Numbered from the stretch's first letter, positions 1-64,000 are shown. The stretch: 64,000 bases of DNA from Candidatus Neomarinimicrobiota bacterium (GCA_012964825.1 DTTI01000035.1:1-64000); one strand, 5' to 3'. Translations and numbers: made by a program. Notes: generated by a model not told the origin, from the letters alone.

Positions 1-18
1 CTTGAAAATTGATTTTTC

Positions 19-92
<74 letters not shown>

Positions 93-114
93 CAAAAAAA
101 AAGAGGGGGGCTGA

Positions 115-342
115 TTGGCTAAAGAAAAACCGATTACCATTGATGGTACCATAAAGGAGGCGTTACCCAATTCAATGTTCCGCGTGGAGATAGAAATTGG
201 GGATAAACCCCATAAAGTTCTTGCCTACGTCTCCGGAAAAATGCGTAAATACTTCATCAAGATTCTTCCTGGTGATATCGTCACACTTGAAATATCACCC
301 TATGATCTCACCAGGGGAAGGATCGTATACCGACATAAGTAG
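115..342 (+). CDS. infA: Translation initiation factor IF-1
   Basis: This 75-residue protein is the usual length for IF-1, an S1-like OB-fold protein that binds the 30S A site with IF-2 and IF-3 during initiation. The family's conserved stretches are present: the opening [18 protein letters not shown], then [16 protein letters not shown] and [18 protein letters not shown]. The start is TTG at 115, preceded by the purine-rich AGAGGGGGG as ribosome binding site; the second residue of the family (Ala) follows directly, which fixes the start. It lies just downstream of tRNA-Asp and may be co-transcribed with it. No other ribosomal genes accompany it. Confidence 0.95.
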
Positions 343-415
343 ACCAATTTTCAGTTTTTACATACAATTTTCTATCGACACGTTCTCAATGATCCTTTAA
401 TAAAAGGAATAGAAT

Positions 416-1132
416 ATGAAAAACTTAACTGTTTTGGTGTCCTTACTCGGAATGATATTGATTTCATCATGTAGTAAAAATACTGCTGCTCTTGATTTAT
501 CCGTTCTTGACGATCCCACTCGCCCTTCTGAAGAGAAAGAACAAGATGCACAACGGAAATCGATCGATGTCTACACGTTCTTGGGGATTGAACCCGGTAT
601 GACAGTGGCTGATCTCTGGCCAGGTGGAGGATACAATACACATCTCCTTTCCCGTCTCATGGGAAAAGATGGAAAGGTATATTGCATGATGGGGTTCTAC
701 GCCGGCGGACGATATATGATGCTGGACAAGATCGAAGCACGCATTGTTGACTCCGGCCTTTCCAATGTGGAAATATTCAACACCCCCGCCGATCTGCCAA
801 CCAACACCATCGATGTTATGGTGTCCATCCGGAATTACCACGATGCAGATCCGCCTCGCGACCAACTCATCGCTGAATTAAGTGCCGCCCTGAAGCCCGG
901 CGGTGTTATCGGCATTGTGGATGTGGCCACCGATCGCCCCGGATGGGACGAGGAGACACACCGGCTGAACGAACAAGTAGTTATTGATGAATTCACCGCT
1001 CACGGTTTTGCGTTGGAAGGAAGCTCTGATATGCTTCGAAACCCCAACGACGATCATTCCATCATGGGATTTGATGAAGGGCGCCACACGATGGACCGCT
1101 ACCTGCTTAAGTTCAGGAAAGTGGTAAAATAG
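416..1132 (+). CDS. Class I SAM-dependent methyltransferase-like lipoprotein
   Basis: A 238-residue protein with a hydrophobic N-terminus ending in a lipobox (I16-S17-S18-C19), so export and lipid anchoring are predicted. Residues 55-180 form a Rossmann methyltransferase core: motif I is seen as ADLWPGGGYNTHLLSRL, followed by GKVYCM and a post-motif region ALKPGGVIGIVD typical of the predicted-methyltransferase family COG4798. The combination is odd because S-adenosylmethionine is cytoplasmic, so either the fold has lost methyl transfer or the signal is not cleaved as predicted. The substrate is unknown. The gene stands alone between infA and a convergent TonB receptor gene. Confidence 0.75.
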   Translation: MKNLTVLVSLLGMILISSCSKNTAALDLSVLDDPTRPSEEKEQDAQRKSIDVYTFLGIEPGMTVADLWPGGGYNTHLLSRLMGKDGKVYCMMGFYAGGRYMMLDKIEARIVDSGLSNVEIFNTPADLPTNTIDVMVSIRNYHDADPPRDQLIAELSAALKPGGVIGIVDVATDRPGWDEETHRLNEQVVIDEFTAHGFALEGSSDMLRNPNDDHSIMGFDEGRHTMDRYLLKFRKVVK

Positions 1133-1146
1133 TTTTGAAGTTAAGA

Positions 1147-1163
1147 GTTGACTTTTAGTCAAC
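1147..1163. terminator. Short hairpin between convergent genes
   Basis: GTTGACT-TTT-AGTCAAC forms a perfect 7-bp stem with a 3-nt loop in the gap between the methyltransferase gene and the convergent TonB receptor gene, overlapping the stop codon of the latter. There is no good T-run on either side, so a role as a bidirectional terminator is only a possibility. Confidence 0.35.
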
Positions 1164-3237
1164 CCCCGATCCTGACCCTGACTCCCCCATAAATATGGAA
1201 TCCAGACGCCGGTTCGAAGTATCTGCCTCCCCAAGCGTTCAGACGGACGTTTGAATTATACTTTTTATCAAACAGATTATTTATACCGGCGAAGGGTTCG
1301 AACAGCCATTCCGAAAATCTTTTCTGATAACCAACCCTGATATTAAAAACCGAGTACGGTTGCTCCTTAACCTCATTAGCATCATCTGCATATAGCTCGC
1401 CAGTGGATTGGGCCTGAAGCTTTGAGTAGAAGCCTGAGGGGTGGACATAAGACAGTTCCCCATAACCAAACTGCTTTGGAATACCGGGAAGTAATTTGCC
1501 ATCATTCACTGCATCCAGAGTTTTGAAATCAAGATAAGTAAAATCAGAAAACGTATAAACAGCAGAACCAGTTAGCCCCTTACTTATGAAACTCGTCAGT
1601 CCAATTTCTACTCCCTCCCTTTTCGAACTACCAGCATTTCGGTAAAATGTGCGGCCAGGAAAGTCCTTCAGTTCATACTGTACAAGCTCATCGTTGAGAT
1701 CAATTTTGAATAGAGCCATTTCGTACTTCAGACGCTTTTTGAAAAGCCCCTTAATACCTATTTCATAATTGGTGGCGAGTTGAGGCCTCAGATCGGCATT
1801 AAATCCACCGCCTCCATCCGGATTGTTTGACAGTTCATTCAGGGTAGGCGTTTCAAAACTGGTAGCAATGTTGCTGTAAACATTGATTCCGGTTGACAAA
1901 GTGTAAACCACGCCTAAAAGAGGACTCACTGCTGTGAACGTCCTGCCGCTGGAAGCATCACCATCTTCCAGGTATGCATCCTGGGCACTGACATCAATAC
2001 CGTCGAATCGTCCTCCCACCGTTACTTTAGTCACTTTATTAATTGAAAGCTCTTCCTCCACAAATGCACCGATACTCCGGAACTGCTCAAGCTGATCCAG
2101 AACTTTATCTCCCCGCAAGCCCTCCAGATTATTGAAACGTTGCCGATCATCCTGCTGATCTTCCAAATCCATCCCCGCTGATAATCTGTATGGAATGCCC
2201 AAGATGAGACCGGAGCTGAAATAGGTAATACCGCTTCCTGAAAACAATCGACTGAACTGAACCTGTCCACCACTCTCAAAGGGAAGCCTGTTCTCAAAGT
2301 CGCGTGTTGTAAAATACGCCCTTGTTTGAAGTGTCTGGTGCGGCGAGAACTTTTTCTCCGCCACCAAAGCAATTCGAAACTGGGAGACCGACTCGCCTGA
2401 ATTGTATTGAACATTCCTGTCACGAGCTGACGATCGGTTCTCCACAACTTGATCCTTTGTCAGCGCGCCAGGGTCGTTGGCCAGGGGATTTACCGCATAG
2501 TTGGTCAGAAAAGTAAAGCTCAAATTCGGATCTATTTCCCAGCGCAATTTCCCATTGACCACCGAGTTTTTCATGGCACTGTGTTCCCGGAAACCGTCTG
2601 CCTGATTGCGGGAAAAATTCATGATGTAGCTGAATGGGCCTCGCTGCTGCCCCACCTTCAGCTGAATCTGTTGAAAACCAAAATCGCCAGTGGATACCCT
2701 CATATCCAGATAAGATGCTTCAGGTGGTTCTGATGATGAAAAACTGATGACACCACCTGAAGCATTTCCATAAAGAGCAGAAACTGGACCGCGGAGTACC
2801 TCAATCCTGTCGATGAAACCGAGATCAATGTTATCAACTTGCGCCTGACCGTCCGGCGTAGATTCCGGAATGCCGTCTACTAAAATCTTGATACCCCGAA
2901 TTCCAAATGCCGCTCTTGCCCCAAAGCCTCGGATGGAGACTCGCATATCCTGAGCAAAATTTTCCGAGTTCATGGTGTAGAGCCCCGGTATGGCGGCTAG
3001 TGCTTCATTAAGCACCAACTGCTGCTGGCCGCCCTGAATTCTGTAACGGCTCAAGACGGTAACGGCTACGGGAACATTCAGATCGGTCCCATCCAAACGT
3101 GAGGCTGTTACTGTTACAGGCCGGAGCTCAAAATGGAGCGTGTCAGCCACTGGATTTCCAGTTACAGATTGAAACCCCCATGATAAAGAGGTAAGAAAAA
3201 GCGTAAATGAAAAAAAACTTGAGAATGCCTTTAACAT
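1159..3237 (-). CDS. TonB-dependent outer-membrane receptor
   Basis: A 692-residue outer-membrane transporter. Residues 1-22 are a signal peptide. A short stretch containing RPVTVTASRL precedes the plug domain (about residues 45-165), which includes the typical IRGFGARAAFGIRGIKILVDG and RIEVLRGPVSALYGNASGGVI. The remainder is a 22-strand beta-barrel with a C-terminus near YEPASGFHIYGGVRVRIGG-type strands. No N-terminal carboxypeptidase-like or STN domain is seen, so it is a plain transporter rather than a signalling receptor. The ligand cannot be read from sequence; iron chelates, cobalamin and small organics are all possible. No TonB-ExbBD genes are in the window. Confidence 0.93.
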   Translation of the reverse strand: MLKAFSSFFSFTLFLTSLSWGFQSVTGNPVADTLHFELRPVTVTASRLDGTDLNVPVAVTVLSRYRIQGGQQQLVLNEALAAIPGLYTMNSENFAQDMRVSIRGFGARAAFGIRGIKILVDGIPESTPDGQAQVDNIDLGFIDRIEVLRGPVSALYGNASGGVISFSSSEPPEASYLDMRVSTGDFGFQQIQLKVGQQRGPFSYIMNFSRNQADGFREHSAMKNSVVNGKLRWEIDPNLSFTFLTNYAVNPLANDPGALTKDQVVENRSSARDRNVQYNSGESVSQFRIALVAEKKFSPHQTLQTRAYFTTRDFENRLPFESGGQVQFSRLFSGSGITYFSSGLILGIPYRLSAGMDLEDQQDDRQRFNNLEGLRGDKVLDQLEQFRSIGAFVEEELSINKVTKVTVGGRFDGIDVSAQDAYLEDGDASSGRTFTAVSPLLGVVYTLSTGINVYSNIATSFETPTLNELSNNPDGGGGFNADLRPQLATNYEIGIKGLFKKRLKYEMALFKIDLNDELVQYELKDFPGRTFYRNAGSSKREGVEIGLTSFISKGLTGSAVYTFSDFTYLDFKTLDAVNDGKLLPGIPKQFGYGELSYVHPSGFYSKLQAQSTGELYADDANEVKEQPYSVFNIRVGYQKRFSEWLFEPFAGINNLFDKKYNSNVRLNAWGGRYFEPASGFHIYGGVRVRIGG

Positions 3238-3411
3238 TTAAGACGTGTTTGCTTTGGCTAAATCCATTTGAAGGTGCCAAATGTATCCTTTATAGTTGGC
3301 AAGTTCAATTCGTTGAATAGCTCAGTCGCAAGATTCTGTTTCCAGGTTGACAAAGTGCCCACCAATGATTAACCTCTAATAATCAACACTTATACATTAA
3401 GGGAGAAAGAA

Positions 3412-4527
3412 ATGACAAAAGTATTGACACGTCGAGACTGGCTGAGACGAAGTGGGCTAATGCTGGGAGGCACCGTATTAGTGGGACCCGGCGTAATGGC
3501 ATCACCTACACCAACCGCAAGGAGAAATCGCGCTCCCATCAGAATGATGTTCAATGAGAATCCGTACGGGCCATCAAGAACAGCCAGAATGGCCATGACC
3601 CGGGCATTTGAAGAAGGAAATCTTTATGCTCATTTCGGAGCCTCACTTGAACTAAAAGAAATGCTTGCAAAGAAGGAAGGTGTCTCGCCGGAACAAATTA
3701 TTATTGGTTCTGGATCAAGGGAAATCCTCAATGTGACTGCGTTGCATTACCTGAGTGATGGTGGAGAAGTTGTGGCAAATTATCCAGGCTATGAACAATT
3801 GAACCGCTACGCGGAAAACCTTGGTGCAAAAGTTCACCGGATCCGTGTCTTGGATGACATGTCACCCGATTTCACCGGTTTGGAAAAAGCGGTTAACCAA
3901 AATACAAAAGTGATCAACATCTGTAATCCCAACAATCCTACAGGTGTGGCCACAGGCGCTCCCGTATTGGAACCGTTTTGCAGAAAAATGGAATCCCAAT
4001 CTCTGGTTTTTGTGGATGAAGCTTATAATGACTATGTGATGGATAAAGATTACCGTTCCATGGTTTACCTTGTAAAAGAAGGCTTGAATGTCATTGTCAC
4101 TAGAACCTTCTCCAAAATCCATGCCCTAGCCGGGATTCGAGTCGGTTACGGTGTTGCCAAACCTGAAATCATCAGTAGACTGGAGCCGCTTAACACAGGT
4201 ACTATCAATATTTTGGGGCTCCGTGCAGCCATGGCCAGCCTTGAGGATGATTCATTTCAGGAAATGAGCCGCGAGAAAAATCTTGAGGCAAAGCAAACCG
4301 TTTACGAAGTCCTTGAACAGACCGGACGAAAGTATGCCAATTCTGAAGGCAACTTCATCTTCTTTCACACCGGAAAGCCCATTAAGGAATTTCAGGCTAT
4401 GATGGAAGAAAAGGGGATCAAGGTAGGGCGTCCCTTTCCGCCATTTGAAGATTGGTGCCGTCTCAGCATGGCGAAACCAAACGAAATGCGGAAATTTGCC
4501 AAGGACTTCAAGAATGTGATGGCGTAA
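3412..4527 (+). CDS. Tat-exported PLP-dependent aminotransferase (HisC-like)
   Basis: A 371-residue fold-type I aminotransferase related to histidinol-phosphate aminotransferase. The N-terminus carries a twin-arginine signal (T6-R7-R8-D9-W10-L11) followed by a hydrophobic stretch ending near VMASPT, so Tat export to the periplasm is predicted. Catalytic features are intact: N172 in CNPNNPTG, D202 and Y205 in VDEAYNDY, the Schiff-base lysine K235 in TRTFSKIHALAG, and R243. Tat export fits a PLP enzyme, which must load its cofactor before leaving the cytoplasm. A strong GGGAG site lies 6 nt before the ATG. The amino-group donor and acceptor are unknown; a biosynthetic HisC role is unlikely given the signal. 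Confidence 0.85.
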   Translation: MTKVLTRRDWLRRSGLMLGGTVLVGPGVMASPTPTARRNRAPIRMMFNENPYGPSRTARMAMTRAFEEGNLYAHFGASLELKEMLAKKEGVSPEQIIIGSGSREILNVTALHYLSDGGEVVANYPGYEQLNRYAENLGAKVHRIRVLDDMSPDFTGLEKAVNQNTKVINICNPNNPTGVATGAPVLEPFCRKMESQSLVFVDEAYNDYVMDKDYRSMVYLVKEGLNVIVTRTFSKIHALAGIRVGYGVAKPEIISRLEPLNTGTINILGLRAAMASLEDDSFQEMSREKNLEAKQTVYEVLEQTGRKYANSEGNFIFFHTGKPIKEFQAMMEEKGIKVGRPFPPFEDWCRLSMAKPNEMRKFAKDFKNVMA

Positions 4528-4571
4528 ACCTGTCTCCAAACACCTTAAATAGACCCTCTTAGCCACGCTGT

Positions 4572-5042
4572 TTGACCGTGAGGTTATCAAACCAAATAAA
4601 ATGGCTCTTCCTGAGTGTATTGGCCATAGCACCTGCCAATACTTTATTGATGGCAATTCAAGAAAGTGGGGGAAAAATGAGGACTGTAAAAGATGGGGTT
4701 TACTCGATTGAACAAGCAAAACGCGGTTTACAAGTCTACAGAAAATCTTGCTTAAAGTGCCACCATCCCAAGCAGTTCACTGGTCCGGCATATATGGATA
4801 GTTGGGCGGGTGCGAGTATTCATGATTTTTTGAAGGTTATTCGCAGAACTATGCCGACAGAAAACCCAGGCAGTTTGAAGCCTGGTCAATATACGGCCAT
4901 CATTGCATTCCTACTAAAAATAAACTCATTCCCGCCAGGTGATAAAAAGATGAGTAGCAAATCTGCTGATCTTAAACAGATCCGGATTGAAGGACCTTTC
5001 AAATGGACAAAACCAACTAAAAAATCCGATAATGAAGGATAA
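4572..5042 (+). CDS. Secreted monoheme cytochrome c
   Basis: A 156-residue protein with an N-terminal hydrophobic export signal (about residues 10-28) and one heme-c site, C60-L-K-C63-H64. The later TMPTENPGSL segment can supply the distal methionine, as in class I cytochromes c paired with quinoproteins. It lies 6 nt upstream of a PQQ dehydrogenase gene and is most simply its electron acceptor in the periplasm. The start is uncertain: TTG at 4572, with GTG at 4578 as alternative. The C-terminal tail of about 40 residues is charged and has no visible domain. Confidence 0.8.
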   Translation: MTVRLSNQIKWLFLSVLAIAPANTLLMAIQESGGKMRTVKDGVYSIEQAKRGLQVYRKSCLKCHHPKQFTGPAYMDSWAGASIHDFLKVIRRTMPTENPGSLKPGQYTAIIAFLLKINSFPPGDKKMSSKSADLKQIRIEGPFKWTKPTKKSDNEG

Positions 5043-5048
5043 TTCGAT

Positions 5049-7031
5049 ATGGTACAAAAAAAAGACCTAAAAATAAGATTGATGTTTTGGTCGCTCAGTT
5101 TCATCATGCTGATTGTTACTCCAGTCTCAGCTCAGCATGGTGCTCCTAACGGCGACTGGCCTTACTGGGGTGGAGATGCAGGAAGCACCCGCTACTCTGC
5201 ACTGGATCAAATCAACAAAAATAACGTACAGAAACTTGAAATCGCCTGGCGTTGGTATTCCGCCAATTACGGTCCCATTCCAGAATTCTATTTTCGTGCT
5301 ACACCGCTTGAAGTGGGGGGTGTGATTTACACAGTTGCCGGGGAGCGGCGCGCCGCCATTGCCATCGACGCCGGTACGGGAGAAACACTCTGGATGTGGC
5401 GAATGAAGAATAACCCCCGATGGGAGAAATCTCCCAGGCGATTCTCCGGCCGTGGACTGGCATATGCGGAAGTTGACGGAAAAGGCAGAATAATCGTCGT
5501 CACCCCAGGGTACTACATGGTTCTTCTTGATGCCGTCACGGGCCAGCCAGTAACTGAATTTGGAAACAGTGGTATCATCGATCTTCAAGAGGGCCTTGGA
5601 TTCGAGGTCGATCCGGTCCACGGGATCGATCCAAAATACGGACTCATTACTCACGGCTCGCCGCCCATCGTGGTCAACGGCATCATCGTTGTGGGAAACG
5701 CCCACGGACGAGGCTATTACCCCAAACAGAAGGAAAACATTCCAGGACACATTCGCGGTTATGATGTCCGGACCGGGAAGCAGCTGTGGATATTTCACGT
5801 TATCCCGAAGCCGGGCGAATATGGACATGACACGTGGGAAGGTGACTCTTGGACCTACACCGGCAATATCTCATCTTGGGCACCTCTGAGTGCGGACCCG
5901 GAGCTGAACATTGTCTACATCCCCACTGACTGCCCTACGGGAGACTACTATGGCGGTCATCGCCACGGCGACAACCTCTACGGCACCGCTCTTGTAGCAC
6001 TTAATGTGAAAACAGGGAAAAGAATCTGGCACCAGCAGTTCGTTAAACACGATATCTGGAACTACGATACGCCGACGGCGCCAAACCTTCTGGACATCAG
6101 GGTGAAACGGAAAAAGATTAAGGCAATTGTTCAGGCGACAAAACAGGGGTGGGCTTATGTTTTTGACCGGAGGACGGGTAAACCTGTTTGGCCCATGGAA
6201 GAGAGGAATGTGCCGGCGTCCGATGTCCCCGGTGAAAAGACCTCTCCCACCCAGATATATCCCACCTGGCCGCTGCCCTTCGAGCTACAGGAGATTACTG
6301 TTGATGAGTTGATTGATTTCACGCCGGAGCTCCGGGCCCAGGCGGTGGAGCTCGCCTCCAAGTTCCGTATGGGTCCCATCTTTACACCCCCCTCGCTAGC
6401 GGAGGATCCAGAAGACGGCACACAGGGTACCTTTGTCATGCCGGGGGCCAACGGTGGCGCCAATATTCCCGGCGGGGCAGTGGTCGATCCTGAGACTGGA
6501 ATCTTCTATGTTGCATCAGAAAAGAGACACAGTGTTATCCGTCTGGTGAATGACCCAGAAAAGTCCAGCATGAACTATATATCTCTTGGTCCCGGCGGTA
6601 TCCGGGGCCCCCAAGGCCTTCAGCTGCTGAAACCACCCTACAGCAGGATAGTTGCCATTGATATGAACACGGGCAAACATCTGTGGAACATTCCCAACGG
6701 GAATACTCCCCAGTCATTAAGTGAGCATCCGGCGCTAGAAGGGGTTGACCTCCCTCAAACCGGTAATATGGCACACGCGGGCCTCGTCATCACTAAAACG
6801 CTCCTTTTCTCCGGTGAAGGTCGTGGCGGTGATCCGTGGTTTCGGGCATACGACAAGAAAACAGGTGAGGTAGTGGCCGAGATCGAACTCCCGGCACAAA
6901 CTAATCACCCTCCCATGACCTATATGCACAACGGCAAACAATATATTGTCATGCCCGTGGCTGCACCCGGACATCCAGCAGAACTGGTGGCACTGGCCCT
7001 TCCCGATGAGGATGAGGAAGAGTTGGAATGA
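5049..7031 (+). CDS. PQQ-dependent dehydrogenase (quinoprotein beta-propeller)
   Basis: A 660-residue secreted quinoprotein with a signal peptide ending near TPVSAQ. The eight-bladed propeller signature starts with the GDWPYWGGDAGSTRYSALDQI motif region, followed by repeated blades with GTGETLW, VTGQPV, KTGKRIWHQQ, RTGKPVWP, NTGKHLW and KTGEVV turns. It resembles the soluble part of membrane glucose/quinate dehydrogenases; the vicinal disulfide of methanol/ethanol dehydrogenases is not apparent. It would oxidise a sugar, alcohol or polyol in the periplasm and pass electrons to the cytochrome c encoded just upstream. Its stop overlaps the next start by 4 nt (ATGA). The substrate is not determined, and no PQQ biosynthesis genes are in the window. 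Confidence 0.88.
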   Translation: MVQKKDLKIRLMFWSLSFIMLIVTPVSAQHGAPNGDWPYWGGDAGSTRYSALDQINKNNVQKLEIAWRWYSANYGPIPEFYFRATPLEVGGVIYTVAGERRAAIAIDAGTGETLWMWRMKNNPRWEKSPRRFSGRGLAYAEVDGKGRIIVVTPGYYMVLLDAVTGQPVTEFGNSGIIDLQEGLGFEVDPVHGIDPKYGLITHGSPPIVVNGIIVVGNAHGRGYYPKQKENIPGHIRGYDVRTGKQLWIFHVIPKPGEYGHDTWEGDSWTYTGNISSWAPLSADPELNIVYIPTDCPTGDYYGGHRHGDNLYGTALVALNVKTGKRIWHQQFVKHDIWNYDTPTAPNLLDIRVKRKKIKAIVQATKQGWAYVFDRRTGKPVWPMEERNVPASDVPGEKTSPTQIYPTWPLPFELQEITVDELIDFTPELRAQAVELASKFRMGPIFTPPSLAEDPEDGTQGTFVMPGANGGANIPGGAVVDPETGIFYVASEKRHSVIRLVNDPEKSSMNYISLGPGGIRGPQGLQLLKPPYSRIVAIDMNTGKHLWNIPNGNTPQSLSEHPALEGVDLPQTGNMAHAGLVITKTLLFSGEGRGGDPWFRAYDKKTGEVVAEIELPAQTNHPPMTYMHNGKQYIVMPVAAPGHPAELVALALPDEDEEELE

Positions 7032-8026
7032 TGACCAATACAAAACAAGTTGCTTTCGGGACGCTTATTCTCCCGCTTCTTCTGACCGCCCAGCCCAACC
7101 CATACCGTACCGTTGAAGGGGTCTGGGGAAAACTCCCGAAAGGAAGAACCTGGGGCTCTACCAGCGCAGTTTTTCCCGCCACCGATGGAAGTGGAAATAT
7201 TTGGGTGGGTGAGCGATGTGGCGAGAACAGTTGTGCCGGCAAAGATGAACCGCCTATTCTACTGTTCAGCTCGTCAGGAAAGTTGCTGAAGAGTTTCGGA
7301 GAGAATATTTTCGTCTGGCCCCACGGCATCCATGTAGATAGAAATAACAACGTCTGGGTCACCGACGCCAAAGGCGAAAATGGCATGGGCCATCAGGTAC
7401 ATAAATTCAGCTCCGATGGTAAACTCCTCATGAGTCTAGGTGAAAAAGGTGTGGCCGGCGACGGGAAATATGAATTCAATGGTCCTTCCGATGTTCTTAT
7501 AGCACCCAATAACGATATTTTTGTGGCAGACGGGCATGGTACCGGAGGAAATAACCGTATCGTTAAATTCGACAGTAAGGGCCGCTTTATAAAAACATGG
7601 GGTACCACCGGGGCTGAGGCCGGAGAATTCAGAGATCCCCATGCCCTTGCCATGGATTCCCAGGGCCGACTTTTTGTAGGAGACAGAGGGAACAGCAGAG
7701 TACAAATCTTTGATCAAGATGGAAAACATATTTCTACATGGACTCAGTTCGGTCGTCCCAGTGGTCTTTTCATTGATGCCAATAATATTCTCTACAGTGC
7801 TGATTCAGAATCGAATGCTACTTGGGGCAATAACCCAGGTTGGAAACGAGGTATTCGAGTTGGGAGTGCCATAGACGGCTGGGTAACAGCATTAATTCCC
7901 GATCCAGAACCAGACCCAGACAATGCAAGCACTACCGGCGCTGAGGGAGTCGCCGCTGATGCTCAGGGCAACATTTACGGGGCGGAAGTAGGTCCTCAGA
8001 TGTTAAGGAAATATATAAAGAAGTAG
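7028..8026 (+). CDS. NHL-repeat six-bladed beta-propeller protein
   Basis: A 332-residue secreted protein with an N-terminal signal (LILPLLLTAQP). NHL-type repeats are visible: WPHGIHVDRNNNVWVTDA, FNGPSDVLIAPNNDIFVADG, FRDPHALAMDSQGRLFVGDRGNSRVQIF and GPSGLFIDANNILYSAD. The fold is shared by peptidyl-alpha-hydroxyglycine alpha-amidating lyase and by sugar lactonases, but no specific activity can be assigned. It overlaps the PQQ dehydrogenase gene by 4 nt, so translational coupling is likely. A lactone-hydrolysing or product-binding role beside the dehydrogenase is an inference. Confidence 0.8.
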   Translation: MMTNTKQVAFGTLILPLLLTAQPNPYRTVEGVWGKLPKGRTWGSTSAVFPATDGSGNIWVGERCGENSCAGKDEPPILLFSSSGKLLKSFGENIFVWPHGIHVDRNNNVWVTDAKGENGMGHQVHKFSSDGKLLMSLGEKGVAGDGKYEFNGPSDVLIAPNNDIFVADGHGTGGNNRIVKFDSKGRFIKTWGTTGAEAGEFRDPHALAMDSQGRLFVGDRGNSRVQIFDQDGKHISTWTQFGRPSGLFIDANNILYSADSESNATWGNNPGWKRGIRVGSAIDGWVTALIPDPEPDPDNASTTGAEGVAADAQGNIYGAEVGPQMLRKYIKK

Positions 8027-8125
8027 ATCAATCATAATTTTTATCGCTAAGGTCGACAATAGCTATATTGCTATTTCATCTCTGGGTTTCTAGAGAATAC
8101 TTAAAAAGAAAAAGTAGGTTAAATC

Positions 8126-11068
8126 ATGAAAAGAGTAACTGTTTTGTTCGTGCTCATAGCCGTTCTGTCTGCCGAAAACGGAAATCCATTTGATATATTC
8201 CAATACCGAAATATTGGACCCACTCGAGGAGGCCGTGTTACAGCCGTGGAAGGTGTGGTGAAACATCCCGGAACTTTTTACATGGGTGCCACCGGCGGCG
8301 GTGTCTGGAAGACCACTGATTTTGGTGTAACCTGGAACAACGTCTCTGACGGTTATTTCGCTACCCCATCCATTGGAGCAATTGCTGTTGTTCAATCCAA
8401 TCCTGAAGTGGTTTATGTCGGAACTGGCTCAGACGGGCTTCGCTCAAATGTGATTACTGGAAAAGGCATGTACAAATCAACTGATAGTGGTGAAACATGG
8501 CAACATGTGGGACTGAAAAATACTGGTCAGGTTGGTGCTGTTGAGGTTCATCCCACAAACCCGGAAATTATATTTGTGGCGGCCATCGGGCAGGCTTTTC
8601 AGCCAAACGAAGAGCGCGGTGTTTTCAGGACGGAAGACGGCGGAAAGACATGGAAAAAGGTCCTTTTCATCGCTGACACGGTGGGTATTTCCGACCTGGA
8701 GTTTGCACCAGATGACCCCAATACTGTTTATGCCACAGCTTGGCGGGCTGAGCGGAAGCCGTGGACAATCATCAGTGGTGGCGAGAACGGAGGTATTTAC
8801 AAGTCCACAGATGGAGGTGACACTTGGAGACTAAAAAGAAACGGATTGCCGGAGGGGCTCATCGGAAAAATCGATCTGGCCGTTTCAGCGGCTGATCCAA
8901 ACAGGCTATCAGCTATTGTTGAGGCACCAGGAGATTCCGGCGGTCTTTATCGGTCCGATGACAGGAGCGAGTCCTTCCGCCAAGTCAGCGACCGCAAGGA
9001 ACTGGTGAACAGGCCTTTCTATTACGCAAATCTGGAATCCAACCCGCTGAACGCGGATATTCTTTTTTCTAACGCCAACCGGTTCATGCGATCCGACGAC
9101 GGCGGTGAAACGTGGCGGATTCTTTCAACACCACACGGCGACAATCACGATATCTGGATCCACCCAGCCGACACTTCCCTATGGGTTCAAGCCAACGATG
9201 GTGGTGTTAATGTAACAACCAACTCAGGCAAAACATGGACAACCCAATTCAACCAACCGACGGCGGAGCTGTACCAGGTTGAGGTGGATGATCAGTATCC
9301 GTACTGGTTGTATGCCGGCCAACAGGATAATTCAACTATCGCCGTGCCCAGTCTGCCGCCATTGAATGCGCCTGGTGGGGGAATCAACCTTTGGATGGCT
9401 GTAGGCGGGTGTGAAACGGGGCCCGCTGTTCCTAAACCCGGCGCACCATGGATTGTTTACTCCAACTGCAAAGGAAGGTTTGGCACCTTTGATAAGCGGA
9501 CCGGCCAGGAAAAACGGTATTATGTCGGCGCAGCAAACATTTACGGACATAACCCCAAAGACATGAAGTTCCGTTTCCAGCGGGTGTCACCTATCCATGT
9601 CTCCGCGCATAATCCGAATACTGTTTATCACACATCACAGTTTGTGCACAAAACAACTAATGATGGAGAAACATGGGAGATCATTTCCCCCGATCTCACC
9701 GCCTTTGAGCCGGACAAGCAGGTTTTCTCCGGATCACCCATAACACGGGATATAACTGGTGAGGAAAATTACAGCACAATTTATGCTATTCGTGAATCCG
9801 CCTTAAAAAAAGGCGTCATATGGGTAGGCGCCAATGATGGACCCGTCCATGTTACCCGGAACAGTGGTAAGAATTGGAAAAACGTTACACCCAAAGATCT
9901 TCTTCCCGGCGGCCGTGTAGATGCTGTAGAACCATCGCCGCACAAGGCATCAAAAGCTTATATCGCGGTCCTCCGCTACCAACTGGGAGACTGGAAACCA
10001 TATATTTATAAAACAGAAAACTATGGAAAAAGCTGGGTTCTTCTTACGAACGGGAAAAACGGAATACCGGCTGATTATCCAACCCGAGTGGTACGAGAAG
10101 ATCCTAACCGTAAAGGGCTCCTATATGCCGGTACAGAATTTGGTCTGTTTATGTCTTTCGATGACGGAGAAACTTGGCGAGCATTTCAACAAAATCTGCC
10201 GGTTACACCGGTAACAGACATTAAGGTTTACCGTAATAATCTTGCCATATCCACCATGGGGCGCTCTTTCTGGGTTCTTGATGATATTTCCGCATTGCAT
10301 ACATGGGAAAAGTCTGTCGACACAGGCTATACCACACTCTTTAAACCAAAGGATACGCACCGTTACCGCTATCGTAGTTTTGGTCGCTCTGGTGTTCCTG
10401 ACTATCCACCATCATCTGTGATCATTGATTATTTTTTGGCGAATGAACCACCTGTTGATGTAACAATAGACATACTTAACAGCCGAGGTAGTATTGTGAG
10501 ATCATATAGCAGTACATCATCAGAAACAGGGGACTCACAAGCCCAGACGAATATGGCCACTGGATTCTTTATGAGAGGCGGAATTACTACTCTTGAAAAA
10601 AGTGCGGGAACCCACCGTTTCCGCTGGGATCTTCGTCACGCAGGCGCTTGGGACATAAATCCCAGAAGAGCCTTTCGAAACGGCCCTATGGCGGCGGCGG
10701 GTCGCTATACTGTCAGAATGACTGTTGATGGTAAAGAACACAAACAGTCTTTTCAACTAATGGCTGATCCAAGGATAAAGCAAAGTGGCGTCACCACTCA
10801 AGATCTGTCTGAACAGGAGAAGCTTGCACTCCAAGTAAGAGATCTTCTGTCCAGCGCGAGGCGGCTCGCTGAAGAAAAATCTTCAGACAAATCATCAGAA
10901 TCTTACCGTATGCTTGTTACAGATGATGGACCTTATCCTCAACCCATGCTTGTTGATCAAATTCAATACCTTGCATCAATGATAGATCAAGCTGACCAGC
11001 TGCCTGGGAAAGACGCCTATGATCGCTTCAAAGAATTGAAAGAAGAATTAGATTTATTAATGAAATAA
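8126..11068 (+). CDS. Secreted VPS10/sortilin-type BNR-repeat protein
   Basis: A 980-residue protein with a signal peptide (residues 1-18), followed by a long array of BNR/Asp-box blades such as TDFGVTWNN, STDSGETWQHV, TEDGGKTWKKV, STDGGDTWRL, SDDGGETWRI and SFDDGETWRAF. These form one or two large sialidase-like propellers (about residues 25-740). The C-terminal 200 residues contain a beta-sandwich with RWDLRHAGAWDINPRRA and a helical tail. Such proteins are abundant in marine Bacteroidota-like bacteria and are often labelled glycosyl hydrolase or sortilin, but catalytic residues of true sialidases are not evident. It is likely a periplasmic or secreted binding or processing protein. A good AAGTAGG-type site precedes the ATG. 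Confidence 0.82.
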   Translation: MKRVTVLFVLIAVLSAENGNPFDIFQYRNIGPTRGGRVTAVEGVVKHPGTFYMGATGGGVWKTTDFGVTWNNVSDGYFATPSIGAIAVVQSNPEVVYVGTGSDGLRSNVITGKGMYKSTDSGETWQHVGLKNTGQVGAVEVHPTNPEIIFVAAIGQAFQPNEERGVFRTEDGGKTWKKVLFIADTVGISDLEFAPDDPNTVYATAWRAERKPWTIISGGENGGIYKSTDGGDTWRLKRNGLPEGLIGKIDLAVSAADPNRLSAIVEAPGDSGGLYRSDDRSESFRQVSDRKELVNRPFYYANLESNPLNADILFSNANRFMRSDDGGETWRILSTPHGDNHDIWIHPADTSLWVQANDGGVNVTTNSGKTWTTQFNQPTAELYQVEVDDQYPYWLYAGQQDNSTIAVPSLPPLNAPGGGINLWMAVGGCETGPAVPKPGAPWIVYSNCKGRFGTFDKRTGQEKRYYVGAANIYGHNPKDMKFRFQRVSPIHVSAHNPNTVYHTSQFVHKTTNDGETWEIISPDLTAFEPDKQVFSGSPITRDITGEENYSTIYAIRESALKKGVIWVGANDGPVHVTRNSGKNWKNVTPKDLLPGGRVDAVEPSPHKASKAYIAVLRYQLGDWKPYIYKTENYGKSWVLLTNGKNGIPADYPTRVVREDPNRKGLLYAGTEFGLFMSFDDGETWRAFQQNLPVTPVTDIKVYRNNLAISTMGRSFWVLDDISALHTWEKSVDTGYTTLFKPKDTHRYRYRSFGRSGVPDYPPSSVIIDYFLANEPPVDVTIDILNSRGSIVRSYSSTSSETGDSQAQTNMATGFFMRGGITTLEKSAGTHRFRWDLRHAGAWDINPRRAFRNGPMAAAGRYTVRMTVDGKEHKQSFQLMADPRIKQSGVTTQDLSEQEKLALQVRDLLSSARRLAEEKSSDKSSESYRMLVTDDGPYPQPMLVDQIQYLASMIDQADQLPGKDAYDRFKELKEELDLLMK

Positions 11069-11167
11069 GATTTTTTTGACTTAACTATCAGTAAAAAATG
11101 TGCTTTAACATACCTTTTGGCTAGATTTTCACTGTGTTCAGATAATAAAATATCTTCAAGAAAACAA

Positions 11168-11752
11168 TTGCAAAAAAAACTTCATTTAAACTTTCATAAC
11201 CTATTAATCCTTCTAGCGTTAATTATGTTAAATGCTTGTGATGAATCAGGCAGAATATTGTCAAATGAAGAAGAGAATAATAGTGAAAGAAAAAATCTAA
11301 TGCAGCACATGCCGGAAGCAAAATGCAACAATTCAGTCTGCCACGGAGGTGAAATTAAGGTAAGCAAGTTGGGTGCTGTAATAAGTCACAACGCAGGAAA
11401 AGATTGCCTTACATGTCACTCCATTGAAGGTGCCGGCAGAGGTATTTTTGTGGTGGCAGGTAGTGTTTACAAACCTGATGGTGAAACCCCATATCCAAAT
11501 CTCAAAATAAAACTATACCCGGGAAAAAATAGATTGGGTACCCCTGTTGCAATTTTGGAAGTTGACGGAAACGGAAACTTTTATACTACCAAGAGGATGA
11601 TAGGAGGGTTTGGTGATGGGGATTTCGGCTCTCTTTATCCTACTATTGTTAGTAAAGAGGGTGAGCTTCACATGCCAGTTTCTTTCAGCATTTCAATGGG
11701 AGGATGTAATTCCTGTCACGGTGTAGACGTAGCCAGGATTTTCGCAAAGTAA
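11168..11752 (+). CDS. Multiheme cytochrome c lipoprotein with inserted beta-sandwich
   Basis: A 194-residue protein if started at TTG 11168, which gives a textbook lipoprotein signal with lipobox L21-N22-A23-C24; an upstream TTG at 11117 would give a longer, less convincing leader. Three heme-c sites are seen: an expanded CX4CH at C53/C58/H59, and CXXCH at C80/C83/H84 and C180/C183/H184. Between the second and third sites, VVAGSVYKPDGETPYPNL onward looks like a carboxypeptidase-regulatory beta-sandwich. It is probably an outer-membrane or periplasmic electron carrier. Function is unknown, and it ends 1 nt before the convergent GGT-like gene. Confidence 0.68.
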   Translation: MQKKLHLNFHNLLILLALIMLNACDESGRILSNEEENNSERKNLMQHMPEAKCNNSVCHGGEIKVSKLGAVISHNAGKDCLTCHSIEGAGRGIFVVAGSVYKPDGETPYPNLKIKLYPGKNRLGTPVAILEVDGNGNFYTTKRMIGGFGDGDFGSLYPTIVSKEGELHMPVSFSISMGGCNSCHGVDVARIFAK

Positions 11753-11753
11753 A

Positions 11754-13412
11754 CTAATTTTTGGGTGAGTCAGCAGACCCTTCCCAATCGGGATCCGAGA
11801 CTCCTAGCCATTCTCCAGTCAACGTATCCAGCATTACAGCATTTGACCTCCCGAACATACCGGGGCGCCGTTTCATAAATACATTGTAGTTCAATCCAGC
11901 AAGATAGCTACTGTCTTGATGTGACCAACCACTGTCACCAGTCCATTCTAGATCAATTCCATGTTCGAGAGGATGGACTCGTGGAAGAGCCAGAGCTTTA
12001 TCCAAAGAATAGCCTTGATCTATAACACGGCTTGTGATGGCTACCACTGCAGAGGGTATTCTTGAACCACCCGCTGCACCCAGAGCCAGAATTGGTTTAC
12101 CATCTTTCATCACAATAAGAGGCGAAATGTGTGATGCCGCCCGCTGCCCAGCCTTCATTTCCCCTAAGTATCCGCCTAGGGTTGCGGCATAAATAAAGCC
12201 AAGCCCCGGAGTTGCAACCTTTGAGCCCATGGCGGGGCCTAATGTCTGAGTCAAAGCCACTACCATTCCGTTACGGTCAACTACGGTTAAATGGGAGGTA
12301 TGACCGACCGGTTCTGTCCATGCCGGAGGAAGTCCTGTGGCTGAAGGCTCAGATGGAAACGCCTTTGATGAAAGTAATCCAGTCTCAAGAGCTCGCTTTT
12401 GAGCCCACGCCTTTGATGTGAGACGATTCGCATCTTCTATAGGCAGATCTCCGTCACGATCCAGGTACGCGGCTGAAATGGCGTGATAAATTACCCGCGC
12501 CCAGTCAGCATCATCAAAAAGTGAGTCGGGGAATTCCTCCATGATATGAAGTGCTTCTATAGTGATAGCACCATAGGAAGGCAACCAAAGAGCGGCCAGA
12601 TCATATCCTCGGTAGCTGCCTCTAACAATGTGAGAATCCTCAGCCCTGTACTCGGCGAGAGATTCCATGGTAAGAACACCACCGTTTCGCTGAATATCAT
12701 CGACCATTCTTTCAGCGATCCACCCCCTGTAAAACTGAGTAGAGCCTTCATCGGAAATGGCCTGCAGAACCTTTGCCAAATCTTCTTGCTTCATGATCTC
12801 CCAGGGATCATGGACGGTTCCATCCTTCTTAAGATAATGGCGCCTGGTCCCCTCAAATTCATTTAACTGATTAACTACCCACTTACGTCGAAATACTTCC
12901 CCTGGAAGAATAGGTGTTCCTTCTTTTGCATATTTTATCGCTGGTCCCATTACTATTGCCCTAGGCAGCGAACCATAGGATTTAAGTGCTTTATCCAAAC
13001 CAGCCACTACCCCTGGAACACCAACCGTGGGATAACCGTATCTTGCTTTTGGTGCAGTAACGTGATCGTAGGATAAAGGAGCCTGTGTCGTGGCATCAAT
13101 TCCGTGAATCTCTCCCTCAGTAGTATGGATAAGAATTTGTGCCCTTCCACCAATGCCACTCATGCTCGGCTCCACCACAGCCAGAGCATAGGCAGCAGCT
13201 ACTGCTGCATCTACGGCATTGCCTCCCTGCTCCAACATGGCTACGCCTGCCTCAGTCGCTAGAGGATGAGCCGTGGTAACAACACCATTTCTGGATCTGG
13301 CAACTTTCTGTGGTGCCGCCAGAGAGAGGTCCTCTTTGGCAGAGGATGGCGGTGCACAGCTTTCAAAGAAAAAGAAATAAAATAAGATCAGCGGAAGAAC
13401 CCACTTTTTCAT
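11754..13412 (-). CDS. Gamma-glutamyltransferase-family lipoprotein, divergent substrate site
   Basis: A 552-residue N-terminal-nucleophile hydrolase of the gamma-glutamyltransferase family. Starting at the ATG at 13412 gives a lipoprotein signal with Cys19 after FFES; an in-frame ATG at 13433 is the alternative. The self-cleavage site and nucleophile are visible as H-T372-S-H-L-T-V-V-D, matching the family TTHxSVVD motif, and GAAGGSRI matches the oxyanion-hole GG. By eye, two substrate contacts of classical enzymes differ: the arginine of IDFRE is replaced (IDATTQAP), and the aspartate of the MDDF region is replaced (TLGGY). It likely autoprocesses and hydrolyses an amide, but the classical gamma-glutamyl specificity is doubtful. 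An exported acylase role is plausible. Confidence 0.85.
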   Translation of the reverse strand: MKKWVLPLILFYFFFFESCAPPSSAKEDLSLAAPQKVARSRNGVVTTAHPLATEAGVAMLEQGGNAVDAAVAAAYALAVVEPSMSGIGGRAQILIHTTEGEIHGIDATTQAPLSYDHVTAPKARYGYPTVGVPGVVAGLDKALKSYGSLPRAIVMGPAIKYAKEGTPILPGEVFRRKWVVNQLNEFEGTRRHYLKKDGTVHDPWEIMKQEDLAKVLQAISDEGSTQFYRGWIAERMVDDIQRNGGVLTMESLAEYRAEDSHIVRGSYRGYDLAALWLPSYGAITIEALHIMEEFPDSLFDDADWARVIYHAISAAYLDRDGDLPIEDANRLTSKAWAQKRALETGLLSSKAFPSEPSATGLPPAWTEPVGHTSHLTVVDRNGMVVALTQTLGPAMGSKVATPGLGFIYAATLGGYLGEMKAGQRAASHISPLIVMKDGKPILALGAAGGSRIPSAVVAITSRVIDQGYSLDKALALPRVHPLEHGIDLEWTGDSGWSHQDSSYLAGLNYNVFMKRRPGMFGRSNAVMLDTLTGEWLGVSDPDWEGSADSPKN

Positions 13413-13572
13413 TTTTGCTCTTCTCATTAACATATTTAGACTCTATTGCGAATAGGAAAATACAAGCTAACCATTGAGCCGGACAGAATAAAATACGTTT
13501 GGAATCAGCACTTGTGTGAGAGGGGACTCCGCTTTGAAGAAAGCTACTATTGATGTTAGACTCACCAGTTTA

Positions 13573-16164
13573 ATGAAACACCTTCCCCTAATTTTATTAG
13601 TCGCCGCATTATCTTTTCAACTCGGATGCAATAACGCTGAGAACTTGCCAACAGAGATCACGCTTACGGAAGGCTGGTTGTTCAGAGAGTCGAATTCTTC
13701 AGATTGGTTTCCGGCAACAGTCCCTGGCACTGTTCATACTGATCTTCTTAATAATAATCTTATAAATGATCCATTCCTCGGCAACAACGAGGAGGATTTA
13801 CAATGGATTGAGGATAAAAATTGGGAATATAAGACAATTTTTTTCGTTGACCGGGAGCTTATGGGAAATGATGTCATAGAGCTTGAATTCGACGGTCTCG
13901 ACACTTATGCCGATGTTTATCTCAATGAACAACCCATTCTGAAAGCAGATAACATGTTCCGAGCATGGCGAGTTGCTTGTAAGAAAATCTTGCGTGAAGG
14001 GGAAAATGAATTACGTATTCACTTTCATTCCCCTGTTAGAGTTGGCCAAAGAAAACTTGAAACCTCCCCTTATCTCATCCCAACTTCTAATGAGCCTAAA
14101 CCCGTTGGATATCAAACCAGTGTCCACACACGAAAGGCACAGTATCACTACGGTTGGGATTGGGGACCTCGACTAGTGACGTCGGGAATCTGGCGTCCAA
14201 TTGTATTAAGTGGATGGAGCAGTGTAAAAATAAGAAGTGTCTTCTATCAACTCAACAAACTTACTGAAGCAAATGCTCATTACTCAGCCCATCTAGAAAT
14301 TGAGGCAGCTAAGGAGATGCAAATTGACGCACATATTGCCCTCAACTCTAAAATAGCAGGAGAGGTAACTAAGCAAACTAAATTAAATAAAGGAATGAAT
14401 TTCCTGTCAGTAGACTTCATTATAGATAATCCCAAACTGTGGTGGCCAAACGGCCTTGGCGAACAAAACCTGTATCAAATCACCACCGAAGTCCTGTCAA
14501 AAGGTGAAATCCTTGATTCAAAAGAGGAAAGGATAGGTGTCAAGACGTTGGAGCTCATTAGAGAGCCAGATGACGTTGGAACCAGTTTTTACTTTCGTAT
14601 TAATGGTGAACCGGTCTTCATGAAAGGCGCCAACTACATTCCGCCAGATTTCTTCAATCCAAGAGCCACCAAAAGTTATGAAGATTTAATCAGCGCGGCC
14701 AAGCATGCACACATGAATATGCTCCGTGTCTGGGGAGGCGGTGTGTATGAGAATGATGATTTTTACCGGCTGTGTGATGAGAATGGTATTTTGATCTGGC
14801 AAGACTTCATGTTCGCCTGCTGCATGGTCCCTGGAAATAAAGATCATCTTGAAAACATCCGCCTCGAGGCAGAACATAATATAAAACGACTGCGAAATCA
14901 CCCATCGGTGGCCTTATGGTGTGGAAATAATGAAAACCTTACGGGCTGGAGAGAATGGGGCTGGAAAAAACAATACAATCACTCCGACAATGATTCTGTT
15001 GCTATCTGGGAAACCTATGAAGAACTGTTCTACAATATTCTCCCGACTGCTGTTGAAACTTTTGATCCTGGTAAACCATACTGGCCTTCATCTCCCTCCG
15101 GTAAAAAAAATGAGCTCCAAAACCGGTCATCTGGTGATCAGCACGAGTGGGGTGTCTGGTTTGGTCAAATGCCGTTGTCACACTATGAATCAAATGCAGG
15201 TCGTTTCATCAGCGAATACGGCTTGCAGGCTCTACCCTCCTTGGAAACCGTAAAACAATTCGATCCACAGCACTGGAATAATGGGCTTTCCTCTCCAGTC
15301 CTCACCGCCCGGCAACGTTCCAAGATGCCGTGGATTGAACCAGGCTTTGATGGTTATGATATGATCGAACACTACATTTCCCTTGAGTATAAACCTGCAA
15401 AAGATTTTGAATCCTTCATCTATCTAAGTCAGCTTGCTCAGGCCGATGCGCTAAAACGTGCCGCAGAGGCCCATCGGCGGAACAAACCAACCACCATGGG
15501 TTCTCTTTACTGGCAGTTGGCTGATTGCTGGCCAACTGTTTCATGGTCTACTATCGATTTTTTCGGCAGACGTAAAGCTGGATACTTTGCTATTGAAAGA
15601 GCCTATAGGGAAGTCATTATATCTGCCTCCGATCATGGTGATTCAATTGAGGTCTCTGTTATATCGGAAAGACTTAACAATTTTCAGGGTGAAGCAATCA
15701 TTCGGTTACGAAACACAGAGAAAGGAATCTATTTAGCAGATTCCATACAGGTAGTAACCGATAATGACCAACCGAAGATAATCGCCATGTATGACAAAAT
15801 AGACCTCCTATCTGAGGTAACTGCTGAGGGTGCCATACTTCAAATGATTCTGTTAGAAAAGGGAGCAGTCATTCATCAGAACTATCATTTGTTTGTGAAA
15901 TCTAAATCTTTAATACTAACTGAACCCAAAATTGAGATTCAAACAACCTTTCAAAATGAATTGATCCATCTCCAACTTCAATCGGATGTCTTTGTAAAAA
16001 GTGTGGAATTGTCCAGTATAGATATTGAAGGCTTTTTCTCAGATAACTTTTTTAATCTGTTTCCCGGTGAACCGGTCAAGGTTCAGTTTCAACCGAAAAA
16101 ATCTGGGGGGAAGAAGCCCCCTCATTTTCAAATTCGAAGCTTATTTGATACCCTTGATAAATAA
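13573..16164 (+). CDS. Beta-mannosidase lipoprotein (GH2)
   Basis: An 863-residue glycoside hydrolase family 2 enzyme. The ATG at 13573 is preferred over the upstream in-frame start at 13516 because it gives a compact lipoprotein signal with Cys19 (SFQLGC). The sugar-binding, immunoglobulin-like and TIM-barrel domains follow in order. Beta-mannosidase hallmarks are HYGWDWGPRLVTSGIWRP, FMKGANYIPPD and LRVWGGGVYE. The acid/base is E454 in WCGNNEN and the nucleophile is E548 in ISEYGLQALPS. It would release terminal beta-mannose outside the cytoplasm. It slightly overlaps the GH92 gene downstream, and the two form a natural pair: GH92 removes alpha-mannose and this enzyme cuts the remaining Man-beta-1,4-GlcNAc or mannan link. 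Confidence 0.92.
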   Translation: MKHLPLILLVAALSFQLGCNNAENLPTEITLTEGWLFRESNSSDWFPATVPGTVHTDLLNNNLINDPFLGNNEEDLQWIEDKNWEYKTIFFVDRELMGNDVIELEFDGLDTYADVYLNEQPILKADNMFRAWRVACKKILREGENELRIHFHSPVRVGQRKLETSPYLIPTSNEPKPVGYQTSVHTRKAQYHYGWDWGPRLVTSGIWRPIVLSGWSSVKIRSVFYQLNKLTEANAHYSAHLEIEAAKEMQIDAHIALNSKIAGEVTKQTKLNKGMNFLSVDFIIDNPKLWWPNGLGEQNLYQITTEVLSKGEILDSKEERIGVKTLELIREPDDVGTSFYFRINGEPVFMKGANYIPPDFFNPRATKSYEDLISAAKHAHMNMLRVWGGGVYENDDFYRLCDENGILIWQDFMFACCMVPGNKDHLENIRLEAEHNIKRLRNHPSVALWCGNNENLTGWREWGWKKQYNHSDNDSVAIWETYEELFYNILPTAVETFDPGKPYWPSSPSGKKNELQNRSSGDQHEWGVWFGQMPLSHYESNAGRFISEYGLQALPSLETVKQFDPQHWNNGLSSPVLTARQRSKMPWIEPGFDGYDMIEHYISLEYKPAKDFESFIYLSQLAQADALKRAAEAHRRNKPTTMGSLYWQLADCWPTVSWSTIDFFGRRKAGYFAIERAYREVIISASDHGDSIEVSVISERLNNFQGEAIIRLRNTEKGIYLADSIQVVTDNDQPKIIAMYDKIDLLSEVTAEGAILQMILLEKGAVIHQNYHLFVKSKSLILTEPKIEIQTTFQNELIHLQLQSDVFVKSVELSSIDIEGFFSDNFFNLFPGEPVKVQFQPKKSGGKKPPHFQIRSLFDTLDK

Positions 16165-19114
16165 AATAAAAAAAATTGCAGTTATAACTGTTTTACTTTT
16201 TTTGGGATGTCTTCAAAATGACCCAATCAATCTAACGAATTATGTTGACCCATTTATAGGCACCGCGGGTACGGGCCATACTTTCCCAGGCGCAACTTTG
16301 CCTTTCGGAATGGTTCAGCTCAGCCCTGATACCCGCCAGAACGGATGGGACAACTGTTCCGGATACCACAGTTCGAATCCTACAATTCTTGGCTTTAGTC
16401 ATACCCATCTCTCAGGAACGGGCGCAATCGATTATGGTGACATTTTGGTGGTCCCCATGTCCGGAAAACTTCTTTCGGAACCAGGAGAAGAAACAAAGCC
16501 TGAGACTGGTTACAGATCAAGCTTTTCACATTCTTCTGAGAAGGCAAAGCCTGGCTACTACCGTGTCACCCTTGAAGATGATATGATCGAAGCTGAAATG
16601 ACAGTGACGGAGCGGGTCGGCTTTCACAGGTACACATTTACAAAAGAAGGTCTTTCTCATATTCTCATCGATCTTAAGCACGGTCTTGGTGATCGCACTA
16701 CCGAATCGTGGGTAAAGATCACAAATGATCGTGAAATTGTGGGTATGCGCAGATCTAAAGGTTGGGCAAAGGATCAGGTCATCTTCTTTGTGGCCCAATT
16801 TTCCAATTCTTTTGAAGCAACGGGAATATTAAAAGATGGAAATGTGCTGCAAGATGGGAATGAAAGTGCAGGTCTCAATTTGAAAACATTTGCTTCCTTT
16901 ATTCTTCCGGCGAAGTCACAATTATTAATGAAAGTGGCCATCTCAGCTGTCGACATTGAAGGCGCAAGACAAAATCTTGAAAAAGAACTGCCGGGTTGGG
17001 ATTTTGATAAAGCAAGACGATCAGCCAACACGCGGTGGGAAGAAATGTTATCTGTTATTTCCGTTAAGGGCGGTACTGATAGTGAAAAGACTAATTTCTA
17101 TACCGCCCTCTACCACAGCCTCATTGCTCCAAACATATTCAATGATGTAGATGGAAGATATCGCGGTGCAGATTTGGACATTCATCAACTCCCTCCCAGC
17201 AGGTCAATGTATACCGTGTTTTCACTGTGGGATACGTTTCGCGCTGCTCATCCCCTGTTTGTTCTCTTATATCCGGATATTGCTACTGAACTGGTCAGAA
17301 CACTTCTTGTAAAGTATGAAGAGGGTGACCTCCTCCCTGTCTGGGAACTGGCCGGCAACGAAACAGGAACCATGATCGGTTATCATTCAATTCCGGTCAT
17401 CGTCGATGCGTACGCTAAAGGTTTGACCAATTTTGATGTGGAAGCCGCTTTTAACGCAATGAAGGCAAGTGCTGAGGCCAATCACTTGGGGCTTGAATTC
17501 TATAAGAAGAAAGGGTACATACCCATCGATCGTGAGAATGAGGGTGTGTCCAAAACACTGGAATACGCCTATGACGACTGGTGTATTGCCAAGATGGCGG
17601 AAAATCTTGACAAACTGCGTGACCGTGAAAATTATATGCGAAGGGCAATGAACTATCGTCAGGTGTTTGATAGTGAAACAAAGTTCATGCGTGGAAAAAA
17701 GGGAGGCCGGTGGGAGCCGTCCTTCGATCCTTTTGCGGTAACATCTTCATACACGGAAGCCAATGCGTGGCAGTATACATATTTTGTTCCACACGATATC
17801 TCCGGAATGATGGAAATGATGGGTGGCGAAAAAGAATTCATTGATCGATTGGATGACTTGTTCTCAGCTCCAACAGATCTCTCTGGAAGACACCAACCGG
17901 ATATTACCGGACTCATAGGACAATACGCTCATGGAAACGAACCTAGTCACAATTTTGCTTATCTTTATAACTATGCTGGCAAACCTTGGAAAACTCAAAA
18001 CATAACCCGTCAGATTATGGATAACCTCTACCACACTGGAAGAGATGGGCTGCCAGGAAATGAGGATTGTGGCCAAATGTCGGCGTGGTATGTTTTCAGT
18101 GCCCTTGGATTCTATCCTGTCACGCCGGGAGAAGATATTTATGTTTTAGGTACACCAATTTTCGATGAAGCAACCATCCATATGCAAAATGGCAATTCGT
18201 TCACAATTCGAGCACAGGAAGCTTCATCAGAGAACCGATATATTCAAAAAGCTTCCTTGGGTGGCACTGCCTTGCATCAGTCATACCTGTCACACAGTAC
18301 TATTACAGCCGGGGGCACCCTGGATCTGAAAATGGGTGATAGACCTAATCAAAATTGGGCCACTGATCGTTCTCAGCGACCCGTGTCAGCAATGAATCTG
18401 GACATTGTTGCGAATCCCGTTTTTGACTATAAAGAACGGGGATTTCTTGACACAATGACAGTCTCCATTTCAACGCCTACCCCTGGAGTAGCCATCCACT
18501 ATACCATCGATGGTTCAAAACCCTCTGTAACATCGCCTATTTACAAAACTCCTATCCGACTCAACAAAACAACACAAGTCCAGGCCCTAGCAGTCAAACC
18601 TGAATATTTGCCAAGCTATATTGAAAACGTCACTTTTACACAGATACCTTACAAAGTCTCCGTTGCCTACAAACAACAATACAGCCCTCTTTATACAGCG
18701 GGTGGGAATAATGGTCTGTTTGATGGTGTTCGTGGGGCACTTAATGCTTGGGGCTCATGGCAAGGATTTCATGCGGTTGATTTCGATATTGTGATTGATC
18801 TAGGAAAATTGAGAAATGTGAATCAAATCAGAACAACATTCCTTCAGAGTTATCCATCATGGATTTGGCTCCCCAAATCGGTCGTCTTCTCTGTGTCAAC
18901 TGATGGTTCGAACTTCACTTCTCTAGAACGCCGAAATCACAACGTTTCAGTGAAAAGAGATGGATCGTTCACAAAAGATTTTATCCAGTCAATAGGGGGT
19001 AAAGATATCCGCTATGTCAAAATTTATGCTGAAAATGTGAAAACTTGTCCTGACTGGCATCCAGGTGCTGGTGGAAAAGCTTGGATATTCGTGGATGAAG
19101 TTGTCATTGAATAA
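16154..19114 (+). CDS. GH92 alpha-mannosidase lipoprotein with chitobiase-C and discoidin-like domains
   Basis: A 986-residue protein, started at TTG 16154 because this gives a 19-residue lipoprotein leader (Cys19 after LLFLG) matching its neighbour; TTG 16145 or 16025 are alternatives and no start has a clear Shine-Dalgarno. The GH92 core opens with YVDPFIGTAGTGHTFPGA and LPFGMVQLSPDT, then FSHTHLSGTG, and runs to about residue 740 with GLPGNEDCGQMSAWYVFSAL. A chitobiase/hexosaminidase C-terminal repeat follows (YTIDGSKPSVTSPIY), then a discoidin-type carbohydrate-binding domain to the C-terminus. GH92 enzymes are calcium-dependent exo-alpha-mannosidases acting on N-glycans. It acts at the cell surface or in the periplasm with the upstream beta-mannosidase. 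Confidence 0.92.
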   Translation: MINKIKKIAVITVLLFLGCLQNDPINLTNYVDPFIGTAGTGHTFPGATLPFGMVQLSPDTRQNGWDNCSGYHSSNPTILGFSHTHLSGTGAIDYGDILVVPMSGKLLSEPGEETKPETGYRSSFSHSSEKAKPGYYRVTLEDDMIEAEMTVTERVGFHRYTFTKEGLSHILIDLKHGLGDRTTESWVKITNDREIVGMRRSKGWAKDQVIFFVAQFSNSFEATGILKDGNVLQDGNESAGLNLKTFASFILPAKSQLLMKVAISAVDIEGARQNLEKELPGWDFDKARRSANTRWEEMLSVISVKGGTDSEKTNFYTALYHSLIAPNIFNDVDGRYRGADLDIHQLPPSRSMYTVFSLWDTFRAAHPLFVLLYPDIATELVRTLLVKYEEGDLLPVWELAGNETGTMIGYHSIPVIVDAYAKGLTNFDVEAAFNAMKASAEANHLGLEFYKKKGYIPIDRENEGVSKTLEYAYDDWCIAKMAENLDKLRDRENYMRRAMNYRQVFDSETKFMRGKKGGRWEPSFDPFAVTSSYTEANAWQYTYFVPHDISGMMEMMGGEKEFIDRLDDLFSAPTDLSGRHQPDITGLIGQYAHGNEPSHNFAYLYNYAGKPWKTQNITRQIMDNLYHTGRDGLPGNEDCGQMSAWYVFSALGFYPVTPGEDIYVLGTPIFDEATIHMQNGNSFTIRAQEASSENRYIQKASLGGTALHQSYLSHSTITAGGTLDLKMGDRPNQNWATDRSQRPVSAMNLDIVANPVFDYKERGFLDTMTVSISTPTPGVAIHYTIDGSKPSVTSPIYKTPIRLNKTTQVQALAVKPEYLPSYIENVTFTQIPYKVSVAYKQQYSPLYTAGGNNGLFDGVRGALNAWGSWQGFHAVDFDIVIDLGKLRNVNQIRTTFLQSYPSWIWLPKSVVFSVSTDGSNFTSLERRNHNVSVKRDGSFTKDFIQSIGGKDIRYVKIYAENVKTCPDWHPGAGGKAWIFVDEVVIE

Positions 19115-19132
19115 AGTAGTGTTTAAACTACT
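19115..19132 (+). terminator. Weak hairpin after the mannosidase genes
   Basis: AGTAGT-GTTTAA-ACTACT directly follows the GH92 stop codon and can form a 6-bp stem. The downstream bases (CGATACTTTCCC) contain only a poor T-run, so terminator activity is uncertain. It would separate the mannosidases from the following membrane operon. Confidence 0.25.
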
Positions 19133-19153
19133 CGATACTTTCCCACTCCTAAA

Positions 19154-19450
19154 ATGAGCTTCATCAGACGAGAATGGACATCTGCCGACGCCGACGATTG
19201 GCATAAAGAAGACTGGTTGGCAATAATATTCTCAGTAGTATCCTACATCGCTCTTGTGATAGGAACCGCCCTATCCTTTCTTACCATTACAGTAGGTTTC
19301 GTTATCCTTGCTCTCGGTATCGTTTCAGCAGGAATTATGATATGGATTATTGATCCAAAACTGAAAAAAATTTCTAGTGAATACGAAAAAAAGCAGAAGG
19401 ACTATCTCCGACAGCTGGAAGATATCCAGAAATGGGAGACTGAAAAATGA
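19154..19450 (+). CDS. Small two-TM membrane protein with cytoplasmic coiled coil
   Basis: A 98-residue protein of unknown function. Residues 22-45 and 47-70 are two closely spaced membrane helices. The N-terminal part is acidic and tryptophan-rich (RREWTSADADDWHKEDW), and the C-terminal 28 residues are highly charged with heptad character (KKISSEYEKKQKDYLRQLEDI). Its stop overlaps the start of the next tiny gene by 4 nt, and a symporter gene follows shortly, so a role as an accessory subunit of that transporter is likely by context. No named family is recognised with certainty. Confidence 0.75.
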   Translation: MSFIRREWTSADADDWHKEDWLAIIFSVVSYIALVIGTALSFLTITVGFVILALGIVSAGIMIWIIDPKLKKISSEYEKKQKDYLRQLEDIQKWETEK

Positions 19451-19560
19451 ATCAGGGATTGGCTGTGGTATTAGGTATGTCCATCGCTTATCTGGCTTCA
19501 TTCGTAGGAATGATTTTCGCCTACTTGCATTACAAGAAGAATAAGCACAAGGATACCTAA
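19447..19560 (+). CDS. 37-residue single-pass membrane peptide, putative symporter accessory protein
   Basis: A very short gene reading MNQGLAVVLGMSIAYLASFV and onward to HYKKNKHKDT, ending at the TAA at 19558-19560. It has one membrane helix (about residues 5-27) and a basic tail, as expected for an inside C-terminus. Support for translation is strong: GGGAG at 19434-19438 sits 8 nt before the ATG, and the ATG overlaps the preceding stop (ATGA). Tiny single-pass proteins are known beside sodium:solute symporters; here the symporter starts 142 nt downstream. Function is inferred from context only. Confidence 0.7.
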   Translation: MNQGLAVVLGMSIAYLASFVGMIFAYLHYKKNKHKDT

Positions 19561-19564
19561 TTTC

Positions 19565-19705
19565 ATGACGGTAACAGTTGTCAGAATTGGAGCACCCATC
19601 CTGGGTGTTATCATCCCCGCAATTATACTGTGCCTCTCTTTTTTCCTTACTTACCTACTTATAAAATACTTTGCCAGAAACCAGCAGGAAGATTCAGAGA
19701 CATGA
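19565..19705 (+). CDS. 46-residue single-pass membrane peptide
   Basis: A second tiny gene, reading MTVTVVRIGAPILGVIIPAI and ending RNQQEDSET before the TGA at 19703-19705. One long hydrophobic helix (about residues 8-36) is followed by a charged tail. It begins 4 nt after the previous stop, and its own stop overlaps the symporter ATG (ATGA at 19702-19705), which argues for translational coupling with the transporter. AGGAT lies upstream as a modest ribosome binding site. No homologous family is recognised; an accessory transporter subunit is the simplest guess. Confidence 0.65.
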   Translation: MTVTVVRIGAPILGVIIPAIILCLSFFLTYLLIKYFARNQQEDSET

Positions 19706-21633
19706 TCACTTTCCAGTTCCTCGATTGGCTCTGGATCGTGCTCTTTGTGGCGCTGATGATCTTTTTTGGTGTTTATTTCTATCGGATGGGAAAACGATCA
19801 CAATCCGATTTTTTTCTGGCGGGTAGGGGATTGCCATGGTGGCTACCTGCCTCTTCCGTGTATGCCACTCACACAGCTACGGATACCCCGATTTGGGTGG
19901 CAGGTGTCGTTTACAAATATGGTTTTGCAGGGCTTTGGTACGCCTTTTTCTCCGCATGGTGTGCCATTAGCGCTTTTGTTTCTACCAGAATATTCAGGCG
20001 ATCTCTCGCTTACAGTCAGGCTGAGTGGCAAGGTCTCCGATTTGGTGGCCTTGGCGCTGAGCTACTACGCGGATGGCTTGCCGGATGGCAGGTGTTTATG
20101 AATATGTTCATCCTTGGATGGGTAGGTATCGCCATGGGAAAACTGTGTCAAATGATTTTTGGTTGGGAGATTTGGATAGGCCTCTTCGTTTTCACAACAC
20201 TAGGGGCAATATACGTTCTGTCATCGGGTTATTGGGGCGTGGTCATGGCCGATTTTCAGCAAGGTGTTATTGCTTTTCTCATTATTGTGATCGTATCGAT
20301 TTGGGGAGTGGTAGCTGCTGGTGGTCCCGATGAAATTATTTCAAAACTTGGATCTTACAACAGTAGCGTTGAATGGGAAGTTCCAAATGACTGGAAAGAT
20401 CAGCAGGCAATAATCCGTGTTTCCGATGTTGAAACTGGTAAACCTATTGCTCAAAATAGTGAATCATTTGCTATCGCAAGTCGGATTTCTCAAGATGCAC
20501 AGTCTCGCCTAGAATCACGCGCCACAACCTTAATTAAATCCAAAGAAACAAACACCGGTGAAATCCTTTTTCCAACGAATATTAATGAACTACAGGCGGG
20601 AGAAAAATATACCATTGTTTGGGCCGTTGACGATTCTTACAAGCGTCTGAACGTAGATGCCAGTGTGAATGGCGGTGCATCGTGGTCTCGTGTAGCCTCT
20701 CATCATTTTAATGGCCAGTCCTGGCGGTTAAACTTTTTCAGCTTCACAGGTATGTTCGAAGGACAATTTCCGGTAGCTTGGTTCATCACCATGATGATCA
20801 TCGCCCTTATCGGCGGTTTTGGCATGGGAACCTCCATCGATTGGTATCCTGAAGCACAACGTATACAATCGGCAAAAACGGTAAAGGATGCTTCTTACGC
20901 CATTTGGGCAGGTTCCGCCCTTGTCCTGATCCGAAATTCCATTTGGGCAGCGGCTATCATTGGGTTCTTTGTCTTATATCCTGGCATCGCAAAGAGCGGT
21001 GACTATGAGATGGCATGGTACAGGATTGGATTTGAGTATTTGCCGGTGGGACTCGTCGGTTTCCTTTTTGCTGGAGTTCTTGCTATTCACCTTTCCACTG
21101 TTTCTACACACCTTAACCTGGGAGCCTTGTATGCCACCCGTGATTTTTATCACCATTATGTAAATCCAAAAGCCACCGAGGCAATACTGGTAAAAGTAGG
21201 CAGAATTTCCACGTTTGTAATTCTCCTCGGTTCTTTCGTTTTCGGTATCATTATAGGTGAAGAGATTACCGCCTGGCTCATTTTCGCCCTATGGATCATG
21301 GCGGCAGGTGTCTGGCTTCCGAATATCCTCCAGGTGATCTGGTGGCGATTCAATTCCTGGGGTTACCTCTCAGCATGGATGGCCAATCTCGGCCTCAGCT
21401 GGCTTGTTGTCTGGATCCTCCCCCGATTCGGTGTGATCCCTGCTTTGCCCGATTATCTCCAGTTCTGGATATTAATTGTGCTCAATGCAATAATTTACCT
21501 GCCAGTTACCTTTATGAGTGAACCCGAAGATATGGATCACCTAGTCGCCTATTACGTCATGTCTCGTCCTATCGGTTTCTGGGGTCCCATTAGAAAAGAA
21601 GCTGAACGCCAGGGACTGATTTCTTCAACCTGA
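19702..21633 (+). CDS. Sodium:solute symporter (SSS family) with inserted beta-rich domain
   Basis: A 643-residue LeuT-fold secondary transporter. The ATG at 19702 is chosen because it overlaps the previous stop, has AGGAAG 10 nt upstream, and places the family start (ITFQFLDWLWIVLFVALMIFFGVYFYR) at the N-terminus. SSS hallmarks are SDFFLAGRGLPWWLPASSVYATHTATDTP and, later, GGFGMGTSIDWYPEAQR. Between two membrane helices, residues about 221-344 (20362-20733) form a soluble insert containing VEWEVPNDWKDQQAIIRVSD and LQAGEKYTIVWAVDDSYKRL, like Kre9/KNH-type beta-sandwich repeats of secreted proteins. The solute is unknown. Three small membrane genes precede it and a MAPEG gene follows. Confidence 0.88.
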   Translation: MITFQFLDWLWIVLFVALMIFFGVYFYRMGKRSQSDFFLAGRGLPWWLPASSVYATHTATDTPIWVAGVVYKYGFAGLWYAFFSAWCAISAFVSTRIFRRSLAYSQAEWQGLRFGGLGAELLRGWLAGWQVFMNMFILGWVGIAMGKLCQMIFGWEIWIGLFVFTTLGAIYVLSSGYWGVVMADFQQGVIAFLIIVIVSIWGVVAAGGPDEIISKLGSYNSSVEWEVPNDWKDQQAIIRVSDVETGKPIAQNSESFAIASRISQDAQSRLESRATTLIKSKETNTGEILFPTNINELQAGEKYTIVWAVDDSYKRLNVDASVNGGASWSRVASHHFNGQSWRLNFFSFTGMFEGQFPVAWFITMMIIALIGGFGMGTSIDWYPEAQRIQSAKTVKDASYAIWAGSALVLIRNSIWAAAIIGFFVLYPGIAKSGDYEMAWYRIGFEYLPVGLVGFLFAGVLAIHLSTVSTHLNLGALYATRDFYHHYVNPKATEAILVKVGRISTFVILLGSFVFGIIIGEEITAWLIFALWIMAAGVWLPNILQVIWWRFNSWGYLSAWMANLGLSWLVVWILPRFGVIPALPDYLQFWILIVLNAIIYLPVTFMSEPEDMDHLVAYYVMSRPIGFWGPIRKEAERQGLISST

Positions 21634-21643
21634 CATCGGGGAA

Positions 21644-22072
21644 ATGAAATCAAACCTCATTCTCTACCCTCTTATCGCCATGGCGGCCCTCACATTTTTC
21701 GTCACCGCCCACCTTTATTTAGTACAGAAAAGAGCCATAAAGAAATGGGATGTCAAATACGGTTTTTTCAAGACTTATGAAGGCGACAGGCCGGAGTATC
21801 TGCAAGCTGCACGAGATCACTATAAGAACATATTTCAATTGCCTATTCTATTCTACGTCTGGACTGGTATTCTTTTCATGATGGGAAATGTTGACACGTT
21901 AGATCTGTCCCTCGCTTGGCTATTTGTAGCTTCAAGATATCTTCACAGCGGTATCCGGATTATCGATCATACAAAACTCTTACACAGATCATCAGTTTTC
22001 ATCGCGGGCTGGTTCGTTTTGCTTTTTGCCTGGGGGAAATTGCTTTTCGATCTATTATTCTCTTATTCTTGA
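21644..22072 (+). CDS. MAPEG-family membrane protein
   Basis: A 142-residue protein with four predicted membrane helices (about residues 5-27, 66-84, 88-103 and 115-138). The spacing and motif YLQAARDHYKNIFQLPILFYV, together with ASRYLHSGIR, match the MAPEG family (membrane-associated proteins in eicosanoid and glutathione metabolism). Bacterial members are mostly uncharacterised; some have glutathione transferase activity. It starts 10 nt after the symporter stop and lies in the same operon, but a functional link with the transporter is not known. Confidence 0.78.
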   Translation: MKSNLILYPLIAMAALTFFVTAHLYLVQKRAIKKWDVKYGFFKTYEGDRPEYLQAARDHYKNIFQLPILFYVWTGILFMMGNVDTLDLSLAWLFVASRYLHSGIRIIDHTKLLHRSSVFIAGWFVLLFAWGKLLFDLLFSYS

Positions 22073-22121
22073 ATAGATCCCTTACTCCTCTTTCTTTCGG
22101 TCTTTATTGTCCTCAGAAAAA

Positions 22122-23528
22122 ATGATCGCTGAACAACAAAAAGCAGACATCCCTAAACGGACACAATCCTTTTGGAAACTTGCTGGTCCCGGTGCCGTCC
22201 TGGTAGGGCTTTCCATAGGCGCTGGAGAAATTATTATCTGGCCAAGGATTATAGCGGAATTTGGAGCCAGTATGGCTTGGGCAGCAGTGCTGGGTGTTTT
22301 TCTTCAATTGTGGATAAATATGGAAATTGGGCGGTGGACAATCGCTACGGGTGAGACCCCGTTTATGGGATTCTCCCGAATCTGGATCGGGTTTGGACCT
22401 CTTTTCATACTTTTAACTGCTCTTGGAAGCATTGCTCCAGGCTGGGCAAGGGCTTCGGGCCTTGCACTGAAAGCACTAATTGTCGGCCCAACAGGGTTGG
22501 GTTCAGACACTTTATGGACAGTTATCACATTTGGACTCATTGCAATTATATTGTTTGGTCCTAACATCATTTACCAGTCTGTAGAGCGAACTGTTGAGGC
22601 TCTAATCGTTATTGTTACTCTTGGACTTATTGCTGTAGTTATTGCAATCGGGTCCGCTGATGTCTGGAAAGAACTGGGTAAAGGAATGCTCAAAGTTGGC
22701 TACCGTGATCCAAATATTTCAATAAAGGTTCTTTTCAGTGCAATGGTGTTTGCCGGTGCCGGCGGAGTATACAATCTCTTCTATGGGTTCTATTTAAGGG
22801 ATAAAAATATTGGAATGGGAGGTAGGATAGCTAAAATGACTAATCCTATAAGAGGTAAAATTGAAGCAATCCCCTCCGTTGGATTTCGTTTTGAGGATAC
22901 ACCTGAAAATAGGAAAAGATTTTCCGATTGGTGGGATTATGTCAAGAAAGATCAGATACTGTTCTTTTGGGCACTTAATACTGTTACATTAATTCTCTTC
23001 ATGTTCGGTGCCTTGGCAGTGTTACATCCCCAGGGAATTGTTCCTGCACCAGGCACTCTCATTTGGGATGAAGCTGTGGCCTTGGGTGAAGTTTGGGGAA
23101 ATGCTGGCCAAGTAATTTTCCTTATTGTCGGATTTGCTACCCTTTTTGGAACTCAACTGGTCGTACTTGACGGCGTCAGTCGCACCTTCGCTGATATTAT
23201 TTATACTAATGTGGCAAAGGCTCGTTCACGCAATGTGGGATGGTGGTATATGATCTTCTGTGGTGGGTGGATGATTCTTGGATGTCTACTCACCTTTATT
23301 ATGGAACGCGTCGGTGTCTCTGATCTAGGTTTTATTTTTAACGCTGCTTACCTCGGTGGTTTTGCCATGGCAATATATGTCCCATTGCTGCTTTATCTTA
23401 ATAAGCGATATCTTCCTAAATCAGTTAGGCCAGGAATTTCTGCAACCACCATGATGATCATTGCCTCTCTGGTTTATATTGGTTTTGCAATTAGTTCGAT
23501 TATCTGGGAAGTGACAAGTCGACTTTAG
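22122..23528 (+). CDS. Nramp-superfamily transporter lacking the DPGN metal motif
   Basis: A 468-residue integral membrane protein with about 11 helices and an overall Nramp layout. Start ATG 22122 is chosen; TTG 22107 is an alternative. In canonical manganese/iron Nramps the first helix contains DPGN and the sixth contains a metal-binding methionine in MPH. Here the first helix reads GPGAVLVGLSIGAGEIIIWP, and the sixth-helix region reads FSAMVFAGAGGVYNLFYG, so neither motif is present. Divalent metal transport therefore should not be assumed; a different cation or solute is likely. It closes the transporter operon and overlaps the convergent ureohydrolase gene by 4 nt. Confidence 0.75.
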   Translation: MIAEQQKADIPKRTQSFWKLAGPGAVLVGLSIGAGEIIIWPRIIAEFGASMAWAAVLGVFLQLWINMEIGRWTIATGETPFMGFSRIWIGFGPLFILLTALGSIAPGWARASGLALKALIVGPTGLGSDTLWTVITFGLIAIILFGPNIIYQSVERTVEALIVIVTLGLIAVVIAIGSADVWKELGKGMLKVGYRDPNISIKVLFSAMVFAGAGGVYNLFYGFYLRDKNIGMGGRIAKMTNPIRGKIEAIPSVGFRFEDTPENRKRFSDWWDYVKKDQILFFWALNTVTLILFMFGALAVLHPQGIVPAPGTLIWDEAVALGEVWGNAGQVIFLIVGFATLFGTQLVVLDGVSRTFADIIYTNVAKARSRNVGWWYMIFCGGWMILGCLLTFIMERVGVSDLGFIFNAAYLGGFAMAIYVPLLLYLNKRYLPKSVRPGISATTMMIIASLVYIGFAISSIIWEVTSRL

Positions 23529-24328
23529 TTCGCCACCATTTTCCCAGCTATTTCTTTCACCATTTTTGCCGCTACCGTCGCAGTCATCCCGTTAAGGTCG
23601 CGTCGTGGATTCAATTCAACCACATCGGCACCAATAATGGGTGCATTGATATTGTGAATGATACCTATAACGTCCCTAACTGATAGACCGCCCGGTTCAT
23701 GATGGGAAATACCTGGAACAAAGGCAGGATCGAAAACATCCAGATCCAGAGAGATATAGACTGTGTCATCACTGCTTAAGCCAAGATTAGCGGGCATCTC
23801 AGGTAATTGATATAACTCCACTCCAAACTTTTCTGCCTGCTGCCGCTGGTGATCATTGGCAGTACGTATGCCGATCTGAATCAACCGATCTGTCAGACTA
23901 TCTTCCATGATTCTTGCAAATGGACAGGCGTGAGAGTAACGGTCATCCTCAAACTCATGGTAAAGGTCTGGGTGGGCATCGAAATGAATGATTATTGTTG
24001 GCCTATTCGATTCAACGACCGCTTTCACTAACGGATAAGTGATTGAATGATCACCACCAAGAAAGAGAGGGATGGCACCATCAGACAGCTGCCTTGTTGC
24101 TTCTCTTTCAATTTGAAGGTAACCAGCCTCACTGTTTTCTATTTTCAAGTCAACCACTTCTTTGAAGCCATTCACACTGTCCAGATCAATCCCAGTTTCA
24201 CTGAAAAGGTTGGAGGCACCGGAGAAGAGTTCTTTTCGAATAGCGGAAGGACCCTCAGCTGGCCCGGTTAGAAAAGAAGATTTTGCATCAAAGGGAACAC
24301 CCACAAGAGAGATCTGTTTTTCAAGCAT
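23525..24328 (-). CDS. Ureohydrolase (arginase/agmatinase/formiminoglutamase family)
   Basis: A 267-residue metalloenzyme of the ureohydrolase family, which hydrolyses guanidino or formimino groups using a binuclear manganese site. The metal-ligand motifs are GGDHSITYP, HFDAHPDLYHEF and SLDLDVFDPAFVPGISH. Length and the SxDxDxxDPxxxPG signature match agmatinase/arginase, but the specificity loop cannot be assigned by eye. It is a cytoplasmic enzyme with no signal peptide. It lies downstream of, and 23 nt from, the cytochrome peroxidase fusion gene on the same strand and may be co-transcribed with it. Confidence 0.85.
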   Translation of the reverse strand: MLEKQISLVGVPFDAKSSFLTGPAEGPSAIRKELFSGASNLFSETGIDLDSVNGFKEVVDLKIENSEAGYLQIEREATRQLSDGAIPLFLGGDHSITYPLVKAVVESNRPTIIIHFDAHPDLYHEFEDDRYSHACPFARIMEDSLTDRLIQIGIRTANDHQRQQAEKFGVELYQLPEMPANLGLSSDDTVYISLDLDVFDPAFVPGISHHEPGGLSVRDVIGIIHNINAPIIGADVVELNPRRDLNGMTATVAAKMVKEIAGKMVAN

Positions 24329-24351
24329 GAGATTCTGAAAACAACGACTTG

Positions 24352-26649
24352 CTACAGAGAGGAAAGTACTTTCCAGAGGCGCCAGTTAGCACGCCTAGCA
24401 ATGTCCGGCCAGTCGCTGCCCGGAAGAAGAGGCGGAAGTTTTGAGGAGGCTTCCTGATCCCACCTGTTTCCGGCGCCGGAAAGATCCCAAAGGAGATCGA
24501 CTCCATCAAGGCCCAGCTCCACCACAGAAGGATCAGGATCTAAACCGTTATTCTCCAGTATGTTGTCGTGTATCCAGTTTCGATCAGGAAGTGGATCTAC
24601 ATCATAAATGGCGCCTTCACCGAAAACAATATCAAGTTCCACCATGCCGATACCGGTGGTGTTGTTTCCCCTGATCTCGTTATAAGCCACCTCAACTTCA
24701 TCAGCAGCCATTACGAGTATCCCTGTCCCGGAAGGGACAAGACTCACGATAGCACCTTCATCACCAAAGTTTTCATGATTATTGTCGTAAACTCGATTGT
24801 TAACAACTTTACAGTTAAGCGAAATCTTGGAAGGATTGTTGGGAAGCAAGAAAACAAGGATACCAGCGGTGTTATTGTAAACCTCATTATTTTCCACCAC
24901 GGCGTCAACTGAGTTTTCAATTTCGATACCTGCGACATTTCCGTACGCAACACAATTGCGGACAATAATATCTCTTGATTGACCTACATAAATGCCAGCG
25001 TCCCGTACCTTCGTCACCTCGCAGCGCTCAATGGTAACGCCTACACACTCCACAGGATAAACGCCATAAAGTCCCGTTTCGTAAAGGTAGAGATCACGAA
25101 AAGCAATATTAGTACCACCGTTAATCATTAGGCCGTTAGCAGTGTAGTTCCGGACAGCAAATTTCCGGATTTCAATGTTGCTCCCAGAGCCAACCATCCC
25201 ATCCGTGAGAACATGTTTTCCATCTAGAATAGGTCGCTGCCCATCTTCTTCTTCACCCAAGAGAGTAATACCAGAAATATCCATGGTCAATGTTTCGTGA
25301 TAGATTCCAGGCTTTACCAGTACCGTATCACCTGATTCAGCAATGTCAATAGCATCCTGAATGTATTGCCCCTCATTGACCGTAATAACATATCCCTTTC
25401 TCTCAAATACAGTCCTTGGTCGCTCATTAGGCCTTTTGGAAAAAGCTGCAAGTTCGGGTGATTGGTTTTCCAGTGGTGGGACAACATCAAGCCCTGAAGG
25501 AACTGACTTGGGAATCTCCGGCTTTGCCGACTCATCTGTTAGTGAATGCAGAAAAGCAATAAGGTCAGATCGCTCTCTTGGGGTAAGAGTAAAGCTTCGA
25601 ATTTTGTCATCTACATTGGGTACATCCAGTCCCAAACCAGGACCACCTCCCCCGGAATAGAAATCGAGAACTTCATCCAGAGTCTTGAAAACACCGTTAT
25701 GCATATAAGGTGCTGTAAGGGCAACATTGCGTAACGTGGGAACTTTGAATGCACGATTATAATTCTCGCCTTCAATTTCGCCTCGACCTAAATCTGGCGC
25801 TAGCCCTTCCAGATCAGGCACGCCCACAACCTTGAAATCTGGATTCGCAAATGTTGGAATGTTGTGACATTCAAAACAGCGGGTTTTCAAAGAACGAAAG
25901 ACATTAAGTCCGCTGCGCTCCGCATCTAACAAAACTGTTCTTTTACCTCTGGCATAACGGTCAAAGCGTGAATTGTTGGAAATGATGGTTCGTTCAAAAG
26001 CAGCCACTGCATAGCTCACATTCTGAAACGTAACGCCGGGAACTTTACTTCCCCCAAAAGCGCGATCAAACATCCGCACATATTCTGGTATAGCTTTTAG
26101 TTCTCTCACAAGTTCATGGGGGTCTTGCGCCATTTCAGTTTTATCCTGGATAGGATTCGTGGCCTGATCCTCAAGATCGGCTGCCCGGCCATCCCAGAAT
26201 TGACGGTGATTGAACGCAGCGTTCCAAATCGTTGGTGAACCCCGGCGAATGATTGCACCGCCCATCCGTTCTGGTCCAATGCCACTTCCACCCATTCCCA
26301 TGGACTGCCCTCGATTATCCGAAAAACCGAGATCGGGATGGTGACAATGAGCACAGGAGATATCGTTGCTTCCAGAAAGGATAGGGTCAAAAAAGAGCAA
26401 TTGGCCAAGTTCTACTTTTTCTCTGGATTGAGGATTATCCTCTCTCATAGGCATTTCGGGAAAAGGACGATCAAGATTACGGCTCTCCCTTATTTGAGCA
26501 AACAACTCATCCCCCTGACCTTGATTTGCAACATCAAAATCCAAAGAACCACCCGATGGGACATCAAGGCCAGGCAGAGGTAAATAGATAAAGGAAAGAA
26601 AAAGGAGAACGATCAGGGAAAGTGCTACGCCAAAAGAGTCGCGTTTCAT
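24352..26649 (-). CDS. Di-heme cytochrome c peroxidase fused to a parallel beta-helix domain
   Basis: A 765-residue exported protein. After an N-terminal membrane or signal segment (residues 8-25), residues 60-372 form a bacterial di-heme cytochrome c peroxidase domain with heme sites C99/C102/H103 (ISCAHCHH) and C258/C261/H262 (RCFECH), and the family segment TLRNVALTAPYMHNGVFKTLDE. After a proline-rich linker, residues 420-720 form a right-handed beta-helix opening with YIQDAIDIAESGDTVLVKPG and continuing with NosD/pectate-lyase-like rungs such as GVTIERCEVTKVRDAGIYVG and AGIEIENSVDAVVENNEVYN. Typical peroxidases end near residue 370, so the C-terminal half is an added domain, perhaps binding carbohydrate. 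The combination is uncommon. Confidence 0.85.
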   Translation of the reverse strand: MKRDSFGVALSLIVLLFLSFIYLPLPGLDVPSGGSLDFDVANQGQGDELFAQIRESRNLDRPFPEMPMREDNPQSREKVELGQLLFFDPILSGSNDISCAHCHHPDLGFSDNRGQSMGMGGSGIGPERMGGAIIRRGSPTIWNAAFNHRQFWDGRAADLEDQATNPIQDKTEMAQDPHELVRELKAIPEYVRMFDRAFGGSKVPGVTFQNVSYAVAAFERTIISNNSRFDRYARGKRTVLLDAERSGLNVFRSLKTRCFECHNIPTFANPDFKVVGVPDLEGLAPDLGRGEIEGENYNRAFKVPTLRNVALTAPYMHNGVFKTLDEVLDFYSGGGGPGLGLDVPNVDDKIRSFTLTPRERSDLIAFLHSLTDESAKPEIPKSVPSGLDVVPPLENQSPELAAFSKRPNERPRTVFERKGYVITVNEGQYIQDAIDIAESGDTVLVKPGIYHETLTMDISGITLLGEEEDGQRPILDGKHVLTDGMVGSGSNIEIRKFAVRNYTANGLMINGGTNIAFRDLYLYETGLYGVYPVECVGVTIERCEVTKVRDAGIYVGQSRDIIVRNCVAYGNVAGIEIENSVDAVVENNEVYNNTAGILVFLLPNNPSKISLNCKVVNNRVYDNNHENFGDEGAIVSLVPSGTGILVMAADEVEVAYNEIRGNNTTGIGMVELDIVFGEGAIYDVDPLPDRNWIHDNILENNGLDPDPSVVELGLDGVDLLWDLSGAGNRWDQEASSKLPPLLPGSDWPDIARRANWRLWKVLSSL

Positions 26650-26747
26650 TTAGGGATGGATAAAGTGTTTAATCCAGAAGGAGTTTAATAGTTAACTTTC
26701 GGACGGTGAAGTGGTTTTTTCCCTTCTCCGCTTTTGAAATCTATCCC

Positions 26748-27575
26748 ATGCTCGATCAAACCAAAATCCAGATTGGCCATCGGAAATATGAGGTGAAACT
26801 TGAAGAAGGAATCTCTATTGCAATCCAACTTGATTTTCAAGGTGATCAACCCCGGTTTTTTGAAAGTGAGAATGCCCATTCGATCCCTGTACAGTCTGGA
26901 GGCTTTATTGGTTCGGTTCAAGCCGGCGGAAGCTGCAACGTGGATACCATAACCGCTAATTATCACTGCAATGGTACCCATACTGAATGTGTTGGACACA
27001 TATCCGAAGATCAGGTCTCAATTTCCAACATTATTGATAACAGCCTGATTCCAGTCACACTTATCTCTATGGACGCTTCAAAGATCGGCGATGAATCATA
27101 CCATGTTTCTACAGAAAACAATGATTACTTACTGACGAAGTCTTGTCTGACCCAAGTTCTCGAAAATGCTAATACAGATTTCCTGAAGGGGCTCGTCATC
27201 CGAACTCTACCCAATGAAACCTCAAAAAAATCACACAATTACTCCGAGAAATCGTTTCCTTTCTTTACGAATGAAGCCATGCATCACATCAGAATTCTCG
27301 GCGTTCGCCATCTGCTGGTGGATACGCCCTCCGTGGATAGAACAGATGACGGCGGAGAGCTTGGAAATCATCGGATCTACTGGGGCGTATCTCCCGGTAT
27401 TTCCAAAATCGATTCTCAAACTTGTTCTAAAAGGACAATTACAGAAATGATTTACACTCCCGATTTGCTTCCGGATGGCTGTTATCTAATGAACCTTCAG
27501 CTTCCCGCTTTCGTTTCTGATGCCGCTCCCAGCAGGCCAATCCTCTACCCTGTTAATAAAGTCAATGATCACTGA
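26748..27575 (+). CDS. Cyclase-family hydrolase (kynurenine formamidase-like)
   Basis: A 275-residue protein of the metal-dependent cyclase family that includes bacterial kynurenine formamidase KynB and isatin hydrolase. The zinc or manganese motif is visible as HCNGTHTECVGHI, matching the family HxGTHxD/E pattern, and the C-terminal half has RILGVRHLLVDTPSVDR and the later HRIYWG. ATG 26748 is chosen over an upstream GTG at 26706 because it begins at the family start. It overlaps the indoleamine-dioxygenase-like gene by 11 nt. Since that enzyme makes N-formylkynurenine, hydrolysis of this product is the natural role here, though the protein is longer and more divergent than typical KynB. Confidence 0.78.
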   Translation: MLDQTKIQIGHRKYEVKLEEGISIAIQLDFQGDQPRFFESENAHSIPVQSGGFIGSVQAGGSCNVDTITANYHCNGTHTECVGHISEDQVSISNIIDNSLIPVTLISMDASKIGDESYHVSTENNDYLLTKSCLTQVLENANTDFLKGLVIRTLPNETSKKSHNYSEKSFPFFTNEAMHHIRILGVRHLLVDTPSVDRTDDGGELGNHRIYWGVSPGISKIDSQTCSKRTITEMIYTPDLLPDGCYLMNLQLPAFVSDAAPSRPILYPVNKVNDH

Positions 27576-28692
27576 ATTGCTTAAAAGATTTTCAGTTGAT
27601 CAAGAACGTGGTTTTCTTCCCAATCCCGATCCTCTTCTAGCACTTCATCCACTGTTTGAGGTGTGGGATGAACTCGGGGCGGAGATGCCATCCCTGCTTG
27701 CCAAAGGCAATTTTCGCTTAGCTGTGGAAAATCTCCCCTTAATCCACGCTGATAAACTTAAAGATGACTCTGAGTTAGACAGGGCTATGCTGTTGTTGTC
27801 CATGTTTGCCAATGCCTATATCAGCTGTGACCCAGACCCGGTAAGAAAAATCCCCTTGGCTCTTGCTGTACCGTTGTCTGAAGTGGCGGCTAGGTCCGGA
27901 CGTCCTCCTATTGCAAGCCACGCCTCAATCGTATTAAACAACTGGCGTCGCGTAAACCCGAAAGGTCCCATTGAGCTGGAAAACCTTAGAACTGTTCAGA
28001 ACTTTTTAGGAGGACAAGACGAGGAATGGTTCTTTCTCACAACAGTTGCCATTGAATCCCTCGGTGCCCCTGCTCTTTCTGCTGTTCTGGATGGACTGGA
28101 AGCTGCTGCCTCATCTAATAACAAAAATTTCGTTGATGCCATAGAACGGATTGGAAATGCTATAAACAATTGTACCAACGTTCTGGACCGTATACCGGAA
28201 AAATGCGCGCCTCATATCTTTTATTCTCAGATACGCCCCTTCCTGGCCGGATGGCCAGAGGAAGGAATTATTTATGAAGGTGTGAGTGACGAACCAAAAG
28301 TTTATATTGGCGGAAGTGCGGCACAAAGTTCACTTTTGCAGTCTATCGATGCGGCGATGGGAATTTTTCATCCTCATGCTGATTCGGGACCTTTTCTGAA
28401 GAAAATGAGAAAATACATGCCACCCGCCCATCGTAAATTCATTGAATACCTTGAAACGCAACTTTCCTTGAAAAAATATGTTGAGCAAAATGAAAGCCGT
28501 GAGTTGAATGATGCACTCAATAGTTGTATCAGTACGCTGGACAGTTTTAGAAAGAAACATATGCAGATTGTTGTCCACTACGTTCTTGATCAAGTCAAAG
28601 ATGAAGAAAATGTCATTGGAACGGGGGGTACAGAGTTTGTCGCCTTCCTATCTCGAACCAGAGCCGAAACTTCGGAGAACTTAATTTCATGA
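27565..28692 (+). CDS. Indoleamine 2,3-dioxygenase family heme protein
   Basis: A 375-residue heme dioxygenase related to eukaryotic IDO. Diagnostic segments are IFYSQIRPFLAGW (the distal-site Phe and Arg of IDO are conserved), GGSAAQSS, MRKYMPPAHRKFI, the proximal heme histidine H332 in KKHMQIV, and the C-terminal GTGGTEFVAFLSRTRAET loop. These match the human enzyme closely by eye. The family inserts O2 into the indole ring of tryptophan or analogues, giving N-formylkynurenine. ATG 27565 is chosen; it overlaps the cyclase gene, and the stop overlaps the next gene (ATGA), so the three genes are translationally coupled. Cytoplasmic, no signal. IDO homologues are less common in bacteria than tryptophan 2,3-dioxygenase. 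Confidence 0.92.
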   Translation: MITELLKRFSVDQERGFLPNPDPLLALHPLFEVWDELGAEMPSLLAKGNFRLAVENLPLIHADKLKDDSELDRAMLLLSMFANAYISCDPDPVRKIPLALAVPLSEVAARSGRPPIASHASIVLNNWRRVNPKGPIELENLRTVQNFLGGQDEEWFFLTTVAIESLGAPALSAVLDGLEAAASSNNKNFVDAIERIGNAINNCTNVLDRIPEKCAPHIFYSQIRPFLAGWPEEGIIYEGVSDEPKVYIGGSAAQSSLLQSIDAAMGIFHPHADSGPFLKKMRKYMPPAHRKFIEYLETQLSLKKYVEQNESRELNDALNSCISTLDSFRKKHMQIVVHYVLDQVKDEENVIGTGGTEFVAFLSRTRAETSENLIS

Positions 28693-29885
28693 ACTCGTTT
28701 GAAGGAAAGTGTACCACTTGCCCCGGTGGGTGTGCTACCGATGAAGATGCAGGTTTCATGATCACAGAACAATTCGGGCCATTCAATCAGAAAAACGATA
28801 TTTTCAACCGTTCCTTCTGGGACCCGTCAATTCACTCAGAAAAGACAGAACTTTTTTATGAATCGTATCGTAAACCGCTGGAAGAGTGGCGCCACGTGGA
28901 TGGTTATGATCAGAAAGATTTTGCTCTCCGTAATGCTGGCTGGTACGTGGCTGATTTTTTCGCCGAACGGCTGGAGAATGAGGACCGCCGGGAAGGATTT
29001 CTGGATTACCTCACCTCCCAAAGGGAGGGTGCTTCAGAACAGCGAAATGTTGAATCTCCTGAGGCTATGGCAGAAGAAGTAAAGAAAGCCGCCAAACTTT
29101 TTGGTGCTGATCTTGTGGGCATCACTTATCATGATGAACGGTGGGTCTACACGCACAAGTATAGTCGAGACCATGAAGACGAGAAAGAGATGGATCTTCC
29201 GGATAATTTCGTTTCTGTAATTGTAGTATGTCATGAGATGGACCACGATTTGCTGGAGACCGTCCCATCAGCTCTAAGTGGAACAGCAACGGGCGTTGGC
29301 TACTCTCAAGATGCTATCACACTTCTTGCCCTTGCTCAGTATATCAAGAATCTCGGTTACAATGCCGTGGCCAGCATGAACGATACGGCTCTCAGCATTC
29401 CTCTAGCTATTAAAGCCGGGTTAGGAGAATACGGCCGTCACGGGCTTTTAATTACACCAGAACTTGGTCCTCGTCTTCGTATCGGAAAGGTTTTTACTGA
29501 TCTTCCTCTTGCACACGATCGCCCGAAACGGTTCGGCGTAAAAGAATTTTGCGAGATATGCCGACGGTGTAGTGATGGTTGTCCGACGAAAGCTATTCCA
29601 TTTGATGATCCATCAGAACGTATCTACAACAGTTCCAATATTAGTGGTATCAGAAAATGGACAGTGGATGCGGAAAAGTGTTTCGACTTCTGGGTGAAGC
29701 AGGTGACCGACTGTTCCATCTGCCTCCGCGTCTGTCCCTACAATCGTGATTATCCCTCCTGGGTAAACCGCCTACGGTTTCGACTAATGGGGTCGTTCCT
29801 CCGCAGCTTTATGCTATGGCTGGACAACACCTTGGGAGGCGGGAAACGAAAAACGCCCAGATGGTGGTGGGAGAAAAAAGATTAA
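28689..29885 (+). CDS. Reductive dehalogenase-like iron-sulfur protein, cytoplasmic
   Basis: A 398-residue protein resembling the catalytic subunit of reductive dehalogenases. The central NDTALSIPLAIKAGLGEYGR and GLLITPELGPRLRIGKVFTD stretches are typical of RdhA, as are two [4Fe-4S] sites (C288/C291/C294/C298 and C331/C342/C345/C349, the latter in CSICLRVCPYN) and a tryptophan-rich C-terminus. There is no Tat signal and no membrane anchor gene, so it is cytoplasmic. An extra N-terminal Cys cluster (C8/C11/C15) is unusual. RdhA enzymes need cobalamin; whether this one binds it cannot be read reliably. The epoxyqueuosine reductase QueG shares the fold but differs in motif spacing. It is coupled to the IDO-like gene by a 4-nt overlap. 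Confidence 0.78.
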   Translation: MNSFEGKCTTCPGGCATDEDAGFMITEQFGPFNQKNDIFNRSFWDPSIHSEKTELFYESYRKPLEEWRHVDGYDQKDFALRNAGWYVADFFAERLENEDRREGFLDYLTSQREGASEQRNVESPEAMAEEVKKAAKLFGADLVGITYHDERWVYTHKYSRDHEDEKEMDLPDNFVSVIVVCHEMDHDLLETVPSALSGTATGVGYSQDAITLLALAQYIKNLGYNAVASMNDTALSIPLAIKAGLGEYGRHGLLITPELGPRLRIGKVFTDLPLAHDRPKRFGVKEFCEICRRCSDGCPTKAIPFDDPSERIYNSSNISGIRKWTVDAEKCFDFWVKQVTDCSICLRVCPYNRDYPSWVNRLRFRLMGSFLRSFMLWLDNTLGGGKRKTPRWWWEKKD

Positions 29886-29922
29886 CATCTTTACCGCAAA
29901 GAATGATGACTTACCAGATAAA

Positions 29923-31080
29923 TCAGACGGCCTCAGACATTCCAAGTATTACTGTTTTCACCGTCTCATAAACGCGATGTAAACTTCTAGCGCTCACCCA
30001 TTCATCGATGGCGTGAGCACCATGTCCAATGGGACCGAAAAGGACTGAGGGGATACCCGCTTCAGAAACCAGTGCCGAATCAGCCCAGTAGGACATGCCC
30101 GTGAGGTATGAAACAGGTGACGCTTTCCTCAATCGTTGGACAATTTCAGTGGTCTCCAAAGTTTCCATAGGCGGACGGGCGAACAGCTTTTTCGGCTCAA
30201 CTCTATGCTTCCCAGGATAGTTTTTCGCCGTGGAAACAATTCGCTCATATTCTTTCTCCAGATCGGCATCTAATTCTCCCGGAAGAATCCTTCGTTCCCA
30301 ATCTAGCCTTGATTCGGCTGCGATAACTGGAAGATTAGTTCCACCCATTAATGTCCCAACATGAAGCGAACTGTGTCCGAGATAGGGGTGGGCATCTTTT
30401 GCATACAATTTTTTCTCCACTTCTGAAATTTCTTGAATCACAGCTCCAAGTGGAAAAATTGCATCGATTCCTTCCTCAGGACGAGAACCGTGGGCAGCTT
30501 TCCCCTCAATAACTATCTCATACCAGGCAAACCCCTTGTGACAGATGCCAATAGACTCTTCTGTAGGTTCCAGAATGATGGCGGCAGTTGGTTTTTCCTT
30601 TAGCGTTGGAAGCCAATCATTCATGAGGTGTTCCATCCCTATGCTCAAATCTTCTTCATCGCACACAAAAGTCAGATGGACATCACCCGGCGGTGGCTCC
30701 TTCGCAAAAAACTTGCCAAGAGCAAGCATGACAGACACACTACCTTTCATATCATATGTCCCTCTGCCATAAAGTTTGTCACCATCCCGGCGGAGCTTAA
30801 ATGGATCATTCATCCCCTCCACACCCACAACATCCACATGTGCATTCAATATGAGACTTGGTGCACCCCTACTCCCAGAAATTGTACACACCACGTTGGT
30901 CCGTCCAGGAGCAACTTCTTGAGTCTCTGGAATAAACCCCAATGAGGAAAGAACACCGGATATATTATCACAAACAAAAGCCTCACCAGGGCCCCCTTCC
31001 CATTTGGGGTTTACTGAATTAGAAGCCACCAAATCAGCTAAAAATTCTTCAATACATTGTTCTAACGAAAAATCAACCAT
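29923..31080 (-). CDS. M20-family metallopeptidase/deacylase (ArgE/DapE-like)
   Basis: A 385-residue zinc-dependent amidohydrolase of the M20 family, which includes acetylornithine deacetylase and succinyl-diaminopimelate desuccinylase. Metal ligands are visible in NAHVDVVGV, GRGTYDMKGS, and FVCDEEDLSIG (catalytic and metal-binding glutamates), with IILEPTEESIG further on. A dimerisation lid domain spans about residues 175-290 (KAAHGSRPEEGIDA). No signal peptide is present. ATG 31080 overlaps the stop of the upstream Dabb gene, so the two are coupled; GTG at 31083 is an alternative start. The substrate is unknown: an N-acyl amino acid or dipeptide. Confidence 0.85.
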   Translation of the reverse strand: MVDFSLEQCIEEFLADLVASNSVNPKWEGGPGEAFVCDNISGVLSSLGFIPETQEVAPGRTNVVCTISGSRGAPSLILNAHVDVVGVEGMNDPFKLRRDGDKLYGRGTYDMKGSVSVMLALGKFFAKEPPPGDVHLTFVCDEEDLSIGMEHLMNDWLPTLKEKPTAAIILEPTEESIGICHKGFAWYEIVIEGKAAHGSRPEEGIDAIFPLGAVIQEISEVEKKLYAKDAHPYLGHSSLHVGTLMGGTNLPVIAAESRLDWERRILPGELDADLEKEYERIVSTAKNYPGKHRVEPKKLFARPPMETLETTEIVQRLRKASPVSYLTGMSYWADSALVSEAGIPSVLFGPIGHGAHAIDEWVSARSLHRVYETVKTVILGMSEAV

Positions 31081-31379
31081 CACAACTCATAGTCCACCAC
31101 TCGGACTTCCTCTGTCAACGGCTGAAGTAAAGCCACAACTTTCAAGTGCTCAGGATGATCCTGATATTTTTTCAGCTTTTCCATGGATTCAAACTCAGAT
31201 ACAAGAACCACATCAGAGGCACGTTCTGACGGATTCACATTGATGCCTACTTCCAATGCTTTGATTTCTTTGATCAGATCAGGAAGTTTAATGATCTCAG
31301 TCTTGATCTTAGAACCACTATCATTTTTTGTCTTCCCCTCAATCTTCTTTAAACGCCACATAACAATATGCTTAATCAT
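31080..31379 (-). CDS. Dabb-family (stress-responsive A/B barrel) protein
   Basis: A 99-residue ferredoxin-like dimeric barrel protein. It begins MIKHIVMWRLK and contains the family pattern LVSEFESMEKLKKYQDHPEH near the C-terminal half. ATG 31379 is chosen because GGAG lies just upstream (ACAGGAGACACAATG); a longer in-frame extension exists but has no such site. Dabb proteins are small dimers of mostly unknown function; some act on aromatic polyketides. It precedes and is coupled to the M20 peptidase gene, but the link is not understood. Confidence 0.85.
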   Translation of the reverse strand: MIKHIVMWRLKKIEGKTKNDSGSKIKTEIIKLPDLIKEIKALEVGINVNPSERASDVVLVSEFESMEKLKKYQDHPEHLKVVALLQPLTEEVRVVDYEL

Positions 31380-31485
31380 TGTGTCTCCTGTCATTTGTTG
31401 GTGTTTGTGAAGGAAAGTGAAGTTAGGCCACCACGAGGTGAAACTCAATTAACAACCTTTTCGCTTTTTATGTATTAATTATGAC

Positions 31486-31719
31486 ATGAAAAGATTTTAT
31501 CGAAACAGAGACGAAGGAAAATCGGCCAGTGTCTGTGCCGGTATAGGTGATGACTTTGATGTCAATCCCATACTGATCCGACTGCTATTTTATTCCTCGG
31601 TTCTCTCGTACGGGATTAGCATCCTTTTTTATTTAATCACCGGGATAAAATTCCTGAACAAACAGCCTCAACAGAAGACAATCGAGTCTCGAACTTCCTT
31701 CCTGTTTACTCGTTGCTGA
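31486..31719 (+). CDS. PspC-domain membrane protein
   Basis: A 77-residue protein matching the PspC domain: KRFYRNRDEGKSASVCAGIG at the start, then DDFDVNPILIRLLFYSSVL and a single membrane helix (about residues 28-52). In enterobacteria PspC senses envelope stress, but stand-alone PspC-domain proteins are widespread and often of unknown role. It is divergent from the Dabb gene and lies 21 nt upstream of the hydantoinase/5-oxoprolinase gene; the pairing may be accidental. Confidence 0.82.
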   Translation: MKRFYRNRDEGKSASVCAGIGDDFDVNPILIRLLFYSSVLSYGISILFYLITGIKFLNKQPQQKTIESRTSFLFTRC

Positions 31720-31740
31720 TAAGGTAGATTTTGGCCCATT

Positions 31741-34700
31741 ATGAGTCGAGCTGCAAAAAAGATGTGGTTTTTCGCCATCGATCGTGGCGGAACATTTACC
31801 GACATCATCGGTGTTGATCCTGAAGGAAAGACCCACAGCCTGAAGCTCCTTTCGCTGTCAAAGGAGTATGCCGATCCCGCTATTGAAGGAATTCGGCGAA
31901 TGATGGAAATCCCCGCCGAAAGTCCAATCCCTGAAGATAAAGTGAGTCGAATACGAATGGGCACCACCGTGGCCACCAACGCACTTCTGGAACGAAAGGG
32001 TACACCAACTGCACTGTTCATAACAAAGGGCTTTAGTGACCTTCTGGAGATCGGCAATCAAGCCCGGCCTGACCTCTTTGCCCTTGCTGTAAAAAAGCCA
32101 GAGCAACTTTATAGCAATGTTAGAGAAGTAGATGAACGTCTAGACCACGAAGGAAATGTGGTGAGACCTCTAGATGAATCTGTTTTGAGAAAAGATTTGG
32201 AGGAGGTCATGAATAGCGGTATTACATCTCTTGCTATCGTGCTCATGCATTCATGGAAAAATGGAGTTCACGAATCTCGTGTTGCCGAAATCGCCCTTGA
32301 TATCGGATTTGACCAGATCTCAGTTTCTCACATAATCATGCCGCTCATCAAAATTGTTGGACGGGGCCAAACAACAGCAGTTGACGCTTACCTCAGCCCT
32401 GTTGTTTTTGAGTACATACAATCGGTGGAAAAGAAGACAGGCGATATTCCTCTTGATTTTATGCAGAGCTCAGGCGGCATGACCGATGCCCACAACTTCA
32501 GGGGAAAAGACGCCATCATGTCAGGCCCGGCAGGAGGTGTTATTGGTGCCGCGGCAGTTGCTGAGCTAAATGGGATCGGTGAAGCTATCGGTTTTGACAT
32601 GGGAGGCACTTCCACAGACGTTTCTCGCTATGGTGGTGAATTTGAAAAAGTATTGGAAATGGAAACAGCAGGTATACACTTTCAGACTCCTAGCCTAAAA
32701 ATCAACACGGTGGCTGCGGGCGGCGGCTCCATTCTTTGGTTCGATGGTCAAAAGATGCGCGTTGGTCCTGAATCAGCAGGAGCTGACCCCGGGCCGGTCT
32801 GTTACGGTAAAAGCGGCCAGCTTGCACTCACAGATGCCAATCTCCTCCTTGGCCGACTGGTGCCGGAATATTTCCCCAAAGCTTTCGGTAAAACTTACGA
32901 TCAACCGCTGAATGAAGTAGAAACACGAAAAAGTTTCAAAAAGATTACCGAACAGATTAACGTCGCACTCGACAGAAACCTTTCACCAGAAGATGTGGCC
33001 CGGGGTTTTATCCGAATTGCCAATGAGACCATGGCTTCGGCAATTAAAGAAATATCAGTGGCCCGGGGTTTTGACGCACGGACACACGCCCTTGTCTGTT
33101 TCGGTGGTGCCGCCGCACAGCATGCTTGCGGTATTGCCCGGATTCTGGACATAAAAAAGATGATCATCCACCCCATGGCAGGGCTTCTTTCCGCCTACGG
33201 TATTGCCATGGCCGATCAGTTTCGCTACGCCATCCACTCCATAGTGACGCCTTATGATAAGAATATGCTCCGAAAATTCGAAATTCAGCTTAATGAAATG
33301 GCCGCACCCTTGGTGGAAGAAATCCTCCAATATGGAATATCTAAGGACAATATTGAGGTTAAAAAGTTTCTCGATCTCAGGCCACTTGGCACAGACAACT
33401 ATCTCACCATTCCACTGGGCACATATGAAGAAACAGTGGAAATGTTTTCTATACTCCACAAGCAACTGTTTGGCTTTGACCCCACCACTGAATTGGAACT
33501 TGTCAATTTGAGGATTGAGGTGAACGGCAGGGAACATCATTTCGAAGAAAGTCTATCTCAGTCCCACGCCAGAAGTAAGCCCAAGCCGAGGGGTACCGTA
33601 AAAGTCACATTCGAAGAAAGCGATAATGAAACACCGGTTTACCAGGTGGTTGATCTTCATTTAGATTCATTCATTGAAGGACCGGCCATCATTACAGAGG
33701 AGTTTTCCACCACAGTTGTGGAACCAGGATTTTCAGTCGAGCTCAACAAATACGGTCATATTATTCTGACTCAAGATACAATTTCAGAAGTCTCTGTAGG
33801 ACCGGAAAGAGACCCCATCATGCTGGAAGTATTCAATCATCTTTTTATGAGTATTGCTGAACAGATGGGTTATACACTGATCAACACAGCTTACTCGGTT
33901 AACATCAAAGAGCGTCTCGATTTTTCGTGTGCTATCTTTGACCCTGAGGGCAATCTTGTGGCCAATGCTCCTCACATGCCTGTCCACCTTGGTGCCATGA
34001 GCGAATCGGTGAAAGAGATTATTGTGGCCAACAAAGGATCCATGAAACCGGGGGATATATATCTAATGAACAACCCTCATCGAGGCGGTTCCCATCTTCC
34101 CGATTTGACGGTCATTGCACCCGTTTTCGCTGATGGGAAGAATCCCATCTTCTACACTGCCAGCCGAGGACACCACGCTGATATTGGCGGCACAACTCCC
34201 GGCTCCTTGCCGCCGTTTGCGACATCCATCCACGAAGAAGGTGTGGTTATTGACAATTTCTGTCTCATTGAAGATGAAGAACTCCGGCTGAACGAGCTCA
34301 TAAGCCTGCTGTCTGATAACGACTACCCGGCACGGAATCTTGATGAACGCATTGCTGACGTCAAAGCACAGATGGCAGCGGTAAACAAAGGAATCATGGA
34401 AACTGAAAAGCTCATCAAGAAATACGGACTTGAGACTGTCCACGCTTATATGGATCACGTTCGAGACAACGCAACTGAGTCAATGAAAGCCGCATTGTCA
34501 GTATATCTCGGTGATAAGGAGAAATTAGATCTTGAATTCAAGGATCATCTTGACAGTGGAGACACGATCGCCGTACGAATTTCCATTGAAAAAGGAGACA
34601 ATCCTCCGCACACTTGCAGGGCCATAGTCGATTTTTCAGGAACCAGTCCTCAGATGAAAGGAAATCAGAACGCGCCTGTGGCAGTGACCAAAGCGGCGGT

Positions 34701-35382
34701 TCTATATGTTTTCCGGCTCATGATCGATGAGGAAATCCCACTTAATTCAGGCTGTCTTGAACCGATTGAGATCATCATCCCTGAAGGATGCCTGCTGAGA
34801 CCTGAAGACACAGCAGCTGTGGTGGGAGGCAATACGGAAACGTCTCAGAGAATAACGGATGTACTCATAGGTGCTCTTGAACTTGCCGGCGCATCTCAGG
34901 GAACTATGAACAATTTTGTTTTCGGTTCAGAGGATGGTTCGGGAAAGCAGTATTACGAAACCATAGCTGGCGGTTCAGGAGCGTGCAAAGGCCACAACGG
35001 CGCTTCAGGTGTTCAGATACATATGACCAACACTAGAGCAACCGATCCTGAAGTTCTGGAACATCGCTTCCCTGAGATCCGTTTGGAACGTTTCGGGCTG
35101 CGGCAAAGCTCAGGCGGTGACGGCCTATACAAAGGTGGAAATGGAACCATACGCAAAGTCAAATTTCTGAAGAAACGGAAAGTCTCAATCCTTTCCGAGA
35201 GACGTAAATATCCGCCCTACGGCATGGCTGGCGGATCGTCGGGCAAATGCGGAAAGAATTGGCTAGAAAAAGTGTCAGGTGAGTTGGAACCTCTTGCCGG
35301 TAAGGTAGAACGAGTGGTGGAACCAGGTGAAACCATCATCATAGAAACACCTGGAGGGGGTGGTTATGGTAAGCCTGAATGA
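31741..35382 (+). CDS. Fused hydantoinase A/B (5-oxoprolinase-type ATPase)
   Basis: A 1213-residue fusion of HyuA and HyuB. The N-terminal half (about 1-690) has the ASKHA ATPase phosphate loops DRGGTFTDIIG and GFDMGGTSTDVSRYGG, with GPAGGVIGA. The C-terminal half (about 695-1213) has the HyuB signature NIKERLDFSCAIFDPEGNLV, HMPVHLGAM and MNNPHRGGSHLPD, ending with PGGGGYG. This arrangement matches ATP-dependent 5-oxoprolinase, which opens 5-oxoproline to glutamate, but fused hydantoinases with other cyclic-amide substrates share it. Soluble cytoplasmic enzyme of expected length. A gamma-glutamyltransferase homologue occurs at 11754, yet is not adjacent and has a divergent site, so a glutathione-salvage link is weak. 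Confidence 0.88.
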   Translation: MSRAAKKMWFFAIDRGGTFTDIIGVDPEGKTHSLKLLSLSKEYADPAIEGIRRMMEIPAESPIPEDKVSRIRMGTTVATNALLERKGTPTALFITKGFSDLLEIGNQARPDLFALAVKKPEQLYSNVREVDERLDHEGNVVRPLDESVLRKDLEEVMNSGITSLAIVLMHSWKNGVHESRVAEIALDIGFDQISVSHIIMPLIKIVGRGQTTAVDAYLSPVVFEYIQSVEKKTGDIPLDFMQSSGGMTDAHNFRGKDAIMSGPAGGVIGAAAVAELNGIGEAIGFDMGGTSTDVSRYGGEFEKVLEMETAGIHFQTPSLKINTVAAGGGSILWFDGQKMRVGPESAGADPGPVCYGKSGQLALTDANLLLGRLVPEYFPKAFGKTYDQPLNEVETRKSFKKITEQINVALDRNLSPEDVARGFIRIANETMASAIKEISVARGFDARTHALVCFGGAAAQHACGIARILDIKKMIIHPMAGLLSAYGIAMADQFRYAIHSIVTPYDKNMLRKFEIQLNEMAAPLVEEILQYGISKDNIEVKKFLDLRPLGTDNYLTIPLGTYEETVEMFSILHKQLFGFDPTTELELVNLRIEVNGREHHFEESLSQSHARSKPKPRGTVKVTFEESDNETPVYQVVDLHLDSFIEGPAIITEEFSTTVVEPGFSVELNKYGHIILTQDTISEVSVGPERDPIMLEVFNHLFMSIAEQMGYTLINTAYSVNIKERLDFSCAIFDPEGNLVANAPHMPVHLGAMSESVKEIIVANKGSMKPGDIYLMNNPHRGGSHLPDLTVIAPVFADGKNPIFYTASRGHHADIGGTTPGSLPPFATSIHEEGVVIDNFCLIEDEELRLNELISLLSDNDYPARNLDERIADVKAQMAAVNKGIMETEKLIKKYGLETVHAYMDHVRDNATESMKAALSVYLGDKEKLDLEFKDHLDSGDTIAVRISIEKGDNPPHTCRAIVDFSGTSPQMKGNQNAPVAVTKAAVLYVFRLMIDEEIPLNSGCLEPIEIIIPEGCLLRPEDTAAVVGGNTETSQRITDVLIGALELAGASQGTMNNFVFGSEDGSGKQYYETIAGGSGACKGHNGASGVQIHMTNTRATDPEVLEHRFPEIRLERFGLRQSSGGDGLYKGGNGTIRKVKFLKKRKVSILSERRKYPPYGMAGGSSGKCGKNWLEKVSGELEPLAGKVERVVEPGETIIIETPGGGGYGKPE

Positions 35383-35399
35383 TCAGATAATACGGTGGA

Positions 35400-36215
35400 C
35401 TAGCGCGACCGGCTTAATAGCGGCGGGAAAAGTGGATGATCCATAGAAGCTCCGGCCGGTAACTCATCTTTCAAACCTGGAAATTCAGGAGATGTTTCCC
35501 ATAATCGAGGAGAATGAACAACATCATCTCCGATTAATCGGACAGAAAAAACTCTTCTTCGCTCATTCCCTTGAACCCCGGCCGCGGCGTGCAGGGTAAG
35601 CATATGAAACGCTACCGCATCGCCCGGTTCAAGGGCCCAGCCAAGGATCTGAAACTTTCTCCGGTCCGCTTCGATGTCGGGAACCTCATTCATTGACCCT
35701 TCGGGGAACCATTTTGCTTCTTCATCCATAAAAGTGCGCGGCATGAGCCATCCTTTACGATGCGACCCTGCCACGAATTCCAACGTCCACTCCCGCTGTA
35801 CAGGGTCCACCGGAATCCAGAAACTGACATTTTGAAATCCGTCAATGTTGTAGTAGGGCTGGTCCTGATGCCATGGCGTCCGCTGCATGGTGCCAGGTTC
35901 CTTTACCAGCATGTGATCGTGAAAGAGGCGTACTTCTCTTGACTGCATTAATTGAGCTGCCACTGCTGCTAAGTTGCTTTCCTCGATGAAACGCCTGTAT
36001 GTAGGATTGTCCTGCCAGGTGCAAAAGTCTTCCATGAACCATCCAGGATCATCAGAACTGCTGGCCACTTTAGATCGCCAGCTGGGAGCAGAAATATTAG
36101 CTTCAATCCCTTCCACCAAGCACTCAACCTCTTCAGCGGAAAAAAGTTCACGGATCACCACAGCACCATCTCGACTGTAGTTTTGAATATCCTTATCTGT
36201 TACTTCATAACTCAT
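35400..36215 (-). CDS. Phytanoyl-CoA dioxygenase (PhyH)-family Fe(II)/2-oxoglutarate oxygenase
   Basis: A 271-residue non-heme iron oxygenase. The facial triad is read as H and D in PWHQDQPYY and the distal histidine in LTLHAAAGVQGN, followed by the 2-oxoglutarate-binding arginine in the RRRVFSVRL segment. The N-terminal DGAVVIRELFSAEEVECL is typical of PhyH. It is cytoplasmic. The start overlaps the stop of the upstream oxygenase gene by 4 nt, so two Fe/2OG enzymes are made together. The substrate is unknown; members hydroxylate acyl-CoAs, amino acids or natural products. Confidence 0.85.
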   Translation of the reverse strand: MSYEVTDKDIQNYSRDGAVVIRELFSAEEVECLVEGIEANISAPSWRSKVASSSDDPGWFMEDFCTWQDNPTYRRFIEESNLAAVAAQLMQSREVRLFHDHMLVKEPGTMQRTPWHQDQPYYNIDGFQNVSFWIPVDPVQREWTLEFVAGSHRKGWLMPRTFMDEEAKWFPEGSMNEVPDIEADRRKFQILGWALEPGDAVAFHMLTLHAAAGVQGNERRRVFSVRLIGDDVVHSPRLWETSPEFPGLKDELPAGASMDHPLFPPLLSRSR

Positions 36216-37021
36216 ACTGAAGCAGTTCTGCCATAGAAAAGCTTCTGGACTTCAGGACTGTTGCAGACACCAGGTTTGTCTTTGAAACAGAGGGTTGCTA
36301 CATACCTAGTTACGTTTCCCACCACTGGAGTGACACGGTGCAATTGGAAATAACCGGCAAAGAGGAGTAAGGTTCCTGCTTCAACTGGCAAAGTTTGAAT
36401 TCTATCTTCATTCCCCGATAATACATCATTAAGTGACACATAGTCGTTCCAATCTTCTCCACGCAGATCAGTGATATACTGGAATTCTCCCCCTTCCAGA
36501 GGTTTTTGAAGAATGACTGTAGTAGTCACAAGTGACTCATCAAAATGCCAGCCATGGTTCTGACCATTATTCATCACATTTACAGTAAGAGCTGCCATAG
36601 GATCAGCCATCCGGTACATTTTTTTTTCTCCCAGTACAGCTGTAACAAAGTGAAGAAGCGGATCCCATTCATAGAGAGTTCTTAGAGCATCACCCTGTTC
36701 TATGTTATCATAAGCTAAGGAGCCCAGAGAGGTCTTTTCATTTTGACGTCGGGGATGATCTTCAGGAAAAGATATGTCATCTTCCTCAAGAAAAACATTG
36801 TGAACTTCATTACAGGAGTAGGCCTTTGGAGCTGCTCGATCTATTTCAGCAACTATTTGAGTAATAGCTTCCGGCGTTAGGAAACCGGGAAGCATACTGG
36901 CTCCATTCCTATTCAGATCCTGCTGACATTGTGAAACAAGATCCAGATACGATGTTGAAGCAGGAGAATGAAGAGGATATTTCCTAATATCAATAAGATT
37001 TTTTTCTTCGAAATTGACCAC
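36212..37021 (-). CDS. Fe(II)/2-oxoglutarate hydroxylase related to the BesD/ArpA group
   Basis: A 269-residue oxygenase. The metal triad is H159, D161 (in NHGWHFDES) and H228 (FQLHRVTPV), with R239 (VTRYVAT) as the 2-oxoglutarate anchor. The overall pattern, with N-terminal GASMLPGFLTPEAI and the C-terminal CFKDKPGV, resembles amino-acid-modifying BesD/ArpA-type enzymes. In the halogenating members the aspartate is glycine; here it is aspartate, so hydroxylation rather than halogenation is expected. It is first in a two-gene unit with the PhyH-family gene and divergent from an amino-acid permease gene, consistent with acting on an imported amino acid. Confidence 0.8.
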   Translation of the reverse strand: MVNFEEKNLIDIRKYPLHSPASTSYLDLVSQCQQDLNRNGASMLPGFLTPEAITQIVAEIDRAAPKAYSCNEVHNVFLEEDDISFPEDHPRRQNEKTSLGSLAYDNIEQGDALRTLYEWDPLLHFVTAVLGEKKMYRMADPMAALTVNVMNNGQNHGWHFDESLVTTTVILQKPLEGGEFQYITDLRGEDWNDYVSLNDVLSGNEDRIQTLPVEAGTLLLFAGYFQLHRVTPVVGNVTRYVATLCFKDKPGVCNSPEVQKLFYGRTASV

Positions 37022-37152
37022 GGTTAATCCATTCAGAATCGCACGATTTTAACTTAAGTAAGAGTCCCATTTCTTAAAAGATAATTCATCTGGGACAACT
37101 AAATTCCACGGCGGGGGGATAAATTCCTCTTAACTCCTCAAGACAAAATCCA

Positions 37153-38532
37153 TTGATCTCATCAACTCATAAAGAGAATAAACACGAAGGTTTAGTCAGA
37201 AAATTGGGTGTTTTTGATTCTTCTATGATAGTCATTGGTGTCGTTATTGGTTCGGGAATCTTCATGACCAGCGGCATTATGGCTGAGTCGCTTCCTTCAC
37301 CCGCCCTGCTGCTTCTGGCGTGGATAGTGGGAGGTCTCCATGCGCTCGCAGGAGGGCTCACTTATGCCGAACTTGGCGCCGCCATTCCAAAAGCGGGAGG
37401 CCAATACATTTACCTCCGCGAGGCATTCGGGCGGTTGCCGGCATTCCTCTTTGGATGGGTGTCTTTCACTGTCTACCTCACTGGAGCTGTGGCGGCAGTC
37501 GCTGTTGCCTTCGCCGCTTACGCCTCAACCTTTTTCCCATCCATCTCCCCGAACAATATTATTATTACATTTCCCATCACAGTCTCGGCTGGACAGGTGA
37601 TTGCCGTTGCAATGATTACACTATTCTCAGCAGTGAATTATATTGGGCTCGGTGTCGGGAAAACCGTCCAGAATGTCATCACTGTTATCAAGATCGCCTC
37701 AATTCTCATCTTTGTCATGGCTGGCCTGGCTATCGGTACAGAGACGCCTGACCTCAGATTGTCATTTCAGTTTGACGGCTTCAACTCTAAGATCGCTTCA
37801 TTCGGAGGCGGGCTGGTAGCTGTCTTCTGGACATTTGGCGGATGGGAATATGTCACAGCTGTAGGGGGCGAAATTCGAAATCCGCAGAGGACCCTGCCCC
37901 GGGCACTTTTGATCGGAATTACGACGGCTACAGTACTGTACCTTCTATTGAACATCGTCTATTTACGAGCGCTCCCGATGGACGAGATGGCCGGTGTTGT
38001 GACCATTGGCGAGACTGTTGCTCATGTGCTCTTCGGTTCATTAGGGGGACGTCTTATGGTTGTCGCGATCATTATTTCCGTCCTGGGCGCACTGAACGGA
38101 GCAATACTCACAGGTCCGCGAGTCTATTATGCCATGGCGCAGGACGGTCTGTTTTTCAAGCGAGCGGCTGAGATCCATCCCCGTTATCATACGCCCGCAA
38201 AGGCAATTGTTTATCAAGCCGTCTGGGCGTCTATCCTTACACTTTCAGGCACATTCGATCAGCTCATTACATTTGTGGTTGTAGTTAACCTTATCCTCTG
38301 GATTGCCGGCGCAGCCGCTGTCTTTGCTCTTCGCAAGAATCGCCCCGAGCTTCCGAAACCATACAAAACATGGGGATACCCATGGGTTCCTGCTTTGTTT
38401 ATCATTTCCTCGATATTCTTCGTTCTTGCTGCCCTGTTGGATGCGCCACAGGAAGCCCTTGCCGGTATCAGCTTAATGCTACTGGGGTTACCGGTTTACT
38501 TCTACTGGAACAGGCCAAAAAATGACGGCTAG
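37153..38532 (+). CDS. APC-superfamily amino acid permease
   Basis: A 459-residue transporter with 12 predicted helices. The first helix has the family signature IVIGVVIGSGIFMTSG, followed by ALAGGLTYAELGAAIPKAGG and, in helix 6, VFWTFGGWEYVTAVGGEIRNPQR. The pattern is that of the amino acid/polyamine/organocation family, LAT-like branch. The substrate is probably a neutral amino acid, but cannot be fixed by eye. The start given is a TTG and is uncertain. It is transcribed divergently from the two Fe/2OG oxygenase genes across a 131-bp gap. Confidence 0.88.
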   Translation: MISSTHKENKHEGLVRKLGVFDSSMIVIGVVIGSGIFMTSGIMAESLPSPALLLLAWIVGGLHALAGGLTYAELGAAIPKAGGQYIYLREAFGRLPAFLFGWVSFTVYLTGAVAAVAVAFAAYASTFFPSISPNNIIITFPITVSAGQVIAVAMITLFSAVNYIGLGVGKTVQNVITVIKIASILIFVMAGLAIGTETPDLRLSFQFDGFNSKIASFGGGLVAVFWTFGGWEYVTAVGGEIRNPQRTLPRALLIGITTATVLYLLLNIVYLRALPMDEMAGVVTIGETVAHVLFGSLGGRLMVVAIIISVLGALNGAILTGPRVYYAMAQDGLFFKRAAEIHPRYHTPAKAIVYQAVWASILTLSGTFDQLITFVVVVNLILWIAGAAAVFALRKNRPELPKPYKTWGYPWVPALFIISSIFFVLAALLDAPQEALAGISLMLLGLPVYFYWNRPKNDG

Positions 38533-38578
38533 TCTATCTATCATTCCTTAACTTTGCTTCTTCGTAAGTAAAATCATA

Positions 38579-41500
38579 ATGTGGGGTGAAACAACGATGA
38601 AATCGAGACTTCCCTTAACCGCCTTTTTTCTCATATTCTTTTGCTTTTTTGCTACAGCAAAAGGACAGGTAAAGCCGATTGATCCTGGCCAGACCATTCA
38701 CCATAAAACGCCGAAGGTTTTTGTGCTGAAAGGAGCTACCATCGTTCCTGAACCGGGTAAGGTGATTGAAACCGGTGAAATTGTCATTCGGGATGGCCTT
38801 ATCGAATCCATGGGTAAGAGTGCAAAAATCCCGGCCGACGCTTATGAAGTGAACCTTTCAGGCAAAACCATTTATTCAGGTTTTATCGAAAGCTATCTTG
38901 AAAGATCAGATAAAAAGACCCCAGCAATGGGTCGTCGGCCTCAGCAAAATCAAGCTGAAAAACCCACCGCAACGGCCACCTCTCATTGGAATCCGAAAGT
39001 CAAGCCTGATTTTTCTGTACTGGAACAATATGGCTTACCGGAAAAAGAAGGTGAAACCTTAAGAAGCATGGGCTTTACAACAGCTCATCTGGTGCCCGGT
39101 TCAGGAATCTTCCGAGGACAGTCTGCACTGATCCATCTTGGGAACTGGTCGCCCGGCTCTGTTATCAGGGAAGCCGGCCCGGTGCAGGCTATCGGTTTTG
39201 AGTATGGCACCTGGAGCGATCCTACTTACCCCAACTCTCTTCTGGGTGCGGTGGCGCTGACACGTCAGACATTCTACGATGCAAAGTGGTACAAAGAGGC
39301 GTGGAAAACGTACGGGCGGTTTCCAGAGACCAATGATCAGCCAGAAAAAGACCGGGGGCTTGCGGCCTTAAGTACTCATATGGAAAATAAAGGAGCAATC
39401 CTGTTTATGACAGGCGAGGAGCTGGGATCACTCAGGGCTGGAAAAATCGGTAAAGAATTTGATCTAAATGTCTGGCTGAAAGGGAGCGGTTACGAATACC
39501 GGAGATTAAAAGAGATTAAAGCGTTAAACAGTTTTGTAGTCCTACCCATTAATTTCCCGAAGGCGCCGGACGTGAGCACGTGGGAAACAGCACTTCAAGT
39601 CTCCAGTGAAGAACTCCGGCACTGGGAGATGGCACCTGACAATGCCTACAAACTTGCCAAAGCGAAAATTCCGTTTGTCCTCACCACCAGCGAACTTGAA
39701 GACAAAAAAACGTTCAGAAACAATCTTATAAAAATGGTTAAAAGAGGTTTTTCAAAAGATGAAGCGCTGGCTACTGTTACAACTATACCGGCAGAACGCC
39801 TCGGTCTTTCTGAAGTTTTGGGAACGCTGGAAAAAGGAAAGATTGCAAACCTTGTGGTAACTGATGGTGACTATTTCGATAAAAAGACTCGTGTAGAATC
39901 AGTCTGGATTGAAGGGGTAGAATATCCAGTCATCACAGAATCGGAAGCCGATGCCCGAGGGACCTGGACTATGCAGTGGAGATACGACGACGAAGTGCGC
40001 ATCGATTCACTAAAGATCACCGGCGAACGAACAAAACCACAAGGCAAACTAGCCGGCGATGAAATGACTATACCACTCAAATCAGTGACGCTCTCTTCCA
40101 ACAATATGTTCAGTTTTGCGATGAAGGGTGATACTCTAGGCATGGATGGCATAATCCAGTTTTCCGGATCTATCAAAGGAGACTATGCCGAAGGTCAGGG
40201 ACGGACACCTACCGGTGGTACCCTCAGTTGGTTCGCCAGACGGGTAGCTCCTTATGAAGAAAAAAAAGGGGAGAAAGCAGAGACTCAGGAAAAGACCAGT
40301 ACACTGGTGGTTCGCTATCCCGAAGGAGCTTTCGGCTTTGAGAAGATGCCCTCTCAGCCCGAACTGATTCTTGTAAAAAACGCCACAATCTGGACCATGG
40401 GACCACAAGGCGTTATGGAAAACAGTGACCTTCTGATAAAAGACGGTAAGATCTGGAAAGTGGGAAGGAACCTTAGTATCTCTCCCAAAGCGAAAAAATC
40501 GGTTATAATTAATGCACAGGGAAAACATGTAACGCCTGGCATCATCGATTGTCACAGCCATACCGCTGGATTTTCGATCAATGAAGGAGCACAGTCTGTC
40601 ACGGCAGAGGTGCGGATTCAAGATGTGATCAACAGCGATGACATTAATGTCTACAGACAACTTGCCGGCGGTTTAACAACAGCTAACGTACTCCACGGCT
40701 CCGCCAATCCCATCGGTGGACAGAATGCCGTTATCAAACTCAGGTGGGGATCAGCCCCGGATCAACTTCTGTTTGAAGGTGCACCGAAAGGGATCAAGTT
40801 TGCTCTTGGAGAGAATGTAAAGCGGGAACGGAGCTGGGGTCGGTATCCTGAGACGAGGATGGGCGTGGAGCAGGTCATCCGCGATGCATTCACCGCTGCT
40901 GCCGAATACAAGGCAAAAAAAGCGTCTCGAGGCGGTGGAAAAGGAGGCAAACTGATCCCGGTTCGCCGCGATCTTGAACTGGATGCTCTGGTGGAAATCC
41001 TTGATGGCAAACGGCTGGTTCACAGTCACTCTTACAGGCAGGATGAAATCCTCATGCTAGCGAGAGTATCTCAAGATTTCAATTTCAGGATCGGCACCTT
41101 TCAGCATGTACTTGAGGGTTACAAGGTTGCGGAAGCCATTGCGGAAGTGGGGGCCGGCGCTTCCACATTTTCTGATTGGTGGGCTTACAAATATGAAGTG
41201 ATAGATGCCATCCCTTACAACGGTCCGCTCATGGAGAAGGTAGGCGTAGTAGTCTCATACAACTCCGACAGCAGTGAACTGGCGCGACGCCTGAACACAG
41301 AAGCTGCAAAAGCCGCCAAGTACGGCCCTATGTCCAAAGAGGATGCCTTCCGGTTTGTGACAATTAATCCTGCAATTCAACTCGGTATCGATAGCAAGGT
41401 CGGTTCGCTGGAGACCGGCAAAGACGCTGATTTCGTTATATGGAACGGCGATCCCATGTCTATGTATACCGCTTGCGAACAAACTTGGATTGATGGCAAA

Positions 41501-41686
41501 AAGTATTTCGACCTGACCCGGGATAGAGAAATGAGAGCTAAAAGGAACGAAGAGCGAAATACTCTTATTCAGAAAATACTCTCCTCAGAAGAGGATAAAA
41601 TAGAAAAAGGTTCCGGTAAAGGCCGACAAATGAGAAGACCTGGAGAAGCGGAATCTTACAGCTGCGTGGAAGGAGAACTGCGATGA
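38579..41686 (+). CDS. Secreted double amidohydrolase (degenerate N-half, active-looking C-half)
   Basis: A 1035-residue exported protein with a signal peptide (residues 8-26). It carries two amidohydrolase-superfamily domains. The first (about 35-480) has VLKGATIVPEPGKVIETGE and ends with GLSEVLGTLEKGKIANLVV, but the metal motif is lost: GKTIYSGFIESYLE replaces PGxIDxHxH. An intervening beta-rich stretch (480-590) precedes the second domain (about 600-1010), which keeps H659 and H661 in GIIDCHSHT, later histidines in LVHSHSY and FQHVLEG, and LGIDSKVGSLETGKDADFV. It is related to imidazolonepropionase/prolidase-like enzymes, likely acting on a peptide or cyclic amide. It overlaps the next gene by 4 nt. 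Confidence 0.82.
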   Translation: MWGETTMKSRLPLTAFFLIFFCFFATAKGQVKPIDPGQTIHHKTPKVFVLKGATIVPEPGKVIETGEIVIRDGLIESMGKSAKIPADAYEVNLSGKTIYSGFIESYLERSDKKTPAMGRRPQQNQAEKPTATATSHWNPKVKPDFSVLEQYGLPEKEGETLRSMGFTTAHLVPGSGIFRGQSALIHLGNWSPGSVIREAGPVQAIGFEYGTWSDPTYPNSLLGAVALTRQTFYDAKWYKEAWKTYGRFPETNDQPEKDRGLAALSTHMENKGAILFMTGEELGSLRAGKIGKEFDLNVWLKGSGYEYRRLKEIKALNSFVVLPINFPKAPDVSTWETALQVSSEELRHWEMAPDNAYKLAKAKIPFVLTTSELEDKKTFRNNLIKMVKRGFSKDEALATVTTIPAERLGLSEVLGTLEKGKIANLVVTDGDYFDKKTRVESVWIEGVEYPVITESEADARGTWTMQWRYDDEVRIDSLKITGERTKPQGKLAGDEMTIPLKSVTLSSNNMFSFAMKGDTLGMDGIIQFSGSIKGDYAEGQGRTPTGGTLSWFARRVAPYEEKKGEKAETQEKTSTLVVRYPEGAFGFEKMPSQPELILVKNATIWTMGPQGVMENSDLLIKDGKIWKVGRNLSISPKAKKSVIINAQGKHVTPGIIDCHSHTAGFSINEGAQSVTAEVRIQDVINSDDINVYRQLAGGLTTANVLHGSANPIGGQNAVIKLRWGSAPDQLLFEGAPKGIKFALGENVKRERSWGRYPETRMGVEQVIRDAFTAAAEYKAKKASRGGGKGGKLIPVRRDLELDALVEILDGKRLVHSHSYRQDEILMLARVSQDFNFRIGTFQHVLEGYKVAEAIAEVGAGASTFSDWWAYKYEVIDAIPYNGPLMEKVGVVVSYNSDSSELARRLNTEAAKAAKYGPMSKEDAFRFVTINPAIQLGIDSKVGSLETGKDADFVIWNGDPMSMYTACEQTWIDGKKYFDLTRDREMRAKRNEERNTLIQKILSSEEDKIEKGSGKGRQMRRPGEAESYSCVEGELR

Positions 41687-43005
41687 GAACAACAATAACT
41701 ACTTTACTGCTTACGGTTATCACTGTTTCCATTTCCTCGGATCAGGTGCCAGCACCTCCGCAGACACACCCCATTTTGCTGATGAACGCAACCATTCATC
41801 CTGTCTCAGCAGATGAAATACGGCGTGGCGCTATTCTTTTCGAGAAAGGGGTTATCACTGCCATAGGCCGAAGGATAACCAATCTGCCGGATAACACAGA
41901 AACCATTGATCTCCAGGGAAAACATGTTTATCCTGGTATGATCGCCGCTGCCAGTGTGATCGGTTTAACCGAAATCGGCGCCGTGGCTGTAACCCGGGAC
42001 TTCGCGGAACGTGGTGATGTCAATCCCAATGTGAGAGCCGAGGTTGCCTACCACCCCGATTCTGAAATCATCCCTGTTACCCGCTCAAACGGCGTGTTGT
42101 TAGCTCACTCCTGCCCCACAGGTGGACTAATCTCAGGTACATCAGCGGTCATGATGCTGGATGGCTGGACGTGGGAAACTGCAACACTAAAAGCACAGAC
42201 GGGTCTCCACATTAACTGGCCCAACATGGGCGCGATTAGTTCCAGAAGATTTCGTAGAAGTGAAGAAGAGGTGGCAAAACGTCGAGAAGAAGCGATGAAA
42301 AAACTGGATTCAACCTTCGAAGAAGCTCAACGTTACCTTGTGGCAAAAGAAGCGGCAAATCAGTCAGGTAGGATTGAACTTGAAACTGACCTGCGCTGGG
42401 AAGCTATGCTCCCCGTGCTGCGTAGGGAAGTACCTGTTTTCATGCATGCCAGCGAGGTAAGGCAGATTGAAAGCGCTGTAGAATGGGCAAATCGTCACAA
42501 CCTGAAAATGGTCATTGTGGGAGGGTATGACGCCTGGCGCGTGGCGGACTTACTGAAGAAGTATGAAATACCGGTAATCTATGAGACGGTCAATTCTCTC
42601 CCCCGCAGGCGTTGGGAAGATTTTGACACGCCATTCACCGGCCCACTTAAACTGTATGAAGCAGGTGTAAAGTATTGCATATCCATGGGAACGGGCGGCG
42701 CATCCAATCACCGGAACACTCCCTACGAAGCTTCCAAGGCCGCTTCATACGGACTTCCCAAGAATGAGGCTTTAAAATCAGTTACGCTCTACGCTGCTGA
42801 AGTGTTGGGCATCGCTGACAAAGCAGGCTCTCTTGAGAAAGGGAAAGATGCCACACTCATGATTACAGACGGCGATCCGCTGGAGATTACCACCCAAGTA
42901 GAGCAGGTTTATATCCAAGGGAAAAAGATAGATATGAGCGACCGTCATAAAGTCCTCTACGACAAGTATAAGGAAAAGTACCGGCAGCTGGGGAAAATCA
43001 AGTAG
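41683..43005 (+). CDS. Secreted amidohydrolase-like protein lacking HxH metal motif
   Basis: A 440-residue protein with a signal peptide (residues 1-20) and the outline of an amidohydrolase: LLMNATIHPVSADEIRRG at the N-terminus and VLGIADKAGSLEKGKDATLM near the C-terminus. The place of the HxH metal ligands reads GKHVYPGMIAAASVIG, so the metal site is incomplete, although FMHASEVRQIESAVEWA is retained. It is coupled (ATGA overlap) to the double amidohydrolase gene and probably forms a heteromer with it, in which this chain has a structural or substrate-recognition role. That reading is inferred from context. Confidence 0.78.
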   Translation: MRTTITTLLLTVITVSISSDQVPAPPQTHPILLMNATIHPVSADEIRRGAILFEKGVITAIGRRITNLPDNTETIDLQGKHVYPGMIAAASVIGLTEIGAVAVTRDFAERGDVNPNVRAEVAYHPDSEIIPVTRSNGVLLAHSCPTGGLISGTSAVMMLDGWTWETATLKAQTGLHINWPNMGAISSRRFRRSEEEVAKRREEAMKKLDSTFEEAQRYLVAKEAANQSGRIELETDLRWEAMLPVLRREVPVFMHASEVRQIESAVEWANRHNLKMVIVGGYDAWRVADLLKKYEIPVIYETVNSLPRRRWEDFDTPFTGPLKLYEAGVKYCISMGTGGASNHRNTPYEASKAASYGLPKNEALKSVTLYAAEVLGIADKAGSLEKGKDATLMITDGDPLEITTQVEQVYIQGKKIDMSDRHKVLYDKYKEKYRQLGKIK

Positions 43006-43026
43006 TGTTCTGTTCCTACTTTACTC

Positions 43027-43860
43027 TCACACCGGCCGTGGTGCGGCGATAATACGGCGCCAAGTGACCATAAGGCCCGTTAAGGTCAAAGTCCATATCC
43101 CCACTTCCAAATAGCTGGGATCACCGTTCCAACCAAAGAGCCCTTTAGCAATGGCACCAATTGCACCCTTATCATGGAAAATAGGGTAACTACCGTTCGG
43201 TAATACTGGAGGATTCACATCCCATATCCGGCCTGTGTCTGCTATAATTCCGGCCGATTCCAACTCATGAATGCCGTAAGCCATCATACCCGCCGCTACA
43301 AAAATGAGAAAGACAGAGCTAACATTGAAAAAGGTTTTGAGAGGAACCCGTTGTCCTTGAACAAAAATCATGTATCCAAGACCCAATGCGATACCAGCAC
43401 CGGTCATTGATGATGCAAATGAGAGCCCCCCTTGATTGACAAATACACCATAAAGGAAAAGGACAGTTTCTATCCCTTCTCTGAAAACGGAAATGAAAGC
43501 GAGAGAGAAAATGCCCCAGGTTGCCGTATCCGTTCGCCCAAGGACAGTCTCGGCCCGACTCTCCAATTTTTCTGCTATGTTTATATTCCTGGCCATCCAT
43601 ATAATCATGGTTCCCAGAATAGCAGCGGCGGCAATCATCACTGCACCTTCAAAGATCTTTTCGGCCTTTCCTGTAAACCCTCCGGCCACAGCTTGGATAA
43701 TAAAAGAGGCCGTAAGGCTGAGTACCAGTGCTGCCATCACACCTCTCCACATTACCGGAAGCATGTCCCGTCTCTCTGATTTCACGAGATATGTGTAAAG
43801 GATTCCAATAATGAGTGACGCCTCAAGTACTTCGCGAAAACTGATTAGTAATTCAGCCAT
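43027..43860 (-). CDS. FTR1-family high-affinity iron permease
   Basis: A 277-residue protein with seven predicted helices. Two REXXE iron-binding motifs are visible: REVLE in the first helix (SFREVLEASLIIGILYTYL) and REGIE in the fourth (FISVFREGIETVLFLYG). These define the FTR1/EfeU family that moves ferric iron, usually with a partner oxidase or periplasmic protein; no EfeO or EfeB gene is adjacent. An upstream gene on the same strand is a remnant of a TonB receptor, and a Fur-like palindrome lies ahead of both, so the pair is probably an iron-regulated unit. Confidence 0.88.
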   Translation of the reverse strand: MAELLISFREVLEASLIIGILYTYLVKSERRDMLPVMWRGVMAALVLSLTASFIIQAVAGGFTGKAEKIFEGAVMIAAAAILGTMIIWMARNINIAEKLESRAETVLGRTDTATWGIFSLAFISVFREGIETVLFLYGVFVNQGGLSFASSMTGAGIALGLGYMIFVQGQRVPLKTFFNVSSVFLIFVAAGMMAYGIHELESAGIIADTGRIWDVNPPVLPNGSYPIFHDKGAIGAIAKGLFGWNGDPSYLEVGIWTLTLTGLMVTWRRIIAAPRPV

Positions 43861-43878
43861 TGTTTAACCCTTCGCTGA

Positions 43879-44217
43879 TTAGAGTATGATTTTGACACCT
43901 GCCACAATACTCCTCGGCATGGTTGGTCGAACCCCAGCGGGCCTGGTAGCCGCAACAGGATGGTTGTCAAGAATATTGTGGACCTTCAGGAAAAGATGGC
44001 TCGCTGATGTGACTACATATTCACTGGAAAAATCAAGCAGAGTGACCACATCGGTGGAAAAGAAGGGATCGAATTGGCCAGCGCCAGCGACCGTTCTCAT
44101 AGCATCTACGTATCGGAAACGCAGATAGGACTGCCATTGTTCGTTCTCCAGGCCAACTTCGGCAAGCGATATTGAGCAAAGTAATATACAGAACGGAAAT
44201 AATTTCTTTAATCTCAC
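43879..44217 (-). pseudogene. Internally deleted TonB-dependent receptor remnant with intact signal peptide
   Basis: A 112-residue open frame with a complete signal peptide (residues 1-19) joined directly to the last barrel strands of a TonB-dependent receptor of the ferric-citrate type: SYLRFRYVDAMRTVAGAGQ, TDVVTLLDFSSEYVV, LFLKVHNILDNHPVAATRPAG and VRPTMPRSIVAGVKI. Family members have 650-800 residues, so plug and most of the barrel are missing, yet the frame is open throughout. This is most simply a deletion remnant. A shortened but functional outer-membrane peptide or an assembly artefact are alternatives. It starts 18 nt upstream of the FTR1 iron permease gene. Confidence 0.7.
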
Positions 44218-44264
44218 TTATACTTTCCTAACACTGGATTCCCAGAAATGATCACAATGGTTTG

Positions 44265-44281
44265 TTGAGATTGATTCTCAA
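44265..44281. promoter_or_regulatory. Fur-like box
   Basis: TTGAGA-TTGAT-TCTCAA is a perfect 6-5-6 inverted repeat. Read as a 7-1-7 element (TGAGATT-G-ATTCTCA), it resembles Fur-type operators. It lies 47 nt upstream of the TonB-receptor remnant and FTR1 permease genes, which fits iron repression of that unit. Confidence 0.5.
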
Positions 44282-44326
44282 TTTCATAAATATATAAATA
44301 TGCTATCAATCGCGTAAGTTAAAACT

Positions 44327-44341
44327 AGACTAAATTAGTCT
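44327..44341. promoter_or_regulatory. Palindrome in the FTR1/TetR divergent region
   Basis: AGACTAA-A-TTAGTCT is a perfect 7-1-7 palindrome. It shares the outer half-site AGACT with the TetR-type operator at 44416-44433, so it may be a second, weaker operator of the same repressor. The AT-rich centre makes this tentative. Confidence 0.3.
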
Positions 44342-44381
44342 GATTTAAGAAATCTTTCAAGAATAGATAGGCAAATGGCTA

Positions 44382-44410
44382 TTGCAACTGAAGGTTTGTA
44401 AAGGTATTTT
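44382..44410 (+). promoter_or_regulatory. Candidate promoter of the tetR-fad operon
   Basis: TTGCAA (44382-44387) and TATTTT (44405-44410) are separated by 17 bp, a standard sigma-70-like spacing. The predicted transcript start near 44417 falls inside the operator that ends at 44433, which would explain autorepression. Predicted by eye only. Confidence 0.4.
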
Positions 44411-44415
44411 TTATT

Positions 44416-44433
44416 AGACTGACTGGTCGGTCT
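44416..44433. promoter_or_regulatory. TetR-type operator abutting the regulator start codon
   Basis: AGACTGACTGGTCGGTCT is an 18-bp inverted repeat with 7 of 9 positions complementary, built of tandem GAC half-sites as in many TetR-family operators. It ends exactly one base before the ATG at 44434, leaving no room for a Shine-Dalgarno sequence. Binding there would block both transcription and, in a short leader, ribosome loading. Confidence 0.6.
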
Positions 44434-45060
44434 ATGGCAGAAAAAGCTCAAAATAGTAAAAAAGATCATCGAAAAGATCAGATTCTGAACGCCGCGCTCA
44501 ACGTCATTATCCGGAAAGGATATTCTGACTGCAGGATGGATGACATAGCCTCTGAAGCAAACCTTAGTAAAGGAGCTATTTACTGGTACTACAAGTCCAA
44601 GAAAGATATCTTTCTCTCTCTTGTAAACCACTGGGTCAATAGCTTCGGAGTAACACTTAATCATATTGTTCAGAAAGAACAACCGGCATCCGACCAATTG
44701 AAATCACTGTTCGATTTCTTTGTCAACGCATACGAACAGAACCCCAATGTATTTAAAGCTGAACTGGAGTTCTGGTCGCTTTCCAGCCGGGACGAAGACT
44801 TTCACTCCAAAACTCAGAAGGTATATAACGAGTTTCTTGAACTGATCGAAGCCATTATAAAACACGGTGTGGATTCCGGAGAGTTCAAGAACCTTGATGT
44901 GAAAGTGGCAGCACTGTCGATCATGGTCAATATTGAGGGCATTGTTTGGTTCTCTCTTTTCGACTCAGATGAATTAAGCGCCAGACACTACTTTGAAACT
45001 ATCACAGGCTTTATCTTATCAGGACTATCCAAACAACATGAAGGAGTTCATTATGAGTGA
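44434..45060 (+). CDS. TetR-family transcriptional regulator of the fad operon
   Basis: A 208-residue repressor. The N-terminal helix-turn-helix spans residues 15-60 (QILNAALNVIIRKGYSDC, then MDDIASEANLSKGAIYWYYK), and the remaining helices form a ligand pocket of the TetR_C type. It is the first gene of a fatty-acid oxidation operon and overlaps the acyl-CoA dehydrogenase gene by 8 nt, so it probably represses its own operon until an acyl-CoA binds. An 18-bp palindromic operator sits directly before its start codon. The nearest functional analogues are FadR/PsrA-type TetR regulators; the ligand is inferred from the neighbours. Confidence 0.88.
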   Translation: MAEKAQNSKKDHRKDQILNAALNVIIRKGYSDCRMDDIASEANLSKGAIYWYYKSKKDIFLSLVNHWVNSFGVTLNHIVQKEQPASDQLKSLFDFFVNAYEQNPNVFKAELEFWSLSSRDEDFHSKTQKVYNEFLELIEAIIKHGVDSGEFKNLDVKVAALSIMVNIEGIVWFSLFDSDELSARHYFETITGFILSGLSKQHEGVHYE

Positions 45061-46840
45061 TGTTACACTCAGCCGAAAAACAGGTGGCAGGTTTATGGTA
45101 GAAACTGTCTGCTCTTCTCCCATATTTACCAGAGAGCAATTGACAGAAGAACAGAAAGAAATTCAGAAAATGGTAGAAGATTTCTGTACCGAGAAGGTAG
45201 TGCCTGTCCGTGCACAAATTGAGGAAAAAGATTATGATTTAGTAAGAGAGCTGCTCAGGGAAATGGGCAAACTTGGACTTCTTTCTCTAGATATCCCTAA
45301 TGATCTTGGAGGCATGGAAATGGACAAGATTACAGGTGTTGTCGTGGCGGAGGCTTTTAGTGTTTCAAGTACGGCTGCCTTCACAGTAACGGCTTCAACG
45401 CAGACGGGTATAGGAATGCTCCCTATCGTCTGGTTTGGAAACAAAGATCAGCAGGCAAAATATCTACCCAAGCTTGCCGCCGCCGAATGGATCGGTGCTT
45501 ATGCGCTTACTGAACCGTCCTCCGGTTCGGACGCTACATCGGCGAAGACAACTGCAGTCCTGAGTGATGACGGAAAACACTACATCCTAAATGGTGAGAA
45601 ACAGTTTATTACTAACGGTGGTTTGGCTGATGTGTTCACTCTATTTGCACAAGCAGATGGTGGGAAATTCAGTGCCTTTATCATTGAGAAAACCATGGAA
45701 GGGTTCGAATCTGGTCCTGAAGAGCATAAGATGGGTTCAAATGGGTCATCTACAACGCCTCTAAAACTGACCAACGTAAAGGTCCCTGTAGAGAATGTTC
45801 TGGGAAACATCGGTGATGGTGCCACCATCGCTTTCAACGTATTAAATCAGGGGCGGCTCAAACTCGGTGCTCATGTTTTAGGCGGTTGTAAACTTCTGAT
45901 TACAGTGGCATCACAATATGCTCTGAATCGGCGTCAGTTCGGACAACCCATTGCATTTTTCGATGCCATCAAGAAAAAGTTCGCAGACATGACCATACGC
46001 ACTTACGCCCTTGACAGTCTCATCTACAGAACGATCGCTGATATTGATAATGCGGTGGGAGAATTAGATAAAACCAGTGACGATTATTATATCAAGATGG
46101 GGCAGATGATGGAGCGGTATGCGATCGAATCTTCCATCTGTAAGGTCATGGGAAGCGAAACCATCGGTTTCTGCGCTGACAATGGCGTTCAAATCTATGG
46201 TGGATATGGGTACATAGAAGAGTATCCCATGGCACAAATCTACCGCGACTGCCGCATCGATAGAATCTGGGAGGGTACCAACGAAATCAACAGGCAGATC
46301 ATCACGGGCTATTTCATGAAAAAAGCACTCATGGACGAGATTCCCATCCGGGAGCGCATTAGCGAAAGGGAACTCTTCCTAGCTTCAGATGAACCGATCG
46401 CCCCCCACTCCCTTCTCTCACGGCAGATGGGAATGGTGGAAGCAGGAAAACATCTGGTATTGACTGTCTTTAACGAAGCACTGAATGAGTTCGGTCAGGA
46501 TCTGAAGAACGAGCAAATCCTCGGTGAAGCGTTAGCTGACTGCTTTATGGATATTTATGCCACAGACTCCACACTGGCCAGAGTGAACCAGGTTTTGGAG
46601 AGCAATGGTCAATCCAATGTAATTATGCAAATAGCACAGGTCCTCGCGGCGGAGACGTCTCTAAACCTTTTGAACAGATGTCTTTTATCTCTGAATGACA
46701 TTTATCATGGTGAGCTTCCTCCAACTGTTTTGGAAATGTACAGCAAGTTTCAAGAGAGGATGCTGCCAAAAGCAGATGTAGCACAACTGAAGCGGGAGAT
46801 TGCTGATTATGTATATGCTCAAAAGAAATACCCATTTTAG
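45053..46840 (+). CDS. fadE: Acyl-CoA dehydrogenase (FadE-like, with C-terminal extension)
   Basis: A 595-residue FAD-dependent acyl-CoA dehydrogenase, catalysing the first step of beta-oxidation. ATG 45053 is chosen because AAGGAG lies 7 nt upstream. Family signatures are AYALTEPSSGSDA (FAD and substrate contact), QFITNGGLADVF, RRQFGQPIAFFDAI, and YGGYGYIEEYPMAQIYRD followed by RIWEGTNEI, which holds the catalytic glutamate. A C-terminal helical domain of about 160 residues follows, as in B. subtilis FadE and mitochondrial very-long-chain enzymes. Electrons pass to ETF, not encoded here. It lies between the TetR regulator and thiolase genes. Confidence 0.92.
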   Translation: MSDVTLSRKTGGRFMVETVCSSPIFTREQLTEEQKEIQKMVEDFCTEKVVPVRAQIEEKDYDLVRELLREMGKLGLLSLDIPNDLGGMEMDKITGVVVAEAFSVSSTAAFTVTASTQTGIGMLPIVWFGNKDQQAKYLPKLAAAEWIGAYALTEPSSGSDATSAKTTAVLSDDGKHYILNGEKQFITNGGLADVFTLFAQADGGKFSAFIIEKTMEGFESGPEEHKMGSNGSSTTPLKLTNVKVPVENVLGNIGDGATIAFNVLNQGRLKLGAHVLGGCKLLITVASQYALNRRQFGQPIAFFDAIKKKFADMTIRTYALDSLIYRTIADIDNAVGELDKTSDDYYIKMGQMMERYAIESSICKVMGSETIGFCADNGVQIYGGYGYIEEYPMAQIYRDCRIDRIWEGTNEINRQIITGYFMKKALMDEIPIRERISERELFLASDEPIAPHSLLSRQMGMVEAGKHLVLTVFNEALNEFGQDLKNEQILGEALADCFMDIYATDSTLARVNQVLESNGQSNVIMQIAQVLAAETSLNLLNRCLLSLNDIYHGELPPTVLEMYSKFQERMLPKADVAQLKREIADYVYAQKKYPF

Positions 46841-46849
46841 GAGAAAATC

Positions 46850-47986
46850 ATGTCTGGTAGAAAGAGTGTCATAATTGATGCCGTTCGCTCCCCCATTGGA
46901 GTCAAGCGCGGTATGATGAACGGAAATATTCGTGCAGATGATCTGTCCGCACAAGTTCTGTCTCAGTTAATGGATCGGAATACAGGCGTTTCTAGGGACG
47001 ATGTGGAAGATGTGATCATGGGATGTGCTTTCCCGGAAGGTTCTCAAGGCATGCTCATCGCCAGATCAGCTGCAATATTGGCAGGCATCTCCATCAATTC
47101 AGGAGCTAAAGTGGTGAATCGTTTTTGCGGGTCCTCCATGGATGCCCTCCATCAGGTCAGCCAAGCCATTGATTCTGGTGATATGGATGTGGGCATCGCC
47201 GCCGGTGTTGAAGATATGTTCTCCATCCCTATGGGGGGATTCAATCCCGACTTCCATCCGGAATTGGCGGAGAAGGATTATTATATAGGTATGGGCGAGA
47301 CGGCCGAACTGCTTGCGGAGGACCTCACCATCTCCCGGGAAGACCAAGATGCTTTCACAGTTGCCTCCCACGAAAAAGCTTTAGCAGCCCAAGCCGATGG
47401 AAAACTTGATAATGAAATTGTTCCTGTGGTTCTTGAAAATGGCACAGTTGTGGATAAAGATGAAGGTCCCATGACGCCTGATATGGAAAAGATACAGTCC
47501 CTGGAGCCCGCTTTTATTGAGAATGGTACAGTGACCGCGGCGAGTAGTTCACCTTTCTCCATCGGTGCTTCTGCTATTTTAATCACAAGCAATTCCTATG
47601 CAGAGGAACACGACCTCACCAGTCGTGCCGAAGTCGTGTCGCGATCCATTGCCGGCGTGGAATGGGACAGAATGGGCAAGGGGCCTCTCCCGGCCACTGA
47701 AAAGGCGTTGGCTAAGGCGAGAATCTCATTAGATGATCTGGATGCCATCGAACTGAATGAAGCGTTCGCAGCTCAGTCGCTTTATGTTATACGTAGCGGC
47801 GAATGGCCCATGGATAAAGTGAACCTCAACGGTGGCGCAATCGCACTTGGTCACCCTCTCGGTTGTTCCGGCGCACGTATTGTTACGACGCTCTTGAATG
47901 CTCTGGAACAAATCGATGGGAAATATGGTCTTGCCACCATGTGCATCGGTACCGGCCAGGGAATTGCAACGGTATTGAAGCGATAA
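46850..47986 (+). CDS. fadA: Acetyl-CoA acyltransferase (thiolase)
   Basis: A 378-residue thiolase, catalysing thiolytic release of acetyl-CoA in beta-oxidation. The nucleophilic C93 lies in NRFCGSSMDAL, the histidine in GGAIALGHPLGCSGARI, and the second catalytic cysteine in MCIGTGQG. GNEAFAAQ-type substrate loop is seen as LNEAFAAQSLY. It starts 9 nt after fadE with a GGAG site. Together with fadE and fadN it completes the cycle in the arrangement known from the Bacillus fadNAE set. Confidence 0.93.
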   Translation: MSGRKSVIIDAVRSPIGVKRGMMNGNIRADDLSAQVLSQLMDRNTGVSRDDVEDVIMGCAFPEGSQGMLIARSAAILAGISINSGAKVVNRFCGSSMDALHQVSQAIDSGDMDVGIAAGVEDMFSIPMGGFNPDFHPELAEKDYYIGMGETAELLAEDLTISREDQDAFTVASHEKALAAQADGKLDNEIVPVVLENGTVVDKDEGPMTPDMEKIQSLEPAFIENGTVTAASSSPFSIGASAILITSNSYAEEHDLTSRAEVVSRSIAGVEWDRMGKGPLPATEKALAKARISLDDLDAIELNEAFAAQSLYVIRSGEWPMDKVNLNGGAIALGHPLGCSGARIVTTLLNALEQIDGKYGLATMCIGTGQGIATVLKR

Positions 47987-47987
47987 C

Positions 47988-48641
47988 ATGTTGCCAACGT
48001 TGAGAGAACCAGCCAGTGCCTTGACTCATTTCATCGGTATCATTCTGTCAGCTGTGGGGTTGGTGCTCCTTATCTTGGAATCGGTTAACCCTATAAAACC
48101 ATGGCATCTTGCCGCCTTTTCTATTTTCGGTGGTGGAATGTTCCTGCTCTACACAGCAAGTACCCTCTATCACTGGCTGGCCGTCTCTACAAAAGCTGTG
48201 ACATTCCTTAGAAAACTCGATCAGACCATGATCTATATTCTCATCGCTGCTACCTATACACCTGTCTGTCTCATCCCACTCCGCGGCTTGTGGGGCTGGA
48301 GTCTTCTCAGTATAATTTGGGGGTTTGCCCTTTTCGGGATTCTGCTGCGAATCTTTTGGAAGAATTTTCCCGATTGGTTTTCCATCACCTCGTATATTTT
48401 TATGGGGTGGCTGGCTGTCGTGGCAAGCTGGCCGCTAGTGCAAGCTGTACAAATAGGCGCTATGGTATGGATCGCTTTGGGCGGTATTTTCTACACAGTT
48501 GGTGCTGTTATACATTCATTAGGCAGACCCAATCCCATCCCCAAAGTTTTTGGATCACACGAGATCTTTCACGTTTTTGTCATGATGGGGAGCTTTTCCC
48601 ATTTCTGGGTTATGTACAACTATATCTCAATACTCGATTAA
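47988..48641 (+). CDS. Hemolysin III / PAQR-family membrane protein
   Basis: A 217-residue protein with seven predicted helices. Signature segments are LTHFIGIILSAVGL, STLYHWL (first metal-ligand histidine), and GSHEIFHVFVMMGSFSHFW near the C-terminus, which supplies the other zinc ligands. This is the hemolysin III (YqfA) family, homologous to eukaryotic adiponectin/progestin receptors, some of which have lipid-hydrolase activity. It starts 1 nt after the thiolase stop, inside a beta-oxidation operon, which suggests a role in membrane-lipid or fatty-acid homeostasis rather than hemolysis. Confidence 0.88.
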   Translation: MLPTLREPASALTHFIGIILSAVGLVLLILESVNPIKPWHLAAFSIFGGGMFLLYTASTLYHWLAVSTKAVTFLRKLDQTMIYILIAATYTPVCLIPLRGLWGWSLLSIIWGFALFGILLRIFWKNFPDWFSITSYIFMGWLAVVASWPLVQAVQIGAMVWIALGGIFYTVGAVIHSLGRPNPIPKVFGSHEIFHVFVMMGSFSHFWVMYNYISILD

Positions 48642-48653
48642 AATGAGGATGAA

Positions 48654-50996
48654 ATGACCAAACAGATTGAAAAAGTTGCGGTACTTGGTTCAGGGACCAT
48701 GGGGTCTCAGTTGGCTGGACATCTAGCTAATGCCGGAGTTCCTGCATTATTATTTGATCTAAATGATGAACTAGTCACCAAGGGAAGAGATAACCTCACC
48801 AAAATGAAACCTGCTCCTCTTTATAGCCCAAATAATATCGATCTTGTAGAACCATGCACCTATGACAAAGACCTGGAACGGCTTGGTGAAGCCGATTGGG
48901 TGCTGGAAGCAGTTGCGGAAAATCTGGAGATCAAACATACCGTTTATAAACAGATTTCGCCACACTTGAAAAGTGACGTACTTCTCTCATCTAACTCTTC
49001 CGGTCTGCCGGTGGCAAAGATTGCTGAAGCACTGCCGGAGAAACTCCGATCCCGGTTTGTGCTTACACACTTTTTCAATCCTCCCCGCTATCTGCGTCTC
49101 GTGGAAATCGTACCCGGGAGTGCTGACAAGGAGGTGATAGATACTCTAGCTGCCTTTACATCAGAATACCTTGGTAAAGGCATCGTCTGGGCAAAAGATA
49201 CACCAAACTTTGTAGCCAACCGTATCGGCGTCCACGCTCAGATGGTTGCACTCCACCTCACGGAAGACATGGGACTGACGATTGAAGAAGTGGATAAACT
49301 TACAGGTACAATCATCGGACGGCCAAAAAGCGCCATGTATCGCACTCTTGACATCGTGGGACTAGACGTTGGTCTCAATGTGGCTCAGAACACCTACGAT
49401 AATTGCCCTGATGACGAAGAGCGAGAACTTTTTTTAAAACCGACTGTTCTTAACCGGCTTGTAGAAGCAGGACGCCTCGGTCAAAAAAGTGGTGAAGGAT
49501 TCTACAAGAAAACAAGTGAAGGAATTCTTTCCATAGATTTTGATTCATTGGAGTATGTGCCTCAGAAACGTGTCAGATTCGATGGTTATCGGTTGGCAAA
49601 ACAACAGAACACCGCTGCCGGCCGAATCCGGGCACTTGCATACAGTGATGATAAAGCCGGAACATTTTTCTGGGAAGCAATGGCGAGAACGCTCATCTAT
49701 ACCGCAAATAGAATCCCGGAGATCTCTGATGATATCGTAAATATCGACAATGCCATGAAATGGGGATACGCCTGGGAGTTAGGACCTTTTGAATCGTGGA
49801 ATGCCATTGGTGTGAGATCATCGGTCAACCGCATGAAAGAAGAGGGGAAAAAAGTGCCTTCTTGGGTGAAAGAAATGTTGAATTCAGGAGTTGAGTCATT
49901 CTATCAACAAGAGAACGGTAAACGGACATATTATTCCATCCCTGATTCAGTGAACGTGGAGGTACTACTTCGACAAAAAGAGATCAATCTTGCTTTGTTG
50001 AAATCAAGTGAGAATCTCATTAAACGAGACTGGAGCGCCTCACTGATTGATTTGGGAGATGGCGTATTGAATGTAGAATTCCACAGCATTTTGCAAGCTG
50101 TCATGAACCCCATCGATCTTTCTCTGGCCAGCACCATCAATGATGGCCTCGATCTGCTTGAAGCAGGGCGCTACAAGGCTATGGTCATCGGTCACCAAGG
50201 TCAGAACTTTTGCGCCGGAGCCAATCTGGCGCTGATCTTGGAAGGGTGTGAAAATGAAGCGTGGGATATTATCGAAGGCACCATAAAAAATCTCCAGGAC
50301 CTGACACAGCGAATACGTTTTTCCAAAGCACCTGTTGTGGCGGCACCGTTTGGATTTACACTGGGTGGCGGTTACGAACTGGCAGCCCCCGCCGCCAAGC
50401 GGGTCTGCTTTTCCGAACTTTATATAGGCCTTGTAGAGGTGGGCGTCGGCCTCATCCCCGGTGCCGGCGGAAACCTGAGGTTTATCCTAAACATTCTGGA
50501 CAGGGCAGGAGACAAGCCCATCCCTCCATTCCAGGTTGGCCAAAAAGCGCTGGAGACCATCGGCTTTGCCAAGGTATCGACTTCTGCGAGTCACGGACAC
50601 AAATTGGGCTACCTCCGTCCTGAAGATGAAATAGTCATGAACCGGGATTATCTAATCCACCGCGCTAAAGAGGCGGCGCTTGAACTTGCGGAAAATTTTG
50701 AACCACCTGTTTATAGAGATAACATCGTCCTGGCGGGCAAAGGCGGCCGGACAGCCATGACTGTGGCCCTAAAAGGATATCGGGTGCAGGGCAAAATTTC
50801 AGCCCACGATGAAACAGTAGCTAAGAAACTGGCTTACGTTCTTACAGGTGGAGACAAAGGCGGCTCCGGCAAACCGCTGGATGAGCAGTACCTCCTTGAC
50901 ATTGAGCGTGAAGCATTCATAGCGCTTTGCGGTGAACAAAAAACTCAGGACCGTATCAGCCACTTCCTCAAAAAAGGCAAACCTCTCAGAAACTAA
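48654..50996 (+). CDS. fadN: 3-hydroxyacyl-CoA dehydrogenase / enoyl-CoA hydratase (FadN type)
   Basis: A 780-residue bifunctional beta-oxidation enzyme. The dehydrogenase comes first: NAD site VAVLGSGTMGSQLAGHLANA, then VLTHFFNPPRYLRLVEIVPG, and its C-terminal domain to about residue 400. The enoyl-CoA hydratase/isomerase domain follows (about 475-680) with NFCAGANLALILEG and GFTLGGGYELAAPA, and the catalytic region LVEVGVGLIPGAGG. This order is that of Bacillus FadN and opposite to E. coli FadB. It starts 12 nt after the hemolysin III gene and is the last gene of the TetR-controlled operon. A terminator follows the stop. Confidence 0.92.
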   Translation: MTKQIEKVAVLGSGTMGSQLAGHLANAGVPALLFDLNDELVTKGRDNLTKMKPAPLYSPNNIDLVEPCTYDKDLERLGEADWVLEAVAENLEIKHTVYKQISPHLKSDVLLSSNSSGLPVAKIAEALPEKLRSRFVLTHFFNPPRYLRLVEIVPGSADKEVIDTLAAFTSEYLGKGIVWAKDTPNFVANRIGVHAQMVALHLTEDMGLTIEEVDKLTGTIIGRPKSAMYRTLDIVGLDVGLNVAQNTYDNCPDDEERELFLKPTVLNRLVEAGRLGQKSGEGFYKKTSEGILSIDFDSLEYVPQKRVRFDGYRLAKQQNTAAGRIRALAYSDDKAGTFFWEAMARTLIYTANRIPEISDDIVNIDNAMKWGYAWELGPFESWNAIGVRSSVNRMKEEGKKVPSWVKEMLNSGVESFYQQENGKRTYYSIPDSVNVEVLLRQKEINLALLKSSENLIKRDWSASLIDLGDGVLNVEFHSILQAVMNPIDLSLASTINDGLDLLEAGRYKAMVIGHQGQNFCAGANLALILEGCENEAWDIIEGTIKNLQDLTQRIRFSKAPVVAAPFGFTLGGGYELAAPAAKRVCFSELYIGLVEVGVGLIPGAGGNLRFILNILDRAGDKPIPPFQVGQKALETIGFAKVSTSASHGHKLGYLRPEDEIVMNRDYLIHRAKEAALELAENFEPPVYRDNIVLAGKGGRTAMTVALKGYRVQGKISAHDETVAKKLAYVLTGGDKGGSGKPLDEQYLLDIEREAFIALCGEQKTQDRISHFLKKGKPLRN

Positions 50997-51000
50997 TGAA

Positions 51001-51034
51001 GGCCGCCACCGTGACTAGCTTCACGGGGCTTTTT
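51001..51034 (+). terminator. Intrinsic terminator of the fad operon
   Basis: CCGTGA-CTAGCT-TCACGG (51009-51026), extended by GCC...GGC, forms a GC-rich hairpin directly followed by TTTTT (51030-51034). It begins 4 nt after the fadN stop codon and fits a Rho-independent terminator well. Confidence 0.8.
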
Positions 51035-51452
51035 ATGACAGCATTTTCTGAGCTTTCCTGTACCTCTCAAATCGTTTTTCGTCTTCTTCCGTCACCTTAT
51101 CTAGCCGGTTTGGATTGAGGTTGTCAAACAGGTCCGCAAGTTTGACCTTAATGGCAATGGGATCACTCCCGGCCCTTTTGATGTAATCCCAATAATCTTC
51201 TCCCTCCCCTTCTCTGTGCGTCAGGCAGTCTACAGCATTTAAAACTTCATCAGAAAAACCCTCTCTCCTGAGATCATCCAGTGTCCATACACTATCTTCA
51301 ACTACATCATGCAACACCGCTGCTATCATTGCCTCTTCGCTGTCCATCTGAATCATTAACCGGATGGGGTGAAGGATGTACGAGATCCCGGCTTTGTCCT
51401 TCTGGTCGGTGTGGGCCTCAGCAGCTATTGCTATGGCTCGATCCAGTGTCAA
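51033..51452 (-). CDS. Small alarmone hydrolase (HD-domain, MESH1/SpoT-like)
   Basis: A 139-residue single HD-domain protein similar to the (p)ppGpp hydrolase half of SpoT and to Mesh1. Metal-binding motifs are ISYILHPIRLM, VLHDVVEDSVWT and KVKLADLFDN. There is no synthetase or regulatory domain, so it would only degrade (p)ppGpp or a related nucleotide. It begins at TTG 51452, one base after the aspS stop, without a clear ribosome binding site, which suggests coupled translation with aspartyl-tRNA synthetase. Activity toward other phosphorylated nucleotides such as NADPH is possible in this family. Confidence 0.8.
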   Translation of the reverse strand: MTLDRAIAIAAEAHTDQKDKAGISYILHPIRLMIQMDSEEAMIAAVLHDVVEDSVWTLDDLRREGFSDEVLNAVDCLTHREGEGEDYWDYIKRAGSDPIAIKVKLADLFDNLNPNRLDKVTEEDEKRFERYRKAQKMLS

Positions 51453-51453
51453 G

Positions 51454-53229
51454 TCAGGGTTGCTTTTTGATTTTGATGCCCAACTCTTTCAACTGATTTT
51501 CAGACACTTCGCTGGGCGATCCGTCCATGAGGCTCAGGGCGCTAGTGGTCTTGGGAAAGGCAATAACATCTCTGATCTGTTTCGCTCCTGCGAGAATCAT
51601 GACAAAGCGATCAAACCCAAAAGCGATTCCCCCATGGGGTGGTGCGCCATACGTGAGACCTTCCAACAAAAAGCCGAACTTATCTTTGGCTTCCTTTTCT
51701 GAGATGCCAAGCAACTCAAAAATCTTCAACTGAACGGCTGGGTCATGATTCCTGATGGAGCCACCGGCGATTTCCCAACCATTTATCACGAGGTCATAAG
51801 CCCTTGACCCGGCATTCCCGGGGTCAGAATCGAATTTGTCCATATCTCCAAGAGCCGGTGACGTGAAGGGGTGATGGAGAAATGTCCACTTGCCCGTTTC
51901 TTCATCTTTTCCAAAAAGAGGATAATCTTGTACCCAGAGTGGCCAGAAATCATCATCATTGGCCAGGCCGTCCCGCTTTGCGATTTCAAGCCGCAGCGCC
52001 CCCATAGTGGCAAGGACAGTCTCTCGCTCCCCGCCAGCCACCAACAGTAGATCGCTCTCTCCCATCCCCAGAGATTCCATAATCTTTTGTCGCAATTCTT
52101 CACCAAAGAACTTTGATACACCACCAGAAAGATCGCCGTCATTGCACTTCATCCAAGCCAAACCGCCCAAAGGTGTCTTCTTCTCCTGAGAAGAAAATTC
52201 TTTCACAAAGGCTGTCAGTTCATCAATCACTTTCCGTGAATAGCCTTCTGCATTGGAGACCACAATGGCTTTTACAGTTTCAACAGACTGCAATGCCTGA
52301 AAATCTGATTCCTCAGCAAATCCGGAAAAATCTACAATCAGCAATTCAAACCGGATGTCAGGCCTGTCTGTTCCGTAGTTTTCCATGGCTTCGTGATAGG
52401 ACATAACCGGGAAGGGCGACTCCAGAGACAGATCGAGCACATCATCGAAAACAGTACATACGAGTCCTTCTACGACCTGTCGGATGTCTCTCTCATCCAC
52501 GAAAGACATTTCCAGATCTATCTGCGTGAATTCGGGCTGGCGATCGGCCCGGAAATCTTCGTCTCGGAAACATTTCACGATCTGGAAATACCGGTCATAC
52601 CCCGCCACCATGAGAATCTGCTTATATTGCTGCGGCGACTGGGGCAACGCAAAAAATCGTCCTTTGTGAAGCCGGCTCGGAACGAGAAAATCTCTGGCAC
52701 CTTCCGGCGTTGCTCGCATGAGAATAGGCGTCTCAAATTCCATGAAGTTCTGAGATGTAAGGTAGTTCCGCACTACCTGGTAAGTTTTGTGCCTAAGAAG
52801 CATATTTTTTTGCATCTCTTCCGTGCGGAGCTCAAGATACCGGTAAGTGAGGCGCGTTTCTTCACTGGCACTTTCTCTGTGACTGATCAAAAACGGCATT
52901 GGTTTTGCTTCGTTGAGCACCACGATTTCAGTGACACTCACTTCAATCTTACCGGTAGTTAAATCTTTGTTAACGGCACTTTCCTGCCTTGCTGCTACCG
53001 TTCCTTTCACAGAAATCACATCTTCCATGGATAGCCGCTTCGCCAATTCGAATGCTTCGGGATGCGTCTCCTCATTGAAAGTCAATTGTGTAACACCGTA
53101 GCGGTCCCGGATATCAACAAAAATGAGTCCGCCGTGATCCCGGCTTGAGGCCACCCAGCCGTTCAGAGAAGCATCTTTATCCACTTGCTTCGAGGTCAAA
53201 TCACCGCACGTATGCGTCCTCTTAAACAT
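51454..53229 (-). CDS. aspS: Aspartyl-tRNA synthetase
   Basis: A 591-residue class II synthetase of bacterial type. The N-terminal anticodon-binding domain begins FKRTHTCGDLTSKQVDKDAS and contains NGWVASSRDHGGLIFVDIRD. The catalytic core has motif 2 (CFRDEDFRADRQPEFTQIDL) and motif 3 (GIAFGFDRFVMIL), with the bacterial GAD insertion between them (about 290-400). ATG 53229 is preferred because it matches the family start; ATG 53244 is an alternative. It charges tRNA-Asp, whose gene is at 19-92. An alarmone hydrolase gene follows by one base. Whether it also charges tRNA-Asn cannot be told. Confidence 0.95.
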   Translation of the reverse strand: MFKRTHTCGDLTSKQVDKDASLNGWVASSRDHGGLIFVDIRDRYGVTQLTFNEETHPEAFELAKRLSMEDVISVKGTVAARQESAVNKDLTTGKIEVSVTEIVVLNEAKPMPFLISHRESASEETRLTYRYLELRTEEMQKNMLLRHKTYQVVRNYLTSQNFMEFETPILMRATPEGARDFLVPSRLHKGRFFALPQSPQQYKQILMVAGYDRYFQIVKCFRDEDFRADRQPEFTQIDLEMSFVDERDIRQVVEGLVCTVFDDVLDLSLESPFPVMSYHEAMENYGTDRPDIRFELLIVDFSGFAEESDFQALQSVETVKAIVVSNAEGYSRKVIDELTAFVKEFSSQEKKTPLGGLAWMKCNDGDLSGGVSKFFGEELRQKIMESLGMGESDLLLVAGGERETVLATMGALRLEIAKRDGLANDDDFWPLWVQDYPLFGKDEETGKWTFLHHPFTSPALGDMDKFDSDPGNAGSRAYDLVINGWEIAGGSIRNHDPAVQLKIFELLGISEKEAKDKFGFLLEGLTYGAPPHGGIAFGFDRFVMILAGAKQIRDVIAFPKTTSALSLMDGSPSEVSENQLKELGIKIKKQP

Positions 53230-53274
53230 GTAAGAATCTTTCATGAGAAATCAAGAATGAGAAGCCATTTCTAA

Positions 53275-53311
53275 TAAAGAAAAAGCTCAGGGCCAAAGTG
53301 GAACCTGAGCT
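53275..53311 (-). terminator. Intrinsic terminator of the atp operon
   Basis: On the minus strand AGCTCAGG pairs with CCTGAGCT around a 12-nt loop (53284-53311) and is followed by TTTTCTTT. It lies between the atpC stop and the aspS start, so it ends the ATP synthase transcript and separates it from aspS. Confidence 0.82.
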
Positions 53312-53378
53312 GTGAACTTCCGTGAAAATATTGTAAGAAATCTGATTCTTTTCCTTTTTCTGATTCGTGTTCCTTCTT

Positions 53379-55183
<1,805 letters not shown>

Positions 55184-56041
55184 TTAATATGTTGCCAATG
55201 CTTCCGCGCCACCAACAATCTCAAGTATCTCCTTCGTAATCGCTGCCTGGCGCGCTTTATTGAAATCCAAGGTCAGATCCTTAATTAGTTCCTGAGCATT
55301 TTCCATGGCGTTATCCATGGCCACCATCCGTGCTGCCTGCTCACTGGCGAAGGATTCTAATAGATATTTCCACATCTGTACATTGAGATGCCGCGGGATA
55401 AGAGAGTGGACAATCTCCTCTTTTGACGGTTCATAGAGGCGATCAACCGCCTTAATAGAATCTCCCTTGTAGGTCAACGGGAGCAGGTCTTCCACACGAA
55501 TCTCCTGTGCAGCCACATTCTTGAACCAGTTGTAGACCACACATACTCTATCCACTTCCCCACCGGTAAAATGACTGACGATCTCGCTGCCAAAATCCAT
55601 GGCATGCTCGAAGGAAAGATCACTCCAAAAATCTGTGAAATCTCTAATGATTTCATAACCGCGAACCCTGAAATGATCCCTTCCTTTGCGACCGATACAA
55701 ATGAGATCTACATTTCCCCGCCCGGCTTCGGCAAGCTCTTCTTCGGCCCGGCGTATGATGTTAGCATTGAATGCACCCGCCAAACCCCGGTCAGAAGTCA
55801 CCACAACCAGCGCTTCCCGTTTTACTTCCCTCACATCCAGCAGAGGGAGAAGTGATCGATCTACATCGGGTAGGAGGGATGTGATTACTTCAGAGAGACG
55901 GTTAGCATAAGGACGGACCTGTTCCATCCGCTCTTGGGCTTTGCGCATTTTTGCGGCGGCCACAAGCTTCATAGCTCTGGTCACCTTCTGAATACTTTTA
56001 ACCGACTTGATCCGGTCTCGAATGTCCTTAAGGTTCGCCAC
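55184..56041 (-). CDS. atpG: ATP synthase F1 gamma subunit
   Basis: A 285-residue rotor shaft subunit. The long N-terminal helix begins ANLKDIRDRIKSVKSIQKVT and the C-terminal helix contains ARMVAMDNAMENAQELIKDL, both highly conserved family signatures that form the coiled-coil shaft. The central VVVTSDRGLAGAFNANIIRR is also typical. It transmits rotation from the c-ring to the beta subunits. Confidence 0.95.
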   Translation of the reverse strand: MANLKDIRDRIKSVKSIQKVTRAMKLVAAAKMRKAQERMEQVRPYANRLSEVITSLLPDVDRSLLPLLDVREVKREALVVVTSDRGLAGAFNANIIRRAEEELAEAGRGNVDLICIGRKGRDHFRVRGYEIIRDFTDFWSDLSFEHAMDFGSEIVSHFTGGEVDRVCVVYNWFKNVAAQEIRVEDLLPLTYKGDSIKAVDRLYEPSKEEIVHSLIPRHLNVQMWKYLLESFASEQAARMVAMDNAMENAQELIKDLTLDFNKARQAAITKEILEIVGGAEALATY

Positions 56042-56050
56042 GGCTCTCCT

Positions 56051-57574
56051 CTAAACTGTAAAACCTTTTTTGAATTCGTCAACGGCCTTCTTGAGATTTT
56101 CTACAATTTCATCGCTGAGCTCGCCGCTGTCTCTGATACCGTCAAGAGTCGATGCACAGTTGGTTTCCAGATAAGAGAGGAACTCCTCTTCAAAGCGCTT
56201 CACCTCATCCAGTTCAATATCATTCAGATGGCCATTATTACCGGCCCAAATGATGGCAACCTGCTTCTCCACGGACATTGGGGCATATTGATCCTGCTTA
56301 AGGATTTCCACCATCCGCTGACCAAGAGTAATCTGCTGCTGTGTCGCCTTGTCCAGATCAGACCCGAACTTGGCAAACGCCTCCAACTCTCTAAATTGAG
56401 CCAGGTCCAGCCGGAGCATACTAGCAATCTTTTTCATGGCCTTGATCTGAGCATTCCCACCCACGCGGGAAACAGAGATACCTACATCAATTGCTGGGCG
56501 AACGCCGGCGTTGAACAGATTAGTTTCAAGATATATCTGGCCGTCCGTAATTGAAATCACATTGGTGGGAATATAACCGGCAACATCACCCTCCTGCGTC
56601 TCGATGACAGGCAGTGCAGTCAGGGAACCGCCACCAAGATCGTCGCTCAGTTTACTGGCTCGCTCCAAAAGACGGCTATGAAGATAGAACACATCGCCGG
56701 GGTACGCCTCGCGTCCGGGAGGCCGCCGCAACAGTAGAGACATCTGCCGGTAGGCCTGAGCATGTTTTGAAAGATCATCATAGATTACTAGCGAATGTCT
56801 GCCGTCATCGCGGAAAAATTCACCCATGGTGCATCCAGAATAGGGAGCAATGAACTGCATCGGTGCTGGATCAGAGGCGTTGGCAGCTACCACAATGGTG
56901 TAATCCATAGCGCCGGTTTCTTCCAACTCTGCCACCACTTGAGCAACGGTGGACGCCTTCTGCCCAATAGCCACATAAATGCAATAAACCGGGCTGTCAC
57001 CACCATGAGTGCTTTTCTGGTTAATGATAGTATCAATGGCAATTGCTGTCTTCCCCGTTTGGCGGTCACCAACAATCAACTCACGCTGGCCTCTGCCGAT
57101 GGGAATCATACTATCAATGGACTTCAAACCGGTCTGTAGGGGCTCCTTCACCGGCTGACGCTGAAGAACACTTAGAGCCTTCCGCTCAATGGGTCGAGAC
57201 TCATGGGTCTCGATGGCACCTTTGCCATCAATGGGCTGACCAAGAGGGTTAACAACCCGACCAAGCATTCCCTCCCCCGCCGGAACTTCCACAACACGTT
57301 TAGTCCTTTTGGCAATATCACCTTCTTTCACTTTTTGACTTTCGCCAAAAAGAACCAAACCCACACTGTCCTCTTCTAGATTGAGTGCCATGCCGAAAAC
57401 ATCATTGGGAAGCTCAACCAGTTCTGAGCTCATGACGTTTTCCAGTCCGCTGACCCGGGCGACACCGTCACCGATCTCCAACACTTCGCCTACTTCCGAT
57501 ACATCGATATTCAGATCAAATTTCTCAATCTCGGCTTTTAGCAAATCTTTGATCTCGGCTGTTTTAATATCCAT
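56051..57574 (-). CDS. atpA: ATP synthase F1 alpha subunit
   Basis: A 507-residue non-catalytic nucleotide-binding subunit. Walker A is [15 protein letters not shown], Walker B is [12 protein letters not shown], and the arginine finger lies in [10 protein letters not shown]. The N-terminal beta-barrel holds [18 protein letters not shown]. It forms the alternating alpha/beta hexamer. It lies 22 nt after atpH and 9 nt before atpG. Confidence 0.97.
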
Positions 57575-57596
57575 GTTTATACTAATCCTGTTTCGT

Positions 57597-58130
57597 TTAT
57601 ATCAATCCGCTCTTCAATCTCGCAAGTTGACCCTGAAGAGAACCATCTAAAAAGAGATTGCCCATGCGCAACTTGATTCCACCGAGGAGGGACCCATCTG
57701 TTTCAGCTGACATTTCAACTCGTTTAGCCATAGACGATTCAAGCGCCTGTGTAATATTACCAATTTCATCTTCGTTCAGCTTTTCCGCTGTGTAGGCTGT
57801 TACTGCCAGCAAATTCAATTCTCGCTCCCGTCTTGATTTTACCCAACGGTGAATGCCACTCATGAGGCGATATTCTCTTTTCTCAGAAAGAATGCCAAAA
57901 AGTGTTGATACAAGCGGGTGAGAATTACTACCCAGCACTTTGCCGACTATGGCATCTTTCTGGTGACTATCAATTCTCCGAGTATGGAAGAAAGCGCGAA
58001 AGGAAGCATCTTGCTTTAAAAGCTGGGTAACAAAAGATAGGGATTGGTACACCTCTTCAACTGCCTCCATTTTAGTAGAGGCGGTATAGAGCGCTTCCCC
58101 GTAACGTTTTATCTTGCGGTTAAGCTTCAT
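57597..58130 (-). CDS. atpH: ATP synthase F1 delta subunit
   Basis: A 177-residue OSCP/delta subunit, the usual length. ATG 58130 is chosen because it follows GGAGAAGG and starts the family pattern [16 protein letters not shown]; a longer in-frame extension runs into atpF and is not believable. The C-terminal segment [20 protein letters not shown] is the conserved delta signature. It links the b-subunit stator to the top of F1. It overlaps the end of atpF by 11 nt. Confidence 0.92.
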
Positions 58131-58626
58131 TAACCTTCTCCGCCTTTTCAAGAGATTCCTTGATAAGTACCATATTGTCTTTTTTGGAGAGATTTTTACG
58201 AATGAGCTTTCCGGCAATCTGAATGGAAAGTGACGCCACTTCACCGCGTATGTCGCTAATAGCCTGCTCCTTTTCAGCGGTAATCTGTTTTCCAGCCTGG
58301 GCTACGATAGTTTTGGCTTTCTCTTTCGCTTTCGCCTCAATCTCATCCCGGACCTTTTCAGCTACCACTTTGCCGTTAGACACGATGGACTGGGCTTCGG
58401 CGCGTGCTTTGCCGATAATCTTTTCGCCCTCGGCACTGAGGCGTTCCAGTTTCTGCTGAGCCTCATCAGCCTTTTCCAGAGAGGAACGAATCTTCTCCTC
58501 TCTTTCCGATAGTGCCTTGAGAAGCGGCTTCCAGGCGAATTTTGCCAGGAGGAAAAAAAGCAGCAGAAAGGTGAGAATGGTCCAGACGTAAAGTCCAGGA
58601 TCTAGCTGAACGAGCGGATTATCCAT
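58120..58626 (-). CDS. atpF: ATP synthase F0 b subunit
   Basis: A 168-residue stator subunit. One membrane helix near the N-terminus (about 9-28, VWTILTFLLLFFLLAKFAWK) is followed by a long charged coiled coil (SEREEKIRSSLEKADEAQQK onward). This is the standard b-subunit layout. There is a single b gene, so a homodimer is expected. Confidence 0.93.
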   Translation of the reverse strand: MDNPLVQLDPGLYVWTILTFLLLFFLLAKFAWKPLLKALSEREEKIRSSLEKADEAQQKLERLSAEGEKIIGKARAEAQSIVSNGKVVAEKVRDEIEAKAKEKAKTIVAQAGKQITAEKEQAISDIRGEVASLSIQIAGKLIRKNLSKKDNMVLIKESLEKAEKVNEA

Positions 58627-58635
58627 ATTATCCGA

Positions 58636-58854
58636 TTACTTAAAAAACAGCGTGGCAAATGTGAGCGCTAACGCGATAATTGCTACTCCTTCCAGAAGAA
58701 AAAGTGGAAGGTTAACCGCAGCGGTAATCTCTGAAGCCGCTTCAGGTTGTCTTGCGATACTTTCAGCTGCCGCAGCGGCCAGCTTTCCAATACCTAATCC
58801 GGCGCCTATGACGGCGGCTCCCATACCCAACGGAATAAAGGCTGTGGCTTCCAT
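58636..58854 (-). CDS. atpE: ATP synthase F0 c subunit, proton-type
   Basis: A 72-residue hairpin of two membrane helices joined by the conserved polar loop ARQPEA. The ion-binding carboxylate is E55 in LFLLEGVAII. Sodium-type rings need a glutamine in helix 1 and Ser/Thr after the glutamate; here the aligned positions are I22 and G56, so a proton ring is predicted. It lies 9 nt before atpF. Confidence 0.95.
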   Translation of the reverse strand: MEATAFIPLGMGAAVIGAGLGIGKLAAAAAESIARQPEAASEITAAVNLPLFLLEGVAIIALALTFATLFFK

Positions 58855-58874
58855 ATTGAACTATCTCCTATTGA

Positions 58875-59807
58875 TTAGTGGTGAACATTAATGGCCATCC
58901 CGATGAAGACGGCTGACAGTAAAGTAAATACATAAGCTTGAACTAGTGTCACAATGATTTCCAGGCCGGTAAGACCTGTTGCAATGGGTACAGAAAAAGC
59001 AGCAATTCCAATACCCGCACCAAGACTATGAAAAACTTCAGCAAAGATGGGAATGAAAGATAAGATCGCCAATATTGCAATATGGCCACCCATCATATTT
59101 GCTGCAAGTCTCATCGTAAGAGCGAACGGCTTAACAAACATACTGATGATTTCGATAGGTATCAGGATAATATAAACCAACAAGGGAAGTCCGTGAGGGA
59201 CCAGGTTCTTCCAATACTGCAGAAAACCGTGAGCTCTTGTGCCGGCAATCATAATACAAACGAACGTGATAGAAGCCAGGGCAGAAGTGACCACAAAGTT
59301 ACCTGTGGCGGTTGCTCCCCCATGCAGAAGCGAATTGATAAGAGAATGATCATCATGCGGAGAAACATTTAAAACTAATCGTCCCACAACACCTATGGTG
59401 TCAAAAATTGGGATGAGCCCAATGGCATTCGCTGTGAGTATAAAGAAGAAGTAAGTAAAAATTATAGGTGCCCAAGTGTCCACCCATTTCGAACCCACAT
59501 TCGGTTTAACAACAGAATCCCGAAGAAACATGACAACCGCTTCAACTACATTCTCTAGCCCTGTGGGTACATCGTCTTTCCTTTTAAGGTAGGTTCGTAC
59601 TGGAATTATAACCACCATACCAACAATGGCCGCGACCACCCATAGCATGAACACATGCTTAGTTACGGAAAAATCGATCCCAAAAATTGTGGGGAGTTGA
59701 ATAATAGGATGGTGAATATCAGAATTGGAAATATGATGGATAATGTACCCACCCACCTGATCCATCACACTCCCAGAGGTATTTTCACTTCCCGCTGTTG
59801 TTTTCAT
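58875..59807 (-). CDS. atpB: ATP synthase F0 a subunit
   Basis: A 310-residue membrane protein forming the proton half-channels. The essential arginine is in PFALTMRLAANMMGGHIAIL, and the following VTLVQAYVFTLLSAVFIGMA is the conserved last helix. ATG 59807 is used; ATG 59765, preceded by GGGAG, is a strong alternative that would avoid overlap with atpI. The long N-terminal region before the first helix is typical of Bacteroidota-like a subunits. Confidence 0.93.
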   Translation of the reverse strand: MKTTAGSENTSGSVMDQVGGYIIHHISNSDIHHPIIQLPTIFGIDFSVTKHVFMLWVVAAIVGMVVIIPVRTYLKRKDDVPTGLENVVEAVVMFLRDSVVKPNVGSKWVDTWAPIIFTYFFFILTANAIGLIPIFDTIGVVGRLVLNVSPHDDHSLINSLLHGGATATGNFVVTSALASITFVCIMIAGTRAHGFLQYWKNLVPHGLPLLVYIILIPIEIISMFVKPFALTMRLAANMMGGHIAILAILSFIPIFAEVFHSLGAGIGIAAFSVPIATGLTGLEIIVTLVQAYVFTLLSAVFIGMAINVHH

Positions 59808-60180
59808 CCCGCACTCGTGAGCCTTTAAAAACCGATCTAATAAAAAACGCTTCAAGCACATGAAGCGTTATAAAATAGCTTATAAAGCTAACAAAAAAGG
59901 TGCGTTCGTTGAAAGGAGAAAAAGCAACTATCCCTATCATATAGACCCCATAAATAACCATTTTCCCAATGAATGATTTCATCATAAAAGAGGTCAGTTT
60001 CCTGGGATCGCTGACAAAGATGGATTGAATCCTTGTGATTGTAAATTGGCCAACAGCCAGTGGCATGACCATACCCAGGAATATCTCAACAATGTAATCC
60101 TCAATAAAGATCCAGGAGACCAGAGACCAGGAGCCAAAACAAAATAAAATGAGGGAAATAGAGAAGCGATTTACGCTCAC
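59785..60180 (-). CDS. AtpI-like membrane protein of the ATP synthase operon
   Basis: A 131-residue protein with four predicted helices (about 7-27, 31-50, 69-90 and 95-115). Sequence similarity to a named family is weak, but position (between atpZ and atpB), size and topology match ATP synthase subunit I, which helps assemble the c-ring. It overlaps atpZ by 4 nt and atpB by up to 23 nt. Confidence 0.7.
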   Translation of the reverse strand: MSVNRFSISLILFCFGSWSLVSWIFIEDYIVEIFLGMVMPLAVGQFTITRIQSIFVSDPRKLTSFMMKSFIGKMVIYGVYMIGIVAFSPFNERTFFVSFISYFITLHVLEAFFIRSVFKGSRVRDENNSGK

Positions 60181-60428
60181 TTATCACGCCAGATCACTTT
60201 CGCCATCTCGTAGAGACCTACCACAATCCCACAGGCAATCCCTATCATAAACCAGAGAGGGAAAGATTCACGCCACCTGTCAACAAAATAACCGACACCC
60301 CCCAGAAGAATGATGGCCCCCGCCTGAACGTAGACCGCCCCGATGTATGGACCTGCCTGGCGCAACGATTCCGACATCCACCGAAATGAACTGGTGGTGA
60401 AGTTTTCACTTTTTTGATTGGAACTCAA
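60177..60428 (-). CDS. atpZ: AtpZ/AtpI-family small membrane protein
   Basis: An 83-residue protein with two helices (about 25-45 and 55-75). The pattern GAIILLGGVGYFVDRW with PLWFMIGIACGIVVGLYEMAK matches the AtpZ family (F0F1-ATPase gene-1 product), which is implicated in c-ring assembly or Mg2+/Ca2+ transport. It starts 8 nt after the bactofilin stop and heads the ATP synthase genes. Confidence 0.82.
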   Translation of the reverse strand: MSSNQKSENFTTSSFRWMSESLRQAGPYIGAVYVQAGAIILLGGVGYFVDRWRESFPLWFMIGIACGIVVGLYEMAKVIWRDK

Positions 60429-60436
60429 TTACTGTA

Positions 60437-60859
60437 TTAAACAGAGGATTCTTCGTCCGGTTTTTCAGGATACTCTTGGACGGTGGGTATTTCAGGCTGA
60501 GATTCAGCATTCTCCAGCGACTGTTGGTTTGTGGCAATATCGCATCGACCTTCGAAACTGGCTCCCTCCTCAATCACAAGCTGTTTATACACAATATCCC
60601 CGTAAACTTTGGAATTGCCCCTCAGAACAACCTTCCCCGCCTGAACGTTGCCGTGGACGGTGCCACCTACCATCACCTCCCCCGCTTCCATGTCACCTTT
60701 AACAATTCCGGTTCTTGTAATGCGGACTATGCCGGATGTTTTCACACTGCCCATGACTTTCCCGGAGATGATGGCGCCACCCTTCAGGACAATCTCACCG
60801 GTGATAACGGCATCTTCACCAATCATTGTTTCGACGTGCTTCTGATTACCTCTTTTCAT
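60437..60859 (-). CDS. Bactofilin (polymer-forming cytoskeletal protein)
   Basis: A 140-residue protein with a short N-terminal tail and a DUF583 beta-helix core (about residues 15-110) of repeated rungs such as GEIVLKGGAIISGKVMGSVK and GEVMVGGTVHGNVQAGKVVL. The C-terminal tail is acidic and disordered. Bactofilins self-assemble without nucleotide and organise cell-wall enzymes or ParABS. It overlaps the M23 peptidase gene, echoing the CcmA-Csd pairing of Helicobacter. Start at ATG 60859; the GTG just before is an alternative. Confidence 0.9.
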   Translation of the reverse strand: MKRGNQKHVETMIGEDAVITGEIVLKGGAIISGKVMGSVKTSGIVRITRTGIVKGDMEAGEVMVGGTVHGNVQAGKVVLRGNSKVYGDIVYKQLVIEEGASFEGRCDIATNQQSLENAESQPEIPTVQEYPEKPDEESSV

Positions 60860-61628
60860 CACTCCCCAGTGTCATATAATCTGCTCTGTACTCCGCTATG
60901 AAAAGCGCCGGATCCATGGTGTTTCCATCTTTCCAGATCTCAAAATGCAGATGGGGACCACTGGTAACACCGGTTTCTCCTACCAGTGCAATCAGTTCAC
61001 CCCGCTTTACGCGATGCTTCTCTTTCACAAGGTTCTCAGCGTTGTGACCGTAAAGCGAAAAATAGCCATTACCGTGATAAATTATGATCAGATTTCCGTA
61101 AGAGTAGTGCCAGCCGGAAAAAACGACCAGACCATCGGCCGTTGAGTGAACGGCCGTCCGTACCGGCGCAGCCACATCCAACCCGGAGTGTCCCTGCTGA
61201 GTGGAGGATGCCCCTTCCAAAAATGATTGCGAAACAAAACCGTGAACCGGCACATGGGAAGGTACATTCTCCAAGTATGAAACAGGAATTGTTAGAGGCA
61301 ATTCCCCACCTCCTGATGCGCTTGGTTCCGTGGTGGCCGGCACGCCCAAAGACTGCCTGACATATGTGTCCATTTCCTGAATGCGTTGAAGGTCGCGGAT
61401 CATTGCAAACACTTCCTTTCTCTCGCTCCTCATTTTTTGGTTATCAGCGTTCAGGTCAGCAATTTGTTTGAGTTGACCAGCAGAGTATAAGAGTGCAGTG
61501 ATACCGCCAACCACAGAGAGCAATACAGCCAGTACAAGGAACCGGAGGCCGCCGCGGCTGAGCCGGAATCGCTTGGTTTTTTCTTCCTTTTCCGAAACGA
61601 ACAGAATTGTGTACTTCTCACCTGCCAT
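60846..61628 (-). CDS. M23-family peptidoglycan metallopeptidase with TM and coiled coil
   Basis: A 260-residue membrane-anchored LytM-type enzyme. A cytoplasmic basic tail (KRFRLSRGG) precedes one membrane helix (about 29-50), then a coiled coil (QIADLNADNQKMRSERKEVF) and the M23 domain (about 135-250), with zinc ligands in HSGLDVAAP and GPHLHFEIWKDG. It would cut peptidoglycan cross-links. It ends in an overlap with the bactofilin gene and starts 3 nt after the parB stop, so chromosome segregation, cell-shape and ATP synthase genes appear to run in one transcript. Confidence 0.9.
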   Translation of the reverse strand: MAGEKYTILFVSEKEEKTKRFRLSRGGLRFLVLAVLLSVVGGITALLYSAGQLKQIADLNADNQKMRSERKEVFAMIRDLQRIQEMDTYVRQSLGVPATTEPSASGGGELPLTIPVSYLENVPSHVPVHGFVSQSFLEGASSTQQGHSGLDVAAPVRTAVHSTADGLVVFSGWHYSYGNLIIIYHGNGYFSLYGHNAENLVKEKHRVKRGELIALVGETGVTSGPHLHFEIWKDGNTMDPALFIAEYRADYMTLGSDEKR

Positions 61629-61631
61629 GTT

Positions 61632-62504
61632 TTAGTCTTCAATCTCTGAAAAAAGTTCTAGGAGTCGCTCTAGGTCATCATCAGAAAAATAGCTGATTTC
61701 AATGGTGCCCCCTTTTCGCTTAGGGGCAATGAAGACCTTTGTGCCGAAAATTGAGATCAGATCATTTTCTAGTTTTCTGATGTCCGCCGATTTGGCGAGC
61801 TTCAGTTTTTTCTTCCGCCTTTTAACGGGGACCTTGCCGTCGCTCATCTGCGCCACAAGCTCTTCCACGGTACGAACAGATTCCTGCCTTTCCACAACCC
61901 GCTTACAGAGAGACAACATTTGGGAGGTCTTTTTCAGTCTCAACAGGGCGCGGGCATGTCCGGCTGAGATTTCATTCTTCCGCAGGCTTTCAATCACTTC
62001 AGCAGGCAGTTTCAGCAGCCTCATAGTATTTGAAATATTGGCACGGCTTTTTCCTACCGCCTTGGCAATTGCCGTATGGGACAGCTTATACTTTTTGCTG
62101 AGCATGGCATAAGCTTCAGCCTCTTCCACAACATTGAGATTCTCCCGCTGGATGTTTTCAATCAGCGCCATCTCCACCATTTCAACATCATCTTCGATCT
62201 CCAGAACATGAGCCGGCACTTCCGTGAGACCCGCAAGCTTCGCCGCCCGCAGACGCCTCTCTCCTGCTATCAGTTCATAACCTTTATCCCGGGTCCGAAT
62301 GGTGACAGGCTGTATTATCCCTTTTTCACGTATGGATTCTGCCAGTTCTCTGAGGCTTTTATCATCAAATTTCTGCCGGGGCTGATGCGGATTCGGTAAG
62401 ACAAGATTTAAAGGGACATGGAAGATTGAATCAGTCCGGACCGACTCATCCGTCGTCTCGCGAATAAGTGCGTTTATTCCTCTACCTAGCCTTTTTGTTG
62501 CCAC
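61632..62504 (-). CDS. parB: Chromosome partitioning protein ParB
   Basis: A 290-residue CTPase and parS-binding protein. The N-terminus KRLGRGINALI, the ParB/Srx box (INPHQPRQKFDD-like VLPNPHQPRQKF, and ELIAGERRLRAAKLAGL) and the helix-turn-helix region (HTAIAKAVGKSRANISNTMR) are all visible, followed by a C-terminal dimerisation domain (residues about 240-290). GTG 62504 is chosen over TTG 62510 by the GGAG spacing. It overlaps parA by 23 nt. Confidence 0.94.
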   Translation of the reverse strand: MATKRLGRGINALIRETTDESVRTDSIFHVPLNLVLPNPHQPRQKFDDKSLRELAESIREKGIIQPVTIRTRDKGYELIAGERRLRAAKLAGLTEVPAHVLEIEDDVEMVEMALIENIQRENLNVVEEAEAYAMLSKKYKLSHTAIAKAVGKSRANISNTMRLLKLPAEVIESLRKNEISAGHARALLRLKKTSQMLSLCKRVVERQESVRTVEELVAQMSDGKVPVKRRKKKLKLAKSADIRKLENDLISIFGTKVFIAPKRKGGTIEISYFSDDDLERLLELFSEIED

Positions 62505-63258
62505 TATCAAGCATCTCCTGAACCAAAGTTAAGTAATCCTGAGCACCAGGTGAATTGGCTTCGTACAATAAGATCGGCTTGCCGAAACTGGGCGCTTCAC
62601 TGAGACGTACATTTCGTCTGATCACGGTCTTGAACGTTTTCCCGTTGAAATATTCACGCAACTCTTTTTCAACCTGTTTCGAAAGGTTCAGCCGTCCGTC
62701 ATACATGGTAATGAGAACACCTTCAATATCGAGCTTAGTGTTCAGGTGGCGTTGTACGAGACGGATGGTCTGAAGCAGTTGGCTCAATCCCTCGAGGGCA
62801 AAATATTCGCACTGAATCGGGATGAGGACAGAATCAGCGGTGGAGAGCGCGTTCAGTGTCAACAGTCCCAGCGATGGTGGACAGTCCAGCAGGATGTAAT
62901 CGTATTTCTTCACCTGTCTCTTAATACAGTCCCGGAGCCGGTACTCTCTCGCCATCATCCCCACGAGTTCTATCTCGGCACCCACGAGATCATGGGTGCT
63001 GGGTACAAGATCGAGGTATTCTAAAGCTGTTTTCTTAATCCCCTTGGATATGGGCTTCTCCCTTATAAGGACATCATAAATAGTTGATCCATTGGGGGAA
63101 AACATTTCAGAGAGACCTGTGGTCGTGTTGGACTGAGGGTCAAGGTCAATGAGGAGTGTTTTGAATTCAGAAACAGCCAGACTCGCCGCAACATTGATGG
63201 CTGTGGTCGTCTTGCCGACACCACCCTTTTGATTGGCAAATGCAATTATCTTTCCCAT
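62482..63258 (-). CDS. parA: Chromosome partitioning ATPase ParA/Soj
   Basis: A 258-residue deviant Walker ATPase. The P-loop is KGGVGKTTTAINVAASLA, followed by LLIDLDPQSNTTTG and DYILLDCPPSLGLLTL, and the C-terminal TVIRRNVRLSEAPSFGKPI. It drives origin segregation with ParB. It is the first gene of the parA-parB-M23-bactofilin-atp cluster. The upstream gap with tdh-like gene holds two palindromic elements. Confidence 0.95.
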   Translation of the reverse strand: MGKIIAFANQKGGVGKTTTAINVAASLAVSEFKTLLIDLDPQSNTTTGLSEMFSPNGSTIYDVLIREKPISKGIKKTALEYLDLVPSTHDLVGAEIELVGMMAREYRLRDCIKRQVKKYDYILLDCPPSLGLLTLNALSTADSVLIPIQCEYFALEGLSQLLQTIRLVQRHLNTKLDIEGVLITMYDGRLNLSKQVEKELREYFNGKTFKTVIRRNVRLSEAPSFGKPILLYEANSPGAQDYLTLVQEMLDSGNKKAR

Positions 63259-63329
63259 GCGATTCCGACGGAGTAAGAAAATTGAATTTAACCCGAGGCT
63301 CGTCCAGAAACAAGGTGTCTTAAAACGAC

Positions 63330-63344
63330 TTTCTCGTCGAGAAA
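63330..63344. promoter_or_regulatory. 15-bp palindrome upstream of parA
   Basis: TTTCTCG-T-CGAGAAA is a perfect 7-1-7 palindrome in the gap between divergent parA and the SDR gene. It is not the parS consensus (16 bp, TGTTTCACGTGAAACA), though it shares the outer TTTC/GAAA. It may bind a regulator of either gene or a diverged ParB. Confidence 0.35.
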
Positions 63345-63357
63345 CTTCCCAAGTTAT

Positions 63358-63394
63358 GCTTGCGGAGGCGAGGTGCCCCGCCTATATTGCAAGC
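63358..63394. promoter_or_regulatory. Nested hairpin in the parA / SDR intergenic region
   Basis: GCTTGC (63358-63363) pairs with GCAAGC (63389-63394), and inside it AGGCG (63366-63370) pairs with CGCCT (63379-63383). The composite could fold in RNA as a leader structure or as DNA in a regulator site. No T-run follows on the plus strand. Confidence 0.35.
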
Positions 63395-63417
63395 AAGATT
63401 TTCACCCTTATTTAACC

Positions 63418-64000
63418 GTGCGAAAACCTGTTATCCTCATTACCGGTGCCAACGGCGAAATCGGACACGGACTGATCAAAGCTATCGCTGAACGTAACGA
63501 TTTCAACATTGTGGCGATGGACCTGGATCCGCTGGAAAGCGACCTAAAATTGATGGTTCAGGACGCCGTCACAGCAAACATATTGGATACTAATATGCTA
63601 GAACGAATCAACGCCAAATATGAGATATCAGCCATTTACCATTTGGCAGCAATCCTAAGCTCTCGAGCTGAATTTTCCCCCCACATCGCCCACGACGTAA
63701 ATGTGGGAGGAACACTGAACTTACTCAAGATTGCTGTGGAACAGGCATCCAGTCAGGGGAAAGCTGTGAAATTTTTCTTTCCCAGCTCCATTGCCGTATA
63801 TGGCCTTGGCGATGCTGACGTAAAAAAGAATGCCGGTGCCATTACTGAGAATGAATATTGCCAACCAAAAACAATGTACGGCTGCAATAAACTCTACTGT
63901 GAACATCTCGGAAGATACTTTTCCAAATATTATCAGCGCCTTTCTGCTGTTTCCCCCGGTGGCATGATCGATTTTAGGACTATTCGATTCCCCGGCCTCA
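63418..64000 (+). CDS. SDR NAD-dependent epimerase/L-threonine 3-dehydrogenase-like protein (partial)
   Basis: The first 194 residues of a protein cut by the window end; no stop is reached. It starts at GTG 63418. The extended-SDR NAD motif is G10-A-N-G13-E-I-G16, followed by AIYHLAAILSSRAE, PSSIAVYG, and the catalytic pair Y154/K158 in MYGCNK. The last residues (IDFRTIRFPGL) match the SDR type of L-threonine 3-dehydrogenase, which oxidises threonine to 2-amino-3-ketobutyrate. It is transcribed divergently from parA across a 159-bp gap with two palindromic elements. Specificity awaits the missing C-terminus. Confidence 0.82.
   Translation, partial: MRKPVILITGANGEIGHGLIKAIAERNDFNIVAMDLDPLESDLKLMVQDAVTANILDTNMLERINAKYEISAIYHLAAILSSRAEFSPHIAHDVNVGGTLNLLKIAVEQASSQGKAVKFFFPSSIAVYGLGDADVKKNAGAITENEYCQPKTMYGCNKLYCEHLGRYFSKYYQRLSAVSPGGMIDFRTIRFPGL

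Follow-up and report, generated by a model that had tools for sequence, protein, structure and literature searches.

Ros_A3X954 of Roseobacter sp. MED193 is a reductive dehalogenase (RDase) without a Tat signal that converts 2,6-dibromophenol to 2-bromophenol, and the Fe-S motifs reported for it are CDICTKCADACP and CAICMRVCP (PMC13101508). According to work cited in that paper, a 72% identical relative deiodinates 2,4,6-triiodophenol. NpRdhA, BhbA and JtRdhA are also cytosolic and non-respiratory enzymes, and PceA of Sulfurospirillum multivorans is a respiratory one. The substrates of the catabolic RdhAs characterised by 2023 were ortho-halogenated phenols (PMC10463259). For the opening of the tryptophan ring, the closest described proteins are the IDOs of family PF01231, with human IDO1 and IDO2 and bacterial and archaeal members, and the KynB arylformamidase (TIGR03035). 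A literature search returned no papers that join RdhA with Marinimicrobia or Binatota.

The locus analysed here lies in the genome of a marine member of the Marinimicrobia (SAR406; Fidelibacterota), within a stretch of 64,000 nucleotides that is referred to as the window. Three genes follow one another on the plus strand: a cyclase-family (PF04199) gene for a predicted kynurenine formamidase (26748..27575, 275 aa), a gene for an indoleamine 2,3-dioxygenase (IDO; 27565..28692, ATG at 27565, 375 aa), and a gene for a Tat-less, single-domain reductive dehalogenase of the RdhA type (28689..29885, ATG at 28689, 398 aa). The cyclase and IDO genes overlap by 11 nt and the IDO and rdhA genes by 4 nt (ATGA), and these ORFs, coordinates and overlaps are the same as those given in an earlier, sequence-only reading of the window. 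All three ORFs are full length and intact, with the catalytic residues kept. The three genes appear to form one translationally coupled operon, for which we infer a shared transcript from the gene layout. Upstream, a divergent spacer of 98 nt (26650..26747), which is likely to be the promoter region, separates the cyclase gene from a minus-strand gene (24352..26649) encoding a 765-aa MauG-type di-haem cytochrome c peroxidase fused to a NosD-like right-handed beta-helix. In G003 and G007, too, a peroxidase/beta-helix gene with about 80% identity diverges from the cyclase gene. Downstream, a gene for an M20 peptidase/deacylase (29923..31083, minus strand) is convergent with rdhA. G002 and Marinimicrobia TCS55 (L067) likewise have an M20 gene adjoining rdhA, and such a gene lies beside or near rdhA in several Marinimicrobia (L056, L064 and L067, the last being of a different family, with 51% identity). 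No cobalamin riboswitch was found in the 64,000-nt window, where the sole RNA match was a tRNA at 19-92.

The assignment of the second gene is clear from the profile search, in which the protein matched PF01231 with E=2.9e-103. Its alignment with human IDO1 and IDO2 covers the whole length. The hallmarks pointed out in the sequence-only reading were all located: the proximal, haem-ligand histidine is H332 within FRKKH (328-332), and the loop motifs GGSAAQSS and GTGGTEF lie at 249 and 352. The equivalents of human F226, R231 and the GGSA loop are kept, and human F227 and S167 are replaced by Tyr and Thr, respectively. The window protein shares with the human, bacterial and archaeal IDOs of PF01231 the full-length match, the haem-ligand histidine and the substrate loop motifs; it differs from them in coexisting with a TDO in the same genome and in sharing an operon with rdhA. 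In two other Marinimicrobia genomes (L034 and L137), the IDO gene directly follows a gene that resembles glycine C-acetyltransferase by inspection, and in one of the two a threonine-dehydrogenase-like gene, likewise identified by inspection, lies ahead of it.

The cyclase matched PF04199 with E=1.3e-11 and carries the metal motif HCNGTHTECVGH at 73-84, together with LGNHR and TITEM. It has the cyclase fold family and metal ligands in common with KynB, and its homologues share the kynurenine-pathway context. However, it falls far below the cut-off of the KynB equivalog TIGR03035 (29.6 vs 223 bits) and hence is not a member of that equivalog; in its HxGTHxD motif, Glu stands where Asp is usual. 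A search against solved structures by sequence gave no match. In related genomes, homologues of the cyclase adjoin kynureninase, 3-hydroxyanthranilate dioxygenase (3-HAO), KMO or TDO genes: the distance to kynureninase is 27-36 bp in five related genomes, and in four further ones the cyclase homologue lies beside TDO. This gene context of the homologues strongly suggests that the window cyclase is a formamidase, and the PF04199 match, the metal ligands and the pathway context all agree with a predicted kynurenine formamidase activity.

The same genome has a kynurenine-pathway operon on contig 40 (L140:6496-15366), which encodes a KMO-like monooxygenase, kynureninase (459 bits against a cut-off of 246), an amidohydrolase that is ACMSD-like by inspection and not by family match, 3-HAO, a Rid-type protein, an aldehyde dehydrogenase nearest to 2-hydroxymuconic semialdehyde dehydrogenase, NadC, an SDR and TDO. 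No formamidase was seen in this operon. The window cyclase, of which the genome yielded no second copy, would fill this gap. In the pathway that can be proposed from these genes, IDO would convert L-tryptophan to N-formylkynurenine, the cyclase-family metallohydrolase would convert N-formylkynurenine to kynurenine, and kynurenine would feed the complete 3-hydroxyanthranilate/quinolinate-type pathway of contig 40. The motifs and the pathway context thus favour the earlier proposal that the first two genes provide the first two steps of tryptophan ring opening. The genome has two tryptophan openers, TDO on contig 40 and IDO in the window. TDO and IDO occur together also in two other genomes (G066 and G100).

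The third protein scored 190.4 bits against the NCBIfam reductive dehalogenase family TIGR02486 (cut-off 160.35) and 25.7 against PF13486 (cut-off 24.3). In the alignment with PceA, its residues Y205, N231 and R264 correspond to the catalytic Tyr246, Asn272 and Arg305. The cysteines of two [4Fe-4S] motifs lie at 288/291/294/298 and 331/342/345/349. Across 89 family sequences, neither the Tyr/Asn/Arg triad nor any of the eight cluster cysteines varies. The N-terminal 60 residues contain no Arg-Arg motif, and no apparent RdhB membrane-anchor gene adjoins rdhA, the neighbours being the IDO and M20 peptidase genes. The protein accordingly lacks both marks of a respiratory RdhA, a Tat signal and RdhB next door, in agreement with the earlier description of a Tat-less RdhA-like protein. 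PceA is similar in its fold, in the equivalents of the catalytic triad and in the two [4Fe-4S] motifs, but the window protein has no Tat signal and shows 29% identity to the PceA-type protein used, which is from Sulfurospirillum sp. 'SP'. With NpRdhA, BhbA and JtRdhA it shares a cytosolic and non-respiratory character; those proteins contain a vestigial duplicate of the cobalamin domain, in many cases a reductase fusion, and Lys488, whereas the window protein is a single domain of 398 aa and its family has Arg instead (PMC10463259). Corrinoid use is plausible because the genome encodes two further proteins with B12-binding domains.

The earlier reading had allowed that the third protein might prove to be an epoxyqueuosine reductase, and this identity was rejected. 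The score against the QueG family TIGR00276 was 62 bits, far below the cut-off of 200, and a separate QueG-like gene is present in the same genome on contig 55. An AF2 model built from 36 relatives (pLDDT 81, pTM 0.87) gave TM-scores normalised by query (TMq) of 0.63-0.75 against PceA and NpRdhA and of 0.37-0.39 against QueG.

A broader alternative is that the third protein is a relative of RdhA that does not dehalogenate and reduces, for example, another epoxide or a thiol-linked metabolite as QueG does. QueG itself shows that the same fold can serve another reaction, and many of the host lineages of the family are not known dehalogenators. The subgroup that holds the window protein also has an N-terminal CxxCxxxC motif (C8, C11 and C15; 28710..28733, plus strand), which such a role might explain. 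We nevertheless regard this alternative as unlikely, since the dehalogenase profile is above its cut-off and the QueG profile far below, the triad of PceA is invariant, and proven debrominating family members share their motifs with relatives that are 50% identical to the window protein. The CxxCxxxC motif, which may bind an additional metal or cluster, is present in 11 of 88 aligned sequences (63-87% identical; the subgroup includes L057-L062 and L067) and absent from the other 77.

The family to which the window RdhA belongs is widespread. A scan of 84,980 species genomes gave 311 relatives, and the best 80 of the 311 are 57-87% identical. The hosts of these best 80 are Acidobacteriota, Gemmatimonadota, Binatota, Myxococcota, Chloroflexota, Deinococcota, Calditrichota, Latescibacterota, SUP05/Thioglobus-type Gammaproteobacteria, SAR324 and Marinimicrobia. 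Of 399 genomes sampled evenly across the phylum to which a SUP05-type genome belongs, 7 matched, and two of these seven (L173 and L174) encode proteins with 50-52% identity to the window RdhA that carry CDICTKCADACP and CAICMRVCP, the motifs of Ros_A3X954. In L174 the motifs begin at residues 283 and 337, which are the positions published for Ros_A3X954. The PF13486 region and the two Fe-S motifs occupy 174-269, 283-294 and 337-345 in Ros_A3X954 and 177-274, 288-299 and 342-350 in the window RdhA. Like Ros_A3X954 and A0A2T7UTL8 of Pararhodobacter aggregans, the window protein is single-domain and Tat-less, and the kinship rests on motifs and positions; it differs from both in host phylum, gene context and the N-terminal CxxCxxxC. 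The features of the Ros_A3X954 type, namely the lack of a Tat signal, a length of about 390 aa, the layout and the kinship, are found through L173 and L174 and not through the sequence of Ros_A3X954 itself. On these comparisons, the window RdhA is best placed as a member of a cytosolic, halophenol-type dehalogenase family. In the tree, the PceA and BhbA sequences fell inside the family on long branches; these are possibly false joins and were left out of the argument. A second RdhA-like group, with 31-37% identity, occurs in other Marinimicrobia families (L008-L012) and is separate in the tree.

This placement bears on what the enzyme would act on. The sequence-only reading had speculated that RdhA might remove the halogen from an intact indole substrate, that is, from a halogenated indole or tryptophan before ring opening. 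The shared operon and the presence of brominated indoles in the sea would suit such a reaction, but the catabolic RdhAs characterised by 2023 acted on ortho-halogenated phenols (PMC10463259) and indole has no phenolic OH. Together with the distribution described below, this makes dehalogenation of the intact indole very improbable.

The conservation of the coupling was analysed on the best 80 of the 311 RdhA loci, with flanks of up to 8 kb on each side where the contig allowed. Neither IDO nor the cyclase was found near RdhA in any of the 80 loci, and only 5 of 47 genomes with RdhA have any IDO. G002, which belongs to the window's genus and is 91% complete, carries an RdhA with 87% identity at this same site, with the same arginase-family and M20 genes on either side; neither IDO nor the cyclase nor TDO was found in it. 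G001, of the same genus, has a different RdhA (59% identical) elsewhere in the genome, whose nearest neighbour in the tree is from SAR324. G003, of a sister genus, retains the peroxidase and cyclase genes together with an IDO truncated at about 215 residues, with no rdhA. In G007, the peroxidase-cyclase pair ends at one contig edge and rdhA lies at another, in a matching order, so that the trio may predate one species. From the arrangements in G002, G003 and G007, the trio was probably present in the ancestor of this Marinimicrobia family and was disrupted on at least two later occasions. A conserved IDO-RdhA pair is ruled out on the 80 loci and 47 genomes. The coupled genes, the ring-opening steps and the Tat-less RdhA of the earlier reading hold, while its expectation that the three genes stay together in relatives, as a conserved pathway, fails on these data; the trio is, as far as gene order indicates, a family-level arrangement and not a general pathway. 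Clustering of the neighbouring ORFs gave no partner of RdhA common to most loci, where GC-rich loci have noisy ORF calls and shadow ORFs made spurious clusters. Among plasmid-borne sequences, the best relatives reached about 33% identity for RdhA and 37% for IDO, in haloarchaea, and none was found for the cyclase.

The same distribution weighs on the idea that the operon encodes one pathway, in which IDO and the formamidase open 6-halotryptophan and RdhA dehalogenates a downstream product so that the pathway can continue. A halogen on C6 of the tryptophan indole is carried over to C4 in 3-hydroxyanthranilate, where it is ortho to the hydroxyl group. KMO and kynureninase encoded elsewhere would make 4-halo-3-hydroxyanthranilate, an ortho-halophenol that would inactivate 3-HAO, and RdhA could protect the pathway on 6-bromotryptophan because the known substrate of its family is an ortho-halophenol. 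The location of IDO, cyclase and RdhA genes in one operon is consistent with this idea, as are the presence of the downstream genes including 3-HAO in the same genome, the debromination of an ortho-halophenol by the RdhA family (PMC13101508), and the use of 4-chlorokynurenine as a prodrug of 4-chloro-3-hydroxyanthranilate (PMC8027791); a paper cited in the latter has inactivation of 3-HAO by 4-chloro-3-hydroxyanthranilate as the subject of its title. In addition, marine animals contain brominated indoles and 6-bromotryptophan derivatives, and with both IDO and TDO present, one of the two could be a specialised opener. If this reading were true, a reductive dehalogenase would be a detoxifying step serving amino-acid catabolism. 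However, the 0 of 80 loci and 5 of 47 genomes argue against it, as do the RdhA of G002 at the same site without IDO, cyclase or TDO, and the IDOs of other Marinimicrobia that occur without RdhA, such as those after the threonine dehydrogenase- and glycine acetyltransferase-like genes. We therefore consider a single halotryptophan pathway to be quite unlikely. Salvage of bromotryptophan, in which RdhA would debrominate 4-bromo-3-hydroxykynurenine or 4-bromo-3-hydroxyanthranilate, the expected inactivator of 3-HAO, is similarly doubtful.

It is reasonably probable, instead, that two separate functions, tryptophan opening and halophenol dehalogenation, are joined in one family-specific operon. 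RdhA would then be a cytosolic 'catabolic' dehalogenase of the Ros_A3X954 type, dependent on B12 and two [4Fe-4S] clusters and supplied with electrons by some soluble donor, and would most likely strip Br or I ortho to the phenolic OH of scavenged marine halophenols. The joining of IDO and cyclase with RdhA would have arisen within one Marinimicrobia family. Two points count against this explanation of separate functions: RdhAs vary widely in substrate, and the gene overlaps could reflect a genuine functional link in this family.

Read in this way, the results document two things: Marinimicrobia with a full kynurenine pathway can have IDO as well as TDO, and a family of cytosolic RdhAs extends across Acidobacteriota, Gemmatimonadota, Binatota, SUP05-type Gammaproteobacteria, SAR324 and Marinimicrobia. 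The relationship of this family to an enzyme with proven bromophenol debromination suggests that dehalogenation outside respiration is widespread. At several Binatia loci (L082 and others), genes for a radical-SAM protein and a methyltransferase, both resembling arsenosugar-type enzymes, are located close to the RdhA-family gene.
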